Assembly (NCBI GenBank): GCA_001796355.1
Contig: MGMG01000090.1
Span: 16,092-80,091 of the forward strand
Source: Chloroflexi bacterium GWB2_54_36
GTDB lineage: Bacteria > Chloroflexota > Anaerolineae > Anaerolineales > Anaerolineaceae
Length of the DNA stretch: 64,000 nt
Direction of reading: 5' to 3'
Each line of letters begins with the position of its first letter. The stretch's first letter is position 1. Below the pieces are notes generated by a model. The model saw nothing but the letters and a program-made list of their open reading frames with translations. It had not been told where the DNA came from and ran no database searches. Below are positions 1-64,000 of the stretch, in pieces. The position numbers and the translations under genes were made by a program.

Positions 1-942
1 CTGCTGTGGATGCCCTTGATCATCGCCTTGCTGGCCATTTTCGGCGTCCGCGGGGCGATGAAAAACACCACCGGGTTGATCTACGAAAAGGATTCTGCCT
101 ACAACTACATCCAGGTACTGCAGGTTGGTGAGACCCGGCTGCTGCGATTAAACGACGGCCAGGGGGTGCATTCGATTTACAACCCCACCGAATACTTCTA
201 CAACGGGCCGTGGGAGCAGGTGCTGGTCGCCCCGTTTTTTTACCCGGCGCTGGTTGAACTAGCGGACGTGCAAAGCCTGGCGATTGTTGGCCTGGCAGCC
301 GGCACCACCGCCCGACAGGCTAATCTGGTCTTTCCAAACATCCAAATGGAAGGCATCGAAATCGATCCGGACATCCTGGCAGTAGGGCGTGAATATTTTG
401 GCATGGATTTGCCCAACCTGCACGTCACCGCCCAGGATGGGCGCTGGGCGCTGGAAAATAATCCCAATCGTTTCCAGATCATCAGCGTGGATGCGTACCG
501 CCCTCCCTACATTCCCTGGCACCTTACCACGCGGGAATTTTTTGAGGTTGTGCGCGATCATTTGACCGATGACGGGGTTATGGTGATCAACGTCGGACGA
601 AGCCCGCAGGACCGCCGGCTGGTCGAAATCCTGAGCAGCACGATCCTTTCGGTTTTCCCGTCAGTCCACATCATTGACCTGCCGGATTCATTCAACTCGA
701 TCCTGTTCGCCACCGTTCAACCGACTGATGCGGAGAACCTGGTCGCGAATTTCACAGCCCTTTCGCAGCGTGCCGACACCCCACCCGTGCTGCTGCAAGC
801 CATGGTTTCAGCCATCAACAACCTGCAGCCAACGCCGGCTCAAGGATACGTCTTCACCGATGATCGGGCACCCATCGAATGGATCACCAACGACATGATC
901 TTAAATTTCTTCCTATCCGGTAATGCGGAGACGCTCCAATGA
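1..942 (+). CDS. Spermidine synthase-like / SAM-dependent methyltransferase-fold protein (5' end outside window)
   Basis: ORF open to left edge (LLW-MPLII...); motifs GLAAGTTARQ, GIEIDPDI, DGRWAL, FQIISVDAYRPPYIPWHLTTREFF typical of polyamine aminopropyltransferase-like proteins. Confidence 0.75.
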   Translation: MLWMPLIIALLAIFGVRGAMKNTTGLIYEKDSAYNYIQVLQVGETRLLRLNDGQGVHSIYNPTEYFYNGPWEQVLVAPFFYPALVELADVQSLAIVGLAAGTTARQANLVFPNIQMEGIEIDPDILAVGREYFGMDLPNLHVTAQDGRWALENNPNRFQIISVDAYRPPYIPWHLTTREFFEVVRDHLTDDGVMVINVGRSPQDRRLVEILSSTILSVFPSVHIIDLPDSFNSILFATVQPTDAENLVANFTALSQRADTPPVLLQAMVSAINNLQPTPAQGYVFTDDRAPIEWITNDMILNFFLSGNAETLQ

Positions 943-1601
943 AACTTGTTTCGAAATTTTTTCAGATTCTGATCGCAATCGCCATCCCGCTGGGGTTGAT
1001 CCTGACCGGGATGCGCACCTTTTTCATCCCACCGTTCGTCATTCTCGAATATAACATGCCGGGCTTCCCAGAAGATACCTACGGCTTCACCAAAGCTGAC
1101 CGCATCCATTGGGCTAACTTGTCGCTGAAATACCTCAACAATGACGCCGGCATAGAATTTTTAGGCGATCTGCAGTTTGCCGATGGTTCCCCGGTGTTCA
1201 ACGAACGCGAATTGAGCCACATGGTGGATGTAAAGCTATTCTTCAAGACCATGATGGCAATCTGGCTGGGTCTGGTCTTGTTCCTGGTCATTGCCGGCCT
1301 CTTGGCCTGGCGCGCCCGCTGGCTGGCCCGTTACTGGGCAGCCGTCTCTGCCGGCGGGTGGCTTACGCTTGGGCTGCTGGGGTTGATTTTGGTCACTGTT
1401 TTTCTCAACTTCAGCGCGCTCTTCACTGTATTCCATAAGGTGTTTTTCGTTGGCGACACCTGGTTATTCTATTTCTCTGACACCTTGATTCGCCTGTTCC
1501 CTATGCGGTTGTGGCAGGACCTTTTTATTGCCATCGGCGCATTTTCGATCGCCGGAGCATTGTTCCTGGCCTTCAAAGGGCACAAGTGGGCAGATCGATA
1601 G
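939..1601 (+). CDS. TIGR01906-type (DUF1461) integral membrane protein
   Basis: N-terminal TM, central YGFTKADRIHWANLSLKYLNNDAGIEFL and ELSHMVDVK motifs, then three TM segments; overlaps upstream stop by 4 nt. Confidence 0.75.
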   Translation: MKLVSKFFQILIAIAIPLGLILTGMRTFFIPPFVILEYNMPGFPEDTYGFTKADRIHWANLSLKYLNNDAGIEFLGDLQFADGSPVFNERELSHMVDVKLFFKTMMAIWLGLVLFLVIAGLLAWRARWLARYWAAVSAGGWLTLGLLGLILVTVFLNFSALFTVFHKVFFVGDTWLFYFSDTLIRLFPMRLWQDLFIAIGAFSIAGALFLAFKGHKWADR

Positions 1602-1644
1602 CAATTACATCTGGCAACAAATGTAATTTGCCCCTCACCCCCGA

Positions 1645-1703
1645 CCCCGCTCCCCGGTTTGTAGCTTGTTTTTCATTGACGGCCAACCATTCGGGGAGCG
1701 GGG
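1645..1703. repeat. 12-bp perfect inverted repeat (ccccgctccccg / cggggagcgggg)
   Basis: Arms 1645-1656 and 1692-1703. Confidence 0.7.
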
Positions 1704-1716
1704 AGTAAATGAACTT

Positions 1717-1756
1717 CGAGTGTTTTTGCACCGCCAAGGCAGTGCAAAAACACTCG
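1717..1756. repeat. 15-bp perfect inverted repeat hairpin
   Basis: cgagtgtttttgcac (1717-1731) / gtgcaaaaacactcg (1742-1756), 10-nt loop. Confidence 0.85.
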
Positions 1757-1761
1757 ATTAA

Positions 1762-1796
1762 GAAAAACCCGCCCCAAAGACTGGGGCGGGTTGGGT
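1762..1796 (-). terminator. GC-rich hairpin, probable (bidirectional) terminator
   Basis: aacccgcccc (1766-1775) / ggggcgggtt (1783-1792) between convergent genes. Confidence 0.75.
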
Positions 1797-1887
1797 CGGG
1801 TTGAAAACCTTAAGAAAAACAGGATCCGAGTAGATTAAGTTACAAGAAGCCCCTACAGTTTTAAGCGCGTCAATAAGCTGAAAAGAT

Positions 1888-3000
1888 TCAGCGGACCGCT
1901 GCCGGGTTTTCTTTGTCAACTGATGGGTCAAAGATATGGAAGTTATCCATATTGACCACCATCTGGACTTTTTCACCGATGGTGAAGCGGGTGCGCGGGT
2001 CAACGCGGGCAGTGAAATTGTTCTTGCCGCTGACCAGATACAGGAATATTTCATTGCCCATTAATTCGGTCACATCCACCGTGGCTTCGATGGGTTCAGC
2101 ATGGATGTTGGACGGAGCGAACATCGGATTGTGAATATCCTCGGGGCGAACACCCATGATCACTTCCCGCCCTTCCAGGTGAGCGTAAGTGGAAGCTTTT
2201 TCGTCGGGGATTTTTACTTTATTAATATCGGTATCGACGAACAAGCTGCCGCCATCTTTGCGGATGTGCGCTGGGAAGAAGTTCATCGACGGTGAACCAA
2301 TGAAACCAGCCACGAAGAGGTTGTTCGGGCGATCATAAAGGGATTGCGGCGTGTCTAACTGCTGCAGAATACCTTTGTTCATGACCGCGATGCGGGTCGC
2401 CATGGTCATGGCTTCCACCTGGTCGTGGGTCACGTATATGAAGGTGGTTTGCAATCCCTGGTGCAGTTTGCTGATCTGGGCGCGGGTTTGAACGCGCAGC
2501 TTGGCATCCAGGTTGGACAGCGGCTCATCGAACAGGAACACTTTCGGTTCGCGCACGATAGCCCGGCCCACAGCAACGCGCTGGCGTTGACCGCCAGACA
2601 ACTCGCGCGGTTTGCGTTTGAGCAGCATTTCGATCCCGAGGATCTCGGCAGCCGTTTGCACCCGTTTTTGGATGTCCGCTTTCGGCAGTTTACGCAGTTT
2701 GAGGCCGAACGCCATATTATCGTACACCGTCATGTGCGGATACAGCGCATAAGATTGGAACACCATGGCGATATCGCGATCCTTGGGCGGAACATCATTC
2801 ACCACGTTATTCCCAATCATGACCTTGCCGTCCGTGACCTCTTCCAGGCCTGCCAGGCAGCGCAGCGCAGTAGTCTTACCGCAGCCGGATGGACCTACCA
2901 GAACCAGAAATTCCTTATCCTCGATCTTGATGTTCAGGTCGTTGATCGCAACGAAATCCCCGAACTTTTTCCAAACATGTTCGTACGTAACACCAGCCAT
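1888..3000 (-). CDS. ABC transporter ATP-binding protein, UgpC/MsmX family (sugar importer ATPase)
   Basis: Walker A GPSGCGKTT, LSGGQRQRVAVGRAIVREP, VFLFDEPLSNLD, C-terminal MalK-like TOBE region; ATG at 3000 preceded by gggaggtttgcaag RBS (3009 is TTG). Confidence 0.93.
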   Translation of the reverse strand: MAGVTYEHVWKKFGDFVAINDLNIKIEDKEFLVLVGPSGCGKTTALRCLAGLEEVTDGKVMIGNNVVNDVPPKDRDIAMVFQSYALYPHMTVYDNMAFGLKLRKLPKADIQKRVQTAAEILGIEMLLKRKPRELSGGQRQRVAVGRAIVREPKVFLFDEPLSNLDAKLRVQTRAQISKLHQGLQTTFIYVTHDQVEAMTMATRIAVMNKGILQQLDTPQSLYDRPNNLFVAGFIGSPSMNFFPAHIRKDGGSLFVDTDINKVKIPDEKASTYAHLEGREVIMGVRPEDIHNPMFAPSNIHAEPIEATVDVTELMGNEIFLYLVSGKNNFTARVDPRTRFTIGEKVQMVVNMDNFHIFDPSVDKENPAAVR

Positions 3001-3101
3001 TTCTTGCAAACCTCCCTTCGGAATGAGTATAGTGACTTGATTATATGCAACGAATGGGAAACGTGCAAATTAATTTCTTCGCCAATTTCACAAACCGGAT
3101 A

Positions 3102-3130
3102 TTTACAGCTTAGAACACACGTGCTATAAT
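3102..3130 (+). promoter_or_regulatory. sigma70-like promoter (tttaca-N17-tataat)
   Basis: tttaca 3102-3107, tataat 3125-3130, upstream of Fpg-like gene. Confidence 0.55.
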
Positions 3131-3172
3131 CAGGTGAACAGTCTCCCCCACCCCTTTTTCCCAGAGGTCGCC

Positions 3173-3992
3173 GTGCCTGAAGTTCCGGAAATTGCTTCCC
3201 GCGCCCGTGAGTTGAACGCTGCCTTAGCCGGTAAAACCATCTCCACTGTTGAAATCTTGCAGCCCAAATGCTTGAATGCCTCCATCGAAGCATTTACCGC
3301 CGGTTTGACCGGCGCCGTGATCGAGAGCGCAGCCTACCATGGAAAGTGGATTCAGGTACACACAACGCAGGGTTGGCTGCTTGTCAACCTTGGCATGGGC
3401 GGCGAGATTTTGCTGGTCACGCGGGCGACCATGCCTGAAAAAACATACCATTGTGTTTGAATTTAGCGACGCCAGTTGCCTGTCCATCAGTTTCTGGTGG
3501 TTCGGTCACGTCCATTACGTCCCAGAAGGAGGGTTGCAGTTGCATGCCCCTACTGCAAAGTTGGGACCGAACGTGCTTGACCTTTCACTCGAAGATTTTC
3601 GTCGCCTGATTGCCCAGCAGCGAGCAGCAGTCAAGAGCTATCTGCTCGACCAGAGTCGTATTGCCGGCATCGGCAACGCTTACATTCACGACATCCTCTT
3701 TATGGCGCGCATCCATCCGCTGCGGCGTCTGGAAAGCCTTGCCCCTGCCGAGGTGGACGGATTGCATCAGGCCATCCAGGACGGGCTGCGTCCCAGCATG
3801 GCGAAAAATGGCGCGTTCTATGAGAAAGACATCTACGGGCAAAAAGGCGGCTTTGGCATGGACGAGATTCTGATTGGCTACCGCGAAAACCAGCCCTGCC
3901 CGCGCTGCCAAACGCCGATTATCAAGATTAAAACCGGCAGCACCAGCAGCTTTATCTGTCCGTCCTGCCAGGCGCTTCCTTCTACCGTTTAG
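3173..3992 (+). pseudogene. Formamidopyrimidine-DNA glycosylase / Nei-like protein, frameshifted
   Basis: GTG start gives M-PEVPEIASRARELNAAL (catalytic Pro/Glu N-terminus); frame 1 stops at 3460 and the remainder (HTIVFEFSD...WWFGHVHYVP...RIAGIGNAYIHDILFMARIHP...CPRCQTPI...FICPSCQ) continues in the +1 frame. Confidence 0.85.
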
Positions 3993-4082
3993 ATTCCGTT
4001 TTCTGATATCCCAACGACCTGAGCAACAAATCCAGGCCGGACAGCTGGGCTTTACCGGCTAACCTTTTATAATTAGGTAAAT

Positions 4083-4101
4083 ATTGACAGATTTAGTCAA
4101 T
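4083..4101. promoter_or_regulatory. Operator-like dyad ATTGAC-N7-GTCAAT
   Basis: attgacagatttagtcaat just upstream of ttgtca (4104) and tataat (4129-4134). Confidence 0.4.
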
Positions 4102-4185
4102 GGTTGTCATAAACCCGGACTTCTCCTGTATAATGGGGCACTGCCCCGGTTCGCTGGGTGCACCCTGGTCTAATAAGGAAATGGT

Positions 4186-6000
4186 ATGTCTGTCTCGCAA
4201 AATGTACTGGATTATGATTTAAAGAAATCCATCCACCCGAACCGCCTGGTGGGGCTGTGGCGCTTGATGACCGGGTTTCGCTTGAATTACCTGGGCGCCA
4301 ACCTCAGCTTGGGAATTTCCGCTTTGGCAAAAACCAGTACCTACGTGCTGCTGCGTTATTTCGTTGACCACCACCTGGTAGCGAGGGATGCTGCGGTTCC
4401 ATTGTGGGGTATCGCGCTCGGTTTTATCGGCCTGGCCGCCGTGGAAGGCTCATTCTCCTTCATGAGCGGACGGCTGGCGTCATTGACTGCCGAAGGAGTC
4501 GCCCGCCGGCTGCGCAATTACGTTTTCGACCATATTCAGCACCTGAGCTTCACTTACCACTCGAAGACTGAGACTGGCGAGCTCATCCAACGCTCCACTT
4601 CGGATGTGGATGCCCTGCGCCGTTTTTTCTCCGAGCAGGGCATCGGCATGGGACGGATTCTGTTCCTGTTCGTCATCAACTTCATCGCTATTCTGCAGCT
4701 AAACGTCAAACTGGCGTTCATCTCGATCGCGGTAATCCCGTTCGTACTGCTGGTTTCGCTTTATTTTTTCCGGAAAATATCCAAACTGTATGAAAACTAC
4801 CAAACGCAAGATGCCATTCTCTCGACCACTCTGCAGGAGAACCTGTCCGGCGTGCGGGTAGTGAAAGCTTTTGCGCGCCAGGATTATGAAATCAACAAAT
4901 TCGAGCGCGACAACTGGGAAAAATTCCTCCGCGGAAAACGGCTGATGCAAATGCACTCGCTGTTCTGGCCGATATCTGATACAGTCTGCAACATCCAGAT
5001 TGTGACCGGATTTCTGATCGGCGCTTTGATGACTATCAACGGCGAAATCACCATTGGCACGTACCTGGCGTATGCCGGGCTGATCATCTGGATCATCTTC
5101 CCGATGCGCAACCTGGGACGTCTGATTGTCCAAACCTCAACCGGCATGGTCTCGTACAATCGGGTCATGACCATGATCAAGGAAGATCGCGAACCCCTCG
5201 ACCAGGGTGATCACGCCCCCGCGGATGGTTTGCAAGGAAAAGTCGAATTCAAGGGCGTTGGTTTTGCTTACGAAGAAGGCAGTCAGGCGTTGGAAAACGT
5301 GACTTTTACTGCCCAGCCCGGACAGGTGATTGCGCTGCTTGGTTCAACCGGCTCCGGCAAGACCACGCTGGTCAACCTGCTGCCACGTTTTTACGAATAC
5401 ACCACCGGCAGCATCCTGCTGGATGGGGTTGAACTGAACCGCTACCCGCGCCGCTACCTGCGCCGCCATATCGGCATCGTCGAGCAGGAACCCTTCCTGT
5501 TTTCGCGCAGCATCCGGGAAAACATCACCTACGGCGTCGGGCGCGAAGTGCCGCAGGAAGAAATCGAAGCTGCTGCGCGTGCCGCTGCCATCCACGATGT
5601 GATTTTGAGTTTCGAAAAAGGGTACGGGACGCTGGTCGGCGAGAAAGGCGTCACCCTGTCTGGCGGGCAGAAGCAGCGCGTGGCAATTGCCCGTACTTTG
5701 CTCAAGAACCCGCGCATTCTCATCCTGGATGACTCGACCTCCTCGGTGGATACCGAAACCGAAGCTGAAATCCGCGATGCTTTGCAAAACCTGATGAAGG
5801 ACCGCACCACCTTCATCATAGCCCACCGCATCCAGAGCATCATGGACGCCGACCTCATTCTGGTCATGGACAACGGGAGCATCGTTCAATCCGGGACTCA
5901 CGCCGACCTGGTCGCGAGCGAGGGGATTTACCAGCAGATATTCAACATCCAGACGCGCATCGACGACGAACTGGAAAAGGAGATCGCCAGTGTCGGATGA
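4186..6000 (+). CDS. ABC transporter permease/ATP-binding protein (heterodimeric exporter subunit, degenerate NBD)
   Basis: N-terminal 6-TM domain; Walker [22 protein letters not shown], Walker B ILILDDSTSSVDTETE. Confidence 0.93.
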   Translation: MSVSQNVLDYDLKKSIHPNRLVGLWRLMTGFRLNYLGANLSLGISALAKTSTYVLLRYFVDHHLVARDAAVPLWGIALGFIGLAAVEGSFSFMSGRLASLTAEGVARRLRNYVFDHIQHLSFTYHSKTETGELIQRSTSDVDALRRFFSEQGIGMGRILFLFVINFIAILQLNVKLAFISIAVIPFVLLVSLYFFRKISKLYENYQTQDAILSTTLQENLSGVRVVKAFARQDYEINKFERDNWEKFLRGKRLMQMHSLFWPISDTVCNIQIVTGFLIGALMTINGEITIGTYLAYAGLIIWIIFPMRNLGRLIVQTSTGMVSYNRVMTMIKEDREPLDQGDHAPADGLQGKVEFKGVGFAYEEGSQALENVTFTAQPGQVIALLGSTGSGKTTLVNLLPRFYEYTTGSILLDGVELNRYPRRYLRRHIGIVEQEPFLFSRSIRENITYGVGREVPQEEIEAAARAAAIHDVILSFEKGYGTLVGEKGVTLSGGQKQRVAIARTLLKNPRILILDDSTSSVDTETEAEIRDALQNLMKDRTTFIIAHRIQSIMDADLILVMDNGSIVQSGTHADLVASEGIYQQIFNIQTRIDDELEKEIASVG

Positions 6001-7816
6001 ATATTTTGAAGAAGAGGAGTTCAAGGCCCAGGTCAACGGTAAAACCCTACGCCGCATCCTGGGGTTGACTCGTCCACACCTGCGCTGGGTGGTCGGATTC
6101 CTGATCGCCATCATGGTCGTATCCGGGTTAGACTCGCTCTTCACCTACCTGAGCAAATTGATTATCGATGAAGGCATCCTGGCTGGCAATAAACCGGTGC
6201 TCTACCGGCTGCTTGCCACGTACGGCGGACTGACGCTGGTGCAGGCCGCGGGCGTATTGAGTTTCGTTTTCCTGGCTGGAGTGCTCGGCGAACGGGTGCG
6301 TTACGATCTGCGTCAAAAAATGTTCAACCACCTGCAGGGGCTCTCGCTATCCTACTTTAGCCGTACCCCGGTTGGTTGGATCATGTCCCGCGTCACCTCT
6401 GATTCAGAACGAGTTGCGGAACTGGTCACCTGGGGCTTGCTGGATTCAACCTGGGCGGTCATGAATATCGTGACAGCAATGAGTTTCATGCTGTACATCA
6501 ACTGGCGCATGGCGCTCATTGTCCTGGCTGTCCTGCCAATCCTGTTCTGGATCGCATACGAATTTCGCAAGCGTATCCTGGGCGAATTCCGCAATGTGCG
6601 CAAGTTCAACTCCAAGATTACCGGCGCTTTCAATGAAAATATTACCGGCGTGCGAGTGGTCAAAGCACTGGGCCGCGAAGATGCCAATCTGAAGGATTTC
6701 AGCGTGCTGACTGGCGATATGTACCGCACCAGCTACCGCGCCGCCTGGCTGAGTGCGCTCTTTCTGCCTACTGTGCAGATCATCGCAGCCTTTGCGCTGG
6801 GCAGCATCGTCTGGTACGGCGGCGGACAGGCGCAAACCGGCGGCATGACCGTCGGCGGCATTCAGGCGTTCGTTTCCTATGTTACGTTTATGATGTGGCC
6901 AATCCAGGATCTGGCGCGCGTGTTCGCTGAAATGCAACATTCCATCGCCTCCGCTGAACGCATCTTTTCTCTAATCGACAGCGTCCCGGAAGTAAAAGAC
7001 AGTGCTGAAGCGTACGACCCGGGTACGATGAAAGGCGATGTCGAATTCGAAAACGTTACCTTCTTCTACTCGGACGGCGACGGCAAGCCGGTGCTGGAAG
7101 ATTTCTCGCTCAAAGTCAAACGCGGCGAAACCATTGCCCTGGTCGGTCCAACTGGCGGCGGGAAATCCACCATCGTCAACCTGGTTTGCCGCTTCTATGA
7201 ACCCAAGCAGGGGCGCATCAAAATAGGCGGCAAGGATTACACGCGCTATTCGCTACATGCCATCCAGTCGCGCATTGGAATGGTGCTGCAAACCCCGCAC
7301 CTGTTCTCAGGTTCGATTCGGGAGAACATCCGCTACGGCAAGCTGACCGCTACCGATGCGGAAGTCGAAAATGCCGCTAAAATGGCCGGGGCGAGCGATT
7401 TTATCGCCCGCTTCCCCAAAGGCTACGATGAAAATGTGGGCGAAGGCGGTAATCTGCTCTCGGTCGGGCAAAAACAGCTCATTTCGCTGGCGCGCGCTGT
7501 GCTGGCTGACCCGGAAATTTTCATTATGGACGAAGCCACCTCGTCAGTCGACACATTAACGGAAGCCTTGATTCAGCGCGGCATGGATACCATGATGGAA
7601 GGCCGTACCAGTTTTGTGATTGCCCACCGGCTTTCGACCATCAAGCGCGCCGACCGGATTCTGGTCATCGAAGACGGGCGCGTGGCTGAAACCGGTACCC
7701 ATTACGACCTGTTACGTAACCGGGGTAAATATTACCAGTTGTACACCACCCAGTTCCGCCACCAGATGGAACAGGCGCTCGACCTCTTTAACCAAGAAAT
7801 CACGCAAGGTATCTGA
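5990..7816 (+). CDS. ABC transporter permease/ATP-binding protein (heterodimeric exporter subunit, catalytic NBD)
   Basis: Walker A GPTGGGKST, signature LSVGQKQLISLARAVL, Walker B IFIMDEATSSVD; overlaps upstream gene. Confidence 0.93.
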   Translation: MSDEYFEEEEFKAQVNGKTLRRILGLTRPHLRWVVGFLIAIMVVSGLDSLFTYLSKLIIDEGILAGNKPVLYRLLATYGGLTLVQAAGVLSFVFLAGVLGERVRYDLRQKMFNHLQGLSLSYFSRTPVGWIMSRVTSDSERVAELVTWGLLDSTWAVMNIVTAMSFMLYINWRMALIVLAVLPILFWIAYEFRKRILGEFRNVRKFNSKITGAFNENITGVRVVKALGREDANLKDFSVLTGDMYRTSYRAAWLSALFLPTVQIIAAFALGSIVWYGGGQAQTGGMTVGGIQAFVSYVTFMMWPIQDLARVFAEMQHSIASAERIFSLIDSVPEVKDSAEAYDPGTMKGDVEFENVTFFYSDGDGKPVLEDFSLKVKRGETIALVGPTGGGKSTIVNLVCRFYEPKQGRIKIGGKDYTRYSLHAIQSRIGMVLQTPHLFSGSIRENIRYGKLTATDAEVENAAKMAGASDFIARFPKGYDENVGEGGNLLSVGQKQLISLARAVLADPEIFIMDEATSSVDTLTEALIQRGMDTMMEGRTSFVIAHRLSTIKRADRILVIEDGRVAETGTHYDLLRNRGKYYQLYTTQFRHQMEQALDLFNQEITQGI

Positions 7817-7819
7817 CCC

Positions 7820-8746
7820 ATGTTTAATGACCCTGATTGGTATAAATCCATCCTGGACGACCTGGCCGAGGGCTTGTACGTCACGGACGACAAGCGTCAA
7901 ATTCTGTATTGGAATCGCGCTGCAGAAAAACTTACCGGCTTCGATGCTGCTCGCGTGATCGGCAGTTATTGTTACGATAATATTTTGATGCACATTGATG
8001 AACAGGGAACCTCTCTGTGCCATACGCTTTGCCCTCTGGCAAAAACCATCCTCGATGGCGAAATCCGCACCGATCGTGTTTTTCTCCACCACGCGGATGG
8101 TCATCGCGTGCCGGTCGTGGTGCGCATCAACCCCATCTACAACGAGCAGCGGGAAATTGTCGGGGCTACCGAAATGTTCAGCAATGATTCGACGGCCCTC
8201 TCCGCTCTGGAACGGATCAATGAATTGGAAAAGACTGCGTATCTCGATCCGCTGACAGAGGTGGGCAATCGCCGATACGCTGAAACTACCCTGGTGAAAT
8301 GCCTGGCGGAATCCAGCCAGAACCACACGTCGTACGGGGTACTTTTCCTGGACGTCGATCTTTTCAAACCTGTCAACGACACCTACGGACACTTGATCGG
8401 TGACCGGGTGCTGCGCATGGTAGCCAAAACTTTGCAGCACAATCTATATGCCGAAGATTTCGTCGGCCGCTGGGGCGGAGATGAATTTTTAGTCATCCTG
8501 CATAATGTGGAAGCAGACAAGTTGACCTCGGTCGCCGATAAATTACGCATTTTAGTCGCCACATCCCAACTGATGCTGGGTGAGGTGAATGTCAAAACGA
8601 CTGTATCGATCGACGGGACATCGGTTTCTGATGATGACAGCGTCGATACACTGCTGACCCGTATTGACCAGGCACTGTATGCGGCCAAATCTGCCGGGCG
8701 CGATCAAACTCGCATGGTTTTCTCTGATAGGAAAATCAAAGGATAA
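7820..8746 (+). CDS. PAS-GGDEF diguanylate cyclase
   Basis: PAS (LDDLAEGLYVTDDKRQILYWNRAAEKLTGF...), GGDEF domain with DPLTEVGNRRY and RWGGDEFLVIL. Confidence 0.93.
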   Translation: MFNDPDWYKSILDDLAEGLYVTDDKRQILYWNRAAEKLTGFDAARVIGSYCYDNILMHIDEQGTSLCHTLCPLAKTILDGEIRTDRVFLHHADGHRVPVVVRINPIYNEQREIVGATEMFSNDSTALSALERINELEKTAYLDPLTEVGNRRYAETTLVKCLAESSQNHTSYGVLFLDVDLFKPVNDTYGHLIGDRVLRMVAKTLQHNLYAEDFVGRWGGDEFLVILHNVEADKLTSVADKLRILVATSQLMLGEVNVKTTVSIDGTSVSDDDSVDTLLTRIDQALYAAKSAGRDQTRMVFSDRKIKG

Positions 8747-8759
8747 TCTTGTAATAAGA

Positions 8760-8788
8760 ACTCCCGCGAAGATCAGTATCGCGGGAGT
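8760..8788. terminator. Bidirectional hairpin terminator
   Basis: actcccgcga / tcgcgggagt between convergent genes. Confidence 0.75.
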
Positions 8789-8813
8789 CTGTTATCTGAA
8801 ATTACATCGCGAG

Positions 8814-10028
8814 TTACAGCGTGATATTGCGGATCGAAGGGACCATCCAGAAGAGTTCGATGGCGCTGGAGCTATTTTTGTTGGTCGCGCCCAGGATCAG
8901 GGTGATAGCTTTACCCTCGAACTGACTCAAGTCGATATCGACTTTCTGGTACTTGCCGTCCAGCGTTTCAGTCCACTTGCCCAGGTTGATCACCTCGCCG
9001 TTATCGATGCGGTAATCCAGGCTGAAGACGGCTTCGCAAGCAGCGCTGCTGTTCAGGCAGCCGATATAAGCAATGAAGTGATCGCCTTTTTTGATGACCG
9101 AGGCCGGGTAGAAAGCCTGCATCCAGTCATTGGGGCTATTGATGTGCATCCAGATGGCGCGTTCGTCTTCCTGCGCTTTGCCCTCGAGCAGCGGATTGAG
9201 TTGAACGGCAGCCCATTCCTCTTCCTTCTGGCTCACGTTCGGGCAGGGCAGCGTGACCATGCCAGCGTTGCTCTTCCAGGTGGCCTGGCAGATGGCGGCC
9301 GTGAAGTCGTAGGGATAGATGGCGGCAGGAACCGCATCGCTCTTGTAGGCTGAAACCTTGATGCTCACCCAGAAGGCGTTTTTTCCGCCGCCCAGGCCGA
9401 AGGATTTATCATTGGCATCCCGCAGCAGCCAGGAGCCTTTGTAGGCGCCGCCGGAAGCCGGAGCAACCATCTCGACTGAAAGATCGACCGTTTCACCAGG
9501 CCGGAGGTTGCCCGTCAGCGCAACTGCGGCTGGAGCGCCCATGGCGCTGCCATCCACAAAAACCAGATCGTAGGCTGTAGTCCAGGTGCAGGTGCCGCTG
9601 TTGACCAGGCGCCAGGTCTTGGTGAATTTGGCGCCGGCAGCGATTTCAGTGCCGTCCGGGACGGAAACATCCTTTACGAAGCCGGCCGAGTTACATGGCA
9701 GCACGATCTGTGTGGCCGAGGCTGTGGGAACTGTCGTCGGTACGGCGGTGACGAATACAGTCGTTGCGCTGGGTGTAATTTGAACCGGTACAGGCTGGGT
9801 AAAGGTTGAGGCTGGAGTCGGGGTCACCAGCACCGGCTGGGTGGCTTCCGCCACCAGCGTTTCGAACGCCTGCTGGGTCAGCAAGGCTGAAACGGTACTC
9901 ATGACTTCGGTCTGGCGGGCGGAGACGCTGTCCGCGCCAGTTTTCGAGATCAAAAAGCTTCCGCAAGCGGCCAACGCCAGAGCGCCAAGTATCAATATAA
10001 AAACAAGTAAAAAGAAACGCTTTACCAT
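8814..10028 (-). CDS. Lipoprotein with NBR1-type Ig-like domain
   Basis: Lipobox LALAAC; CNSAGFVKDVSVPDGTEIAAGAKFTKTWRLVNSGTCTW...LRPGETVDLSVEMVAPASGGAYKGSWLLRD. Confidence 0.8.
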   Translation of the reverse strand: MVKRFFLLVFILILGALALAACGSFLISKTGADSVSARQTEVMSTVSALLTQQAFETLVAEATQPVLVTPTPASTFTQPVPVQITPSATTVFVTAVPTTVPTASATQIVLPCNSAGFVKDVSVPDGTEIAAGAKFTKTWRLVNSGTCTWTTAYDLVFVDGSAMGAPAAVALTGNLRPGETVDLSVEMVAPASGGAYKGSWLLRDANDKSFGLGGGKNAFWVSIKVSAYKSDAVPAAIYPYDFTAAICQATWKSNAGMVTLPCPNVSQKEEEWAAVQLNPLLEGKAQEDERAIWMHINSPNDWMQAFYPASVIKKGDHFIAYIGCLNSSAACEAVFSLDYRIDNGEVINLGKWTETLDGKYQKVDIDLSQFEGKAITLILGATNKNSSSAIELFWMVPSIRNITL

Positions 10029-10225
10029 GGTCCTTCTCCTTGCCCCTTGCTTCGGGGGCTAAACAATTTAATCAATCCACTATCGTTCAACATCCCAGAT
10101 TAGACGACCGATCCAGTGAAGAGGTTCCCAGGCAGTTGGATGAGATTCACAACCATTTATGCACCGCCTTATCAGCCCAGGCGGCTTTGTGATATTCCTC
10201 GCAATTCAAACATGGTTCGATTACA

Positions 10226-11050
10226 ATGAGCAGCATCGATCCGCCAGCATTATTGAGAAGGCAAACCCAAACCGTGACATCGATCTCTCTTTCAACCATC
10301 TCGGACATCCAGAAACTCCTGCGCGCAGCCGGTGAAATTGCGCTTGCACGCCGCGCTACTGCCCAGGTACACCTCAAGTCGGACATGACGCCGTTTACCG
10401 ATATCGAGTTGGATATGGAGGCGCTGATCCTGCCTTTCTTACGCGAGCGTTTTCCGGATTACCAGATCCTTTCCGAGGAAAACGGCACGCAAGGACCGGT
10501 CAAACCGGCAGTCTGGGCGTTGGATCCGATCGACGGTACGAAAATCTTTCTGAACGGGCTGCCCACCTGGGGCGTCTCGCTCGGCAGCATTGTCAACGGC
10601 CAGCCTGCCCTGGGATTCTTTTACATGCCGGTCACCCACGACTTCTACTGGGGCGGTGAAGGTTTTGGCGCTTTCCTGAATGACACACCACTGCCGGTGG
10701 AAATTGAACATGGCCTGGATGACCCGCTGTCCTTCCTGGCAATCCCGGCCAACGGGCACCGCCATTTTGAATTCGATTACCCGCACCTGCGCTGCTTTGG
10801 TTCCACCGCTGCCCACTGCTGTTACGTGGCACAAGGGGCTGCTACCGGCGCGTTGCTGAGACGGGTCAATTTGTGGGATCTAGCAGGCGTGCTGCCCATC
10901 CTGTCGCAGACCGGGGTGCAGGTGGAATATTATTCGCAGGGCGCCTTTTCACCCGAGCCGTATTTGAACGGCGGCAAAATTAAAGAAGAAATCCTGGTTG
11001 CGCGCGAACCGATATTGGGTAAAATGCGTACGTTGATTCATCGAAAATAA
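10226..11050 (+). CDS. Inositol monophosphatase / HisN-like family phosphatase
   Basis: SDMTPFTDIE, LSEENG, WALDPIDGTKIFLNGLPTWGVSL, WDLAGVLPIL. Confidence 0.9.
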   Translation: MSSIDPPALLRRQTQTVTSISLSTISDIQKLLRAAGEIALARRATAQVHLKSDMTPFTDIELDMEALILPFLRERFPDYQILSEENGTQGPVKPAVWALDPIDGTKIFLNGLPTWGVSLGSIVNGQPALGFFYMPVTHDFYWGGEGFGAFLNDTPLPVEIEHGLDDPLSFLAIPANGHRHFEFDYPHLRCFGSTAAHCCYVAQGAATGALLRRVNLWDLAGVLPILSQTGVQVEYYSQGAFSPEPYLNGGKIKEEILVAREPILGKMRTLIHRK

Positions 11051-11069
11051 AGTCGAACGACAAAAGATT

Positions 11070-11162
11070 TTGAATCTCAAAATGGGCAAGGTCTCCCACC
11101 AACAGGGTGCGCTGTGCGTGACCTGCCCCAGTTAATGCCTGAAAGCTTTGACCGATAAGCAC
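11070..11162 (+). repeat. Left ~93-bp direct repeat flanking HipBA-like cassette
   Basis: tgggcaaggtctcccaccaacagggtgcgctgtgcgtgacctgcccc...ttaatgcctgaaagctttgaccgataagcac; copy 2 at 13070. Confidence 0.9.
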
Positions 11163-11227
11163 ACTCGGTCGATCACAGATCGACTTGTGGGCCGGGAATG
11201 GTGCGATCAGACATCTGAACATAGATC

Positions 11228-11255
11228 TATAATAATCAATATATTGATTATTATA
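11228..11255. promoter_or_regulatory. 28-bp perfect palindrome, putative HipB-like operator
   Basis: tataataatcaatatattgattattata; half-site atattgaYtattat recurs at 11282-11295. Confidence 0.6.
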
Positions 11256-11386
11256 AACAATAATATTTTTTAAAAACTAATATATTGACTATTATCTATT
11301 GCATTTCTTAAAAATGCGGATATACTTAGGTTAATTCATCTGTGTCAGATTGGTTTTTGCTGGGCCTAAAGAGGTAATCAAGGCGT

Positions 11387-11755
11387 ATGTTAAATAAAAT
11401 CGATTTTTCTATTGCAACGAGTGAGCAAATTGAAGATTTTCTCTGCAGACAATTGAAAAACATAAGATTAACCCGGAATTTTACACAAGCTCAATTAGCA
11501 AAAGAATCGGGTGTCGCTATTGGGACAATTAGACGATTTGAGGAAGGTCAGAGTGTCTCTTTAAACACGTTTATTCGGATTCTAATAGCACTCAGTCTTC
11601 AACAAAACCTTGAAACACTCTTACCTGACCCTACAATACGTCCTATTGAACGTGTCAATACTGGCGGGAGTGAACGTAAACGCGCTCGACCTGTTCAATC
11701 TGATAGCGAAAATTCAACATGGGCCTGGGGCGACGAAACGGGTGATAAACAATGA
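11387..11755 (+). CDS. XRE-family HTH regulator, HipB-like antitoxin
   Basis: KNIRLTRNFTQAQLAKESGVAIGTIRRFEEGQSVSLNTFIRILIAL; stop overlaps hipA-like start (ATGA). Confidence 0.85.
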   Translation: MLNKIDFSIATSEQIEDFLCRQLKNIRLTRNFTQAQLAKESGVAIGTIRRFEEGQSVSLNTFIRILIALSLQQNLETLLPDPTIRPIERVNTGGSERKRARPVQSDSENSTWAWGDETGDKQ

Positions 11756-13056
11756 GCGATGCAAAAGTTATACTCTGGGGAAGTGATATTGGTGCTGTCA
11801 CATGGGTAGATGATAGAAAGGTCAGTGTTTTTCAATATGATCCCGCATTCATTAAAAGCGGAATCCAATTATCGCCGTTAATGATGCCGTTAAGAGAGTT
11901 ACCCTTCGAGTTTCCAGCCCTTGCGAAAGATACCTTTAAAGGATTGCCGGGGTTACTTGCGGATTCTCTTCCAGACAAGTTTGGAAACGCGATCATTGAT
12001 ACCTGGTTAGCTTCTCAGGGACGAACACCGGAGAGTTTTAATTCGGTTGAACGACTGTGTTATATCGGAAGCCGAGGCATGGGGGGGCTCGAATTTAAAC
12101 CAGCACTTCGTATATCACACTCAAAAACAGATGAAATTGAAGTAGCTAAACTAGTCGAATTATCTAGCAAGATTCTTAATCAACGTGCAGGATTAGCAGG
12201 TGTTTTTAACGGAGATGATGACCGGGAAGCGATGCAAGATATTCTGAGGGTTGGAACTTCCGCTGGTGGTGCAAGAGCAAAAGCAATTCTTGCCTGGAAT
12301 CCAACAACGAATGAATTTCGTTCCGGTCAAGTTAAAATCCCATCCGGCTTTGAGTATTGGATCTTGAAATTTGACGGGGTCAGTAACAATCGAGATAAGG
12401 AACTCTCCGACCCACAAGGTTATGGAAAAATTGAATACGCCTGTTACCTTATGGCATTAGAAGCCGGTATTGAAATGACAGAATGTCGTCTCCATCATGA
12501 AGGTGGGCGAAGCCATTTTATGACCAAAAGGTTTGATCGAAATGCTGATGGAAGCAAAATCCATATGCAATCGCTTTGTGCGATCACTCATGTTGACTTC
12601 AATGAGCCGGCACTCTATTCATACGAACAGACAATCCAGACAATGAAGCGGTTAGGGCTATCTCAAAAAGATTTGGAACAGCAAGTTTTGAGAGCCATGT
12701 TTAACGTTGTGGGTCGTAACCATGATGATCATGTAAAGAATATTGCATTTCTTATGAACCGTAGAGGGGAATGGAAACTTTCACCAGCCTTTGATGTTTC
12801 GTATGCCTACGACCCAAAAGGTGATTGGACAAGCCAACACCAAATGAGCATTAATGGAAAACGAGACTTGTTTAGCAAAGAGGACTTATCCTCTTTGGCA
12901 AAGCTTGCCGGTATCAAAACCAATCGAGCTTATGAGATGCTTGACCGTGTTATCCTGATCATGAGGACCTGGCCTGAGTTTGCCCAAAAAGCAGGGGTGG
13001 CCGAAGACCGTATTCGGCAAATACAAGCTACTCACCGCATATCGCTATTGGATTGA
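11752..13056 (+). CDS. HipA-domain serine/threonine kinase toxin
   Basis: FKGLPGLLADSLPDKFG, VGTSAGGARAKA, FDRNADGSKIHMQSLCA, NVVGRNHDDHVKNIAFL, WKLSPAFDVSYA typical of HipA kinases. Confidence 0.92.
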   Translation: MSDAKVILWGSDIGAVTWVDDRKVSVFQYDPAFIKSGIQLSPLMMPLRELPFEFPALAKDTFKGLPGLLADSLPDKFGNAIIDTWLASQGRTPESFNSVERLCYIGSRGMGGLEFKPALRISHSKTDEIEVAKLVELSSKILNQRAGLAGVFNGDDDREAMQDILRVGTSAGGARAKAILAWNPTTNEFRSGQVKIPSGFEYWILKFDGVSNNRDKELSDPQGYGKIEYACYLMALEAGIEMTECRLHHEGGRSHFMTKRFDRNADGSKIHMQSLCAITHVDFNEPALYSYEQTIQTMKRLGLSQKDLEQQVLRAMFNVVGRNHDDHVKNIAFLMNRRGEWKLSPAFDVSYAYDPKGDWTSQHQMSINGKRDLFSKEDLSSLAKLAGIKTNRAYEMLDRVILIMRTWPEFAQKAGVAEDRIRQIQATHRISLLD

Positions 13057-13069
13057 AAAGGTGCACGGA

Positions 13070-13164
13070 TTGAGAACCCAAGATGGGGCAAGGTCTCCCA
13101 CCAACAGGGTGCGCTGTGCGTGACCTGTCCTATTTAATGCCTGAGACCTTTGGCCGATAAGCAC
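13070..13164 (+). repeat. Right ~95-bp direct repeat flanking HipBA-like cassette
   Basis: tgagaacccaagatggggcaaggtctcccaccaacagggtgcgctgtgcgtgacctgtcc...ttaatgcctgagacctttggccgataagcac. Confidence 0.9.
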
Positions 13165-13165
13165 G

Positions 13166-13197
13166 CATAAAAAATCCCCGCGATTACCGTGGGGATT
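13166..13197 (-). terminator. tRNA terminator
   Basis: Minus strand: aatccccacggtaatcgcggggatttttt hairpin plus T-run downstream of tRNA. Confidence 0.75.
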
Positions 13198-13201
13198 GAG
13201 G

Positions 13202-13273
13202 TGGCGAGGGTGAGGGTTGAACTCACGACCAAGGGCTTATGAGTCCCCTGCTCTACCACTGAGCTACCTCGCC
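13202..13273 (-). tRNA. tRNA with CAU anticodon (Met or Ile2)
   Basis: GGCGAGGTAGCTCAGTGGTAGAGCAGGGGACTCATAAGCCCTTGGTCGTGAGTTCAACCCTCACCCTCGCCA; cloverleaf with 7-bp acceptor. Confidence 0.92.
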
Positions 13274-13283
13274 GGCGAGCGAA

Positions 13284-13312
13284 AGTATAAACTGAACCGT
13301 TTTTTTTGTCAA
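13284..13312 (-). promoter_or_regulatory. sigma70 promoter for tRNA (TTGACA-N17-TATACT)
   Basis: Minus strand ttgaca (13307-13312), 17-bp spacer, tatact (13284-13289). Confidence 0.75.
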
Positions 13313-13400
13313 TAAATCACGCTTCAGCCAAACCTCAGCCAGCTTGCAACCCACCACGGGTTAAGGAGCGATGCACCCCACTTGGAAAAGATCAAAGACA

Positions 13401-13431
13401 GGTGCAAGGCACTTCAAAAGTGCCTCGCACC
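13401..13431. repeat. REP-like hairpin ggtgcaaggcactt/aagtgcctcgcacc
   Basis: 14-bp arms, one mismatch; partial third copy ggtgcgaggtgcc at 13439-13451. Confidence 0.7.
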
Positions 13432-13508
13432 CAACCAAGGTGCGAGGTGCCTAAATATCCGCGGGTGTGTTGCTCCTGGATTTATAGCTTCCCTGACGCG
13501 CAGAAAAT

Positions 13509-13626
13509 GTAGGTTGGATTGCCCGCAGGGCCAAATCCAACAAACTCGAATTAAATAATGTCGGATTTCGGGCTGTGGGATTGAATCTACATTTGTAATT
13601 ACTTACACGCCCTCTATCCGACCTAC
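13509..13626. repeat. GTAG-ended palindromic repeat, copy A
   Basis: GTAG-GTTGGATT...AATCCAAC hairpin; ends ATCCGACCTAC (terminal inverted repeat with GTAGGTTGGAT, 10/11). Confidence 0.75.
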
Positions 13627-13643
13627 AAATACTTATTTTTGAC

Positions 13644-13715
13644 AACAAATCACGCTCTAGCCAAACCCCAGACCACGCTGTTTGAACGACAAATAATTCT
13701 GGTGGTGCCAATACA
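13644..13715 (-). repeat. Partial duplication of radC 3' end
   Basis: aacaaatcacgctctagccaaaccccagaccacgctgtttgaacgacaaataattctggtggtgccaata matches radC tail at 13901-13972. Confidence 0.85.
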
Positions 13716-13732
13716 ATATTTTCTAGAATTCT

Positions 13733-13884
13733 GTAGGTTGGATTGAGGGGCGGGTAAAGTCAATTGAGTGAGACCGCTTCCACCACCCCGAAATCCAACA
13801 AACTCGAATTAAACAATGTCGGATTTCGGGCTGAGGGATTGAATCTACATTTGTAATTACCTACACGCTCTCTTTCCGACCTAC
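13733..13884. repeat. GTAG-ended palindromic repeat, copy B
   Basis: Same ends as copy A (gtaggttggattg...ttccgacctac) with longer internal loop. Confidence 0.75.
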
Positions 13885-13913
13885 GAATCTTTTTTTTGCC
13901 AACAAATCAAACT

Positions 13914-14618
13914 CTAACCAAACCCCAGACCACGCTGTTTGAACGACACATAATTCTGATGGGTGCCAATCACAATGTGGTCCAGCACTTCGATATCCAA
14001 CAGCTTGCCGACCTGCACCACGGCGCGCGTCAAGGCGATATCCTCCGGCGAGGGAGTCGGGTCGCCGCTGGGATGGTTGTGCACCAATAATATTGAAGCA
14101 GCATTACGCAGGATGGCGGGCTTGAACAATTCCCCAATGCGCACGGTAGAGGCATTCAGCGAGCCTTTATAGATTTTCTCGGTCGAAATCCAGCGGTTGC
14201 GGGTATCGGCCAGCAGCACCCATAAATGCTCCTGGGTAAAAGCCGCCATCTCGAATTTGACCAGGTCGGCGGCGGCCTGCGGGTTGTTCAAAAAGACCGG
14301 TTCTTCGGGCGTCTCGCGCACCAGCCGGCGCCCCAGTTCGATGGCGGCTTTGAGCTGCGCCGCTTTGGCCATGCCCAGCCCGCGTTGGCTGGCCAGTTCG
14401 GCAAAAGACGCCTTCTGCAGCCCGCTCAGCCCTTTCATATCATTCAGCAGGCGCTGCCCCATCTGCACAGCATTCTCGCCGGCCACACCTACCCGCAGTA
14501 AAATGGCCAGCAGTTCTGCGGTGTTGAGCGCCTCGGGACCGCTTTCTGCCAGGCGTTCGCGCGGCCGGTCGCTGGCCGAGAGGTCGGATATTCGGTAGGG
14601 ATGAGTGCTGTCTTTCAT
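13914..14618 (-). CDS. radC: DNA repair protein RadC / JAB (MPN) domain protein
   Basis: RPRERLAESGPEALNTAELLAILL; JAMM motif LLVHNHPSGDPTPSPEDIALT; ATG at 14618. Confidence 0.95.
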   Translation of the reverse strand: MKDSTHPYRISDLSASDRPRERLAESGPEALNTAELLAILLRVGVAGENAVQMGQRLLNDMKGLSGLQKASFAELASQRGLGMAKAAQLKAAIELGRRLVRETPEEPVFLNNPQAAADLVKFEMAAFTQEHLWVLLADTRNRWISTEKIYKGSLNASTVRIGELFKPAILRNAASILLVHNHPSGDPTPSPEDIALTRAVVQVGKLLDIEVLDHIVIGTHQNYVSFKQRGLGFG

Positions 14619-14769
14619 GGCTAGGTCTCCGTTGGCTTCTCCGGGCAGGCGATCAAAAAATACGCAGAAACTATAGCAAAGCCTGCAATTCCGCGCAAGC
14701 GGCAAGACGCCCGGGTTACAAAAGACCGGCCGGGGGCATCCATGCTATAATTCTGGCATAGGAGCCGCC

Positions 14770-15396
14770 GTGGACCTGGAAACGATCCTTTTCAGCGATA
14801 TCTCTCTGACCCTGACTGCTATCGCAGCCGGTTTTCTGGCCGCGCTATGGCTCAGTCTGGCAGTTTGGACTTTCCGGGATATTCGTCGGCGGGCGCGCGA
14901 TCCATTCACTCGCATCCTGGCAGTGATGCTGGTACTCTTGTTATTCCTGCCCGGGTTGCTGCTGTATCTGATCCTGCGGCCGTCCGTCACTCTGGAAGAG
15001 GAGTACCAACACACCCTGGAAGAGGAAGCGCTGCTGCAAAACATCGAAGATGTTGCCCTGTGCCCCGGTTGCAACCGGCGCATCCAGCCGGATTGGATGG
15101 TTTGCCCCTCCTGCCACACGCTGCTCAAAAAGCGTTGCCCCAACTGCAGTGAACTGATGGAACTGCCCTGGAACTTGTGCCCTTACTGCGCCACGCCGCT
15201 GCCTGGCGTCCGGTTGGAAAACACGACCCGCGGGGGCGAACTGACCGACCTGCCGGAGGAATCTCCAACCGTCAGCGAGATTGAAACCGGCGAAACGGAA
15301 CAGTATGCAGCGACGGAAACGGATGATGATTGGATTTTGATCCCCCGGGCTGGCACGGAAGACCCGCAGCCCGAGACTCCCCCACCGGGCAGTTAA
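14770..15396 (+). CDS. Membrane protein with double zinc-ribbon domain
   Basis: TM segments then CPGCNRRIQPDWMVCPSCHTLLKKRCPNCSELMELPWNLCPYCATPLPG. Confidence 0.8.
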   Translation: MDLETILFSDISLTLTAIAAGFLAALWLSLAVWTFRDIRRRARDPFTRILAVMLVLLLFLPGLLLYLILRPSVTLEEEYQHTLEEEALLQNIEDVALCPGCNRRIQPDWMVCPSCHTLLKKRCPNCSELMELPWNLCPYCATPLPGVRLENTTRGGELTDLPEESPTVSEIETGETEQYAATETDDDWILIPRAGTEDPQPETPPPGS

Positions 15397-15425
15397 ACGC
15401 CAGGACCTAAAGGTAAACTTTATTT

Positions 15426-16277
15426 ATGCCGAATCCTCCAACGCTTGAGCCGGTTGATTATCTACTAATAGGCCATATCACCAAAGACATTACTCCCACT
15501 GGTTATTCACTGGGCGGCACTGCCACCTATTCAGCTATGACGGCGGCGGCTCTAGGGCTGCGGGTGGGCATCGTCACCTCGTTCGGGCCCGATCTCGACC
15601 TGCCCGAGCGACCGCGCATCCAGGTCTCGCCGGTTACCGCTGAAACGACGACCACTTTCAAGAATATCTATACTCCTGCAGGTCGCATCCAGTACGCTTA
15701 CCATCCGGCCGCTCGCCTGGACCTGTCCTCCGTGCCGGAAATCTGGCGAAACACACCCGTCGTCCACCTGGGACCCATCATGCAGGAAGTCGACCCTAAA
15801 CTGGCGCGCGCCTTCCCCAATTCGCTGGTCGGTCTGACGCTGCAAGGCTGGATGCGCAGTTCCAATGCCAGCGGTCTGGTGCATTACACCGATTGGCCCG
15901 AAGCGCGTTTTGTGCTCGAATCGGCCCAGGCCGCGGTTTTCAGCATCGAGGATGTGCAGGGGGATGAAAGTATTGTTCAAGAACTGATCTCTTCCATCCG
16001 CGTGCTGGTAGTCACCGAGGGCGCTGCCGGCGCCCGCCTGTACTGGAATGGCGACTTGCGCTACTTCCGCCCGCCACTTATGGAGGAAGTCGATCCAGTC
16101 GGCGCCGGCGACATTTTCGCTGCAGCCTTCTTTATCCGCCTGCAGCAAACCCGCGACCCGTGGGAGGCTGCCCGCTTTGCCACCCAACTGGCATCCATCA
16201 GCGTCACCCGCCGGGGTGTCCAGGGTATTCCCACAGAAGAAGAAGTGAAAGCCGGTTTGATAACCATCCTCCCCTGA
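15426..16277 (+). CDS. PfkB-family carbohydrate kinase
   Basis: DYLLIGHITKDITPTGYSLGGTATYSAMTAAALG; DPVGAGDIFAAAFFIRL. Confidence 0.85.
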   Translation: MPNPPTLEPVDYLLIGHITKDITPTGYSLGGTATYSAMTAAALGLRVGIVTSFGPDLDLPERPRIQVSPVTAETTTTFKNIYTPAGRIQYAYHPAARLDLSSVPEIWRNTPVVHLGPIMQEVDPKLARAFPNSLVGLTLQGWMRSSNASGLVHYTDWPEARFVLESAQAAVFSIEDVQGDESIVQELISSIRVLVVTEGAAGARLYWNGDLRYFRPPLMEEVDPVGAGDIFAAAFFIRLQQTRDPWEAARFATQLASISVTRRGVQGIPTEEEVKAGLITILP

Positions 16278-16287
16278 TCTGGATTTT

Positions 16288-17088
16288 ATGGCCAAGATTT
16301 ATGCGTTTGTCAATCAAAAAGGCGGAGTCGGAAAGACAACGTCAGCAATATCCCTGGGGGCTTATCTGGGGCAATACGGCCAGCGAGTGCTGCTGGTCGA
16401 CCTGGATCCGCAAGCCAATGCCACCTCATCGTTAGGGATCGATAAACGCGGCATCAAGAACGGGATGTATGAAGTCCTGATTGGCGGACAGCCCGTCGGC
16501 CCGACCGTTTTGCACAACCCGCAATATAAACTATCGGTTTTGCCCTCCTCTCCGGCGCTGGCTGGAGCAGAAATTGAACTGATCGAGCTCGAGCGGCGCG
16601 AACACCGCCTGGCAGAAGCCATCGATGGCACTGCCAGCCGCTACGATTATGTCTTGATCGACTGCCCGCCCTCGCTCTCTCTGTTGACCGTCAACGGGCT
16701 GGCAGCCGCAAAAGATGGCGTCGTGATCCCGGTGCAGTGCGAATACCTGGCACTTGAAGGGCTTGGCCAGTTAGCCCAGACGATTCAACGCGTACGTTCC
16801 TCCGTGTTCCCCGAGCTGGTTATCCGCGGCGTGGTGATGACCATGTTCGACAGCCGCACGCGGCTGGCGCTGGATGTGGTCAGCGAGGTGCGCAAGTACT
16901 TCCCCACCCAGGTTTTTCAAACCATCATCCCGCGCAGTGTCCGGCTGGCAGAAGCGCCCTCGTTCGGCATGCCAATTTCGGTTTTTGCGCCCGATTCCTC
17001 GGCTGCCAAAGCCTATTCGGCGCTGGCGCGGGAAATTTTAGCAGGCGACGGAATTCAGGTCCCTGTCATGGATCAAGAAGGTGGGTAA
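16288..17088 (+). CDS. parA: ParA/Soj family chromosome-partitioning ATPase
   Basis: NQKGGVGKTTSAISLGAYL, VDLDPQANATSSLG, IDCPPSLSLLTVNGL. Confidence 0.95.
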   Translation: MAKIYAFVNQKGGVGKTTSAISLGAYLGQYGQRVLLVDLDPQANATSSLGIDKRGIKNGMYEVLIGGQPVGPTVLHNPQYKLSVLPSSPALAGAEIELIELERREHRLAEAIDGTASRYDYVLIDCPPSLSLLTVNGLAAAKDGVVIPVQCEYLALEGLGQLAQTIQRVRSSVFPELVIRGVVMTMFDSRTRLALDVVSEVRKYFPTQVFQTIIPRSVRLAEAPSFGMPISVFAPDSSAAKAYSALAREILAGDGIQVPVMDQEGG

Positions 17089-17090
17089 AA

Positions 17091-17945
17091 ATGGCAAGAA
17101 AAAGCGGTCTGGGTAAGGGGTTAGACGCATTAATTCCGGGCGGGGAGAGCAGCACGCCGGACGGCGGTACGCTCTTTCTGGATGTAGATCAGATTTCCCC
17201 CAATCCATCTCAGCCGCGCCAGGATATGCCGCCGGAAAGCCTGACCGAATTAGCTGCCTCGATCCGCGAGCATGGCATTCTGCAGCCGTTGATCGTCAGC
17301 CAGGGGGCGGACGCCGACCAATATATCTTGATCGCCGGCGAGCGCCGCCTGCGGGCTGCCCGTTCGATCGGGTTGAAGACTGTGCCGGTGGTTTTGCGCC
17401 AGGCCACCAACCAGCAGCGTCTTGAACTGGCACTGATCGAAAACATCCAGCGCACCGACCTGGCGCCGTTGGACACTGCCGAGGCCTACCGTCAACTGGC
17501 CGATGAATTTGGCCTGTCCCACGATGAGATCGCTGAACGGGTTGGCAAGAGCCGGACAGCGGTAAGCAATACGTTGCGCTTACTGCGCCTACCTGATTCA
17601 GTGCGCATTGCGCTGGTGGAAGAAAAAATTTCCGAAGGTCACGCGCGCGCGCTGCTTGGGCTGGCTACACCGCAGGCTCAGTCAGCGGTGCTGCAAAATG
17701 TGCTGGCCAATGATCTGAGCGTGCGCCAGACCGAAGCTCTGGTTCGCCGCTACAACGGCGAACGGCCGGCAGCAACCAAACGCGCAGAACCTGCCCCGGA
17801 GATCCAGGCGCTGGAAGAACGTCTGCGCGACGGCCTTGGAACGCGCGTCACGCTACGGCACGGTAAAAAAGGCGGCACGCTGGTGATACACTATTATTCC
17901 AACGAAGAACTTGACGGCCTCATTTCGCAGATTCTCCGAGATTGA
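17091..17945 (+). CDS. parB: ParB/Spo0J family partition protein
   Basis: GLGKGLDALIPG, ISPNPSQPRQ, IAGERRLRAARSIG, LALIENIQRTDLAPLDTAEAY. Confidence 0.95.
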   Translation: MARKSGLGKGLDALIPGGESSTPDGGTLFLDVDQISPNPSQPRQDMPPESLTELAASIREHGILQPLIVSQGADADQYILIAGERRLRAARSIGLKTVPVVLRQATNQQRLELALIENIQRTDLAPLDTAEAYRQLADEFGLSHDEIAERVGKSRTAVSNTLRLLRLPDSVRIALVEEKISEGHARALLGLATPQAQSAVLQNVLANDLSVRQTEALVRRYNGERPAATKRAEPAPEIQALEERLRDGLGTRVTLRHGKKGGTLVIHYYSNEELDGLISQILRD

Positions 17946-19531
17946 CCATGCGCATTCTGCACAACATCAATGCCTATACTTTATGGCAGTCCAAGCCTCA
18001 GGCCTCTGCCCTTGCCATACGTGATGGGAAAATATTGGCAGTTGGAAATCAGGAGGATATACTGGCGTTGGCTGACCGGAATACCGAGCGCATCGACTTG
18101 CACGGCGCGACGGTTTGGCCGGGTCTGACCGACTCACACCTGCATTTGCAGTTCTATTCGCTCGGGTTGAAATACGTTGACTGTGAAACCGAATACCTGG
18201 CGGAATGTTTGCGGCGGGTCGCAGCGGCTGCGGTGGTCACTCCGCCCGGTCAATGGGTGCGCGGTCACGGCTGGAATCAGAATGATTGGCCGGAAGGGTT
18301 TGGCACTGCTGCCATGCTCGATGCATTTGCCGCGGACAAACCGGTTTATCTGACTTCCAAATCGCTGCATTCCAGCTGGGCAAACTCCTTCGCGCTGCGG
18401 CTGGCTGGCATCACCGGCAGTACACCCGACCCCGCTGGCGGGGTGATTCAACGCGACTCGGCCGGTAATCCGACCGGCATCCTGTTCGAAAGCGCCATGG
18501 AGCTGTTGGAAGACATTATTCCCTCTCCCTCCGCTGACGATGTCGCCGCTGCCATCCGGAAGGCTCAGCCAGCCCTTTGGAGCATGGGATTGACCGGGGT
18601 GCACGACTTTGACCGCCGCACCAGTTTCATGGCACTGCAATCGCTGGATGCGGCCGGTGAGCTCAAATTGCGCACCGTTAAGAGTATTGCCCTGGAAGAA
18701 TTGAATTATGCAGTCGGGGTTGGCTTAAAAACCGGGTTTGGCAGTGAATTTTTACGCATCGGGTCGGTAAAGCTGTTCGCAGACGGCGCCCTTGGGCCGC
18801 AAACCGCCGCCATGCTGCAATCGTACGAAAACGAACCCGCCAATACCGGGTTGCTCTTTTTGGACGCCGAACAGATCCTGGAGCATGGGCAGTTAGCCGC
18901 AAAAAGCGGCATCAGCCTAGCTATTCATGCCATTGGCGACCGCGCCAATCACGAAGTGCTCAAGGCTTACGCTCAGATGCGCGAGTTGGAAACCCGTGAA
19001 AACCGCCCGCACTTACGCCACCGCATCGAGCATGTTCAGGTGTTGCACCAGGATCACCTCAAATTGCTGGCTGCCAACCAGATCATCGCCTCCATGCAGC
19101 CCATCCATACGACCTCGGACATGGACACGGCTGACCGCCACTGGGGATCGCGCTCCCGCTATGCCTATGCTTTCAAGACCTTGCGGAACGCCGGCACCCG
19201 CCTGATCTTTGGCTCCGACGCCCCGGTGGAATCACCCAATCCATTCTGGGGGATCCACGCTGCAGTCACCCGGCAGCGCCATTCCGGCTACCCGTCTGCG
19301 GATGGTTGGAATACGCAGGAACGCATCACCCTGCGGCAAGCGTTGGAAAGCTACACCGTCCACCCAGCCTTTGCCGCCGGCTGGGAGGACTGCATAGGGG
19401 CGCTGGCGCCCGGTTACCATGCGGATTTGATCATTCTCCCGACTGACCCCTTTAAAATGGAGCCTGCTGAGCTTTATACTGTCAAACCGGAGCGCGTGAT
19501 GGTCGGCGGGCAATGGGTTTTGGGTGTTTAA
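17942..19531 (+). CDS. Amidohydrolase family protein (YtcJ-like)
   Basis: GATVWPGLTDSHLHL, HAIGDRANHEVL, RIEHVQVLH, FGSDAPVESPNPFWGIHAAVTR. Confidence 0.9.
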   Translation: MTMRILHNINAYTLWQSKPQASALAIRDGKILAVGNQEDILALADRNTERIDLHGATVWPGLTDSHLHLQFYSLGLKYVDCETEYLAECLRRVAAAAVVTPPGQWVRGHGWNQNDWPEGFGTAAMLDAFAADKPVYLTSKSLHSSWANSFALRLAGITGSTPDPAGGVIQRDSAGNPTGILFESAMELLEDIIPSPSADDVAAAIRKAQPALWSMGLTGVHDFDRRTSFMALQSLDAAGELKLRTVKSIALEELNYAVGVGLKTGFGSEFLRIGSVKLFADGALGPQTAAMLQSYENEPANTGLLFLDAEQILEHGQLAAKSGISLAIHAIGDRANHEVLKAYAQMRELETRENRPHLRHRIEHVQVLHQDHLKLLAANQIIASMQPIHTTSDMDTADRHWGSRSRYAYAFKTLRNAGTRLIFGSDAPVESPNPFWGIHAAVTRQRHSGYPSADGWNTQERITLRQALESYTVHPAFAAGWEDCIGALAPGYHADLIILPTDPFKMEPAELYTVKPERVMVGGQWVLGV

Positions 19532-19544
19532 TATCTGAATAACC

Positions 19545-20573
19545 ATGGACCACGTACAACCGCTTACCCCTGAAGTTCTTGTCCCACGGCTTGGGGATTA
19601 TCTCATCGAGCGCCAGTTGATCACTCCCAAGCAGTTGGCTTATGCGCTGCAGCAGCAGGTTGCCATCCGCAATAACCAGCAAACCGTCCCGCTCATTGGT
19701 GAATTGCTGGTGGAGCTTGGCATCCTCAAACGCAGCGCGCTCGATCAGGCAATCACCGAACAAGTGCTTCAATTACGCTATGCATTGAAAGAAAACAACC
19801 GGCAATTGGAACGGCGCGTACAGGAACGCACCGTTGAACTCGAACGGGCGTTAGTCCGTCTGTCAGAGTTGAATCAGCTCAAAAGCAACTTCCTGGCAAA
19901 TATCTCGCATGAATTGCGCACGCCGCTCACACATCTTCAGGGGTATATCGAGTTAATACAGACCGGCGACCTCGGTCCATTGACCCACGGTCAGGTAAAC
20001 GCTCTCGATACCATTCAGCGTTCAACGGACCGGTTGAGCCGGTTGATCGAAGATTTGATCCTGTTTGCAACTTCAGAAAAGACTGAAATACCCGTGCTGC
20101 AAGACCCAACCGATCTCAACATATTGTGCACGGATGTGATCAACCAGATGCAGCCCAAGGCACGGGATCAAAAGTTGCAACTGATATTGAAAATCTGCGC
20201 CGATGGCGCAATGGCGTATGCTGATCGCGAGAAAATTGGCTGGGTGGTCCATCAATTCCTCGACAACGCGGTGAAGTTCACGCCGCCGGGGGGCGTCGTT
20301 ACCCTGGAACTGATCCCGGACGAATTGCATTTCACCGTAAAAGTCAGCGATAGTGGAATTGGCATTCAGCCTACGCGGTTGGGCGAGATTTTCGAGCCAT
20401 TCCATCAGCTAGACGGCTCTTCGACCCGCAGATACGGCGGCACCGGCTTGGGATTGGCTCTGGCGCAGAAAATCGTGGAAGCGCACGACTCCACCATCCA
20501 GGTGATATCCGAACTAAGCAAAGGCAGCCAATTTTCGTTCGAACTGAAGAAAGTGCTGGAGGGGAATTCATGA
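19545..20573 (+). CDS. Sensor histidine kinase with N-terminal MshEN/PilB-N-like domain
   Basis: RLGDYLIERQLITPKQLAYALQQQ...IGELLVELGILKRSALDQAITEQ repeat pair; HisKA NISHELRTPLTHLQGYIEL; HATPase DNAVKFTPPGG, DSGIGI, GGTGLGLALAQKIVEAH. Confidence 0.85.
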   Translation: MDHVQPLTPEVLVPRLGDYLIERQLITPKQLAYALQQQVAIRNNQQTVPLIGELLVELGILKRSALDQAITEQVLQLRYALKENNRQLERRVQERTVELERALVRLSELNQLKSNFLANISHELRTPLTHLQGYIELIQTGDLGPLTHGQVNALDTIQRSTDRLSRLIEDLILFATSEKTEIPVLQDPTDLNILCTDVINQMQPKARDQKLQLILKICADGAMAYADREKIGWVVHQFLDNAVKFTPPGGVVTLELIPDELHFTVKVSDSGIGIQPTRLGEIFEPFHQLDGSSTRRYGGTGLGLALAQKIVEAHDSTIQVISELSKGSQFSFELKKVLEGNS

Positions 20574-21793
20574 AGACTGCAACTCATGTTCCTACAAGAA
20601 TTTTTCCGCCTGTCGATGTCACTTTCCTGTATTTGATCAATAAAATTCTTAGCGGCGTGGAGAACCTGCATGACGCAATGAACGCGTTGGTGCCGGTCAT
20701 TCGAGACTACTTTATTTTCGACAATGTTGTGGTATTTTTGGTCGATCCGATGACCCTCAATCTTGACGTCGTCTATGCCCGGGCTACCGGACGCGGCAAA
20801 TCCGCAGAGGCCGACGTCGCCTGGGGTGAAATTATCGGCAGCCAGGTCATCGATTCCAGGCAGGTCATTTTACAGGAACCGCAAGACTCAGCCCAGATTG
20901 ACAGGCTGCACCGGCCGTTTACACTGGGCGTGCCGCTCATTTCACATGCCGAGACGTTGGGAGCCATTATTTTTATCCGCTTTGGCAGCCCGCAGTACAC
21001 CCCTGACCAAATTGCCTTTGCCGAGTATCTGGCAGACCAACTGGCAGTGGTCGCCGCGCGTGAAAATCTCATACGTGAGAACAAACGCCTCGAATTCCAG
21101 TACCGCGCATTCCAGGTGCAGGAAGATTTCATCTCCACCCTCTCACATGAATTACGCACCCCGTTGGGGTTTATCAAAGGCTATACCACCACCCTGCTGC
21201 GCACGGATGCCACCTGGGATGAGCAGGCCAAAGAAGAATTTCTGACCATCATCGACCATGAAACCGACCGGATGCAAGACCTGATCAGCAATTTGCTCGA
21301 TTCAGCCAAGCTGCAATCCGGTCAAATGATCATGGATCTCCAGGTTGTGCGGCTGGACGCTTTGATCAAGGATGTCATCTTGCGTTCCAAGCTGCATCAT
21401 CCCGCATTGGATATCCAGGTGGAAATTACTGAACCAATCAAGCCTATTCAGGCAGATCCGCGCCGCCTGGCCCAAACGCTGGAAAATCTGATCAGCAATG
21501 CGGTCAAATACGCGCCTGGGGCGCCGGTAAAGGTAAAGATTGCTGAATTATCCGATGGAGTCCGAATCGAGGTCAGTGACACCGGCCCAGGGATTCCTGA
21601 AAAGTACCAGGCTAAGATCTTTGATCGCTTTTTCCGCATCCAGGGCTCACAACAGACCACCCGCGGAACAGGCCTAGGGTTGTTTATATGTAAGCAAATT
21701 ATACAGGCGCATAATGGCAAAATCGACCTCGTTTCCCGGGTAGGAGAAGGTAGTACTTTTAGCATTTACCTTCCCGAACGGGTGGAAAATTAG
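20570..21793 (+). CDS. GAF-domain sensor histidine kinase
   Basis: GAF-like N-terminus; STLSHELRTPLGFIKGYTTTLL; NLISNAVKYAPG; DTGPGIP; RGTGLGLFICKQI. Confidence 0.92.
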   Translation: MKTATHVPTRIFPPVDVTFLYLINKILSGVENLHDAMNALVPVIRDYFIFDNVVVFLVDPMTLNLDVVYARATGRGKSAEADVAWGEIIGSQVIDSRQVILQEPQDSAQIDRLHRPFTLGVPLISHAETLGAIIFIRFGSPQYTPDQIAFAEYLADQLAVVAARENLIRENKRLEFQYRAFQVQEDFISTLSHELRTPLGFIKGYTTTLLRTDATWDEQAKEEFLTIIDHETDRMQDLISNLLDSAKLQSGQMIMDLQVVRLDALIKDVILRSKLHHPALDIQVEITEPIKPIQADPRRLAQTLENLISNAVKYAPGAPVKVKIAELSDGVRIEVSDTGPGIPEKYQAKIFDRFFRIQGSQQTTRGTGLGLFICKQIIQAHNGKIDLVSRVGEGSTFSIYLPERVEN

Positions 21794-21817
21794 GCATTGT
21801 TTTAGGAGGGAAACATC

Positions 21818-22537
21818 ATGAGTACCCGGATATTAGTTGTCGATGACGAACAGTTGTACCGCCACTTGCTCAAAGTGAATCTGGAAACGGAAGGCTACGA
21901 AGTCAGCGCCGCCAACGATGGAGAACAAGCTTTGGAAATGGTTACCAGCCGACAACCTGACCTGGTTATTCTGGATGTGGCCATGCCGCGGTTGGACGGG
22001 TTTGAAACTTGCGAGCGCATCCGCCAATTCTCGGACGTTCCAGTTATTATGTTGACCGCACGCGGTGAGGAGCAGGATCGGGTGCATGGGCTGAACGTCG
22101 GAGCGGACGATTATGTCCTGAAACCCTTTTCAGCCACGGAATTGGTTGCACGGGTTAGGGCAGTCCTCCGCCGCGCAAAGTCCAACCAGCAAATGATCCA
22201 TAAACGCTATTTTGCTCATTTGAATTTGCGAATCGATTTTGCGCGCGCTGAAGTCTGGCGCGGCGAGCATCCCGTGTACCTCTCCGCAACCGAATACCGT
22301 CTTCTCATCCAGTTCGCGCAACATGCCGGGCGCATCCTTTCCGCCGAAGAGCTGCTCACTGCCGTCTGGGGTGAATCCTATCGCGAAGATAAAGAGATTT
22401 TATGGGTTTCCATTGCGCGCTTGCGCCAAAAGCTGGAAGAAGACCCGCATACCCCCCTGCACATCGTCACCCGATCTGGCCTGGGCTATATGATGCCCTC
22501 CAGCGATACCAGCAGTATTGATGAGAAAGGATCGTAA
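21818..22537 (+). CDS. OmpR/PhoB-family response regulator
   Basis: ILVVDDEQLYRHLLKVNLETEGYEV, VILDVAMPRLDGFETC, wHTH domain LSATEYRLLIQFAQHAGRILSAEELLTAVWG. Confidence 0.95.
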   Translation: MSTRILVVDDEQLYRHLLKVNLETEGYEVSAANDGEQALEMVTSRQPDLVILDVAMPRLDGFETCERIRQFSDVPVIMLTARGEEQDRVHGLNVGADDYVLKPFSATELVARVRAVLRRAKSNQQMIHKRYFAHLNLRIDFARAEVWRGEHPVYLSATEYRLLIQFAQHAGRILSAEELLTAVWGESYREDKEILWVSIARLRQKLEEDPHTPLHIVTRSGLGYMMPSSDTSSIDEKGS

Positions 22538-22543
22538 GATTAC

Positions 22544-22846
22544 ATGTTCGATACATTTGAGGGCAAAGGTAAAATTTATACCCAGGTGATTACTAAATCG
22601 CCGATTAAGGTTATCATGCAGACCACCATGCACCAAATCCATGGCATGATGCATGTTCGGGTGGGCGATCGGGTGAAAGATGAGTTAGATACGGCAGATC
22701 ATTTTTTGGCAGTGACAGATGCAGAATTATTTGATATTTCTGGTGCGAATCTTATGTTTAAGACCAACTTTTTGGCTGTAAACCTCAATCAAATAATCTG
22801 GGTCATCCCTGAGAAGGAACTGATTCATGAGGAGTTGGTAGAGTAA
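22544..22846 (+). CDS. Small conserved protein (possibly DUF6812-like)
   Basis: 100-aa ORF tightly packed between response regulator and CpaF; GKGKIYTQVITKSPIKVIMQTT...HVRVGDRVKDEL...FLAVTDAELFD; family assignment from memory. Confidence 0.65.
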   Translation: MFDTFEGKGKIYTQVITKSPIKVIMQTTMHQIHGMMHVRVGDRVKDELDTADHFLAVTDAELFDISGANLMFKTNFLAVNLNQIIWVIPEKELIHEELVE

Positions 22847-24165
22847 TGGCCGCCCCGCTACCTACACAACCGCGTGTAATCAACCTGCAAAACCTGAAGA
22901 CCCATCTGCTTCAGGAAATCACCCGGGAACTGGAGAGCGGACCGCAGTTGAGCGCGGATCGTAAGGGCGAAATCATTTTAATGATTCAAAAAGCCTTTGC
23001 GGAGCTGAAATACAATTTCCCCACTCCATTGAAAGATCAAGTTACCCGGGAAATTCTGGATGAATTGCTTGGTTTTGGACCGATCCAGCCGTTACTCGAT
23101 GATCCTGATATTTCCGAAATCATGGTGAACGGCCATAGCAAGGTCTATATCGAACGCAAAGGCAAAATTATCAAGACGGATATCACTTTCCCCAACGACG
23201 AGGCGGTCCTGCGTACCATCGATAAAATCATCCTCCCATTGGGGCGGCGCATCGACGCCGACAGCCCAACGGTTGACGCCCGCCTGCCGGATGGTTCCCG
23301 CGTCAATGCGGTTATTATGCCCGTTGCGATTGACGGCCCCTGCATCACAATCCGTAAATTCCAAAAAGACAAGCTAACCATGGAACAGCTTATCGAACTG
23401 GGTACCGTTTCTAAGACGATGGCGGAATTTATGCGAGTTTGCGTGCTCTCCCGGTTGAATATCATCATCTCGGGCGGCACGGGTTCTGGCAAGACTACCT
23501 TGCTCAATATCCTCTCTGGCTTTATCTCCGAAAATGATCGCATCGTCACGATCGAAGATGCGGCTGAACTCAAGCTGCAACAAGATCATGTTGTCCGTAT
23601 GGAAACCAAAACCGCCAACTCTGATGGCAAAGGAGCGGTAACCATTCGCGATCTCGTGCGTAACTCCCTCCGCATGCGGCCCGACCGGATTGTGGTTGGT
23701 GAAGTGCGTGGCGGCGAAGCGCTGGACATGCTCCAGGCTATGAACACCGGTCATGACGGTTCGTTGACCACATTGCACGCCAATTCACCCCGCGACGCCC
23801 TCTCACGCCTTGAAACACTGGTGTTGATGTCCGGCATGGACCTACCGCTGAAGGTGGTTCGTGAGCAAGCCGCAGCAGCGGTGGATCTGATCATCCAGCA
23901 ATCCCGTTTGAAGGACGGCTCACGCAAGATCACCTCCATCACCGAAATCGCCGGCATGGAAGGCGATACGGTTGTGATGACAGATATTTTCAAATTCCAG
24001 CAGACCGGTGTGGATGAGGACGGGAAGGTCATAGGCGAATTAAAGCCGACCGGCATTCGTCCTTTGTTCTACCCGCGGATCGAGGTGGCCGGGTTCAAAC
24101 TTGGGCCGGAAGTCTTTGGCGCAAATATTGGCGCCATGCTCAATCCACAGTCTCGCGGGCGATAA
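22846..24165 (+). CDS. CpaF/TadA-family secretion ATPase
   Basis: [94 protein letters not shown]. Confidence 0.95.
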
Positions 24166-24180
24166 CCATTGGACCGGAAC

Positions 24181-24198
24181 CTGCAACTTTAGTTGCAG
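24181..24198. promoter_or_regulatory. Operator-like inverted repeat upstream of -10 box
   Basis: ctgcaact-tt-agttgcag perfect 8-bp arms; tataat at 24204-24209. Confidence 0.55.
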
Positions 24199-24261
24199 AA
24201 TGCTATAATACTGTCAGACATCTATCTTGAATTTAGGAAGATTCCGAGCGGGGAGGACCTT

Positions 24262-24942
24262 ATGGCAACCTACCAACAACATATCCGAGTCAGGTCCCGT
24301 AAACTAGGACTGTTGATTTATGACGCCCGCATTAGCCGCTCACGCAAAGTGGAATCATGCGCTAAAGCCATGGGACTGTCCGTGGAGGGTTATCAATCAA
24401 TCGAAGCCGGCGAGTCTGCCCCGACTCTGCCACAATTGGAATCCCTGGCTTTCTTCCTGGATGTACCCCTGGAGCATTTTTGGGGTAACCAGGCGCTTTC
24501 TACTCTGGCGTCCCCTGACCCGGTTGAACAGCCTATTCAGTTGAAAGAAATTCGACAGCGCATTATCGGCACCCGCCTGCGGATAGCCCGTTCTACCCTC
24601 AACCTCTCCGTATCCGAGCTGTCGTTCAAGACTAATATCCCGGTTGAAAAGATCCAGCGCTATGAAATGGGTCAGCAAGCCATTCCGCTCCCCGATTTGG
24701 AACTTCTGGCAAGCACACTGGAAATTCGCAATGATGAACTATTCGACCAGCGCGGAATGATCGGAAAATGGCGCTCGGATAAGGCAACCGCCCAAAACAT
24801 CATGGATCTGCCGCCCGAAGTGCGGGCTTTCGTCAGCAAGCCGGTCAATTTGCCTTATCTCGAACTGGCCATGCGCCTGTCGGACCTCTCGGCTGAAAAG
24901 CTGCGCGGGGTGGCAGAGGGTTTGCTCGAAATCACCTACTAA
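24262..24942 (+). CDS. Protein with two XRE-type HTH domains
   Basis: GGGGAGGacctt-ATG; SRSRKVESCAKAMGLSVEGYQSIEAGESAPTLPQLESLAFFL and RIARSTLNLSVSELSFKTNIPVEKIQRYEMGQQAIPLPDLELLASTL. Confidence 0.85.
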   Translation: MATYQQHIRVRSRKLGLLIYDARISRSRKVESCAKAMGLSVEGYQSIEAGESAPTLPQLESLAFFLDVPLEHFWGNQALSTLASPDPVEQPIQLKEIRQRIIGTRLRIARSTLNLSVSELSFKTNIPVEKIQRYEMGQQAIPLPDLELLASTLEIRNDELFDQRGMIGKWRSDKATAQNIMDLPPEVRAFVSKPVNLPYLELAMRLSDLSAEKLRGVAEGLLEITY

Positions 24943-25511
24943 TGTCAAGCGCTGACGGGTCAGGTATGTTATCCGCTCAAGAATTTGAAAAATTGAATGT
25001 TGCAGCTCAAGCTGCCTACGAGCATAAAAACTACCCGGATGCGGTCCGGTTGTACCAGCAAGCTTTAGGAACCATTAACCCGGTTGAAAAGCCGGCTGCC
25101 CATGCCGAGGCGCGCAATAACCTGTCGGTAGCGTTGTTGAAAGGTGGGAATGCACAGGCTGCGCTGGAGCAGGCCAGCGGCACCGAACACATTTTTGCCG
25201 GTATCCGCGATCCTCAGCGCCAGGCAATTGCGCTTGGCAATATTGCCGCAGCCCTGGTTGAATTGCAGCGCCATGATGAAGGGTTGGAAAAGTATCAATT
25301 ATCCGCAGACCTGTTCAAACAAACCGGCAATGATGAGATGCGCAGCTACGTTCTGCGTGAAATTTCCGTGTTGCAGATGAAACGCGGCAAGCAAGCTGAT
25401 TCTTTGTTCGCCATGGATGCCGCCCTGGCATCTAAAAAGAAGCTCAACTGGTCCGAGTCGATCATCCAAAGCCTTATGCGGATCATCCGGCGGATGATGG
25501 GTTCAAATTGA
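24942..25511 (+). CDS. TPR-repeat protein
   Basis: NVAAQAAYEHKNYPDAVRLYQQALG, IALGNIAAALVELQRHDEGLEKYQLSADLFKQ; start overlaps upstream stop. Confidence 0.75.
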   Translation: MSSADGSGMLSAQEFEKLNVAAQAAYEHKNYPDAVRLYQQALGTINPVEKPAAHAEARNNLSVALLKGGNAQAALEQASGTEHIFAGIRDPQRQAIALGNIAAALVELQRHDEGLEKYQLSADLFKQTGNDEMRSYVLREISVLQMKRGKQADSLFAMDAALASKKKLNWSESIIQSLMRIIRRMMGSN

Positions 25512-25549
25512 CCATTGATATTTTGGTTTACGGGGTGAATTAAGCATAT

Positions 25550-26401
25550 ATGCCAACCCCGGTTGTCCTTCGCCAGGCAACTTCAGCCGATTTCACCCTG
25601 GTAACGAGTTTTCTGGCCACCAGTCCTCGGATGCACCGTCATCTGGACTGGCGTCCTCCAGTGGAATGGCTCGGCAGCCAGCCTTTTTGGGTTGCCGAAG
25701 CCGGTGGCCGATTGCTCGCCGCTTTGGCCATACCGCAGGATCCACCCGGCATCGCCTGGGTGCGAATATTTGCCTGCGCGGTGGGGGTGAGACCAATGGA
25801 TTACTGGGAACAATTGTTAAAATGCTGCCTGGAAGACAACGCTCTGGCAGATCGCCCAATCGTCCCGTCGCTGGCTTTGAGTGACTGGTTCACCACCATT
25901 TTGCTGCGCAGCGGTTTTGTGCACCACCAGGACATTGTTGGATTGGAACGGGAAGTCCAAATAAACAATCCGTTTTTACGACCGAATGCCGACCTGTTTG
26001 TCCGTTTGATGGAACCAGACGACCTGCCGGTGGTGGCCAGCATCGACCAGGCTGCATTCGAACCCATCTGGCAAAATTCGCTGAACCAGGTGCGGCAATC
26101 CTATGAGCAAGCTGCTATTGCCACGGTGGCGGAAAGCGAAAACGAAATTGTGGGTTACCAGGTCACTACTGTGAATATGTTCGCGGCGCATCTGGCCCGT
26201 TTGGCCGTGAAACCCGGGCTGCAGGGCCATCAGGTCGGCACTACTTTGCTTTACGACCTGGTGCAGCGCTGCCGGACAGAACGGCTGTGGCAGATCACCA
26301 TCAACACCCAGGATAATAACCAGGCCTCGCTGGCGTTGTACCGCAAAGTCGGTTTTCAATTAACCGGCGAAGCCTTTCCAGTTTATGTGTATCGCGGCTA
26401 A
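25550..26401 (+). CDS. GNAT-family N-acetyltransferase
   Basis: C-terminal LARLAVKPGLQGHQVGTTLLYDLVQRC...NTQDNNQASLALYRKVGFQLTGE. Confidence 0.88.
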   Translation: MPTPVVLRQATSADFTLVTSFLATSPRMHRHLDWRPPVEWLGSQPFWVAEAGGRLLAALAIPQDPPGIAWVRIFACAVGVRPMDYWEQLLKCCLEDNALADRPIVPSLALSDWFTTILLRSGFVHHQDIVGLEREVQINNPFLRPNADLFVRLMEPDDLPVVASIDQAAFEPIWQNSLNQVRQSYEQAAIATVAESENEIVGYQVTTVNMFAAHLARLAVKPGLQGHQVGTTLLYDLVQRCRTERLWQITINTQDNNQASLALYRKVGFQLTGEAFPVYVYRG

Positions 26402-26524
26402 AATTAGGAAACTCTTATTGTTAATTATAGACAATTACGACTGAATATGGCAAAATTAAACTGTTGAATGTCGTATGATCTTATATGGAAATATTTTGGC
26501 CGCATTTCACTGAGGAGACCTTAA

Positions 26525-27232
26525 ATGGCTAAAACCGCTCAACCCGAAGCCAAGAAAGTAAGCCGGCGTGACGCTTTTCGGGCACAACGCCTGAGTCAGC
26601 AACGCCGCAATCGAGCGATTTGGATCACAATTGCCACAATCGCCGCACTAGCTGTGGCAGCAATTTTAATCATCCCAAACCTGCCGGTCAGCCCGGAAAA
26701 TGTTCAGACGCCGGAACCACGTAACCGTACCCAGGTTCAGGGCACTACAGCCGGCGACCCCAACGCCCCGGTGACGGTTGTCGAGTATTCTGATTTTAAC
26801 TGCGTCCATTGCAAGAATTTTTGGGTCGAATCAGAAGAACAATTGCTCAATGATTATATCGCGACAGGCAAAGTGTATTTCCAATACGTGCCGATGAGCT
26901 TCATCAGCCCAACTTCATTTACTGCTGCCGAAGCTGCCTACTGCGCCATGGATCAGGAAAAATTCTGGGAATACCACGACTACATTTTTGCCAATTTCGG
27001 CGCCGAATTTTCATCGCCGATGCTCAAATCCATTGCCGAGCAGGTCGGATTGGACATGAACGCGTATAACAACTGCTTTAACAGCGGCAAGTATCAATTG
27101 AAAGTTCAGCAGGACTTGCAATCAGCGCAAGGTCAAGGGATTACTTCGACCCCCACCTTTGTTGTCAACGGTGAAAAGACGGATCGCGGCAATCTGTTTG
27201 CGGTAATCGAAAAAGCCCTTAGCGAGAATTAA
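26525..27232 (+). CDS. DsbA-family / thioredoxin-fold membrane-anchored protein
   Basis: TM anchor; GDPNAPVTVVEYSDFNCVHCKNFW; GITSTPTFVVNGEKT. Confidence 0.9.
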   Translation: MAKTAQPEAKKVSRRDAFRAQRLSQQRRNRAIWITIATIAALAVAAILIIPNLPVSPENVQTPEPRNRTQVQGTTAGDPNAPVTVVEYSDFNCVHCKNFWVESEEQLLNDYIATGKVYFQYVPMSFISPTSFTAAEAAYCAMDQEKFWEYHDYIFANFGAEFSSPMLKSIAEQVGLDMNAYNNCFNSGKYQLKVQQDLQSAQGQGITSTPTFVVNGEKTDRGNLFAVIEKALSEN

Positions 27233-27279
27233 TTCGTAGGTAGCTGGAAAGGACCTGGGTTCACCCAGGGCGTGTTAAT

Positions 27280-27412
27280 GTAACGGCACGGGGATCGTTC
27301 CCGAAATTAATTGAACTTACTAACCCCGTGCCCGGTTTCGGAAGGCATCAGATTTTTGGGCACTGGGATTAATGTTTCACGCGCCATTTTTTGATAATCC
27401 CCGTGCGTCTAC
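27280..27412. repeat. 133-bp palindromic repeat, copy 1
   Basis: gtaacggcacggggatcgttcccg...aaccccgtgcccgg...aatccccgtgcgtctac. Confidence 0.8.
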
Positions 27413-27472
27413 GGGTTTTGGGTTTTGTGTACAAGCTTGGTTCAATGAACGGACATCCCTGGGCGGTTTTTT

Positions 27473-27605
27473 GTAGCGGCACGGGGATCATTCCCGAATT
27501 TAATTGTACTTACTAACCCCGTGCCCGGTTGCGCAACATGTGCAATTACTGGGCACGGGGGTTAATGATGGGTATGCCGTATTCTGAAAATCCCCGTGCC
27601 CCTAC
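27473..27605. repeat. 133-bp palindromic repeat, copy 2
   Basis: gtagcggcacggggatcattcccg...aaccccgtgcccgg...gggcacgggggtta...aatccccgtgcccctac; same length as copy 1. Confidence 0.8.
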
Positions 27606-27653
27606 GGTTCGAATTTTGCGCGGCGCGGGGAATTTTAATTATATAAATACAGT

Positions 27654-28364
27654 TCAATACACACCCAGCAACTGCATCAACAGAACCAATACCGGAGCAA
27701 TGATCAGAGCGGGCAGAAAGTTGCCGGTGCGTATCCTTTTGATTTCCAGCAGGCTACTGATGGCGATCGCCAGAAGAATTACCCCGCCAGTGGCGTTCAT
27801 TTCGGCCATCATGGCATCTGTGACTACCGACTGAACTTGCACAGCCAACAGTGAGATGCTCCCCTGGTAGATAAGCACCATGGCAGCCGAAAAAAGCACG
27901 CCGACACCCAGGCTGGAGGCAAATGCCAGCGCGCCGAAGGCGTCCAAAACAGATTTAACCACCAGAGTCTGGTAATCACCGGTCAACCCGTCCTGGATGG
28001 ACCCCAAAATAGCCATTGGGCCTACACAGAAAACCAGAGAGGCGGTCACGAAACCGCGCACGAAATTACTTTCCAGGGCTGCGCCGTGAGCAGCCGAGAA
28101 ACGGCTTTCCAGCCAGACGCCAAGCAACTGGAGCGCTCGGTCAATTTGAAAAATTTCGCCCAACAAAACCCCAATCAGCAGGCTGCCAAGCACTGCCAGG
28201 GGGTTTTGCGTCGATAAAAACAATTTCAGTCCAAAGGCCAGCGTGAACAACCCGAGGACTGCCATCACAGTCTGACGGAATCGTTCCGGCAGGCGCGAAC
28301 CGAGAAATAAACCCAAAATTCCGCCGATCAAAATCGCAGCGGCGTTGATAAAGGTCCCAACCAC
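27654..28364 (-). CDS. DUF554-family membrane protein
   Basis: GTFINAAAILIGGILGLFLGSRLPER, FCVGPMAILGSIQDGLTGD. Confidence 0.88.
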   Translation of the reverse strand: MVGTFINAAAILIGGILGLFLGSRLPERFRQTVMAVLGLFTLAFGLKLFLSTQNPLAVLGSLLIGVLLGEIFQIDRALQLLGVWLESRFSAAHGAALESNFVRGFVTASLVFCVGPMAILGSIQDGLTGDYQTLVVKSVLDAFGALAFASSLGVGVLFSAAMVLIYQGSISLLAVQVQSVVTDAMMAEMNATGGVILLAIAISSLLEIKRIRTGNFLPALIIAPVLVLLMQLLGVY

Positions 28365-28366
28365 CG

Positions 28367-28912
28367 TTAATCTCCTTTAGCCAGAGTAGGTTTTTGTCGT
28401 CCGGCCTGCTGCAGGATGTATATTTCAAGAACAAAAAGGAGCGAGGATAAACGGTTGAGAAATACCATTAATAACCGGTTGGCGACCATTCCGCTATCCA
28501 CCAGTTCGACCACCCGCCGCTCCGCCCGGCGTACGACGGTGCGCGCCAACGAAAATGCTGCACTGGCCGGCGAATCACCCGGGACGATAAATTCAGCGGG
28601 CATAATGATCCGGCTGCTCAGTGCTGCGATCTGGTTTTCCAGCGTCTGGACGCTTCCCTCATCAATTTTCTGGAAACGGGCAGCGTTCTCCGGAGTGGCA
28701 GCGATCTCCGCCATCAGTTGATAAAGCTGGCGTTGAATTTCAAGGACCAGCGCAGTTTCCGGTATATCCCCCATCAGGCTGCGCGCCAGACCTAAAGCTG
28801 CGTTGGCCTCATCCAGCGCTCCCAACGCTTCCATGCGCCGATCAAATTTTTGCACCCGCCCCTCGCCTAACAGGCCGGTTGTCCCGTCATCACCCTTGCC
28901 CGTAAAAAACAT
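28367..28912 (-). CDS. PduO-type cob(I)yrinic acid a,c-diamide adenosyltransferase
   Basis: FFTGKGDDGTTGLLGEGRVQK, LDEANAALGLARS, RTVVRRAERRVVEL, NRLSSLLFVLEIY. Confidence 0.88.
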   Translation of the reverse strand: MFFTGKGDDGTTGLLGEGRVQKFDRRMEALGALDEANAALGLARSLMGDIPETALVLEIQRQLYQLMAEIAATPENAARFQKIDEGSVQTLENQIAALSSRIIMPAEFIVPGDSPASAAFSLARTVVRRAERRVVELVDSGMVANRLLMVFLNRLSSLLFVLEIYILQQAGRQKPTLAKGD

Positions 28913-29111
28913 CGCAGACCGCCTTAACTATTTACTGATTGCTGACTGATGTTGCCAGAGGTCAGGAAACACAGATTCTTTCCGCCCGCCTGTCTTAACC
29001 TACAAGCAACATGGCTATACGAATATTGCAAAGCTGCTACGGATACTGCAGCATCAACCACTCACTGCGGGTAAGAATGCCCCCTATTTTAACCCCGATT
29101 AACCGTTTTCT

Positions 29112-29684
29112 TTAGAAGTGCAGGTACAAATACCAGAACTGGCCTGCCGGGAAACCGCCGGCGAGGGTTTGATCCCAGATAAATTCCCCCGGCGAGGCTT
29201 TTCCTTTGAGTTGCAAATCCAAAGAACGCAGCAAATCCTTTTCCTTGACCAACAGGTCGTTGCTCTCGTCAAACAGCAACTCCAGGATCGCCCGCAGGCG
29301 CACATTGTAAGGAAAATCGCCAGCCTTGGCTTTTGCTTCCTCACCCAACTCACCCAGGTAGTTCTTCCACAGCATCATCCGGTTGGGGATCTCTTGCTGT
29401 ACCTTTACACTCCACCTGGACCGCCATTGCGCCCGCGCCCTGTTGATCTGACCGAACAGGGCTTCGAATTCAGCAGTCTGATCGGCTGGCAATTGGACCG
29501 CCTGGAGTCGTCTCAAGCTGAGTAACAAGTTCCCGAGCGTTAATCGCGTGGTGTCGCCACTCAGTTGGCGGCCGTGTTCGCCGGTTACCGGGAAATACAA
29601 TACATCGGATAACAGGTAATCTTCCAGCACCGGGGCGGACGCATGCAAAAATGCCAAATCATTATCCAATAGCTGCATTTTCAA
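29112..29684 (-). CDS. Conserved hypothetical protein
   Basis: 190-aa ORF, in tight array with downstream/upstream minus-strand genes; no family recognised. Confidence 0.65.
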   Translation of the reverse strand: MKMQLLDNDLAFLHASAPVLEDYLLSDVLYFPVTGEHGRQLSGDTTRLTLGNLLLSLRRLQAVQLPADQTAEFEALFGQINRARAQWRSRWSVKVQQEIPNRMMLWKNYLGELGEEAKAKAGDFPYNVRLRAILELLFDESNDLLVKEKDLLRSLDLQLKGKASPGEFIWDQTLAGGFPAGQFWYLYLHF

Positions 29685-29707
29685 CCCCTTTCAGGCGTGG
29701 GATCGAT

Positions 29708-31390
29708 TTAGGGGACGGAAGGAGTAGCTGTCGGTACGCGAGCGACCAGGAACCATTCCAAAACGGTCGCAAAGCGGTCGCTGGTATCCAGTAGCGGTCC
29801 CATGCGCACGCCCTGTACCTGGCGGTCAACGCCGTAATTGTAAACCGGGTAGTAAAGCGGCAGTGACGGCAATTCATCACTGAAAATAACCTGGAAATTG
29901 CGGTACAAGCGCGCCCTTTCACCGGCGTCGACGGCAATCCGCGCTTCTTCGAGGTATTCGCTGGCGATTTTGTGGTCCCATTGTGAGTAGTTCTGGCCAC
30001 TGGTTGCCAGCACTGAGTCCCAGAAGGGATACGGATCTGGATCCGGATAACGCGCCAAATTCAGGTCAACCAGCGCTGCCTGGTACTCGCGGTTCGTCAG
30101 GCGTTCCATGACCAACACATCGTACGGCACAGCCTCAAGTGTCACTGAAACCCCAAGAGCAGTCCAATCCTGCGCGATTGCTTCAGCTACCTGCTGATGC
30201 CGAGGGGTGTCGGGGTAAAGCAGGGTGAATTTAAGGGCGATGGCATCCGAGCTTACCCGCTCGGCAGTATTTTCCGGGTTGACCGGGAACCCGGCTTCGT
30301 CCAGCAGGATTTTTGCCCTATCAACATCCAGATCGACATGCGGGGTGGCGTCATAATACGCCCAGGTGCCGGGGAAAATTGGGCCATCGGCCAAAATTGC
30401 CTGGCCGTTGAAAATTTTATCAACGATGTACTGGCGATTTATTCCGGTGTACAACGCCCGCCGCAGATTAGCATCCTGGAAGAACGATACTTCAGCGTTA
30501 TTCAAATTGAAAAGCACCATAGCCAGTTCAGGCAGTCTGCCAGTGTAAACCGCCAGGTTGGGTTCTGCCAAGGCAGCTGGCAGGACATCCGTGGAAATCT
30601 GGCTGATGCCCTGAACCTGGCCGGCCTGATAGGCCTGCAATGCAGCTGCGGAATCAGGATAATACCGGAATATTAATTGTTCGATGAACGGCTGTTTGCC
30701 GTAATAGTCAGCGAAAGCTTTCAGCACCAGACCGGTGATCTGGCCGTTGTCGACGATCAACCGGTCGAATTGATATGGCCCGCTGCCAACCGGCTGGATA
30801 TTGAAATCCATATCCTTAATTTCGTCGATTGATTTGCCATTGAGCAAGTGACTTGGCAGGATTCCAAAGGACAAGTAATCGAGAAAGGGCGCGAAAGGTT
30901 CGGGAAGTTTGAATTGCAGTGCAGTCGGGCTGAGCTTGACAACTTCGATTCCCGCCCAGAACTCCTGCAGATCCACCGGTACGTAGCTGCCCCCGTTCCG
31001 CAACAGATCGACGGTGAAAAGCACATCATCAGCCGTCAAAGGCTCACCATCATGCCATTTGACGTCGGGTTTTAAATCAAAGTTGTAAACTGTCCCATCC
31101 CGTGAAATGCCCCAGGCTGTTGCCAGGTCAGCGGACGGACTGCCGCGTTCATCGAATGAAATCAGCCGGCTGTAAATCAGGCGATCGATGTCGCGGTCAG
31201 CAGGATTATCGAAATCAAACAGCGGATTCAGCCGTTGGAGGGACCCAACCAGGGCTTCCGTGTAAAACCCACCCTGCACCGGCTCGGTGGTCACATTCGG
31301 GCCGCCTTCCGGTTGTTCCCCCAACAATAATATCCCGACCACAATCCCGGCCAGGAAAATGATAAGGAGTTGCCATCGAAATTTTTTCAT
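29708..31390 (-). CDS. ABC transporter substrate-binding protein, family 5 (peptide/nickel type)
   Basis: TM/signal; FNLKPDVKWHDGEPLTADDVLFTVDLL, RRALYTGINRQYIVDKIFNGQA; ATG at 31390. Confidence 0.92.
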   Translation of the reverse strand: MKKFRWQLLIIFLAGIVVGILLLGEQPEGGPNVTTEPVQGGFYTEALVGSLQRLNPLFDFDNPADRDIDRLIYSRLISFDERGSPSADLATAWGISRDGTVYNFDLKPDVKWHDGEPLTADDVLFTVDLLRNGGSYVPVDLQEFWAGIEVVKLSPTALQFKLPEPFAPFLDYLSFGILPSHLLNGKSIDEIKDMDFNIQPVGSGPYQFDRLIVDNGQITGLVLKAFADYYGKQPFIEQLIFRYYPDSAAALQAYQAGQVQGISQISTDVLPAALAEPNLAVYTGRLPELAMVLFNLNNAEVSFFQDANLRRALYTGINRQYIVDKIFNGQAILADGPIFPGTWAYYDATPHVDLDVDRAKILLDEAGFPVNPENTAERVSSDAIALKFTLLYPDTPRHQQVAEAIAQDWTALGVSVTLEAVPYDVLVMERLTNREYQAALVDLNLARYPDPDPYPFWDSVLATSGQNYSQWDHKIASEYLEEARIAVDAGERARLYRNFQVIFSDELPSLPLYYPVYNYGVDRQVQGVRMGPLLDTSDRFATVLEWFLVARVPTATPSVP

Positions 31391-31483
31391 AGGGTTGGAA
31401 CGGGAAAAGGGCGCCCCTCTAATTAAGCGAGTCGCCCTGCGCGCAAGGATGGCAGGCAAAGCTGCCACCGGTTTGCTGGCCGT

Positions 31484-31705
31484 TTATCCGAATGCCACCG
31501 CCGCAAGGGTGATGAGCACAAAGACAACCGCCAGCCCAATGGTGATGAGGAAGATCGTTTTCTCGAGACCGCGCCGGGCTGAAAAAACCTGGCTGCTGTC
31601 CGCGCCGGTCAACCCGCCCAGGCCAACACCTTTGTTCTGGAAGATGACGCTGGCGATCAATGCGATCGAGATTATAATCAATGCGATATCAAGGTAGTTG
31701 GTCAA
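31484..31705 (-). CDS. secG: Preprotein translocase subunit SecG
   Basis: LDIALIIISIALIASVIFQNKGVGLGGLTGADSSQVFSARRGLEK. Confidence 0.9.
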   Translation of the reverse strand: MTNYLDIALIIISIALIASVIFQNKGVGLGGLTGADSSQVFSARRGLEKTIFLITIGLAVVFVLITLAAVAFG

Positions 31706-31769
31706 GCTCGTTCCTCCATTTATTTAGACCCACGAATTATACCGTCCCCCAGCGGAAATCGTCAATGCA

Positions 31770-31830
31770 TTATACTGCTGTGCGTAATAATGCTGTGTAA
31801 CATAATGCTGTTATGAGAATGCTGTGCATG
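31770..31830 (+). repeat. Degenerate tandem repeat of (n)atgctgtg units
   Basis: tactgctgtgcgtaataatgctgtgtaacataatgctgttatgagaatgctgtgcatg, ~4 units overlapping the CDS start. Confidence 0.6.
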
Positions 31831-32954
31831 AATTTGTCGTAAACCTCCACATGCATACCCGTTTTTCAGATGGCACCGGTACGCATGCCCAGATCGCCCG
31901 GGATGCCATCGCTGCTGGTCTGGATTGCATCATTTTTACTGACCACAATGTGCGCGTGGAGGGGGTTGAAGGTTATTTGCGCAAAGACGGTCGCAAACTG
32001 TTGATGTTGGTGGGTGAGGAAGTCCATGATCAAGCGCGCCAGCCGCAGAAAAATCACCTGCTGGTTTTTGGGGTCGACCACGAAATGGCCATGTCGGCCG
32101 ACCAGCCCCAGCAGCTTATCGATCGAGTGAACCATGTGGGCGGGCTGAGCTTTATCGCCCACCCAATCGACCCGGCTTTGCCGCTTTTTCACGAGGATGA
32201 TATCTCGTGGGAGAGTTGGGGAGTGCGCAATTACACGGGTATCGAGCTTTGGAACGGACTCAGTGAGTTGAAAACGGTCATCCATAATTGGTTTGACGCC
32301 GCCCGTTACGGCTTAAATTCCGATTCTGTCGCCCACGGTCCGCACCCGGCGGTTTTGCAGCGCTGGGATACGCTGCTGGCGCAGGGGCAGCGGATCGTTG
32401 CCATCGGCGGCTCAGATGCACATGCGCTGAATGTGCAGGTGGGCATGTTCCAGAAAACAATATTCCCCTATTCTTTTCACTTCCAGGCAATCAATACCCA
32501 TGTCCTGACATCTGACCCACTGACGGGGAATAATTTTAACTACGACCGGAAGTTAATTTACCGCGCATTGCAACAGGGGCATTGCTTTATCGGCTATGAT
32601 CTGCCGGCGCCGACCCACGGCTTCAGGTTCACTGCCCAGGCCAAACAGGGCGTGCTATCGATGGGCGATCAGGGGGAAGTCCGCGGCGCAGTAACTCTGC
32701 AAGTACGGCTCCCGTTTCCGGCGGAATGCCGGCTGCTCCGGGATGGGCGAGTAATCAAAACCTGGATCGATCAGCAGGTTGGCGCGCATATCACGAAAGA
32801 GCCCGGTGTTTATCGGGTTGAAGCATTTATCCCCTACCTTGGCAAGCAGCGCGGGTGGATATTTAGCAATCCGATCTACTTGCGTCCCCCTTCTACCGAA
32901 AGAAATCCGCTAACAGGTCCGCAATGGTCACAAACAACGTTACCCGATTTTTAG
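31824..32954 (+). CDS. PHP-domain metal-dependent phosphoesterase
   Basis: NLHMHTRFSDGTGTHAQIARDAIAAGLDCIIFTDHN; IAIGGSDAHAL; GTG start. Confidence 0.88.
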   Translation: MHEFVVNLHMHTRFSDGTGTHAQIARDAIAAGLDCIIFTDHNVRVEGVEGYLRKDGRKLLMLVGEEVHDQARQPQKNHLLVFGVDHEMAMSADQPQQLIDRVNHVGGLSFIAHPIDPALPLFHEDDISWESWGVRNYTGIELWNGLSELKTVIHNWFDAARYGLNSDSVAHGPHPAVLQRWDTLLAQGQRIVAIGGSDAHALNVQVGMFQKTIFPYSFHFQAINTHVLTSDPLTGNNFNYDRKLIYRALQQGHCFIGYDLPAPTHGFRFTAQAKQGVLSMGDQGEVRGAVTLQVRLPFPAECRLLRDGRVIKTWIDQQVGAHITKEPGVYRVEAFIPYLGKQRGWIFSNPIYLRPPSTERNPLTGPQWSQTTLPDF

Positions 32955-33427
32955 ATTCGCGTAAAATACCCTATACGGCTTTTGAACTCCCGGCTGAAAA
33001 GCTGGGTGCGCTCGAAAGCGCGCGTTTGATGGGAGTGGCACCCTCTCTGGTGTACAAAACCATCGTGGTGGTGCGCGAAAAATCTGCCAAACCGATCCTG
33101 GCGGTGGTTCCTGGCGACCATGCGGTCAATCTCAAGACCCTGGCAGTCGCTGTTGGCGAAAAAAAACTTAAAGTCCCTCCCTTACGCGAAGCAGAACAGC
33201 TAACCGGCTTGCAGGCTGGCGGAATTTCACCGCTAGCCCTGATCAATAAAGGTTTCCAGGTGGTCGTCTCCAGTGAAGCATTGCAGCACGAACAAATTCA
33301 CATCTCTGGCGGGCAGCGCGGTTTGAACATCCGCCTGCCGGTGCGGGCATTACTCGACTTGACCCGCGCGCGGACGGCGGCGATCAGCCTTCCGCTGCCG
33401 GAAGGCGAGAGCGGGAATGAGGATTAA
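32924..33427 (+). CDS. ybaK: YbaK/EbsC family Cys-tRNA(Pro) deacylase
   Basis: NVTRFLDSRKIPYTAFEL, VYKTIVVVRE, VVPGDHAVNLKTLA, GGISPLAL. Confidence 0.9.
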   Translation: MVTNNVTRFLDSRKIPYTAFELPAEKLGALESARLMGVAPSLVYKTIVVVREKSAKPILAVVPGDHAVNLKTLAVAVGEKKLKVPPLREAEQLTGLQAGGISPLALINKGFQVVVSSEALQHEQIHISGGQRGLNIRLPVRALLDLTRARTAAISLPLPEGESGNED

Positions 33428-33442
33428 CGGTATTCCTTTTGT

Positions 33443-35059
33443 TTACAAATTGAACCAGCCAAATTGAAATGGCTTAAGGTTCAAATTGGTGGAATCCGGG
33501 ACGATGCGCAGGTAACTGTTCAACAAATCCAGCCGCGGCTCCGTTCGCAGCTCGCGCGGAATGCGTGCTCCGCGTGACGTATCGCCCAGGTTGAAGATCG
33601 TGAATATTCCCTTGCCTTCCCATCTGCGGGTAAATGCAACCACTCCCGGGTTTTCGGTTTCCACCCATTCCAGCGTGCCCGACGCCAGTTCAGGGTGGGC
33701 TTTTCGCTGGCTGATCAGCATGCGCATAAAATTGAGCAGCGAATCGGGGTCGTTATCCTGGGCAACGACGTTGACCGATCGAAAATCAAACGGAGCAGTG
33801 TCAATCAATGGGGAATAAAACTGGTCCGGTTTTGCAGTCGAGAACCCTGATCTGCGGGTCTCATCCCACTGCATAGGCGTTCGCACCCCATTCCGGTCAG
33901 GAAGCTCGATGTTATCGCCCATGCCAATTTCATCCCCATAATACAAAATGGGAGTGCCAGGCAAACTGTACAGCAGCGCATTCAACATGCGGATTCGGCG
34001 CGGATCATTGCCCATCAAAGGCGCCAAACGGCGGCGAATACCAAGATTAAGCCGCATGCGCGGATCGGGGGCATAGGCGCGCCAAAGCGTGTCGCGCTCT
34101 TCGTCTGTGACCATTTCAAGCGTTAATTCGTCATGATTACGGAGGAAGGTGCACCACTGGCAATTTTTCGGGATGGATGGAGTGCGCTCAAATACCCACT
34201 TGAGCGGAGCTGCATCCTGTTCGTGCAGCGCCAGATACAGCCGCGGCATGAGCGGAAAGTGGAAATTCATGTGCAGTTCGTTGCCGTCAGCAAAATACGG
34301 TCGAACGTCCTCAGGCCATTGATTCGCCTCGCCCAGCAGAATTCGGCCAGGGTAATATTTATCCAGGAAAGCCCGGACTTGCTTAAGAAAGGTGTGCGTC
34401 TCGGGCAAATTCTCACAGTTCGTGCCCTCTCGTTCGTACAAATACGGGATGGCATCTGCGCGAAAGCCATCGATCCCCAGATCCAGCCAAAAGCGCATAA
34501 CCCGCAGTATTTCAGTGCGGACTGCCGGGTTCTCGTAATTCAAATCAGGCTGCGTGGGATAAAAGCGGTGCCAGAAATATTGACCGGCTTTTTCATCCCA
34601 GCTCCAGTTGGACTTCTGGGTGTCGATAAAGATGATGCGGGCATCCGGGTACTTCTGGTCCGAGTCGGACCAAACGTAGTAATCCCTGAATGTTGACGCG
34701 CGATCCGAGCGGCTGGCCTGGAACCAGGGATGCTGGTCAGAGGTGTGATTGAGGACCAGGTCGGTGACGATGCGCAGCCCGCGGCTGTGGGCGCCATTGA
34801 TGAGCGCTTTGAAATCTTCCAACGTGCCGTATTCCCGCAGGACGTCGGTGAAATTGGAAATATCATAGCCGTCATCGCGCAGTGGAGACGGGTAAATGGG
34901 CATCAACCAGATGCAATCGACCCCCAGCGATTGAATGTAATCCAACTTGGAAATCAACCCTTGAAGATCACCCTGCCCATCGCCGTTGCTGTCGCAAAAA
35001 GCCCGAACATAAACCTGGTAGAAAATGGCGTTGAGGTACCAGTTCTGGTTGTCATCCAT
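33443..35059 (-). CDS. treS: Trehalose synthase / maltose alpha-D-glucosyltransferase-like GH13 protein
   Basis: WYLNAIFYQVYVRAFCDSNGDGQGDLQGL, DLVLNHTSDQHPWF, GIDGFRADAIPYLYEREGTNCENLPETH, LGEANQWPEDV, FLRNHDELTLEM; ATG 35059. Confidence 0.88.
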   Translation of the reverse strand: MDDNQNWYLNAIFYQVYVRAFCDSNGDGQGDLQGLISKLDYIQSLGVDCIWLMPIYPSPLRDDGYDISNFTDVLREYGTLEDFKALINGAHSRGLRIVTDLVLNHTSDQHPWFQASRSDRASTFRDYYVWSDSDQKYPDARIIFIDTQKSNWSWDEKAGQYFWHRFYPTQPDLNYENPAVRTEILRVMRFWLDLGIDGFRADAIPYLYEREGTNCENLPETHTFLKQVRAFLDKYYPGRILLGEANQWPEDVRPYFADGNELHMNFHFPLMPRLYLALHEQDAAPLKWVFERTPSIPKNCQWCTFLRNHDELTLEMVTDEERDTLWRAYAPDPRMRLNLGIRRRLAPLMGNDPRRIRMLNALLYSLPGTPILYYGDEIGMGDNIELPDRNGVRTPMQWDETRRSGFSTAKPDQFYSPLIDTAPFDFRSVNVVAQDNDPDSLLNFMRMLISQRKAHPELASGTLEWVETENPGVVAFTRRWEGKGIFTIFNLGDTSRGARIPRELRTEPRLDLLNSYLRIVPDSTNLNLKPFQFGWFNL

Positions 35060-35152
35060 GCTTATTCCCCTTACCTTGAAAAGGATCCGTTCCAGCAGTC
35101 GAGCCAAGCAGACTCATTGATTATATCAAATGGCAGCCAATTGTATTGGCGC

Positions 35153-35181
35153 TTGACATTGTAGTACAATTGTTCTATAAT
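35153..35181 (+). promoter_or_regulatory. Perfect-consensus sigma70 promoter TTGACA-N17-TATAAT
   Basis: ttgaca 35153-35158, tataat 35176-35181; drives 35209 gene. Confidence 0.85.
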
Positions 35182-35208
35182 TGAAAATATCTTCTGGAGG
35201 AAGCACCC

Positions 35209-35805
35209 ATGGCCGATGTCCGAAAATTTATTTTTCCTGCTTTCATTTTTGCCTCAGCTGCGGTAATTTTCATCACCCGCCTGCTGTACAATCCCGAGCA
35301 GATCGTTCAGGCCGACACAGAGGAACAAGCCAGACAGGCAGAAATGGCAGCGCCGGTTGCTGAGATGCCCCCAGCGGAGAATCCGAATGGCTGCGCGCTG
35401 CCGGCCAGTTACCCCGAGGATATCCACCAATGGTGCCAACCGATCAACCAGGCTGCTGCGTACTACGGCCTGGATCCCCGTTTGATCGCGGCGGTTATGC
35501 TGCAGGAGTCGGGTGGCCACCCGGATGCCTATTCAAAAAGCGGCGCAGTGGGATTAATGCAGGTCATGCCGCGTGATGGATTGGCTGCGGATTTCATGTG
35601 CGCCAATGGCCCCTGCTTTTCCTCCCGGCCTACCATGGAAGAGCTGTTCGACCCGCAATTTAATATCGACTTTGGAACCATGATGTTGTCCGGGCTCATT
35701 TCGAAGTATGGCGACATCCGCGAGGGACTGCGAGCTTATGGGCCAATGGACAGCGGGTACCATTACGCTGATCTGGTTCTGGCAATCTACAATAACTATC
35801 AATAG
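35209..35805 (+). CDS. Lytic transglycosylase (SLT domain)
   Basis: YGLDPRLIAAVMLQESGGHPDAYSKSGAVGLMQVMP. Confidence 0.92.
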   Translation: MADVRKFIFPAFIFASAAVIFITRLLYNPEQIVQADTEEQARQAEMAAPVAEMPPAENPNGCALPASYPEDIHQWCQPINQAAAYYGLDPRLIAAVMLQESGGHPDAYSKSGAVGLMQVMPRDGLAADFMCANGPCFSSRPTMEELFDPQFNIDFGTMMLSGLISKYGDIREGLRAYGPMDSGYHYADLVLAIYNNYQ

Positions 35806-35925
35806 GCATTAAATGGACAGGGGTATCGGTTGAACTAAAACGGCGCTAAAAGATGTCAGTGCGGAACCAGTCGGTCTGTAATTTCGTCCGTGGTTATAAT
35901 TGATTCATCGTTTTTAGAGGAATCT

Positions 35926-36921
35926 ATGAAACCACGCCTCCTGCCGTTGGGTATCTTAATATTTGCAGTCCTGGCCTGCACATTACCGTTTCAACCGACT
36001 GCAATGACGCCTACCCCGTATGACGGCGGAATCATTCAATCCCCGGCAGCGGCAGTCCAAGCGCAGACCGATCTGGCGGCAGTCCTGGGTGTTACCCCGG
36101 GTGAAATAACGATCCGAGATATCCAGTCGAAAGTATGGAGCAATTCGTGCCTGGATGCCCCGGCCGCGAAAGAAACATGCGCCCAACAGCAAGTTGACGG
36201 CTATCAAGTGATTTTGGCCTACGGTGAAGTAATCTACACCTATCATACCGACCTGACCGGCATCCAATTACGCCGTATCCAGCAAGTCTTGAACCCGTCC
36301 CTGGCCGCCTTAGAGGCGCGGGCGCTGTTAGCCGGCATGCTGGGGTACGACCCGGAAACCATCCGGATAACCAACGAAGAAAACCTTCGTTTTCAGGATT
36401 CCTGCCTGGAAATTTCCACCCCGGAAACAGTATGCTCACAAGTGCAAGTGCGCGGCACGCGGATTGAACTGGAGGTCGATGGCGTCCTTTTCGAATTTCG
36501 AAGCGCAGAAGATCCAGTTGCGCCGGTGTTGGCCGTGGCGGCAGGGGTGGATGCCGGGCAACTGGTGATTATGATCTCGCGCGACGGAGGTATCAACCAA
36601 TATTGCGATAATTTGAACATCACACTGGCTGGCAAGGCTATCCAGTATGCTTGCGCAGGCGTTTCCGGGGAAGTTCCGGGAATCACGGATTTGTCGGTAC
36701 AGGACCAGGCGCAATTATTGAAGTGGGTGTTGAAGTTCTCGCCATTCGATACCCGCCAGACCCGGCTGGATAATGTGGCCATTCATCTGACTTTTTACGG
36801 AGCCGGTCAAGAGATCGCGCAGTTTGCCGACCAGCAGGAGATCCAAAAGTTTGCTGAAAATCTATTCAGACTCCCCCAGGCCACGCCTACTCCGTTACCA
36901 ACTGTTGGGCCGGAGGGCTAG
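35926..36921 (+). CDS. Hypothetical lipoprotein
   Basis: Signal MKPRLLPLGILIFAVLAC lipobox; two repeats of ALLxxxLGYxPETIRI-like segments with conserved Cys. Confidence 0.7.
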   Translation: MKPRLLPLGILIFAVLACTLPFQPTAMTPTPYDGGIIQSPAAAVQAQTDLAAVLGVTPGEITIRDIQSKVWSNSCLDAPAAKETCAQQQVDGYQVILAYGEVIYTYHTDLTGIQLRRIQQVLNPSLAALEARALLAGMLGYDPETIRITNEENLRFQDSCLEISTPETVCSQVQVRGTRIELEVDGVLFEFRSAEDPVAPVLAVAAGVDAGQLVIMISRDGGINQYCDNLNITLAGKAIQYACAGVSGEVPGITDLSVQDQAQLLKWVLKFSPFDTRQTRLDNVAIHLTFYGAGQEIAQFADQQEIQKFAENLFRLPQATPTPLPTVGPEG

Positions 36922-36969
36922 GTGGATATAATGAACAATTGCCCTCATTCCGATCATTAAAGGTTCACT

Positions 36970-37851
36970 TTGAAATCCGTCAGTCCCATCATCCTGGCGC
37001 TTATCGCCATTTTATTGTGGAGCACGCTCGCTTTAGCAGGGAATGGTTTGCAAACGGTGCCGCGCTTTCTTTTGCTCGGAATAACCCTTGTAACCAGCGG
37101 AGCAATTTCCTTATTCCGTCGCGACGGGTGGCATGTTCCACTAAAAGTTTTTCTTGTTGGCGTTGGCGGCATCTTTGGGTATCACTTTTTATATTTCACC
37201 GCTTTCGCAAAGGCCCCTGCCGTCGAGACCAACTTGATTAATTATCTCTGGCCGTTACTAATCGTGTTGTTTTCACCACTCTTGCTTGTTGGGACCAGGT
37301 TAAAGGCGAACCACATTCTCGGCGTAATTTGCGGCCTGGCAGGAGCGAGTCTGATCGCAACCGGAGGCAAACCCAACTTACAAGTTCAGTATCTTCCAGG
37401 ATACGCTGCTGCACTGGGAGCCGCGATCACCTGGGCGATATATTCGCTGCTGACCAAGCGCCTCTCGCCCTTTCCAACGAGTTCGGTTGGGGCATTCTGC
37501 CTGATCTCTGGATTGTTGTCGTTGAGTATCTATTTCATTCAGGGCGGGAGCCTTAATGCCATTAGCATGGTTACGCCAACGCAATGGATTTTCTTGATTT
37601 TGGTGGGGATCGGTCCCATGGGGGCTGCCTTTTTCTTATGGGATGCAGCGCTCAAACGCGGCGATCCGCGAGTCATTGGTTCATTAGCTTACCTGGCCCC
37701 CTTCCTCTCGACCTTGAACCTGGTCATTTTTGCCGGTCAACATTTGGCACTGATCTCTTTTTTGGCCATGTTGTTGATCATCGCCGGTGCCGTCATCGGT
37801 TCTTGGAGCGGGAATTTAAGCTTGTCAAAAACAGTGGCAGATCGGGTATAA
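36970..37851 (+). CDS. EamA/DMT-family transporter
   Basis: 10-TM protein, NYLWPLLIVLFSPLL, GAAITWAIYSLLTKRL, LGPMGAAFFLWDAALKRGD-like motif. Confidence 0.9.
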   Translation: MKSVSPIILALIAILLWSTLALAGNGLQTVPRFLLLGITLVTSGAISLFRRDGWHVPLKVFLVGVGGIFGYHFLYFTAFAKAPAVETNLINYLWPLLIVLFSPLLLVGTRLKANHILGVICGLAGASLIATGGKPNLQVQYLPGYAAALGAAITWAIYSLLTKRLSPFPTSSVGAFCLISGLLSLSIYFIQGGSLNAISMVTPTQWIFLILVGIGPMGAAFFLWDAALKRGDPRVIGSLAYLAPFLSTLNLVIFAGQHLALISFLAMLLIIAGAVIGSWSGNLSLSKTVADRV

Positions 37852-37903
37852 ACCCTCACGATCCAACGCGAGGGTTGCGTAGTTATAAATGAATATTTTC
37901 TGA

Positions 37904-37909
37904 TATAAT
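37904..37909 (+). promoter_or_regulatory. Extended -10 promoter (TGATATAAT) for tRNA-Gly transcript
   Basis: tgatataat with TG motif; weak -35. Confidence 0.5.
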
Positions 37910-37921
37910 CGCCTATCGATG

Positions 37922-38000
37922 AGGTTACATACACACCTTTGCGCCAAACTTGGTGAGGTAGCCCTTAACTTCGGAAATGCCAACACTGTGTATGTAGCCT
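37922..38000 (+). other. Long-range inverted repeat / structured tRNA leader candidate
   Basis: aggttacatacaca ... tgtgtatgtagcct, 14-bp helix with one G-U. Confidence 0.55.
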
Positions 38001-38022
38001 ATTTGAAACTACTAGGTTACCT

Positions 38023-38093
38023 GCGGGCATAGTTCAGTGGTAGAACGGTAGCCTTCCAAGCTACATACACGGGTTCGAATCCCGTTGCCCGCT
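38023..38093 (+). tRNA. tRNA-Gly (UCC anticodon)
   Basis: gcgggcatagttcagtggtagaacggtagccttccaagctacatacacgggttcgaatcccgttgcccgct; full cloverleaf. Confidence 0.95.
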
Positions 38094-38102
38094 CTACTTT
38101 TT

Positions 38103-38199
38103 GTAGGATAAGCTTTAGCTTGTCCATTTTTTTGACCTGAGATTTTACATTATTCCCGACGAGCTACTGCTCGCCTGCGCAAGCTAAAGCTTACGCTAC
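38103..38199. repeat. BIME-like palindromic repeat, copy 1 of 3
   Basis: GTAGGATAAGCTTTAGCTTGTC ... GCGCAAGCTAAAGCTTACGCTAC. Confidence 0.88.
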
Positions 38200-38205
38200 A
38201 TTTTT

Positions 38206-38302
38206 GTAGGATAAGCTTTAGCTTGTCTATTTTTTTGCCTCCCGGTTTTACATCAAACCGGACGAGCTATCGCTCGCCTGCGCAAGCTAAAGCTTACGCT
38301 AC
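38206..38302. repeat. BIME-like palindromic repeat, copy 2 of 3
   Basis: Same termini as copy 1, 97 bp. Confidence 0.88.
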
Positions 38303-38308
38303 ATTTTT

Positions 38309-38406
38309 GTAGGATAAGCTTTAGCTTGTCTATTTTTTCTGACCTGGGAGTTTACATTATCCCCGACGAGCTACTGCTCGCCTGCGCAAGCTGAAGCTTA
38401 CGCTAC
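38309..38406. repeat. BIME-like palindromic repeat, copy 3 of 3
   Basis: Same termini; one A->G change in 3' REP. Confidence 0.88.
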
Positions 38407-38471
38407 TTAATAATTTATTTCTTCGCGATCTTTGCGTTTTAATGTTTAATACCTACCTTCGAAGACCCTAC

Positions 38472-39599
38472 TTACCCCCGGTACTTTCTCACCACCCGCG
38501 GCAGCAGGCCGGTCGTGACCTCGTAATTGATCGACCCGGCCAGGCGGCCAACTTCTTCCGCGGATACCCGCTCCGCGCCCTGCTGGCCGACCAACACCAC
38601 CTCGTCATTTTGCTGGACGCCCGGGATGCCGGTCACATCGATCACAAATTGATCCATGCATACCCGCCCGATGATCGGCGCCCGCTGACCGTGTACCAGC
38701 ACAATGCCCTTATTGCTCAAAATGCGATGATAGCCATCACCATAACCCACCGGTACCAGGGCTGCTGTCGTCGGCCGACCGGTGACGAAAGTCCGGCCGT
38801 AGCTCACCCCTGCCCCAACCGGCAGTTCGCGCACGCGGCTGACCGTGCTCTTAAGCGTCAGCGCCGGGTGCAACTCAAACACCGGCTCCCACTCGGAAGA
38901 TGGTTTCATTCCGTACATGGCAATTCCCGGGCGGACGGCATTGTAATGCGCTTCGGGCAGTTTCATGGTCGTGGCGCTATTGGCCGCATGGATGATCGGA
39001 ATATCCATCCCGGTATTCCTGATTGCTGCGATGACCTGGTCAAATTCAGCAATTTGCTGCCGCACCCAGGTCTGGTCGCTGGCGTCGGCAGTGGCAAAAT
39101 GGGTGAACAAACCCTCCACCCGAATGCCCGGCAGCGCTCGGGCAGCCTGTAGAAACGGGACGACCTCGGCTGACAGCAAGCCGTACCGGCTCATCCCGGT
39201 ATCCACTTTGACGTGTACCGGCATCGTTTTCCCCTGAGCAGCGGCTGACGCAGAAAGCGCCTGAGCAAATTCCGGCGTGATGGTGCTGGGGGTCAAATTC
39301 CATTGCACGAATGCGTCAGCGCCAGTTGGCGGGGTATAGCCCATCACCAACACGGGCGCATCGATGCCAGCCTGACGCAGTTCAATTCCCTCAGTTAGCC
39401 GGTGAACCGCCAACCGGGTGGCTCCTGCCTCCAGCGCCGCGCGGGCGACCGGAACGGCGCCGTGCCCATAGGCGTTGGCCTTGACCACCGCCATCACCTG
39501 AACGGTTGAGCCAACATGCCGGACAAATGACCTGACATTCTTGCGAATCGCCTCCAGATCAATTTCTGCCCAGGTTACTACGCCTTCGATGTCCGCCAT
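38472..39599 (-). CDS. alr: Alanine racemase
   Basis: AEIDLEAIRKNVRSF, AVVKANAYGHGAVPVARAALEAGA, VGYGDGYHR, MDQFVIDVTG; ATG 39599. Confidence 0.95.
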   Translation of the reverse strand: MADIEGVVTWAEIDLEAIRKNVRSFVRHVGSTVQVMAVVKANAYGHGAVPVARAALEAGATRLAVHRLTEGIELRQAGIDAPVLVMGYTPPTGADAFVQWNLTPSTITPEFAQALSASAAAQGKTMPVHVKVDTGMSRYGLLSAEVVPFLQAARALPGIRVEGLFTHFATADASDQTWVRQQIAEFDQVIAAIRNTGMDIPIIHAANSATTMKLPEAHYNAVRPGIAMYGMKPSSEWEPVFELHPALTLKSTVSRVRELPVGAGVSYGRTFVTGRPTTAALVPVGYGDGYHRILSNKGIVLVHGQRAPIIGRVCMDQFVIDVTGIPGVQQNDEVVLVGQQGAERVSAEEVGRLAGSINYEVTTGLLPRVVRKYRG

Positions 39600-39688
39600 A
39601 AAATTTCTCCCCAAAAGAGGGGTTTTGGCGTGACCAAAACCCCTCACTGAAAGTGAATGCTGCTTCTTTATACCACCTGTTGAACGAA

Positions 39689-40405
39689 TTAGCCGCCCAG
39701 ATACGCCTCGCGCACGCGGGTATCATGCAGCAGTTCATCTCCGGTACCGCTGAAAACGATGGTGCCCGTCTCCAGCACATAGCCGCGCTGGGCGGTTCGC
39801 AGAGCCATGTTGGCGTTTTGCTCCACCAACAACACCGTGGTCCCGCTGGCATTGATTTCTCTAATCACCCGGAAAATCTCGCGCACCAGCACCGGGCTCA
39901 ACCCCATCGATGGCTCATCCAGCAACACCATCTGACCGCGGCTCATCAAAGCCCTGCCGACCGCCAGCATTTGCTGTTCACCGCCCGAGAGCGTGCCGCC
40001 TAGCTGTACTTTGCGTTCCTCCAAGCGTGGGAAGATGGCAAAAACCCGTTCGTAATCCTTGGCGACTTCGGCCTTATCCTTGCGCTGCCAGGTGGCCAGT
40101 TTCAAGTTTTCAAGCACGGTCAAGCTGCCGAAGATCCCACGACCTTCGGGAACCTGGGCGATTCCCATTCCAACAATTTTGTCTGCCGGAATTTTCGCCA
40201 GGCTGGCGCCTTTGTACATGATTTGCCCAGTGTAAGGGAGCATGCCTGAAATTGCCCGCAGAGTGGATGATTTACCTGCTCCGTTTGCGCCGATCAGGGT
40301 GACGATTTCACCTTCCATCACATCAAAGCTGATATTCTTCACCGCCTTGATGTTGCCGTAAGAGACGCTCAAATCCCGAATCGAGAGGTAGGCGCCACTG
40401 CTCAT
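39689..40405 (-). CDS. livF: Branched-chain amino acid ABC transporter ATP-binding protein LivF
   Basis: GANGAGKSSTLRAISGML, LSGGEQQMLAVGRALMSRGQMVLLDEPSMGLSP. Confidence 0.94.
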   Translation of the reverse strand: MSSGAYLSIRDLSVSYGNIKAVKNISFDVMEGEIVTLIGANGAGKSSTLRAISGMLPYTGQIMYKGASLAKIPADKIVGMGIAQVPEGRGIFGSLTVLENLKLATWQRKDKAEVAKDYERVFAIFPRLEERKVQLGGTLSGGEQQMLAVGRALMSRGQMVLLDEPSMGLSPVLVREIFRVIREINASGTTVLLVEQNANMALRTAQRGYVLETGTIVFSGTGDELLHDTRVREAYLGG

Positions 40406-41172
40406 TGGTCACCTCCTTCGCCAAGGTATGCCTCGAGCACTTTAGGATTGGCTCGAATCTCTGCCGGCAAACCTTCAGCGATTGTAGCGCCAAAGTCAAG
40501 CACTTTCAAACGCTCACAGATGCCCATGACCAGGCGCATCTGGTGCTCGATGAGCAGGATGGTCAGACCAAATTCCTTGCGAATCCACAGGATAAATTCC
40601 ATCAACTGTTCGATCTCGCGCGGATTCATGCCTGCTGCCGGTTCATCCAGCAGCAGCAGCTTGGGGCCGGTTGCCAGAGCGCGGGCAATCTCTAACCGGC
40701 GCTGCGACCCGTAAGGCAGGTTTTTAGCCAGATCATCGGCAAAATGGTCCAGTTTGAAGATCTCCAGCAGGTCGAGCGCTTTGTTGGTAAAAAGCTCTTC
40801 CTGCGCCCGGTAACGGCCGATGTGAAGCAGCGACTCCCAGGATGAGTATTTCATCCAGTTATAGTAAGCGATGCGGACATTGTCAAGCACTGTCAGATCT
40901 TTGAACAGGCGGATATTTTGGAAAGTACGCGCGATCCCTAGCTGGGTGATTGCATTCGGTTTTCTACCCACCAATTCCTGACCGTTGAGTTGGATACTCC
41001 CCTCAGTAGCTTTATAGACCCCGGTGACAAGGTTAAAGATGGTGGTTTTTCCAGCCCCGTTCGGGCCGATGATGCCCACCAGTTCGCCCGGTTCCAGGTC
41101 AAGGTTGAAATCGGAGACGGCGCACAGCCCGCCAAAGTAATGCGTTACGTGATCAGCTCGCAGAAGTGCCAT
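40402..41172 (-). CDS. livG: Branched-chain amino acid ABC transporter ATP-binding protein LivG
   Basis: GPNGAGKTTIFNLVTGVY, GIARTFQNIRLF, LPYGSQRRLEIARALATGPKLLLLDEPAAGMNP. Confidence 0.94.
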   Translation of the reverse strand: MALLRADHVTHYFGGLCAVSDFNLDLEPGELVGIIGPNGAGKTTIFNLVTGVYKATEGSIQLNGQELVGRKPNAITQLGIARTFQNIRLFKDLTVLDNVRIAYYNWMKYSSWESLLHIGRYRAQEELFTNKALDLLEIFKLDHFADDLAKNLPYGSQRRLEIARALATGPKLLLLDEPAAGMNPREIEQLMEFILWIRKEFGLTILLIEHQMRLVMGICERLKVLDFGATIAEGLPAEIRANPKVLEAYLGEGGDQ

Positions 41173-42238
41173 TCGACACCTCCTTCTTTGCGCGCCAGTA
41201 TTTGAGTGCATAAAGGTCGAAACCCGGTATCAACCAGCGGAATTCGCGCAGTCCCATAATGCCGCGCGGCCGGAAAATCATCAGCAGCACCAGCATCAAC
41301 GGCATCAGCACCATGCGCCACATGCCAAACGGTCGCAGGACCTCCAGCAAAACGGTGTACACGGTGGCACCGAGGATCGACCCGGTGATCGAACCGATCC
41401 CGCCCAGATAAACCATGATGAGCACGTCGGTGGATTTGATAATGTCGAACACTTTGGGACTGATGAATTGCAAAACGTGGGCAAACAGCGCCCCGGCAAC
41501 CCCGGCAAAAAATGAGCTTAGCGTGAACGCCAGTAATTTCACCTGCTTGGTGCTGACGCCCATCAGGTCGCTGGCAATTTCATCTTCACGGATCGATTGC
41601 ACGCCGCGTCCATAATTGGAGTACACAAAGTTGCGGATGACCAGGATTGCCAGGACAGTCCAGAAGAAGGTCCATGGGAGTGTGGTCAACTTTGCGATCC
41701 CCGGGATACCGCGCGGCCCGCCGATGGCTTCGATGTTCTCGATGACCGATTTGACGATCATGTTAAACGCCAGGGTTACGATAGCCAGGTAGTCACCGCG
41801 GGTTTTAAAGGACGGCACCGACACGACCAACCCTACCAGGGCAGCGCCGATTCCGCCTGCCAGAACAACCAGCGGAAAGTAAATTGCTCCTAGGTTGTCA
41901 GGAAGCAATTTGGTGGTGAAAATGGCTGAAACATAAGCCCCCACCGCCATGAAACCGGCATGCCCGACGGAGAACTCGCCCATATAGCCGTTGATCAGAT
42001 TCAAACTGGTGGTTAAGATAATGTTGATCCCGATATAGATTATGACCAGTTGAACATACTCATTAACCAGTCCAAATCTCGGGATCAGGATGGAAAGGAT
42101 AAAGCCAACCGCCAGGACAATCGGGAAGGCTTTGCGGTTGTTTGCGATTCGGTCCCAGCGCATTTTCCAACGCTCGAGCAGCGCATGACCTTTGGACACA
42201 GGGGTAGGTGTGGATGATGGTGTGTTATCCATGTTCAT
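41153..42238 (-). CDS. livM: Branched-chain amino acid ABC transporter permease LivM
   Basis: NLINGYMGEFSVGHAGFMAVGAYVSA, ADIKSTDVLIMVYLGGIGSITGSILGA-type motif. Confidence 0.93.
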   Translation of the reverse strand: MNMDNTPSSTPTPVSKGHALLERWKMRWDRIANNRKAFPIVLAVGFILSILIPRFGLVNEYVQLVIIYIGINIILTTSLNLINGYMGEFSVGHAGFMAVGAYVSAIFTTKLLPDNLGAIYFPLVVLAGGIGAALVGLVVSVPSFKTRGDYLAIVTLAFNMIVKSVIENIEAIGGPRGIPGIAKLTTLPWTFFWTVLAILVIRNFVYSNYGRGVQSIREDEIASDLMGVSTKQVKLLAFTLSSFFAGVAGALFAHVLQFISPKVFDIIKSTDVLIMVYLGGIGSITGSILGATVYTVLLEVLRPFGMWRMVLMPLMLVLLMIFRPRGIMGLREFRWLIPGFDLYALKYWRAKKEVSNGTSAS

Positions 42239-43110
42239 ACCTTTTGCGGCCGGGGTTTACCCAGGATACCGTATGGGCGGAAGATCAACAGCACCAGCAG
42301 CAGGGCAAACGCCACAAAGTCGCGGTAGGTGGAAGGCATGAAGGCTGCCACCATGATTTCAACCGTGCCAAGGATGAACCCGCCGATCATTGCGCCGCGG
42401 ATATTGCCGATCCCGCCAACCACCGCGGAGATAAAGGCTTTCCAGCCGATCAGGATGCCCATGTAAGGGTCGATGACCGGAAATGCCAGCGCATACATCG
42501 TACCAGCCGCAGCCCCAAGGCCGGTGCCGAGGGCAAATGTGGCAGATACGATCAGGTTGAGCGGCACGCCCATCAACGGGATAATGGCTTTATCCCACGA
42601 GATTGCCCGCATCGCCATCCCAACCATGGTCTTGCGAACGATCAGGTCTAACATGATCATCATCCCTACCGAAAGCAGGATGATGATAATTTGCAGGGAA
42701 GAAATGGAAACGCCGGCAATATTCCAGGTGGTATTTTGAATGAGCTGGGGGATGTGTTGGGGATAAGGATAAAAAACTAACGTAAAGTTTTCGAGGAAGA
42801 GGCCGACACCCAGCGCAGTAATTACCGCGGAAACCCGCGGAGCATTGCGCAGTGGCCGATAGGCCACCCGCTCGATCAGCACACCCAGCAGCGCCACCCC
42901 GATCATCGAAACCAGCAGGGTGGGGACAAAAGGAAGACCAAAATAAACGGCTGCAATAAAGGTAAAAAATGCGCCCACCATAAAAAGGTCGCCGTGGGCG
43001 AAGTTGATCATCGTCAGAATACCATAAACCATGGTATATCCCAGCGCGATCAACGCATAAATACTACCCAGCTGCAGCGCGTTCAGTGATTGCTGGAAGA
43101 AATAAGTCAT
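42235..43110 (-). CDS. livH: Branched-chain amino acid ABC transporter permease LivH
   Basis: ALQLGSIYALIALGYTMVYGILTMINFAHGDLFMVGAF. Confidence 0.94.
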   Translation of the reverse strand: MTYFFQQSLNALQLGSIYALIALGYTMVYGILTMINFAHGDLFMVGAFFTFIAAVYFGLPFVPTLLVSMIGVALLGVLIERVAYRPLRNAPRVSAVITALGVGLFLENFTLVFYPYPQHIPQLIQNTTWNIAGVSISSLQIIIILLSVGMMIMLDLIVRKTMVGMAMRAISWDKAIIPLMGVPLNLIVSATFALGTGLGAAAGTMYALAFPVIDPYMGILIGWKAFISAVVGGIGNIRGAMIGGFILGTVEIMVAAFMPSTYRDFVAFALLLVLLIFRPYGILGKPRPQKV

Positions 43111-43135
43111 AAAACCGCCTTTATTTAAAGAAATG

Positions 43136-43170
43136 TGACTCTCTCGCTGTGCGGTACAGCGAGAGAGTCA
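43136..43170 (-). other. Intergenic 15-bp perfect hairpin between livK and livH
   Basis: tgactctctcgctgt-gcggt-acagcgagagagtca. Confidence 0.85.
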
Positions 43171-43186
43171 ATAGGTCAGCTTCAGT

Positions 43187-44356
43187 TTACGGAGCCGCGT
43201 TGGCGAACCAGACGAATTTATCGCCTTTAACCTGCAAAATCACTGCGCTCTTAACCGGATCGCCGGAGCCGGCCTCAAAAGCCATATTGCCAGTGACACC
43301 TTCGTAATTGGTGATCATCGCCATACCGGCGCGGACTGATTCGCGGTCCACTTTACCGGCGGATTTCAACGCATTCCACAACAACCCAAAGGAATCATAC
43401 GTCAGGGCTGCTACGTCATCCGGGGTGTTGCCATAGGCGGCTTTGTAGGCATCGATGAATTTGGTGGCAACGGGGGTGGCAGCATCGGCAGCATAGTGGG
43501 TGCTAAAATAGTAGCCTTCGCACTCAGTGCCGCACAGTGTGATCAATTCAGCGCTGCCCCACGAGTCTGAGCCAAGGAACGGGACGGTGATGCCCAGGCG
43601 GTGCGCCTGCTGGATCTGCAGCGGGACTTCGCTATAGTAGTTGGGCAGGAAAATCACGTCCGGTGCAGCTTCCTTGATCTTGGTTAGCTGAGCCGAGAAG
43701 TCTTTGTCGCCAGTGGTGTAGGTTTCAAAGGCTACAACGGTGCCGCCGCTCTCTTCGAAGGTTGCCTTAAAGTATTCGGCAATGCCCTTGTTGTAATCCG
43801 AAGCCACGTCATACAGGACAGCGGCATTTTTAGCGCCCAGGTTGTCCAAAGCAAATTTAGCTACCACACGCCCCTGGAACGGGTCGATGAAGGCGGCACG
43901 GAAGACATATTGCTTGGGTTCCGTGGTATCGCCCTTGAGGGTTGTCTTGGGGTTGGTTGACCACGGGCTGATCAGCACGACCTTCGAGCTTTCAGCAATT
44001 TCCGAAGCGGGAATGGCATAGCGGCTGGCATTGGGACCGACAATGGCAACCACATTTTGCTGCGTGATCAATTTCGATGCAGCCGAAGCAGACTGATCGG
44101 CCTTACCGGCATTGTCTTCGACGAAAAGTTCAATCTTATAGGTTTTACCGCCGACCTCAAGGCCGCCGGCGTCATTGATTTCTTTAACCGCCAGTTCAGC
44201 CGCATTCTTGCTGGAAGCGCCGACCGCCGGGATATCCCCGGTCAGTTCAGCGATTACTCCAATTTTGATGACATCACCCCCGGCGCCTGTGCCGCAGGCT
44301 GCCAGGAGCATGCTGGCAATAAACAAGACTACAAAAATCAGAGTACCCTTTCTCAT
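43187..44356 (-). CDS. livK: Branched-chain amino acid ABC transporter substrate-binding protein
   Basis: Lipobox LLAACG; IKIGVIAELTGDIPAVGASSKNAAELAVKEINDAGG. Confidence 0.93.
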   Translation of the reverse strand: MRKGTLIFVVLFIASMLLAACGTGAGGDVIKIGVIAELTGDIPAVGASSKNAAELAVKEINDAGGLEVGGKTYKIELFVEDNAGKADQSASAASKLITQQNVVAIVGPNASRYAIPASEIAESSKVVLISPWSTNPKTTLKGDTTEPKQYVFRAAFIDPFQGRVVAKFALDNLGAKNAAVLYDVASDYNKGIAEYFKATFEESGGTVVAFETYTTGDKDFSAQLTKIKEAAPDVIFLPNYYSEVPLQIQQAHRLGITVPFLGSDSWGSAELITLCGTECEGYYFSTHYAADAATPVATKFIDAYKAAYGNTPDDVAALTYDSFGLLWNALKSAGKVDRESVRAGMAMITNYEGVTGNMAFEAGSGDPVKSAVILQVKGDKFVWFANAAP

Positions 44357-44905
44357 TATATTCTCCTCTTTTGTATGTTACTCACGATTTGCCTCCAATG
44401 GCTGCGTAAACCTGATTTTGATTGGGCCCACCTCCATGTTGTGAACTCTGTTTCCGTCCCTGCAGGACGGTGAGTTTTACGGGCAACCTTTATGGAAACG
44501 CAAAAGAAGCGTCTGGCAGTTTATCAAACTGAGACTCTTCACCCGTACAAAATGAAAAAAAACTTCCGATAAGGGAACGGGAACTCGAAATACCGTACTT
44601 GTTTTCAAATTACAATCCTGCTAGTCACCTGGTCGATTGATGCAGTATTGTGAGTGACGGCAGCCAACTAAAATCATCCAAGGTGGATGGCTACCTCGAA
44701 ACAACAGGTATTCAATTTATAAAGTTGAGGGTTATAGGGAATGATCCGGTGGAGATGCTCACCGCAGTATACTTGCTGGATGATCAACTTAAATCCAGCA
44801 TTAAAATACTATAGCATGGAATGACCATATTACAAGTTCAGCACCATCACTTTTTTTCCAAATATTAATCACATTATCGATCCTATTTGTGAAATACTTA
44901 ACAAA

Positions 44906-46219
44906 TCAACGGCTAATTGCCGGAATGAGCACGGTATAGATTGCCTGAAATGCCAAATGTTGCGACTGCGCTGTTCCAGCAATGTCGCCGCCAAAAAAGT
45001 GAATATGGTTACCAATCGCTACCACTCCCGGTTGAGCGCCAATCGCCACAGGCGGCAGGTCCAACCTTTCCCATTGATCTGTATTTTCATCGTAACGCAA
45101 TATGGGCAACCTGGCCTTCTCCTGATCAAAACTTCCCCCAACCAGGTACAAGTTTTCCGCCAATGCAACCAGATTGATCCAATCGCGATTTTCCAACAGC
45201 CCGGCCCGTGATTCCCAGGCAACTTCACCGGCAGATTCACGCTGCGGGTAATACGCCAGCAGGTCGGTTAATCGTCCTAGTTGATTGACACCCCCGGCCA
45301 GCATGATCTTGGCGCCAAGAACGGCAGCGGAACCATAAGCCCGCGGCGTGTCCATGGGTTGGCGTTCCTGCCAGGCATTCTCTCCCAGGTCATAAACAAA
45401 TACCCGGTCCGAATAGTTGGCTCCGTCCCAGCCGCCAAATACGTACAACTGTCCTTCGAAGGATGCCAGGGCATACCCAGTCAAAGCGATCGGCATGGGT
45501 TCAGCCTGTTTCCACCGGTCGGAACGCGGGTCGTACACTTCCAGCAGCGCGGTTGGTTTGCCATCTACTCCAAGGCCGCCTGGAATGTAGATCTTTTCAC
45601 CAAGGAGCGCCGCTCCTGCATCGCTGACCGGGGTGGGCTTGGTAGATTTTTCCTGCCACTCGTCATTGTCGACCTGATACGCGCTGACCATGCCGCTGAT
45701 TTGACCATCGCGCTGCCCGCCAAACAAAAAAACGGTCCCCTCATAGCTGGCAACTGCCATACCAAAACCGCTCACCGGCAAGGCTTGATGGAAACTCCAA
45801 CGGGACAGCGGCGTTGGGACGGGTGGCGTGACCGCCGCGGAAGGGTTGGTGGGTGGCCGAACGGCTAAAATAAACAGCAGCACAATCAGACTCAAGGCGG
45901 CGCCAATCAGCAGATACCGCCACAGAGGTCGGATTCGCGGGTTTGGTTGGAGGGAAAGGGCGCCTTCTGGAGAAGTTTCTCCGTATTCAGTTGTTCGATT
46001 TTCGCTGCCGGAATTGACTAACCCGATCCGCATGGCATACAGGGTCGCCTCGGTGCGCGAGACGACTTCGATTTTCGCAAAAATATTGCGCAGGTGTACC
46101 TTAACCGTGTTAGGACTGATTACCAGCCGGGTGGCTATTTCTTTGTTGCTGGCCCCGGTGGCAACAAGCTTCAATATTTCTAATTCGCGTTCACTCAATC
46201 CGTTTTCTACAACCATCAT
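44906..46219 (-). CDS. LuxR-type HTH - TM - kelch-repeat protein
   Basis: LSERELEILKLVATGASNKEIATRLVISPNTVKVHLRNIFAKI; TM LLIGAALSLIVLLFILAV; kelch repeats AVASYEGTVFLFGGQRDG, ALASFEGQLYVFGGWDG, VALAENLYLVGG. Confidence 0.88.
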   Translation of the reverse strand: MMVVENGLSERELEILKLVATGASNKEIATRLVISPNTVKVHLRNIFAKIEVVSRTEATLYAMRIGLVNSGSENRTTEYGETSPEGALSLQPNPRIRPLWRYLLIGAALSLIVLLFILAVRPPTNPSAAVTPPVPTPLSRWSFHQALPVSGFGMAVASYEGTVFLFGGQRDGQISGMVSAYQVDNDEWQEKSTKPTPVSDAGAALLGEKIYIPGGLGVDGKPTALLEVYDPRSDRWKQAEPMPIALTGYALASFEGQLYVFGGWDGANYSDRVFVYDLGENAWQERQPMDTPRAYGSAAVLGAKIMLAGGVNQLGRLTDLLAYYPQRESAGEVAWESRAGLLENRDWINLVALAENLYLVGGSFDQEKARLPILRYDENTDQWERLDLPPVAIGAQPGVVAIGNHIHFFGGDIAGTAQSQHLAFQAIYTVLIPAISR

Positions 46220-46439
46220 CACCCTGAATCGAATTTCGGATGTCCGCCCCCTCACGACCGGGAAGCCGCGGGTACATCCCGCGGCGCGGTGGTCAGGTAA
46301 ATTATATACCATACAGCCCTGCACGTTTCGTGCTTGGCATTTATTAGCTGCGGCATAGGTATTTCCACACAAGAAGCGGAACGTCCAGCAACAGCCTGCT
46401 CTAACGGTTTCATGATGAGAAATTGGAATAGTTCGTGGA

Positions 46440-46467
46440 GATGGGGCAAGGTCTCCTGACCTGCCCC
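46440..46467. repeat. Short palindromic copy of the HipBA-flanking repeat core
   Basis: gatggggcaaggtc-tcct-gacctgcccca; same arms as 11080-11130 and 13082-13130 but shortened loop. Confidence 0.7.
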
Positions 46468-46961
46468 ACACAGCAGGTGTAATCGCTTTCAACACCTCTA
46501 CGAGGGTAAAAAGCAGCCAAAGCAAACCGAAAATCACTTTAAACTGGCTTTTCTCTATATTATCGATCTTGTTCAAACATTGTCAATGCATTGCAGTTTG
46601 CCTGACAAGCCGGTAAAAAAGGGTAAAAGAGAAGTCTGTAACTTGCAAACCGCTTTCATTCACTATAAACTTTGATTGTTGAGATCGGCAGGCCGAAGAG
46701 AACATCTAAAACTGCCGCATTGCTAGGGGCTCTATCACACCACTTTACCCACACCCTGTTTTCTACATTTCCATAGGTTGATCCAGAAGGATATCCCATC
46801 CAACTCCCATCGTCGATATTTCGCTCGTTTGGTGAAATCTTTCACGATTGGAAATCCATTTTGCAAAGGGAGGTGATGTAGTACCAAAAAACGTGCTTTT
46901 GTAAGGTGCTCGACCGTAGTATATCCATTAACCCCGTTTCAAATTGAATTAGGAGGAGCAA

Positions 46962-48053
46962 ATGAAGTACGTAAAGCTGTTCCTGATCACCATCCTGGTG
47001 ATCGTGTTCGCTGCACAATGCACCCCGGCCGCTGAAACTCCAACCGCCGAAGCCCCGGTCGCTGCTGCCCCGACTGCTGTAGCCCCGGCCGCTGCGGCTC
47101 CGACCGCTGAGGTTGCCGCCCCCGCAGTAACAGAGCCCGAACTGCCTCTGTTCTATGGCGCCTACGCAACCCCCATCGAAGAGCCCTGGGACGGCGTAAT
47201 CCATGCCGCCCTGCAGCAAGCTGCCGCTGATGGCAAAATTCGCTACGAATTCACCGACGATATCGGCTACGCTGGCGATATGGAACGTGTTCTGCGCGAG
47301 ATCGCCGAAAACCAGAAACCCGCAGCCATCCTTGGCGATGCCTTCGGCAACGAAGAGGCTGTTCGCCGTGTAGCGGTCGAATATCCTGAAATTGCCTTTG
47401 CCTTTGGCTCCGGCCTTGGCCCGGCAGAACCCAACATGGCTGTCTTCGACAACTGGATTCATGAGCCTGGTTACCTCTCCGGCATGATCGCTGGCGGCGT
47501 TACCCAGTCTGGTGTTATCGGTGTCGTTGGCGGTTACCCGGTTCCCGAAGTTAACCGCATCGTCAACGCTTTCATTGACGGCGCAAAATCCGTCAACCCC
47601 GAAGCCAAGGTCATCGTCACCTTCATCAACAGCTGGTTCGATCCGGCTGCTGCCAAGGAAGCTGCCCTGGCCCAGGTTGATGCTGGCGCCGACGTGCTCT
47701 TTGCCGAACGCTTCGGCGTCATCGATGCCGCTGTTGAAAAAGGTCTGTTTGCCTTTGGCAACATGAGTGACCAGAACGCACTGGGTCCCGAAACGGTCAT
47801 CACCGGTCCCGTCTGGAACATGGCCCCAACTGTCGATTACTTGATTGCCCAGGTTAATGCCGGCACATTCACCGGAATGGACCTGAAAGACTTCTCGATG
47901 GTTGGAAAGGGCGGCGCATATCTCGCCGATTTCCACGGCATGGATGCCAAGATCCCGGCTGAACTCCTGGCCAAGGTCAAGGAAACCGAGCAGCAGATTA
48001 AAGACGGCTTGTTCCGCGTCGACATCAAAGAAGAACCCCCGGTATCCGATTAA
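46962..48053 (+). CDS. BMP-family (nucleoside/PnrA-type) substrate-binding lipoprotein
   Basis: Lipobox FAAQC; Ala/Pro/Thr-rich linker; FDNWIHEPGYLSGMIAGGVTQSGVIGVVGGYPVPEVNRIVNAFIDGAKSVNP. Confidence 0.9.
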   Translation: MKYVKLFLITILVIVFAAQCTPAAETPTAEAPVAAAPTAVAPAAAAPTAEVAAPAVTEPELPLFYGAYATPIEEPWDGVIHAALQQAAADGKIRYEFTDDIGYAGDMERVLREIAENQKPAAILGDAFGNEEAVRRVAVEYPEIAFAFGSGLGPAEPNMAVFDNWIHEPGYLSGMIAGGVTQSGVIGVVGGYPVPEVNRIVNAFIDGAKSVNPEAKVIVTFINSWFDPAAAKEAALAQVDAGADVLFAERFGVIDAAVEKGLFAFGNMSDQNALGPETVITGPVWNMAPTVDYLIAQVNAGTFTGMDLKDFSMVGKGGAYLADFHGMDAKIPAELLAKVKETEQQIKDGLFRVDIKEEPPVSD

Positions 48054-48126
48054 TTTGAAAACTCCACCTGTCTTGTTTCTTTGAGCGGGTGGATTTTTCT
48101 GGGGCAACATACTACCCTAAAAAACG

Positions 48127-48160
48127 GTTTTCCTCCTCCAGACAACTGGAGGAGGAAAAC
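48127..48160 (+). other. Intergenic 15-bp perfect hairpin between BMP protein and ABC ATPase genes
   Basis: gttttcctcctccag-acaa-ctggaggaggaaaac. Confidence 0.9.
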
Positions 48161-48173
48161 TCCTGGAGAAAAG

Positions 48174-49670
48174 ATGTACATTGTAGATATGCTCGGGATC
48201 ACCAAAACTTTTGGTGAACTGGTTGCCAACGACAATGTGGATTTCCAGTTACGCAAAGGCGAAATTCATGCGCTGCTCGGTGAGAACGGCGCGGGCAAGA
48301 CAACCCTTATGCGCATCCTCTACGGTCTCTACCGACCTGATACGGGTATCATCAAAGTCGCAGAGCAGCCCGTTGAAATTCACTCCCCCAAGGATGCCAT
48401 CGCCAACGGAATTGGCATGGTTACCCAACATTTCGCTCTGGTTCCGCCCTTATCCGTGGCAGAGAATATCGTTCTCGGAAATACAGATGGTTTCGTTGTC
48501 AATCGGGCTGCCATGGAAGCAAAAGTTGCGGCAGCAGCCGATCGTTTTGGAATCGTAATCGACCCGAAATCATTGGTGCGGCATCTGGCAGTAGGTCAGC
48601 GCCAACGCGTCGAAATTTTGAAAGCGTTGTATCGAAACGCCCGTGTGCTAATTCTGGATGAGCCAACTGCAGTGCTGGTTCCGCAAGAAGTGGACGCACT
48701 GTTCGAAACCTTAAACCGGTTGAAAGCGGATGGATTATCGGTCATTTTTATTAGCCATAAACTGCATGAAGTGACCCAGATTACCGATCGGGTTACAGTA
48801 CTGCGGGATGGAAAATTAATCGGCACAGTGGACACCAAAGACATGAGTCAGAGCCAGCTAGCTGCCATGATGGTTGGCCGTGAGACCTTTGGCGTAACCC
48901 GTAAAGATGAACAACACGAGCAGCAGCCGGTCACGTTGCGCATCGATAATTTATGCGCAAAAAATGATCAGGGTATGCCTGCCCTAACCAACGTCTGTTT
49001 GGAGGTCAAAGCCGGCGAGATTTTAGGAATTGCCGGCGTCGGTGGAAACGGCCAAAAAGAATTGGCCGAATCACTTTGCGGCGTCCGTGATTGCGCCAGC
49101 GGCAGTATCCAACTGGCAGGCAAGGAACTGATTGGCAAAACACCGGCTGGATTTACCCAGGCAGGCGTGGGCCGTATTCCAGAAGATCGCCATGAAGGCA
49201 TGGTCGGCGATTTAACGGTTACCGAGAACCTGGCACTGGAACATCTCAATGAATATACCCGCAGCGGGGTTCTCGACCATAAAGCCATCCGTACCCGCGC
49301 AGAAGAACTCATTCACCAATTCCAGATCAAGGCCCGACCGAACGATCCCGTCCGAACGCTGTCCGGTGGAAATATGCAGAAAGTCCTTTTGGCGCGCGTT
49401 CTTTCGCGGAATCCCAAGGCAGTTATTGTCCCGCAGCCAACCCGCGGCCTGGATGTAGGCGCAACGGATTACGTCCGCCAGCAACTGCTGGAGCAACGCG
49501 ATCGCGGGGCGGCGATTTTGCTCATTTCGGAAGATTTGGATGAAATTCTGGCGCTATCCGATCGCATCGCCGTTATTTATGAGGGTGAAATCGTCGGAAT
49601 CCTACCAGCCGGCGAAGCAACCCCTGAACGACTGGGCCTATTGATGTCCGGCGCAGTCAAGGAGCATTAA
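48174..49670 (+). CDS. Nucleoside-type ABC transporter ATP-binding protein (two NBDs)
   Basis: LGENGAGKTTLMRILYGLYRPDTG, AVGQRQRVEILKALYRNARVLILDEPTAVL, second NBD GVGGNGQKELAESLCG, LSGGNMQKVLLARVLSRNP. Confidence 0.93.
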   Translation: MYIVDMLGITKTFGELVANDNVDFQLRKGEIHALLGENGAGKTTLMRILYGLYRPDTGIIKVAEQPVEIHSPKDAIANGIGMVTQHFALVPPLSVAENIVLGNTDGFVVNRAAMEAKVAAAADRFGIVIDPKSLVRHLAVGQRQRVEILKALYRNARVLILDEPTAVLVPQEVDALFETLNRLKADGLSVIFISHKLHEVTQITDRVTVLRDGKLIGTVDTKDMSQSQLAAMMVGRETFGVTRKDEQHEQQPVTLRIDNLCAKNDQGMPALTNVCLEVKAGEILGIAGVGGNGQKELAESLCGVRDCASGSIQLAGKELIGKTPAGFTQAGVGRIPEDRHEGMVGDLTVTENLALEHLNEYTRSGVLDHKAIRTRAEELIHQFQIKARPNDPVRTLSGGNMQKVLLARVLSRNPKAVIVPQPTRGLDVGATDYVRQQLLEQRDRGAAILLISEDLDEILALSDRIAVIYEGEIVGILPAGEATPERLGLLMSGAVKEH

Positions 49671-49674
49671 CGGC

Positions 49675-50742
49675 ATGGAAACATCACGACTGAGACTCCG
49701 TTTTGTAAAAACTGACAACCCACCGGTCTGGGTACGGCCATTAATCCCCGTCCTTGCTCTGGTGGTCACCTTTATCCTGACTTCAGCCCTCATTTTCTGG
49801 GCTAACGCCAATCCCTTTGAAACCTACTATCATTTCCTGATTGCGCCGCTGACGACTAAAGTGTCCGCGCTGGAAATATTGGTTAAAGCTACCCCGCTCA
49901 TGCTCACTGGCGCAGCCGTAACCTTTGCCTTCGCCGCCGGTTACTACAACATCGGCGCGGAAGGTCAGTTGTTCGCCGGCGCAATTGCGGCTGCCGGTCT
50001 GGGCGTGGCGATGAAAGAGGTCCCCGCGTTCATCACCATCCCGACGATTGTGATCGCCGGGTTTGCTGCCGGCATGCTGTGGGCAACGATCCCGGCCTTG
50101 CTCAAGGTCAAGCTGCAGGTCGATGAAGTGGTGACGACCCTGCTATTGAATTCGGTCATGGGCTTTATCGTCAGCGCGCTGCTGAACGGTCCGTGGCGTG
50201 ACCCGAACTCAGGTTGGCCGCAATCGCCGGAAATCGGCGCCAGCGCGATCTTCTTCAAACTGATCCCTCGCTCGCGGCTTAATTTAGGCTTTGTGATCGG
50301 GATACTCGTCATCCTGGTGCTGTGGTTTGTGCTTACTCGTACCTCCTTTGGCCTGAAAATGCGAGCGGTCGGTTTAGGTAAACCTGCGGCGCGTTTTGCG
50401 GGCATCCATGTCGGCCGGACCACCCTGATAGCGGCCTTGGTCAGCGGCGGGATTGCCGGCATTGCCGGTGTGGCTGAGGTTGCAGGCATCCAATACCACC
50501 TGATCGGCGATCTCTCGGCCGGGTATGGATACACCGGCATCATCATCGCCACCCTTGGTTCGCTCAACGCAGTCGGGGTGTTTATCGCCTCCCTGTTCTT
50601 TGGATTAGTCGATGCAGGCGCGCAAACCGTCAGCCGGGTGCTTGGCGTTCCGGTTTACCTGGGTGAAATTACCCAGGCAACCATGCTGCTCGTGGCGCTT
50701 GGCTTCTTCCTGCTCCAACGTTACCGCCTGCGGAGGATGTGA
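49675..50742 (+). CDS. Nucleoside-type ABC transporter permease
   Basis: NPFETYYHFLIAPL, AAVTFAFAAGYYNIGAEGQLFAGAIAAAGLG. Confidence 0.92.
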   Translation: METSRLRLRFVKTDNPPVWVRPLIPVLALVVTFILTSALIFWANANPFETYYHFLIAPLTTKVSALEILVKATPLMLTGAAVTFAFAAGYYNIGAEGQLFAGAIAAAGLGVAMKEVPAFITIPTIVIAGFAAGMLWATIPALLKVKLQVDEVVTTLLLNSVMGFIVSALLNGPWRDPNSGWPQSPEIGASAIFFKLIPRSRLNLGFVIGILVILVLWFVLTRTSFGLKMRAVGLGKPAARFAGIHVGRTTLIAALVSGGIAGIAGVAEVAGIQYHLIGDLSAGYGYTGIIIATLGSLNAVGVFIASLFFGLVDAGAQTVSRVLGVPVYLGEITQATMLLVALGFFLLQRYRLRRM

Positions 50743-51662
50743 TGGAAATCTTCATAATTAACCTCATTGGCGCGACTTTACGCGTCTCCACGCCCATCTT
50801 GCTGGCAGCCATTGGTGAGACCTATGCGGAACGCGCCGGGATTCTGAACCTTGGAATCGAAGGCACCATGTTTTTCGGCGCTTTTATCGGTTTCTTTGTG
50901 GCGGATAAATCCGGTTCGCTCTGGTTGGGGTTTTTGGTTGCAGTGCTTAGCGGAGTAGTTTTTGGGCTGCTGATGGCGCTACTCACTGTTACCCTGGGCG
51001 TCAATCAACACGTCTCGGGTTTGGGAATCACCATGTTATGCACCGGTTTATCCCTGTTTGCCTTCCGCTTGAACTATGGCGGGCGCTCCATTCCCCCATC
51101 CATCGAGTCTTTCCAACAACTGGCGCCCTTCAAGAACATTCCCTGGCTCAACACACTTACCGAGCAATACCTGCTTACCTATGTCGCCTTCCTGGTAATT
51201 GTGCCGCTGGCCTGGTGGCTGCTTTACCGCACCAGCTTTGGGCTGAAAATCCGCTCGGTGGGTGAAAACCCGGAAGCAGCCGACGCCGCCGGCGTGAATG
51301 TGTTCGCGGTGCGTTATGCCGCGCTGGCGATCGGCGGCGGGTTGATGGCTGCCGGCGGCGCTTTCCTCTCGCTGGCCCAACTCGGAGCCTTCACGCATGG
51401 CATCATCGCCGGACGCGGTTGGGTAGCCATCGCCATCGTCATCTTCGGCAACTGGAACCCGGTACGCGCCATGTGGGGCGCCTTGATCTTTGGCGGCACC
51501 TCCGCGCTGCAGCTGCGTTTGCAAACCATGGGCCTGCAATTGCCCATCCCTTACGAGACCTTTTTGGCTCTCCCCTATATCGTTACCATCATCGCCCTGG
51601 TGCTGGCAGGCCGCAATGCTTCTTACCCCGCCGCCTTGCTCAAACCCTACCGGCGTGAGTAA
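50739..51662 (+). CDS. Nucleoside-type ABC transporter permease
   Basis: TLRVSTPILLAAIGETYAERAGILNLGIEGTMFFGAF, SVGENPEAADAAGVNV. Confidence 0.92.
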   Translation: MMEIFIINLIGATLRVSTPILLAAIGETYAERAGILNLGIEGTMFFGAFIGFFVADKSGSLWLGFLVAVLSGVVFGLLMALLTVTLGVNQHVSGLGITMLCTGLSLFAFRLNYGGRSIPPSIESFQQLAPFKNIPWLNTLTEQYLLTYVAFLVIVPLAWWLLYRTSFGLKIRSVGENPEAADAAGVNVFAVRYAALAIGGGLMAAGGAFLSLAQLGAFTHGIIAGRGWVAIAIVIFGNWNPVRAMWGALIFGGTSALQLRLQTMGLQLPIPYETFLALPYIVTIIALVLAGRNASYPAALLKPYRRE

Positions 51663-51715
51663 CCCATTAACCTTTTATAACCGACTGTTTTACCAGATAT
51701 CAAAGGAGTTCGGCT

Positions 51716-54040
51716 ATGGAATATAAATATGTTGGCAAAAGTTATATCCGGCCTGATGCCATCAGCAAGGTGACCGGTAAAGCCGTTTACCTGGATGACA
51801 TCCGCCTGCCGGGCATGCTGCACGCCGCCGTCCTGCGGCCGCAATACGCCCACGCCAAAATCCTATCCATTGACACTTCCGAAGCGGAAAAATGCCCTGG
51901 CGTGGTCAAAGTGGTCACCGGAAAGGGCTGCAAGTTCCATTACGGCGACAATATCCGCGACCTGGTACCCATGGCGGATGAAAAAGTCCATTACATCGGT
52001 GAACCCGTGGCTGCCGTGGTTGCCGACACGCCCAAACACGCCAAAGATGCTCTTTCCAAAATCCAGGTCAGCTACGATCCGCTGCCGGTTTACATCGACG
52101 CCCGCCAGGCGATGAGCGAAGATGCCGTCATCATCCACGAGGACATGGACCAATACTGGACCCTGCCCACGCTCAAAGTAGTCCCCGGCACCAACATCGC
52201 CAACGTGTACCAGGTACGCAAAGGTCGCGCCGCTGACGGTTTTGACGAAGCGGAAGTGGTACTGGAAGGCGAATTCAATTACCCCTTCGGCTCCTGCGCG
52301 GCCATCGAACCGCACGGCTCGATTGTCTGGTTCAAAGAAGATAAGACCATCGAAGTGTGGTCCTCCTCGATTTGCCCGTTCATCGTGCGCGATGACCTGG
52401 CCAACTCCTACGGAGTGCCAGCCTCCGATGTGCGCGTGCATATCCCGGATATTGGCGGCTGCTTCGGCTACAAATCCGACATCACGGTGGAGCAAACCAT
52501 CGCCTGGATCGCCAGCTTTGTACCCGGCCGGCCGGTTAAATGGGTTTCTTCACGCGAGGAAGATTTCACCAGCACGCTGATCGGTCACGGCATCCGCACC
52601 CAGATGAAAATCGGCGCCAAGAGGGATGGCAAGCTGGTTGCGTTGCAGGTGAAGGTGCTGCATTCCAGCGGCGCCTATGCCGACACCGGGGTCAACGTCA
52701 CCATGGCCGCCACCCACAACTCGACCGGGCCGTATGAATTCGATCACTGCGAGCTGACCGGCTACACGGTGTACACCAACACCACCCCGGTGGGTGCTTT
52801 CCGCGGCTACGGCCACCAGGAAGTGCATCTGGCCATCGAGCGTATGATGGACATGCTGGCGCGCAAGCTCAAAATGGACCCCTTTGCGCTGCGTTCGAAG
52901 AATTATCTGCATGAGGGCAGCGTCAACGCCCTGGGCGAGCACATGTGGAAGTTCAACGGCGATGTTGCCGCAGCCGCGTCCCGCGTCCAGGAAGTCGTCT
53001 TTGGCCACGACAAACCCAAGGAAGACGATACCTATTTTTACGGGCGCGGTTTTGCCGCCGTGATGAAATCTCCCAAGGGCGCACCCTTCTCCACCAAGGG
53101 CTGCTACATGAAGATGAATACCGACGGCAGCGTCAACATCAACATGGGTGGCGCGGAGGTTGGTCAGGGACTGCGCACGGTGGTGCGCCAGATCGCAGCC
53201 GAAGCCCTCAAGATTGCGCCAGAAAAAGTACGGGTTTACACCGAACTGGATACCCAGTTCTCACCCTATGAATGGCAGACCATCGGTTCGATGTTTACCA
53301 TGCAGGGCGGACGGGCCATCGTGCGCGCCGCCGACAAGATGATCGCGGTGCTCAAAAACACCGCCGCTCAGGTACTCAAAACTGACGCCGATTACCTGGA
53401 ATACGACGGCGAATACGTATATCTGAAAGCCGACCCCTACATCAAAGTGGCTGTGACCGAACTGGCGCGCGGCTATATCACCGAAGACGGCATCACCATC
53501 GGCGACCTGGCACAGGCCGTATCCGATGCGCGCCTGCCGCGCTACGCGGCCCCGGACAAAAACGGCCAGGGTCCGCTGGGCGTCACCTACACCTTTGGCG
53601 CGCAGGGCGCCGAAATCCGCATCGAAAAGAAAACCGGCAAGATCCTGGTCGATCATTTCGCCTCCGTTTTTGATGTTGGACAGGTGATCAACCCGCTGCA
53701 AATTCGCGGTTCGGTGCTTGGCGGGGTGAATATCGGCATTGGGGCAGCCTTGTACGAAGAAGTCATCTTCGACGAGAATGGGAAAATCACCAATCCGCAA
53801 TATTTCCAATACCACGTTCCCACCTACAAAGAAATGCCGAAACAGACCATCGAGTTCCTCGAGACCCCCGACCCAATCGGCGCTTTTGGCGCGCGCGGCA
53901 TCGGCGAGCACTCGGTAGTTGGCCCGGCTCCGGCGATCCTGAACGCGATTTACGATGCAACCGGCGTAGATTTCTGCGAAATCCCGGTGACACCCGAAAA
54001 AATGAAAAAAGCGCTCGAAGCGCTGAAGGAGTACGCATAA
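51716..54040 (+). CDS. Xanthine dehydrogenase-family molybdopterin-binding (large) subunit
   Basis: YIRPDAISKVTGKAVYLDDIRLPGMLHAAVLRPQYAHAKI, GGCFGYKSD, GAFRGYGHQEVHLAIERMMD, GAFGARGIGEHSVVGPAPAI. Confidence 0.94.
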   Translation: MEYKYVGKSYIRPDAISKVTGKAVYLDDIRLPGMLHAAVLRPQYAHAKILSIDTSEAEKCPGVVKVVTGKGCKFHYGDNIRDLVPMADEKVHYIGEPVAAVVADTPKHAKDALSKIQVSYDPLPVYIDARQAMSEDAVIIHEDMDQYWTLPTLKVVPGTNIANVYQVRKGRAADGFDEAEVVLEGEFNYPFGSCAAIEPHGSIVWFKEDKTIEVWSSSICPFIVRDDLANSYGVPASDVRVHIPDIGGCFGYKSDITVEQTIAWIASFVPGRPVKWVSSREEDFTSTLIGHGIRTQMKIGAKRDGKLVALQVKVLHSSGAYADTGVNVTMAATHNSTGPYEFDHCELTGYTVYTNTTPVGAFRGYGHQEVHLAIERMMDMLARKLKMDPFALRSKNYLHEGSVNALGEHMWKFNGDVAAAASRVQEVVFGHDKPKEDDTYFYGRGFAAVMKSPKGAPFSTKGCYMKMNTDGSVNINMGGAEVGQGLRTVVRQIAAEALKIAPEKVRVYTELDTQFSPYEWQTIGSMFTMQGGRAIVRAADKMIAVLKNTAAQVLKTDADYLEYDGEYVYLKADPYIKVAVTELARGYITEDGITIGDLAQAVSDARLPRYAAPDKNGQGPLGVTYTFGAQGAEIRIEKKTGKILVDHFASVFDVGQVINPLQIRGSVLGGVNIGIGAALYEEVIFDENGKITNPQYFQYHVPTYKEMPKQTIEFLETPDPIGAFGARGIGEHSVVGPAPAILNAIYDATGVDFCEIPVTPEKMKKALEALKEYA

Positions 54041-54528
54041 TGGCTGAAAAAATCGCTTTTACGATCAACGGGCAGCCGCGCAGCGTGGAAGTCGAACCCG
54101 ACATGATGTTAATCGACGTCATCCGCGACGTGCTGGACCTGACCGGCACCAAACACGGCTGCGACAATGCCACCTGCGGCACCTGCATGGTGATTCTGAA
54201 TGGCCGGGCAGTCAAAAGCTGCAATACCGTGATCACCAAAGCGGCTGGAGCCGAAATTACCACGGTCGAGGGCCTAGCCAAAGGGATGGAATTGCACCCG
54301 GTGCAAACCGCCATCGCTGAATCCGGCGCCGTGCAGTGCGGTTTCTGCACTCCCGGCATCGTCATTGAGTTGGTGGCGATGCTCGACAGCAAACCCAATG
54401 CCAGCGAACAGGAATTGGCCAATGCGCTCAACAAACACCTGTGCCGCTGCACCGGTTACGAGCCGATCCGCGACGGCGCGCTGATTGCCCAAAAAGTGGT
54501 GCAGGAACGCGCTACAGCAAAAGCATAA
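54040..54528 (+). CDS. (2Fe-2S)-binding small subunit of xanthine dehydrogenase-family enzyme
   Basis: KHGCDNATCGTCMVILNGRAVKSC, QCGFCTPGIVIELVAML, CRCTGYEPI; start overlaps upstream stop. Confidence 0.94.
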   Translation: MAEKIAFTINGQPRSVEVEPDMMLIDVIRDVLDLTGTKHGCDNATCGTCMVILNGRAVKSCNTVITKAAGAEITTVEGLAKGMELHPVQTAIAESGAVQCGFCTPGIVIELVAMLDSKPNASEQELANALNKHLCRCTGYEPIRDGALIAQKVVQERATAKA

Positions 54529-54538
54529 GTCATCTACT

Positions 54539-54574
54539 AGCCGCTCCATCTGTCAGGCGGACGGAGCGGCTTTT
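54539..54574 (+). terminator. Rho-independent terminator
   Basis: agccgctcc / ggagcggct followed by tttt. Confidence 0.7.
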
Positions 54575-54617
54575 ACCGCCTTCAATCAAATAACCATTCA
54601 GTCTTCGGAGGGAAGCA

Positions 54618-55823
54618 ATGCAGTACGACGTTCTGATCACGAATGCAAAAACACGTTTTTCCGGGGGGAAAACGCTCCAAATTGCCTTGAAAGACGGCAA
54701 AATTGCCAAAATCGCTGAAAAAGTGGACGGCGCAACCGCTAAAACGGTGGATGCCGGCGGGCATCTGGTGACCGAATCCTTCGTCAACGGGCACCTGCAC
54801 CTGTGCAAGGTGTACACCCTGGCGATGATGGATGATGCTGCCATCGCTGCTTACACTGGCGAGTCGATGGGCGGAGCCATGACCGCCATCGAACTGGCCG
54901 CCAAGGTCAAAGAGCAGTATGACGAGAAATGGATCATCGAAAACGTGCGTAAGGCGCTCGACCTGGCGGTGAAATTTGGCAACACCCACATCCGCGCCTT
55001 TGCCGATACCGACACCAAAGCCCGCCTGGAAGGCGTCAAAGCCCTGCTGCGCGCCCGCGAGGAGTACAAGGACAGAGTTACCCTGCAGGTGGTGGCATTC
55101 CCGCAGGATGGCGTTGTGCGCGACCCGGGCGCCGAGGAATACATCGAAGAAGCGCTCAAATTGGGCGCCGATGTAGTTGGCGGCATCCCGTGGATCGAAT
55201 ACACCGACGCCGATGCCCAGGAACACATCGACCGCATGTTCGCCCTGGCGAAAAAGTACAACAAGGACGTGTCGATGCTGATCGACGATGCCGGCGACCC
55301 GACCCTCAAGACGCTCGAAATGCTGGCGGTCACCACCATCCGTGAAGGCTGGGAAGGGCGCGTCACCGCGCAGCATTCGCGCGCCATGGCGCTCTACCCG
55401 GAACCCTACTACCGCAAGATCGAATACCTGCTGAAACGCGCCAACATCGGCGTGGTTTCCGACCCGCAGACCGGTCCGCTTTACGCGCGGGTTAAGTCGC
55501 TGTACAAGGCCGGCGTGCGCATCGCGCTCGGTCAGGACGACATTGCCGACGCCTACTACCCCTTCGGGCGTAACAACATGCTCGAGGTGGCTTTCCTGGC
55601 GGCGCACCTGATGTGGATGACCCACCGCGACGAGATGGAAATCCTGTACGACCTGATCACCACCAACGCGGCTGAGGCGCTCAACGTCAGCGGGCACAAG
55701 CTGGTGGAAGGCGGTACTGCCGACCTGGTGGTGCTGAATGCCAATTCGGTGTGGGAAGCGCTGTGGAGTCACGAAGCGCCGCTGCATGTCTTCAAGAACG
55801 GCGTTGAGCTTACAACGAAATAA
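54618..55823 (+). CDS. Cytosine deaminase-like amidohydrolase
   Basis: NGHLHLCKVYTL, HIRAFADTDTKARLEGVKALL, VTAQHSRAMALYPEPYY, IALGQDDIADAYYPFGRNNMLEVAFLAAHL. Confidence 0.9.
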   Translation: MQYDVLITNAKTRFSGGKTLQIALKDGKIAKIAEKVDGATAKTVDAGGHLVTESFVNGHLHLCKVYTLAMMDDAAIAAYTGESMGGAMTAIELAAKVKEQYDEKWIIENVRKALDLAVKFGNTHIRAFADTDTKARLEGVKALLRAREEYKDRVTLQVVAFPQDGVVRDPGAEEYIEEALKLGADVVGGIPWIEYTDADAQEHIDRMFALAKKYNKDVSMLIDDAGDPTLKTLEMLAVTTIREGWEGRVTAQHSRAMALYPEPYYRKIEYLLKRANIGVVSDPQTGPLYARVKSLYKAGVRIALGQDDIADAYYPFGRNNMLEVAFLAAHLMWMTHRDEMEILYDLITTNAAEALNVSGHKLVEGGTADLVVLNANSVWEALWSHEAPLHVFKNGVELTTK

Positions 55824-55846
55824 ACAGATAGTTTGTTGAGAATATG

Positions 55847-55874
55847 GCAAGGGCGGCTTACGGGCCGCCCTTGC
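55847..55874 (+). terminator. Hairpin terminator
   Basis: gcaagggcggc / gccgcccttgc. Confidence 0.7.
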
Positions 55875-55902
55875 TTGTTAAAGGTTGTTCACGCCGCAAT
55901 GC

Positions 55903-57006
55903 TTATGGAGTAGTTGATTCGGCCGCGCCAGGTTGTGAATCTGGCAGTACGGCCTCCATGGCTTTCATCTCCCGGAAGGCAAGAGTCCAGGAGCTGGATG
56001 CAAATACTTTAAACCAACCGTTGACGAGGAACAGCGGCAGGAACAGGATGGTGAAGAATAACGGCAGAGCTGCCAGGATGCCAATGATCCAGGTCAACGG
56101 GCCGCTGGTAAAGAGACTGGTAATGCCAAAGACAAGCAGGCCGGGGACCGCCCCAACCAGCAGAGCGGGGATCAACAGGACGACATAGGCGGGAATAAGC
56201 AGGAAGAACACGATGAATCCGGCAATCGCCGCGCCGATGCCCAGGCCGACCATCACCAGCCACATTAAACCGGCGCTTTTCCAGTTTCGTTTGAACATCA
56301 GCCAGCCACGCCGGAAGGATTCACCCACGCTGGCGTTCTCAAGCGCTGCCTGACGGATAAAGAATTCGCGCAGCAGCCCAAGGAATGCCATCCCGATCGC
56401 AAAGAGGAAGATAAACACGAAGAGCAGGCCCAGCGCGGCGACTGTACCGAACACGGCTGTAAACTCACTGCCGCCTGTTACGCTCAGGTAAACCGCCAGC
56501 CCCACCAGTGCCAAAATCAGGATAAACAGGAAAACTGGAATAAAGATAATCAGATCGATCAGCCACATGCGGAAAGCCGCGCGGGACCAGCCTAACCGCC
56601 ATCCCTGTGAGAAACTTAGCTTCTGGCCGGTTTGTTCGTGATCATTCACCATGCGCAGAACGGCAGTCTCGGAAATGTAACGTACCAATGCCGTAATAAC
56701 GCCGACCACCAGGAAGAACAACAGCAAGCCAACACCGATCCAGATAAAGGTGGTGATATGCTGCTCCGGGTTGGTGAACAACGGTTCCAGGTTCTTCTCC
56801 GCCCAGTTGTTGAATTCTTCCAACTGCGGCCAGGGTCCTGCGTTCCCCCAATCCCCTCCGTCAAAGTTGTATTGCACCCCATTGCTGCCGCTGCCCCCGG
56901 GAAAACTGCCCATGGTGATGGCCAGCAGGACGCCAAAGATCCACAAGACCCGATAACTCCAGAGGATTTGCCAGGCGCGTTTTAGAATTTTTTCGATATC
57001 GATCAT
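55903..57006 (-). CDS. Multi-pass membrane protein (DUF975 / glycerophosphodiester PDE membrane-domain-like)
   Basis: ~7 TM segments; AWQILWSYRVLWIFGVLLAI, RRGWLMFKRNWKSAGLMWLVMVGLGIG. Confidence 0.75.
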   Translation of the reverse strand: MIDIEKILKRAWQILWSYRVLWIFGVLLAITMGSFPGGSGSNGVQYNFDGGDWGNAGPWPQLEEFNNWAEKNLEPLFTNPEQHITTFIWIGVGLLLFFLVVGVITALVRYISETAVLRMVNDHEQTGQKLSFSQGWRLGWSRAAFRMWLIDLIIFIPVFLFILILALVGLAVYLSVTGGSEFTAVFGTVAALGLLFVFIFLFAIGMAFLGLLREFFIRQAALENASVGESFRRGWLMFKRNWKSAGLMWLVMVGLGIGAAIAGFIVFFLLIPAYVVLLIPALLVGAVPGLLVFGITSLFTSGPLTWIIGILAALPLFFTILFLPLFLVNGWFKVFASSSWTLAFREMKAMEAVLPDSQPGAAESTTP

Positions 57007-57072
57007 TTCATTTTCTCCTTATGTATACTTCCGTTTGTGATTTGAACTGATACGGAAGAAGTTAATCCAAAT

Positions 57073-57702
57073 TTATGATAAAGACCGCGATCCGTTCATT
57101 TTGATCTGGCGTGATCCGCTCCTGATCCACCAGACTGCCAGCCAGGTCAGGTAGAGCAGCGCAATCGCAGCCTGCCAGATGAATTGACCAAAGATATCCG
57201 CCCGCAGAGCACCCAGTCGGTCCAGGAACATCAGCGCGGAAATCTGTGTGCCGTCCAGCGAACTGCCAAAAAGATCGATCACTGTGCTAAACCAGAGGGA
57301 TGGGGAGGAACTTTGCGAGAAAAATCGCGCGGTGTCTTCGACCAGATTGGCCTGGTTCATTACGGATATCACTCCATTGACCGACAGGAGCGTTTGAATA
57401 AAGAACCAGGCGATAAGCAGCACAGCCGGCACAAGCCACCAGAGCAGGCTTACCAGTTTCGCAGGCTTTTCGGTTGGCTCACGGCGCGGCAATTGAAGCG
57501 CCAATCGGCCAGTGAACTGCTCAGCGGGTAGAAAATCCGGCGCCGGCGCGGTTTGCAAAAGATGCGAGACCTGCTGCAGCCCTTCGAATTCGCTGCGGCA
57601 GATGGCGCACTCCTTCAGATGCGCCTCCACCCTTTGCCGGCGGTGGAGGTTCAATTCGCCGTCCAGGTAAGCTCCCAAATAATCCAGCACATGACCGTTC
57701 AT
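57073..57702 (-). CDS. Anti-sigma factor (zinc-finger zf-HC2 type)
   Basis: LGAYLDGELNLHRRQRVEAHLKECAICRSEFEGL (H-x3-C-x2-C), C-terminal TM; translationally coupled to sigma gene. Confidence 0.88.
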   Translation of the reverse strand: MNGHVLDYLGAYLDGELNLHRRQRVEAHLKECAICRSEFEGLQQVSHLLQTAPAPDFLPAEQFTGRLALQLPRREPTEKPAKLVSLLWWLVPAVLLIAWFFIQTLLSVNGVISVMNQANLVEDTARFFSQSSSPSLWFSTVIDLFGSSLDGTQISALMFLDRLGALRADIFGQFIWQAAIALLYLTWLAVWWIRSGSRQIKMNGSRSLS

Positions 57703-58226
57703 ATTCGCTCTCCAAATTCCGGCGTAAGAATTTCTCGCAACCGGGTACGGGCATAATTCAGGCGCGACATAACTGTCCCGGCCGGAATGTCCAGCGCGGC
57801 AGCAATCTCGGCGTACGAAAGGCCGCCGTACTCACGCAGCACCAGGGTAGCCCGGTTGGCTTCCGTGAGCGAGAGAATAGCCCGCTGGACGGCGGCGCTG
57901 CGTTCCCGCTTCAGCAGCACGGCCTCCGGTCCGGCAGCCGGGTCAACCAGCCAGGTTGATTCAAGGCTGGCGCCCGCGCCACGTTCGCGCCGCAATACGT
58001 TCAGGGCTGCATTGATGCCGATGCGAAACAGCCAGCTGCGCATGGACGTACCTGCCCGAAAGGCTGACAGGTTAAGCCAGGCTTTGATAAACGTCTCCTG
58101 CGCGGCATCCTCTGCCAGCCGCGCGTCACCGCACATGCGGAAGACCACGTTCACCACGCCGGTGTAATGGCTGCGCACCAGCTCCGTGAACGCTTCACGG
58201 TCGCCCTGCTGGGCTCTGGCAGTCAT
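57699..58226 (-). CDS. ECF-family RNA polymerase sigma factor
   Basis: REAFTELVRSHYTGVVNVVFRMCGDARLAEDAAQETFIKAWLNL, SWLFRIGINAALNVLRRERG, LREYGGLSYAEIAAALDIPAGTVMSRLNYARTRLRE. Confidence 0.93.
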   Translation of the reverse strand: MTARAQQGDREAFTELVRSHYTGVVNVVFRMCGDARLAEDAAQETFIKAWLNLSAFRAGTSMRSWLFRIGINAALNVLRRERGAGASLESTWLVDPAAGPEAVLLKRERSAAVQRAILSLTEANRATLVLREYGGLSYAEIAAALDIPAGTVMSRLNYARTRLREILTPEFGERI

Positions 58227-58409
58227 TGCGGTCTCGGTTTCCACTTTTTGGGCTGCAAGCACGTCCTGATCCTGTTCCTTTCAACCCTATTAACGTAATA
58301 CGAGATTATTTTATTCGGAATAAGGAAAAAGACTTTCGTTGGGACGGTTCGCGTACCGCCCCTGCAATGCGGTTCAACAAAATGCGTGTGTGATATAATT
58401 TACACGCGC

Positions 58410-58437
58410 TTGGGGCCCGCTGCTCAGCGGCAACGGC
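58410..58437 (+). other. 5' tRNA-like fragment
   Basis: ttggggcccgctgctcagcggcaacggct resembles tggggcccgtagctcagcggcagagcgcgcggct of the tRNA at 58566. Confidence 0.6.
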
Positions 58438-58458
58438 TGAAGCAGGTTTCATTCTTTT

Positions 58459-58514
58459 GTAGGGGCATAGCGTCATAAGAACGCTTACCCATCCATGATC
58501 CAAGAGCTATGCCC
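58459..58514. repeat. GTAG-headed hairpin (REP-like)
   Basis: GTAG-GGGCATAGC ... GCTATGCCC perfect 9-bp arms. Confidence 0.6.
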
Positions 58515-58565
58515 GACTCGAAAGCCAGTCGTTTCTCGAACTTTGTTAATTGCATTACCCCTGTG

Positions 58566-58637
58566 GGGCCCGTAGCTCAGCGGCAGAGCGCGCGGCTCAT
58601 AACCGCTTGGTCGATGGTTCGAATCCATCCGGGCCCA
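58566..58637 (+). tRNA. tRNA with CAU anticodon (Met-type)
   Basis: gggcccgtagctcagcggcagagcgcgcggctcataaccgcttggtcgatggttcgaatccatccgggccca. Confidence 0.92.
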
Positions 58638-58676
58638 CAAAAATTATTAGTCGCTGGTCCCCATTGAGGGGATGAT

Positions 58677-58715
58677 ATTCGAATCCATCCGGCCCCACAA
58701 AAAAGTTGGTCGCTA
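58677..58715 (+). repeat. Duplicated 3' end of tRNA plus flank
   Basis: attcgaatccatccggccccacaaaaaagttggtcgctagc vs tRNA 3' end gttcgaatccatccgggcccacaaaaattattagtcgctggt. Confidence 0.8.
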
Positions 58716-58944
58716 GCCGGAATCCAACAAGCATTATTGATATTTATTGACAAAGTTGTCTAGTTGGTTATAATGTAGGTAATAATTCCCTAATTATTAT
58801 AAACAGGGTCGGAGTGTATTAGGGAAGGGTAGCGATTTACGAGGGTGGCGTTGGCATCATGCCAAGCTCGCCAATTTCCAGTTGACTGGGGCAGCGCCGT
58901 TGTGATTCACTCCGGGGCGACTTGGATTGGAATAAAGCACGATC

Positions 58945-60423
58945 ATGAAACGTAAATTCTATATTTGGGGCGTATTTTTTACCCTCAGCCTCCTGGCCGT
59001 CATTTTGGTGGCTACGAATATGATGGCGCGTGGCGCTTCCCCGGCGGCCAGCCTCCCTCCAACGGATTTGCCCCCCAGCGCGCAAACCCAGATAGCCAGG
59101 CTGGCTCAGACGCAGGAAGCAGAAGTTCAATCCTTGACCCAGGCGGCTTCGATGGCAGCAGCGTCCCAGGTTCCCAATCCGACGGCGACTTCCGGGTTGC
59201 CCAACCCGACCTATTTCCCGCCTTTCAAAGCCACACAGCTTTCAGCGATGATCCAGACGCAACAGGCAGCCAGATTATTGCCTACAGTAGATCTACAAGA
59301 TGCGTATCCAAATTTACATCAGCCTCTCAACCCCGAAGGTATACTTGACCAAAAACGAAGCGGGAAATTGGCCGGCTACGGCATCGTCACCGATTGGCCA
59401 GCGCCAATTTTTATGCATGGCCCGAATGTAGGCAAATATGAAATTCACGATGGGGCTTGGAAAGAAGACCGGTATGACTCGTTTATCACGATCTGGTCCG
59501 GCTACCTTCGCGATTCGCCTGAGCAAGGGATTGTTTATGTCGCCATCATGCCTCACTACAATCCCAATCAAAAAAGTTATGCCTTTCAAAGCCCGGAGGC
59601 CGCCGGGGATTTGCGCATCACCGGTGCGGTAGGCGAGCGGCTTATTCTCAACGCTGCGCAAGGGAAGACTTTCTATTTCGACGTCGCCTCCCTGTCTTTC
59701 ATCGGCAATTTAGCAGAGCAGGTGCCCACGGCCACACCGGTTCCAACCAGAACACCTTATCCTTTCTCAGATACCATAGATGATGCTCCGAATTTCCCAT
59801 TTGAAGTTGACACTAATCAGCAAAAAAATAGTAATAATTTGAATTTCGCAATCAGTTCTCCCACCGACTTCGACTGGTTTCGCTTCTATTCGGTGAAACC
59901 CGGTATGATTACCGTTTCCCTGGTCCGGCTGGCGGGTAGCTACGGATTACGGCTCGTACGGATTACAGATACCCTCAAGGGTGGTGAGATCGTCGGAGAG
60001 GACGTCACTCCAGGACAGGGCAGAAAGGAAGTGACGCTGACAGATGCGCCTGCCGGTGATTACCTGGTGCGGGTGTGGAGCCTGGATGGCTCCTTTAGCG
60101 CGGACCAGCCTTATATCCTGCGCTTCGACGCGCCCACCCCGGAGAAGGTGACCCCCATTCTGGAGTGCGTGGCAGACAACGGAGATGGAACCTATACGGC
60201 GCGCTTCGGCTACGACAATCCCAATCCCTTCGTGGTGGTGGTTCGCGCCGACCGTGACAACTCCTTCCAACCACCCCCGGTATTCCGTACCGGCCAACCC
60301 GAATCCTTCGCCCCCGGGCGGGTGGTCGATTGGTTTGGCGTGCTGTTCGATGGCACTGGGCTGACCTGGGTTCTGGATGGGCACGCGGTGACGGCCAACC
60401 GCAATTCGCCACGGTGCCCATAG
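58945..60423 (+). CDS. Secreted/membrane-anchored protein with pre-peptidase C-terminal (PPC)-like domain
   Basis: N-terminal TM; NLNFAISSPTDFDWFRFYSVKPGMITVSLVRLAGSYGLRLV...APAGDYLVRVWSLDGSFSADQPYILRF. Confidence 0.7.
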   Translation: MKRKFYIWGVFFTLSLLAVILVATNMMARGASPAASLPPTDLPPSAQTQIARLAQTQEAEVQSLTQAASMAAASQVPNPTATSGLPNPTYFPPFKATQLSAMIQTQQAARLLPTVDLQDAYPNLHQPLNPEGILDQKRSGKLAGYGIVTDWPAPIFMHGPNVGKYEIHDGAWKEDRYDSFITIWSGYLRDSPEQGIVYVAIMPHYNPNQKSYAFQSPEAAGDLRITGAVGERLILNAAQGKTFYFDVASLSFIGNLAEQVPTATPVPTRTPYPFSDTIDDAPNFPFEVDTNQQKNSNNLNFAISSPTDFDWFRFYSVKPGMITVSLVRLAGSYGLRLVRITDTLKGGEIVGEDVTPGQGRKEVTLTDAPAGDYLVRVWSLDGSFSADQPYILRFDAPTPEKVTPILECVADNGDGTYTARFGYDNPNPFVVVVRADRDNSFQPPPVFRTGQPESFAPGRVVDWFGVLFDGTGLTWVLDGHAVTANRNSPRCP

Positions 60424-60518
60424 GTCTCCATCGTTCTGCGTACGGGTAGGGAGACAGGAATTATTTGCATGGTCTATGGTTAGAATCCACTCAAACCCGA
60501 AAAACGCAAATATCCTTT

Positions 60519-60631
60519 GTCATCCTGAGCGAGCGGTTTGTGCGATGCGAAGGATCTCGCCTACTGGCCCGAGATGCTTCGGGCTAAAAAACCAGCCCTC
60601 ACTCACAGAGTGCCCTGTGGGCAGCATGACA
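60519..60631. repeat. Intergenic 'gtcatcctgagcg...agcatgaca' element
   Basis: tgtcatcctgagcgagcggtttgtgcgatgcgaaggatctcgcc...gagatgcttcgggc...gcagcatgaca with inverted termini. Confidence 0.65.
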
Positions 60632-60682
60632 TAAGTGGGATTCTTTTGCGAAATTATCCAATCTCACCGTCACATAAATTGC

Positions 60683-60710
60683 AACTGGGCAGCATTTCTG
60701 CCGCCCAGTT
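60683..60710 (-). terminator. Hairpin terminator
   Basis: aactgggc / gcccagtt downstream of minus-strand gene, flanked by A/T runs. Confidence 0.65.
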
Positions 60711-60735
60711 GTGAAAAATTACCGAATCATCCGCT

Positions 60736-63700
60736 TTACGGCCCTTGTACTATCCTGCTTTCCACAAACGCCGAGACCGGCGAGTGAAGGCCGATGTAAT
60801 CCACCGTCACCTGCATCAGGTCGTCGCCTGGCTGCAGCACATTGGTGCCTGCGGCAAAAGCGGTGTAGCCGTCGCCGCCGGTCCACATGAAGTCATTGGT
60901 CACCAGGCGGATGCTGTCGCCGGTTCCAAGCAGCGTCAGCGGACCGGCCACCGGCCCTTTCCAGACGTTATCTACCACCGCGGTTAAGCCGCTGCAATGG
61001 AACTCGACCTTCAAGCCTGAAACCTGCGGGAAGCGCCCGGTAGCGATTGCCGGGTTGCATACCGGGCTGAAACCGTTGGTGAGCGCTTCGATCAGCTTCT
61101 CATAGGTCAAGGTGAAGATGACCGTGCGGTTGTTAAACGGCAGCACCGCGAACACTTCGCCCCAGGTGATTTCGCCTACGGCTTCACCGGCGCTGGGAGG
61201 AGACATATTCAGGTCGGCGCGCAGGCCGCCCGAATTGGTGTAGGCCGCGTCGATGCCAGGGTATTTCTCGAGCATGGCGTCCGCTACCATGTTGCCCATG
61301 GCTGACTCGTTCAAGCGAGTCGGGTCGCGTTTGATGTCAACCGCCTGCATACCGATCACCTGGTTGCGCAATACGGCGGTCTCTGCGTTGGCCGCGTCAA
61401 CGATAGCCTGAACAGCCGGATCCTGGGCAACGCCCAGCGTCCAGGCAGTGCGGTTGGCGCCGCCAGCCCAGACCACGTCACCGCCCGTGACCAGCAACTG
61501 GGCGACCGAATACGTCACGCCGGCATTCAGCCCTTCGGTGACCAGAATGTTGCCAACCATCAGGTTGGACACCTTATGTGTGTGCCCGGCCAGGATCATA
61601 TCGACGGTGGTATCCTGCAGGTCTTCGGCAATATCCACGATGGGCCCAGCCCAGTCCACAGCCGGAAGGCCGTTGATGGCGTTTGCGCCGAGGGCAGCCC
61701 CTTCGTGAATGACCACTACCTGCACGCGTACGCCCAGGCTAGCCAGCCATTGGGATTCGACTTTGATGCGCTCTACGGCAGGCAGGAAGCTTAATCCGGC
61801 TGTCGCGCCGGCTGAAACCAGTTCAGGCGTATTCTCCAAAGCCGCGCCAATCACGCCGACCTTCACGCCGTTGACCTCAAAGACCTTGCTGGTATGCACC
61901 CAGTCTGGGGTCAGACCAGTGACCGCATCCACAATGTTAACCGCCAGGAAGGGGAAGTCGGCGCGCGCCTGGTGAGCCAGCAAACGAGCCAGACCGTAGT
62001 CGAACTCATGATTGCCGTAAGAGGTGGCATCCATGCCCCAGGCGTTCTCGACATCGATTGCCGGCATATCCTGCAGCAATCCTGAGTTGGCGGGTGAGGC
62101 GCCGACATTATCGCCGGCCGCCAGCAGCAGCGCCGGGCCTGGCAATGCAGCCGCATCCTCGGCAAACATCGTTCCCAGAATAGCTGCGCCGCCGACAGCG
62201 GTGTTTATGCCATCACTCGACAATGTGGATGGGCTAAGCTGCCCGTGGAAATCGTTCAATCCCAAGATCGTGACGGGCTTCAAGCGGCTGCCGCCGTCGA
62301 AAATTTCCGTCAAAACTCGACCCTGAGACTGCTGCGGCTCCGGCACCTTCAGCAGGAAGGCGATGGTTGGCGCCAGGTCGATGGTGCGCAGGTTATCGAA
62401 CATGCCGTGGGTGATGTCCTCACCGCCGGCAAAGAACGCTGCCCGCATGTTGATATTGGCATCCAGGTTTTGCACATCCGGGATATACCCGTGCTGCCCA
62501 AAGAAGGCTGAAAGCGCAAACTGCGTCCCAGGAGTGGCCGCATCGAACTGATACGGCGGGTAAGAGAAGGCCACCACATCACCGGTGCGGGTCGGATGCG
62601 CCATGTTGGCGGTGCTGTCCGGTCCGTTGGGGATATAGCGCGCCTCGGCCTTAGTGAAGACGCGGTCGATGACCGTCCATCCCTCGGGCGCAGCGTCGCT
62701 GGTCCAATCGTTTGGATCAGTCAGCCCGGCGTAAGCGGACTTGATCATAGTGACCGTGGCAGTGTAGTCAGCCGCGGCTACCTGGGTCAAACCGCCGCCT
62801 GTCGGTTCGCGGCCTGCCAGGTTGATATAAATCTGAACTGTGCCGCCAGCCCAACAGGCCTTGGCCTTGCCGATGGTCTCACCAGTAGCCGGGCGGCAGT
62901 TGGAGGTTTGTGGTTTGGAGAGCAGCCCCAGGTTCACCAGCACCTGACTGGCATCGATCGCCAGGAACTGCGGCGCAAAGCCGTGGTCGGACGAAACAAA
63001 AGTTGTGACTTTACTGGGCATGAAGGATTGAATCAGCGCCAGCGTGCTATCCGCCCCGCTATATGCGCGCGCCAGGTAACCCTCACGCTGAGCCAGCAGA
63101 CCGTCCGGCGTGCCATTAACCTGCACGTCATCGAATGCCGGGTTGGGATCGCCGTTTGGCAGGGTTTCGGTTACCAGGGAAAGGAATTGGTGCTGGAACT
63201 CATCCGTGATCGGGTAACCCGCCAGGACTAGATCGGGTTGGTATTTTTGCATGATGTATTCGATCAGGGGATGGTGTCCGGTCTCCCAGTACAGCCCTTG
63301 TTCGACATAGGTATCCTCGGAAACGATGCCCGCTTCCAGAATGGCGAAGTCGGCAGCGGTCGAGACCGGGAAATTGGTGGCGACGAATTCAGCAAAGTCG
63401 CCGGTGAACCCAGGCTCGCCCGGCCAACCCGGCCAGGAGGCGTTAGCGCGCGTGACCGAGGTGTGGAACAAGCGCACCATCGAGAGGTCGTCGGACAATT
63501 CCTCGACCTTCACCAGGAATCCGGCGGTTAATCCGGCCAGCCCGCCGCCAACGATTTTAACTTTGACATCGCCCCACTCGCCTTTTTCAAGCGTGGCAAC
63601 TGCCTTTGTACCGTCCTTGGCGAACAATGAGGGTACGAACATGACCAGGTCATAATTGACAACCGCATCATCGGTAGAGTCAAAAATATAGGCGTCCAGC

Positions 63701-64000
63701 CCATATTTATCGACCCCGAAATCAATTACTCGCAGGCGCATTTCCATGGCCGGGCTGTAGCTGGTGGGAACATTTACCCAACCCGCTGCGGCCGCTGGTG
63801 ATGCACCTGGAAAGGCAGTCTGACCGGCAAACCCGGCCGGGTGGTCAAACTGCAACCCGAAAGCGGCTACAAAGGCAGCGCTATCGGTCGGTGAGACGTA
63901 GTTGGTGGCGACTCCGCGGCCAGACAGGAAGGCGCGAAAGTCGATCGTCGGTCCGAAGGTGGTAGCATTGCGACCGCCGGCCCATTCGATTTGGGCAACT
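60736..64000 (-). CDS. Fused alkaline phosphatase/nucleotide pyrophosphatase-like domain + 5'-nucleotidase (5' end outside window)
   Basis: N-terminal half [41 protein letters not shown]-terminal half [80 protein letters not shown]; frame open to right edge, 63855 is only an internal TTG. Confidence 0.88.

Follow-up and report, generated by a model that had tools for sequence, protein, structure and literature searches.

A probable post-speciation exchange of a hipBA cassette in a REP-bearing slot beside tRNA-Met in Anaerolineaceae

REP elements usually exceed 100 copies per genome, and two of them in opposite orientation form the pair named BIME-1 in the literature (PMC2817692). HipAB modules are known from a different setting: HipAB is reported to maintain GI21/CGI48, a 48-kb composite island of Shewanella putrefaciens that is excised from tRNA-Trp by its integrase (PMC8978831). 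Here we analyze a hipBA operon that lies between two direct repeats, beside a tRNA-Met gene, in a window of 64,000 nt (the whole stretch of DNA analyzed; contig MGMG01000090.1, positions 16,092–80,091, forward strand, assembly GCA_001796355.1) from the uncultured Anaerolineaceae Chloroflexi bacterium GWB2_54_36 (Chloroflexota; Anaerolineae; Anaerolineales). We compare its genome (G000) with a sister species (G009), a congener (G010) and a further species of the same genus (G012). Our main reading, to which we assign a probability of about 0.7, is that a mobile hipBA cassette sits in a plastic, REP-bearing slot and was brought in or replaced from a close relative once G000 and G009 had become separate species.

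The operon consists of hipB (11387–11755, + strand), encoding a 122-residue HTH antitoxin and repressor (Pfam HTH_3, 34.5 bits), and hipA (11752–13056, + strand), encoding a 434-residue Ser/Thr kinase toxin (Pfam Couple_hipA and HipA_C, E = 2e-48), which overlap by ATGA. The motifs of HipA are intact, including a P-loop-like SAGGARAKA at residue 170, NHDDHVKN at 323 and SPAFD at 344, and their key residues are conserved across 16 homologues. Adjacent genes for an HTH antitoxin and a HipA_C kinase with intact motifs place the pair among HipBA type II toxin–antitoxin modules. PADLOC has no model for this HipA. We infer toxin–antitoxin activity, with HipB presumably repressing its own operon and neutralizing the HipA kinase. 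A perfect 28-nt palindrome, TATAATAATCAATATATTGATTATTATA, and an imperfect second copy (together 11228–11295) are likely HipB operators; G143, G145 and G120, all from other genera, have a similar sequence at the corresponding position before hipB. GC content inside the unit is 0.32–0.45 versus 0.53–0.61 in neighboring genes. The Pfam domains and this composition bear out the single AT-rich hipB–hipA operon that the original prediction had placed between the repeats.

The two repeats, 97 nt each (11066–11162 and 13068–13164, spacing 2,002), are 86% identical and share an exact 42-nt block (11084–11125 and 13086–13127), as the original prediction, which described two direct repeats with a long identical block, had it. 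A search of the genome found these two as its only near-full-length copies, and the same bracket surrounds hipBA in G009. What looks like a simple repeat is composite, with a structured forward element followed by a linker. The left forward element (11080–11134, + strand; 58.8 bits against our family model, R1) is a REP-like cruciform in its long-loop form, and the right one (13082–13136, + strand; 62.1 bits) likewise forms the core of its repeat. The left copy alone is followed by a family member in inverted orientation (11156–11208, − strand; 53.7 bits), with which its forward element makes a BIME-1-like pair. The linker of the right copy (13137–13164, + strand), shared with the left, ends at the tRNA terminator.

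The family is built around the palindrome GGGGCAAGGTC...GACCTGCCCC. Its short-loop form occurs repeatedly in G000, in tandem at two places; one short-loop member of the window (46441–46467, + strand), found by palindrome search and with R1, carries no cargo. Folding a single repeat sequence as RNA gave no significant stability and Rfam returned no match for the repeat; the cruciform, an outer stem with two inner hairpins, was revealed only by aligning the long-loop members of the family. In the seed set, 12 cells of this alignment changed on both sides versus 4.3 in shuffles. Among 22 further hits, unused in building the model except for one seed (L298:1259–1311), 15 cells did so versus 4.0 in shuffles and 0–5 in slid controls, counts that lean towards the model because these hits were aligned to it. 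In the orthologous gaps that follow clpB in G000 (L273, contig C52) and G009 (L009, contig C12), near 5210, one species has a short loop in the element and the other a long loop, a difference from which the palindrome interior seems exchangeable. Elsewhere (L077, L072 and L066), short-loop palindromes are arrayed in tandem, with one unit every 199 or 185 bp, and at least two REP types are combined in each unit.

With 150 candidates scored per genome, R1 matched (E ≤ 0.05) at least 66 elements in G000 and at least 67 in G009, many of them partial, at least 16 in G012 and at least 3 in G010; on the same scale, four further congeneric species and the genomes searched from two other genera gave no match. 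Among the genomes searched, the family appears to occur only in a few species, all from a single Anaerolineaceae genus. Matches of at least 40 bits numbered 8 in G000 and 12 in G009 among the candidates scored. The strong hits that we examined lie within or at the edges of intergenic gaps, and their inspection found no other direct-orientation pair bracketing genes at 0.3–5 kb; the repeat family is thus not generally cargo-flanking. The repeats around hipBA belong to a dispersed, intergenic REP/BIME-like family that is mostly without cargo, as its dispersed extragenic palindromes and the opposite-orientation pair at 11080–11134 (+) and 11156–11208 (−) attest. A looser palindrome pattern scanned against the genome collection gave mostly chance hits across bacteria, its sole relevant contig being from Anaerolineaceae, the same as in G012. 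A degenerate single copy noticed by eye after the inositol-monophosphatase-family gene (imp) of G010 (L229:1019–1062, GGGGGCAAGTCTTAAACAACAGGG) did not align significantly.

Solitary RAYT-like Y1 transposase genes with inverted REPs of several classes alongside occur in the four genomes that carry the family (L345–L355), and species of the genus with more REP-like elements roughly tend to have more such genes. Because REP-flanked Y1_Tnp genes number 3, 4, 3 and 1 in G000, G009, G012 and G010, against 66, 67, 16 and 3 elements, a REP-associated Y1 transposase might be imagined to have acted on the flanking REPs and mobilized hipBA as a passenger. We regard this as very improbable: the REPs beside the RAYT genes mostly belong to other classes (two RAYT loci have weak R1 matches, of 18–26 bits), the hipBA bracket is a direct repeat and not an inverted pair at the ends, and no other gene is bracketed in such a manner. 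RAYT transposases may account for the spread of the REPs, yet no observation links them to hipBA.

In the window, hipBA lies between imp and tRNA-Met(CAU) (13200–13273, − strand; identified by tRNA search and conserved with G010). The terminator hairpin of the tRNA gene (~13170–13195) begins a few bases right of the right repeat, which ends at 13164, in keeping with the predicted adjacency of the two. The order in G010 is imp, a DUF362 gene, tRNA-Met and radC, and homology to the window restarts at the tRNA terminator (~13165), that is, at the end of the right repeat. The G010 occupant (L229, contig C166, 1074–2327) was named a DUF362-type gene by reading its translation. G009 has hipBA and, between tRNA-Met and radC, a different insert, marking a second variable slot beside the same tRNA-Met. 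That insert, ~2 kb long and absent from the window (L008, contig C6, 6256–8310), contains ion channel and thermonuclease-like genes, again by reading translations. The cargo of this interval has thus differed among the three species. No relative compared has a cleanly empty site that retains a single repeat, the slot of G010 being filled by another gene. On the radC side of the tRNA gene, fragments of the radC 3′ end recur within 13300–13962 of the window and alternate with further REP-like palindromic repeats. Copies of 107 nt lie at 13533 and 13791, and copies of 74 nt at 13632 and 13889; the matching gap in G010 is only 53 bp.

Neither an integrase nor a transposase was found among the 15 proteins scanned with Pfam in the first 22 kb of the window, and to that extent the predicted lack of both holds. 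Three familiar architectures were considered and set aside. A tRNA-targeted integrase island does not fit, as the neighbors scanned include no integrase, the repeats contain no tRNA sequence and the tRNA 3′ end is not duplicated; an integron gene cassette does not fit, as both repeats lack the attC core boxes GTTRRRY and RYYYAAC; and a composite transposon does not fit, as no IS copies with transposase flank the operon.

The distribution of hipBA is patchy. hipA is present in 16 of 147 genomes of the family, and matches at E ≤ 1e-60 occur in 6 of 400 genomes sampled from the phylum, the source genome included. The operon is 97% identical to that of G009 and 86% identical to that of a genome from another genus (g40), three members of which have a radC only 61–66% identical to that of the window; copies on alphaproteobacterial plasmids are 60% identical. 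Homology with the 86% relative spans 11226–13060 and excludes both repeats. In seven genomes with hipBA relatives, the stretches read contain no tRNA and no such direct repeats around the operon. On this sequence evidence, hipBA is foreign to its site and was acquired horizontally.

Comparison of G000 with G009 dates this history relative to speciation. Differences in hipBA affect 11 of 228 fourfold sites, versus 61 (from nearby genes) to 72 (from all other scanned genes) expected when base composition is controlled by treating AT- and GC-ending sites apart (p < 1e-17). Low GC3 is not the explanation, since elsewhere it is the AT-ending sites that diverge faster (0.39 versus 0.19). Synonymous divergence tells the same story, with dS of 0.053 for hipA and 0.063 for hipB, the lowest of 52 genes; the next lowest is 0.188, and 50 window genes span 0.19–0.66. 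Vertical inheritance under unusually strong constraint, with the repeats arising by local duplication, would account for the shared position of hipBA in both species and for its low dN. It is nonetheless a very remote prospect in our estimation: the roughly six-fold reduction at fourfold sites, at AT-ending and GC-ending sites alike, argues strongly against it, the non-coding leader is also low in divergence, and the distribution of hipBA is discontinuous. The fourfold deficit indicates instead that the movement or replacement of hipBA postdates the species split. The acquisition of a ~2-kb unit, one part of the original prediction, thereby stands, given its patchiness, its AT-richness, its absence from the slot of the congener and this late exchange.

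The borders of the exchanged tract can be followed by segment. On the left, the repeat tail and inverted element differ at 14 of 93 positions, the operators at 5 of 90 and the leader at 2 of 75; on the right, differences number 28 of 1,305 in hipA, 0 of 42 in the right core, 1 of 37 in the right tail and 5 of 34 in the terminator. Setting the left region and terminator against the operators, leader and right repeat gives p about 1e-4, a value that is indicative only because the segments were picked after looking. These differences outline a low-divergence block at ~11221–13164 that comprises the cassette and the right repeat and leaves the left repeat outside. The low divergence of the right repeat, which rests on 108 bp, could reflect constraint, for example as the hipA terminator, instead of recent transfer.

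In its main proposal, the original prediction took the repeats to be the functional termini of a compact unit, able to integrate and to loop out through RecA, with HipBA acting against its own loss. Their direct orientation and 42-nt identical core suit that mechanism, as do the same bracket in the sister species, its standing as the only cargo-sized bracket among strong family hits and the recent exchange of the cassette. We nevertheless judge it unlikely. The repeat family is dispersed and mostly lacks cargo, hipBA homologues elsewhere lack the repeats, and the left and right copies differ by ~14%, with no homogenization. Moreover, the low block ends at the REP borders and not inside the 42-nt core, so that a crossover in the core is not the simplest account: under it, the left tail should come from the donor and the right tail should be resident, whereas the left tail seen is old and the right one young. 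As ends of a mobile unit, a further part of the original prediction, the repeats are therefore not supported. Two observations had been named as refuting it, of which the first, a repeat occurring in many places with no relation to cargo, was made, whereas the second, synteny of hipBA with its neighbors in relatives, was not. The genome-wide check that it had proposed was similarly mixed, yielding only two near-full copies together with dispersed family members, among whose strong hits hipBA is the sole bracketed cargo.

Exchange of a mobile cassette in a plastic slot would combine these observations as follows. The intergenic slot between imp and tRNA-Met would already have held REP/BIME-like elements, two of which are now seen as the direct repeats. 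The cassette, probably operators, hipB and hipA at about 11226–13060, would have arrived, or replaced an earlier version, once the two species had separated, by recombination with DNA from a close relative. Of the REPs, the left pair would be the older, resident one downstream of imp, and the right REP would have traveled with hipBA. Both homologous recombination as the route and the direction of transfer are what we infer from this pattern. A broader generalization is that REP/BIME-like elements serve as portable homology borders for swapping small toxin–antitoxin cassettes among related Anaerolineaceae at a fixed slot next to a tRNA gene, in which case the block exchanged at this locus would be hipBA plus its downstream REP and would end at REP borders; we advance it as speculation, with the odds well against it. 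Each species is represented by one assembly, and the repeat–hipBA–repeat arrangement is carried by these two genomes only. The locus would offer a cleanly measurable chromosomal toxin–antitoxin exchange after speciation, with tract borders visible at intergenic palindromes, and the same borders at other loci, if found, would make REP elements swap points for small cargo.

Like GI21/CGI48, the locus has HipAB on horizontally acquired DNA at a tRNA gene; unlike that island, it shows no integrase among the proteins scanned and no duplicated tRNA, but intergenic REP elements alone (PMC8978831). Compared with described REP/BIME systems (PMC2817692), it shares dispersed extragenic imperfect palindromes, opposite-orientation pairs and RAYT genes in the genome, but its elements have a two-hairpin cruciform interior, gave fewer matches among the candidates scored than the >100 copies said to be usual, lack a GTAG head in this class and are confined, in our sample, to a few species of one genus. 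The operon resembles HipBA type II modules in its hipB–hipA order, gene overlap, HTH antitoxin, HipA_C kinase motifs and candidate palindromic operators upstream, whereas the scores of its HipB and HipA fall well short of the NCBIfam equivalog cut-offs (HipB, YjjJ), and its closest relatives are scattered Anaerolineaceae and alphaproteobacterial plasmids. The hipBA cassette and the REP-like repeats are thus of known kinds, and it is the post-speciation exchange with borders near REPs that is worth following.
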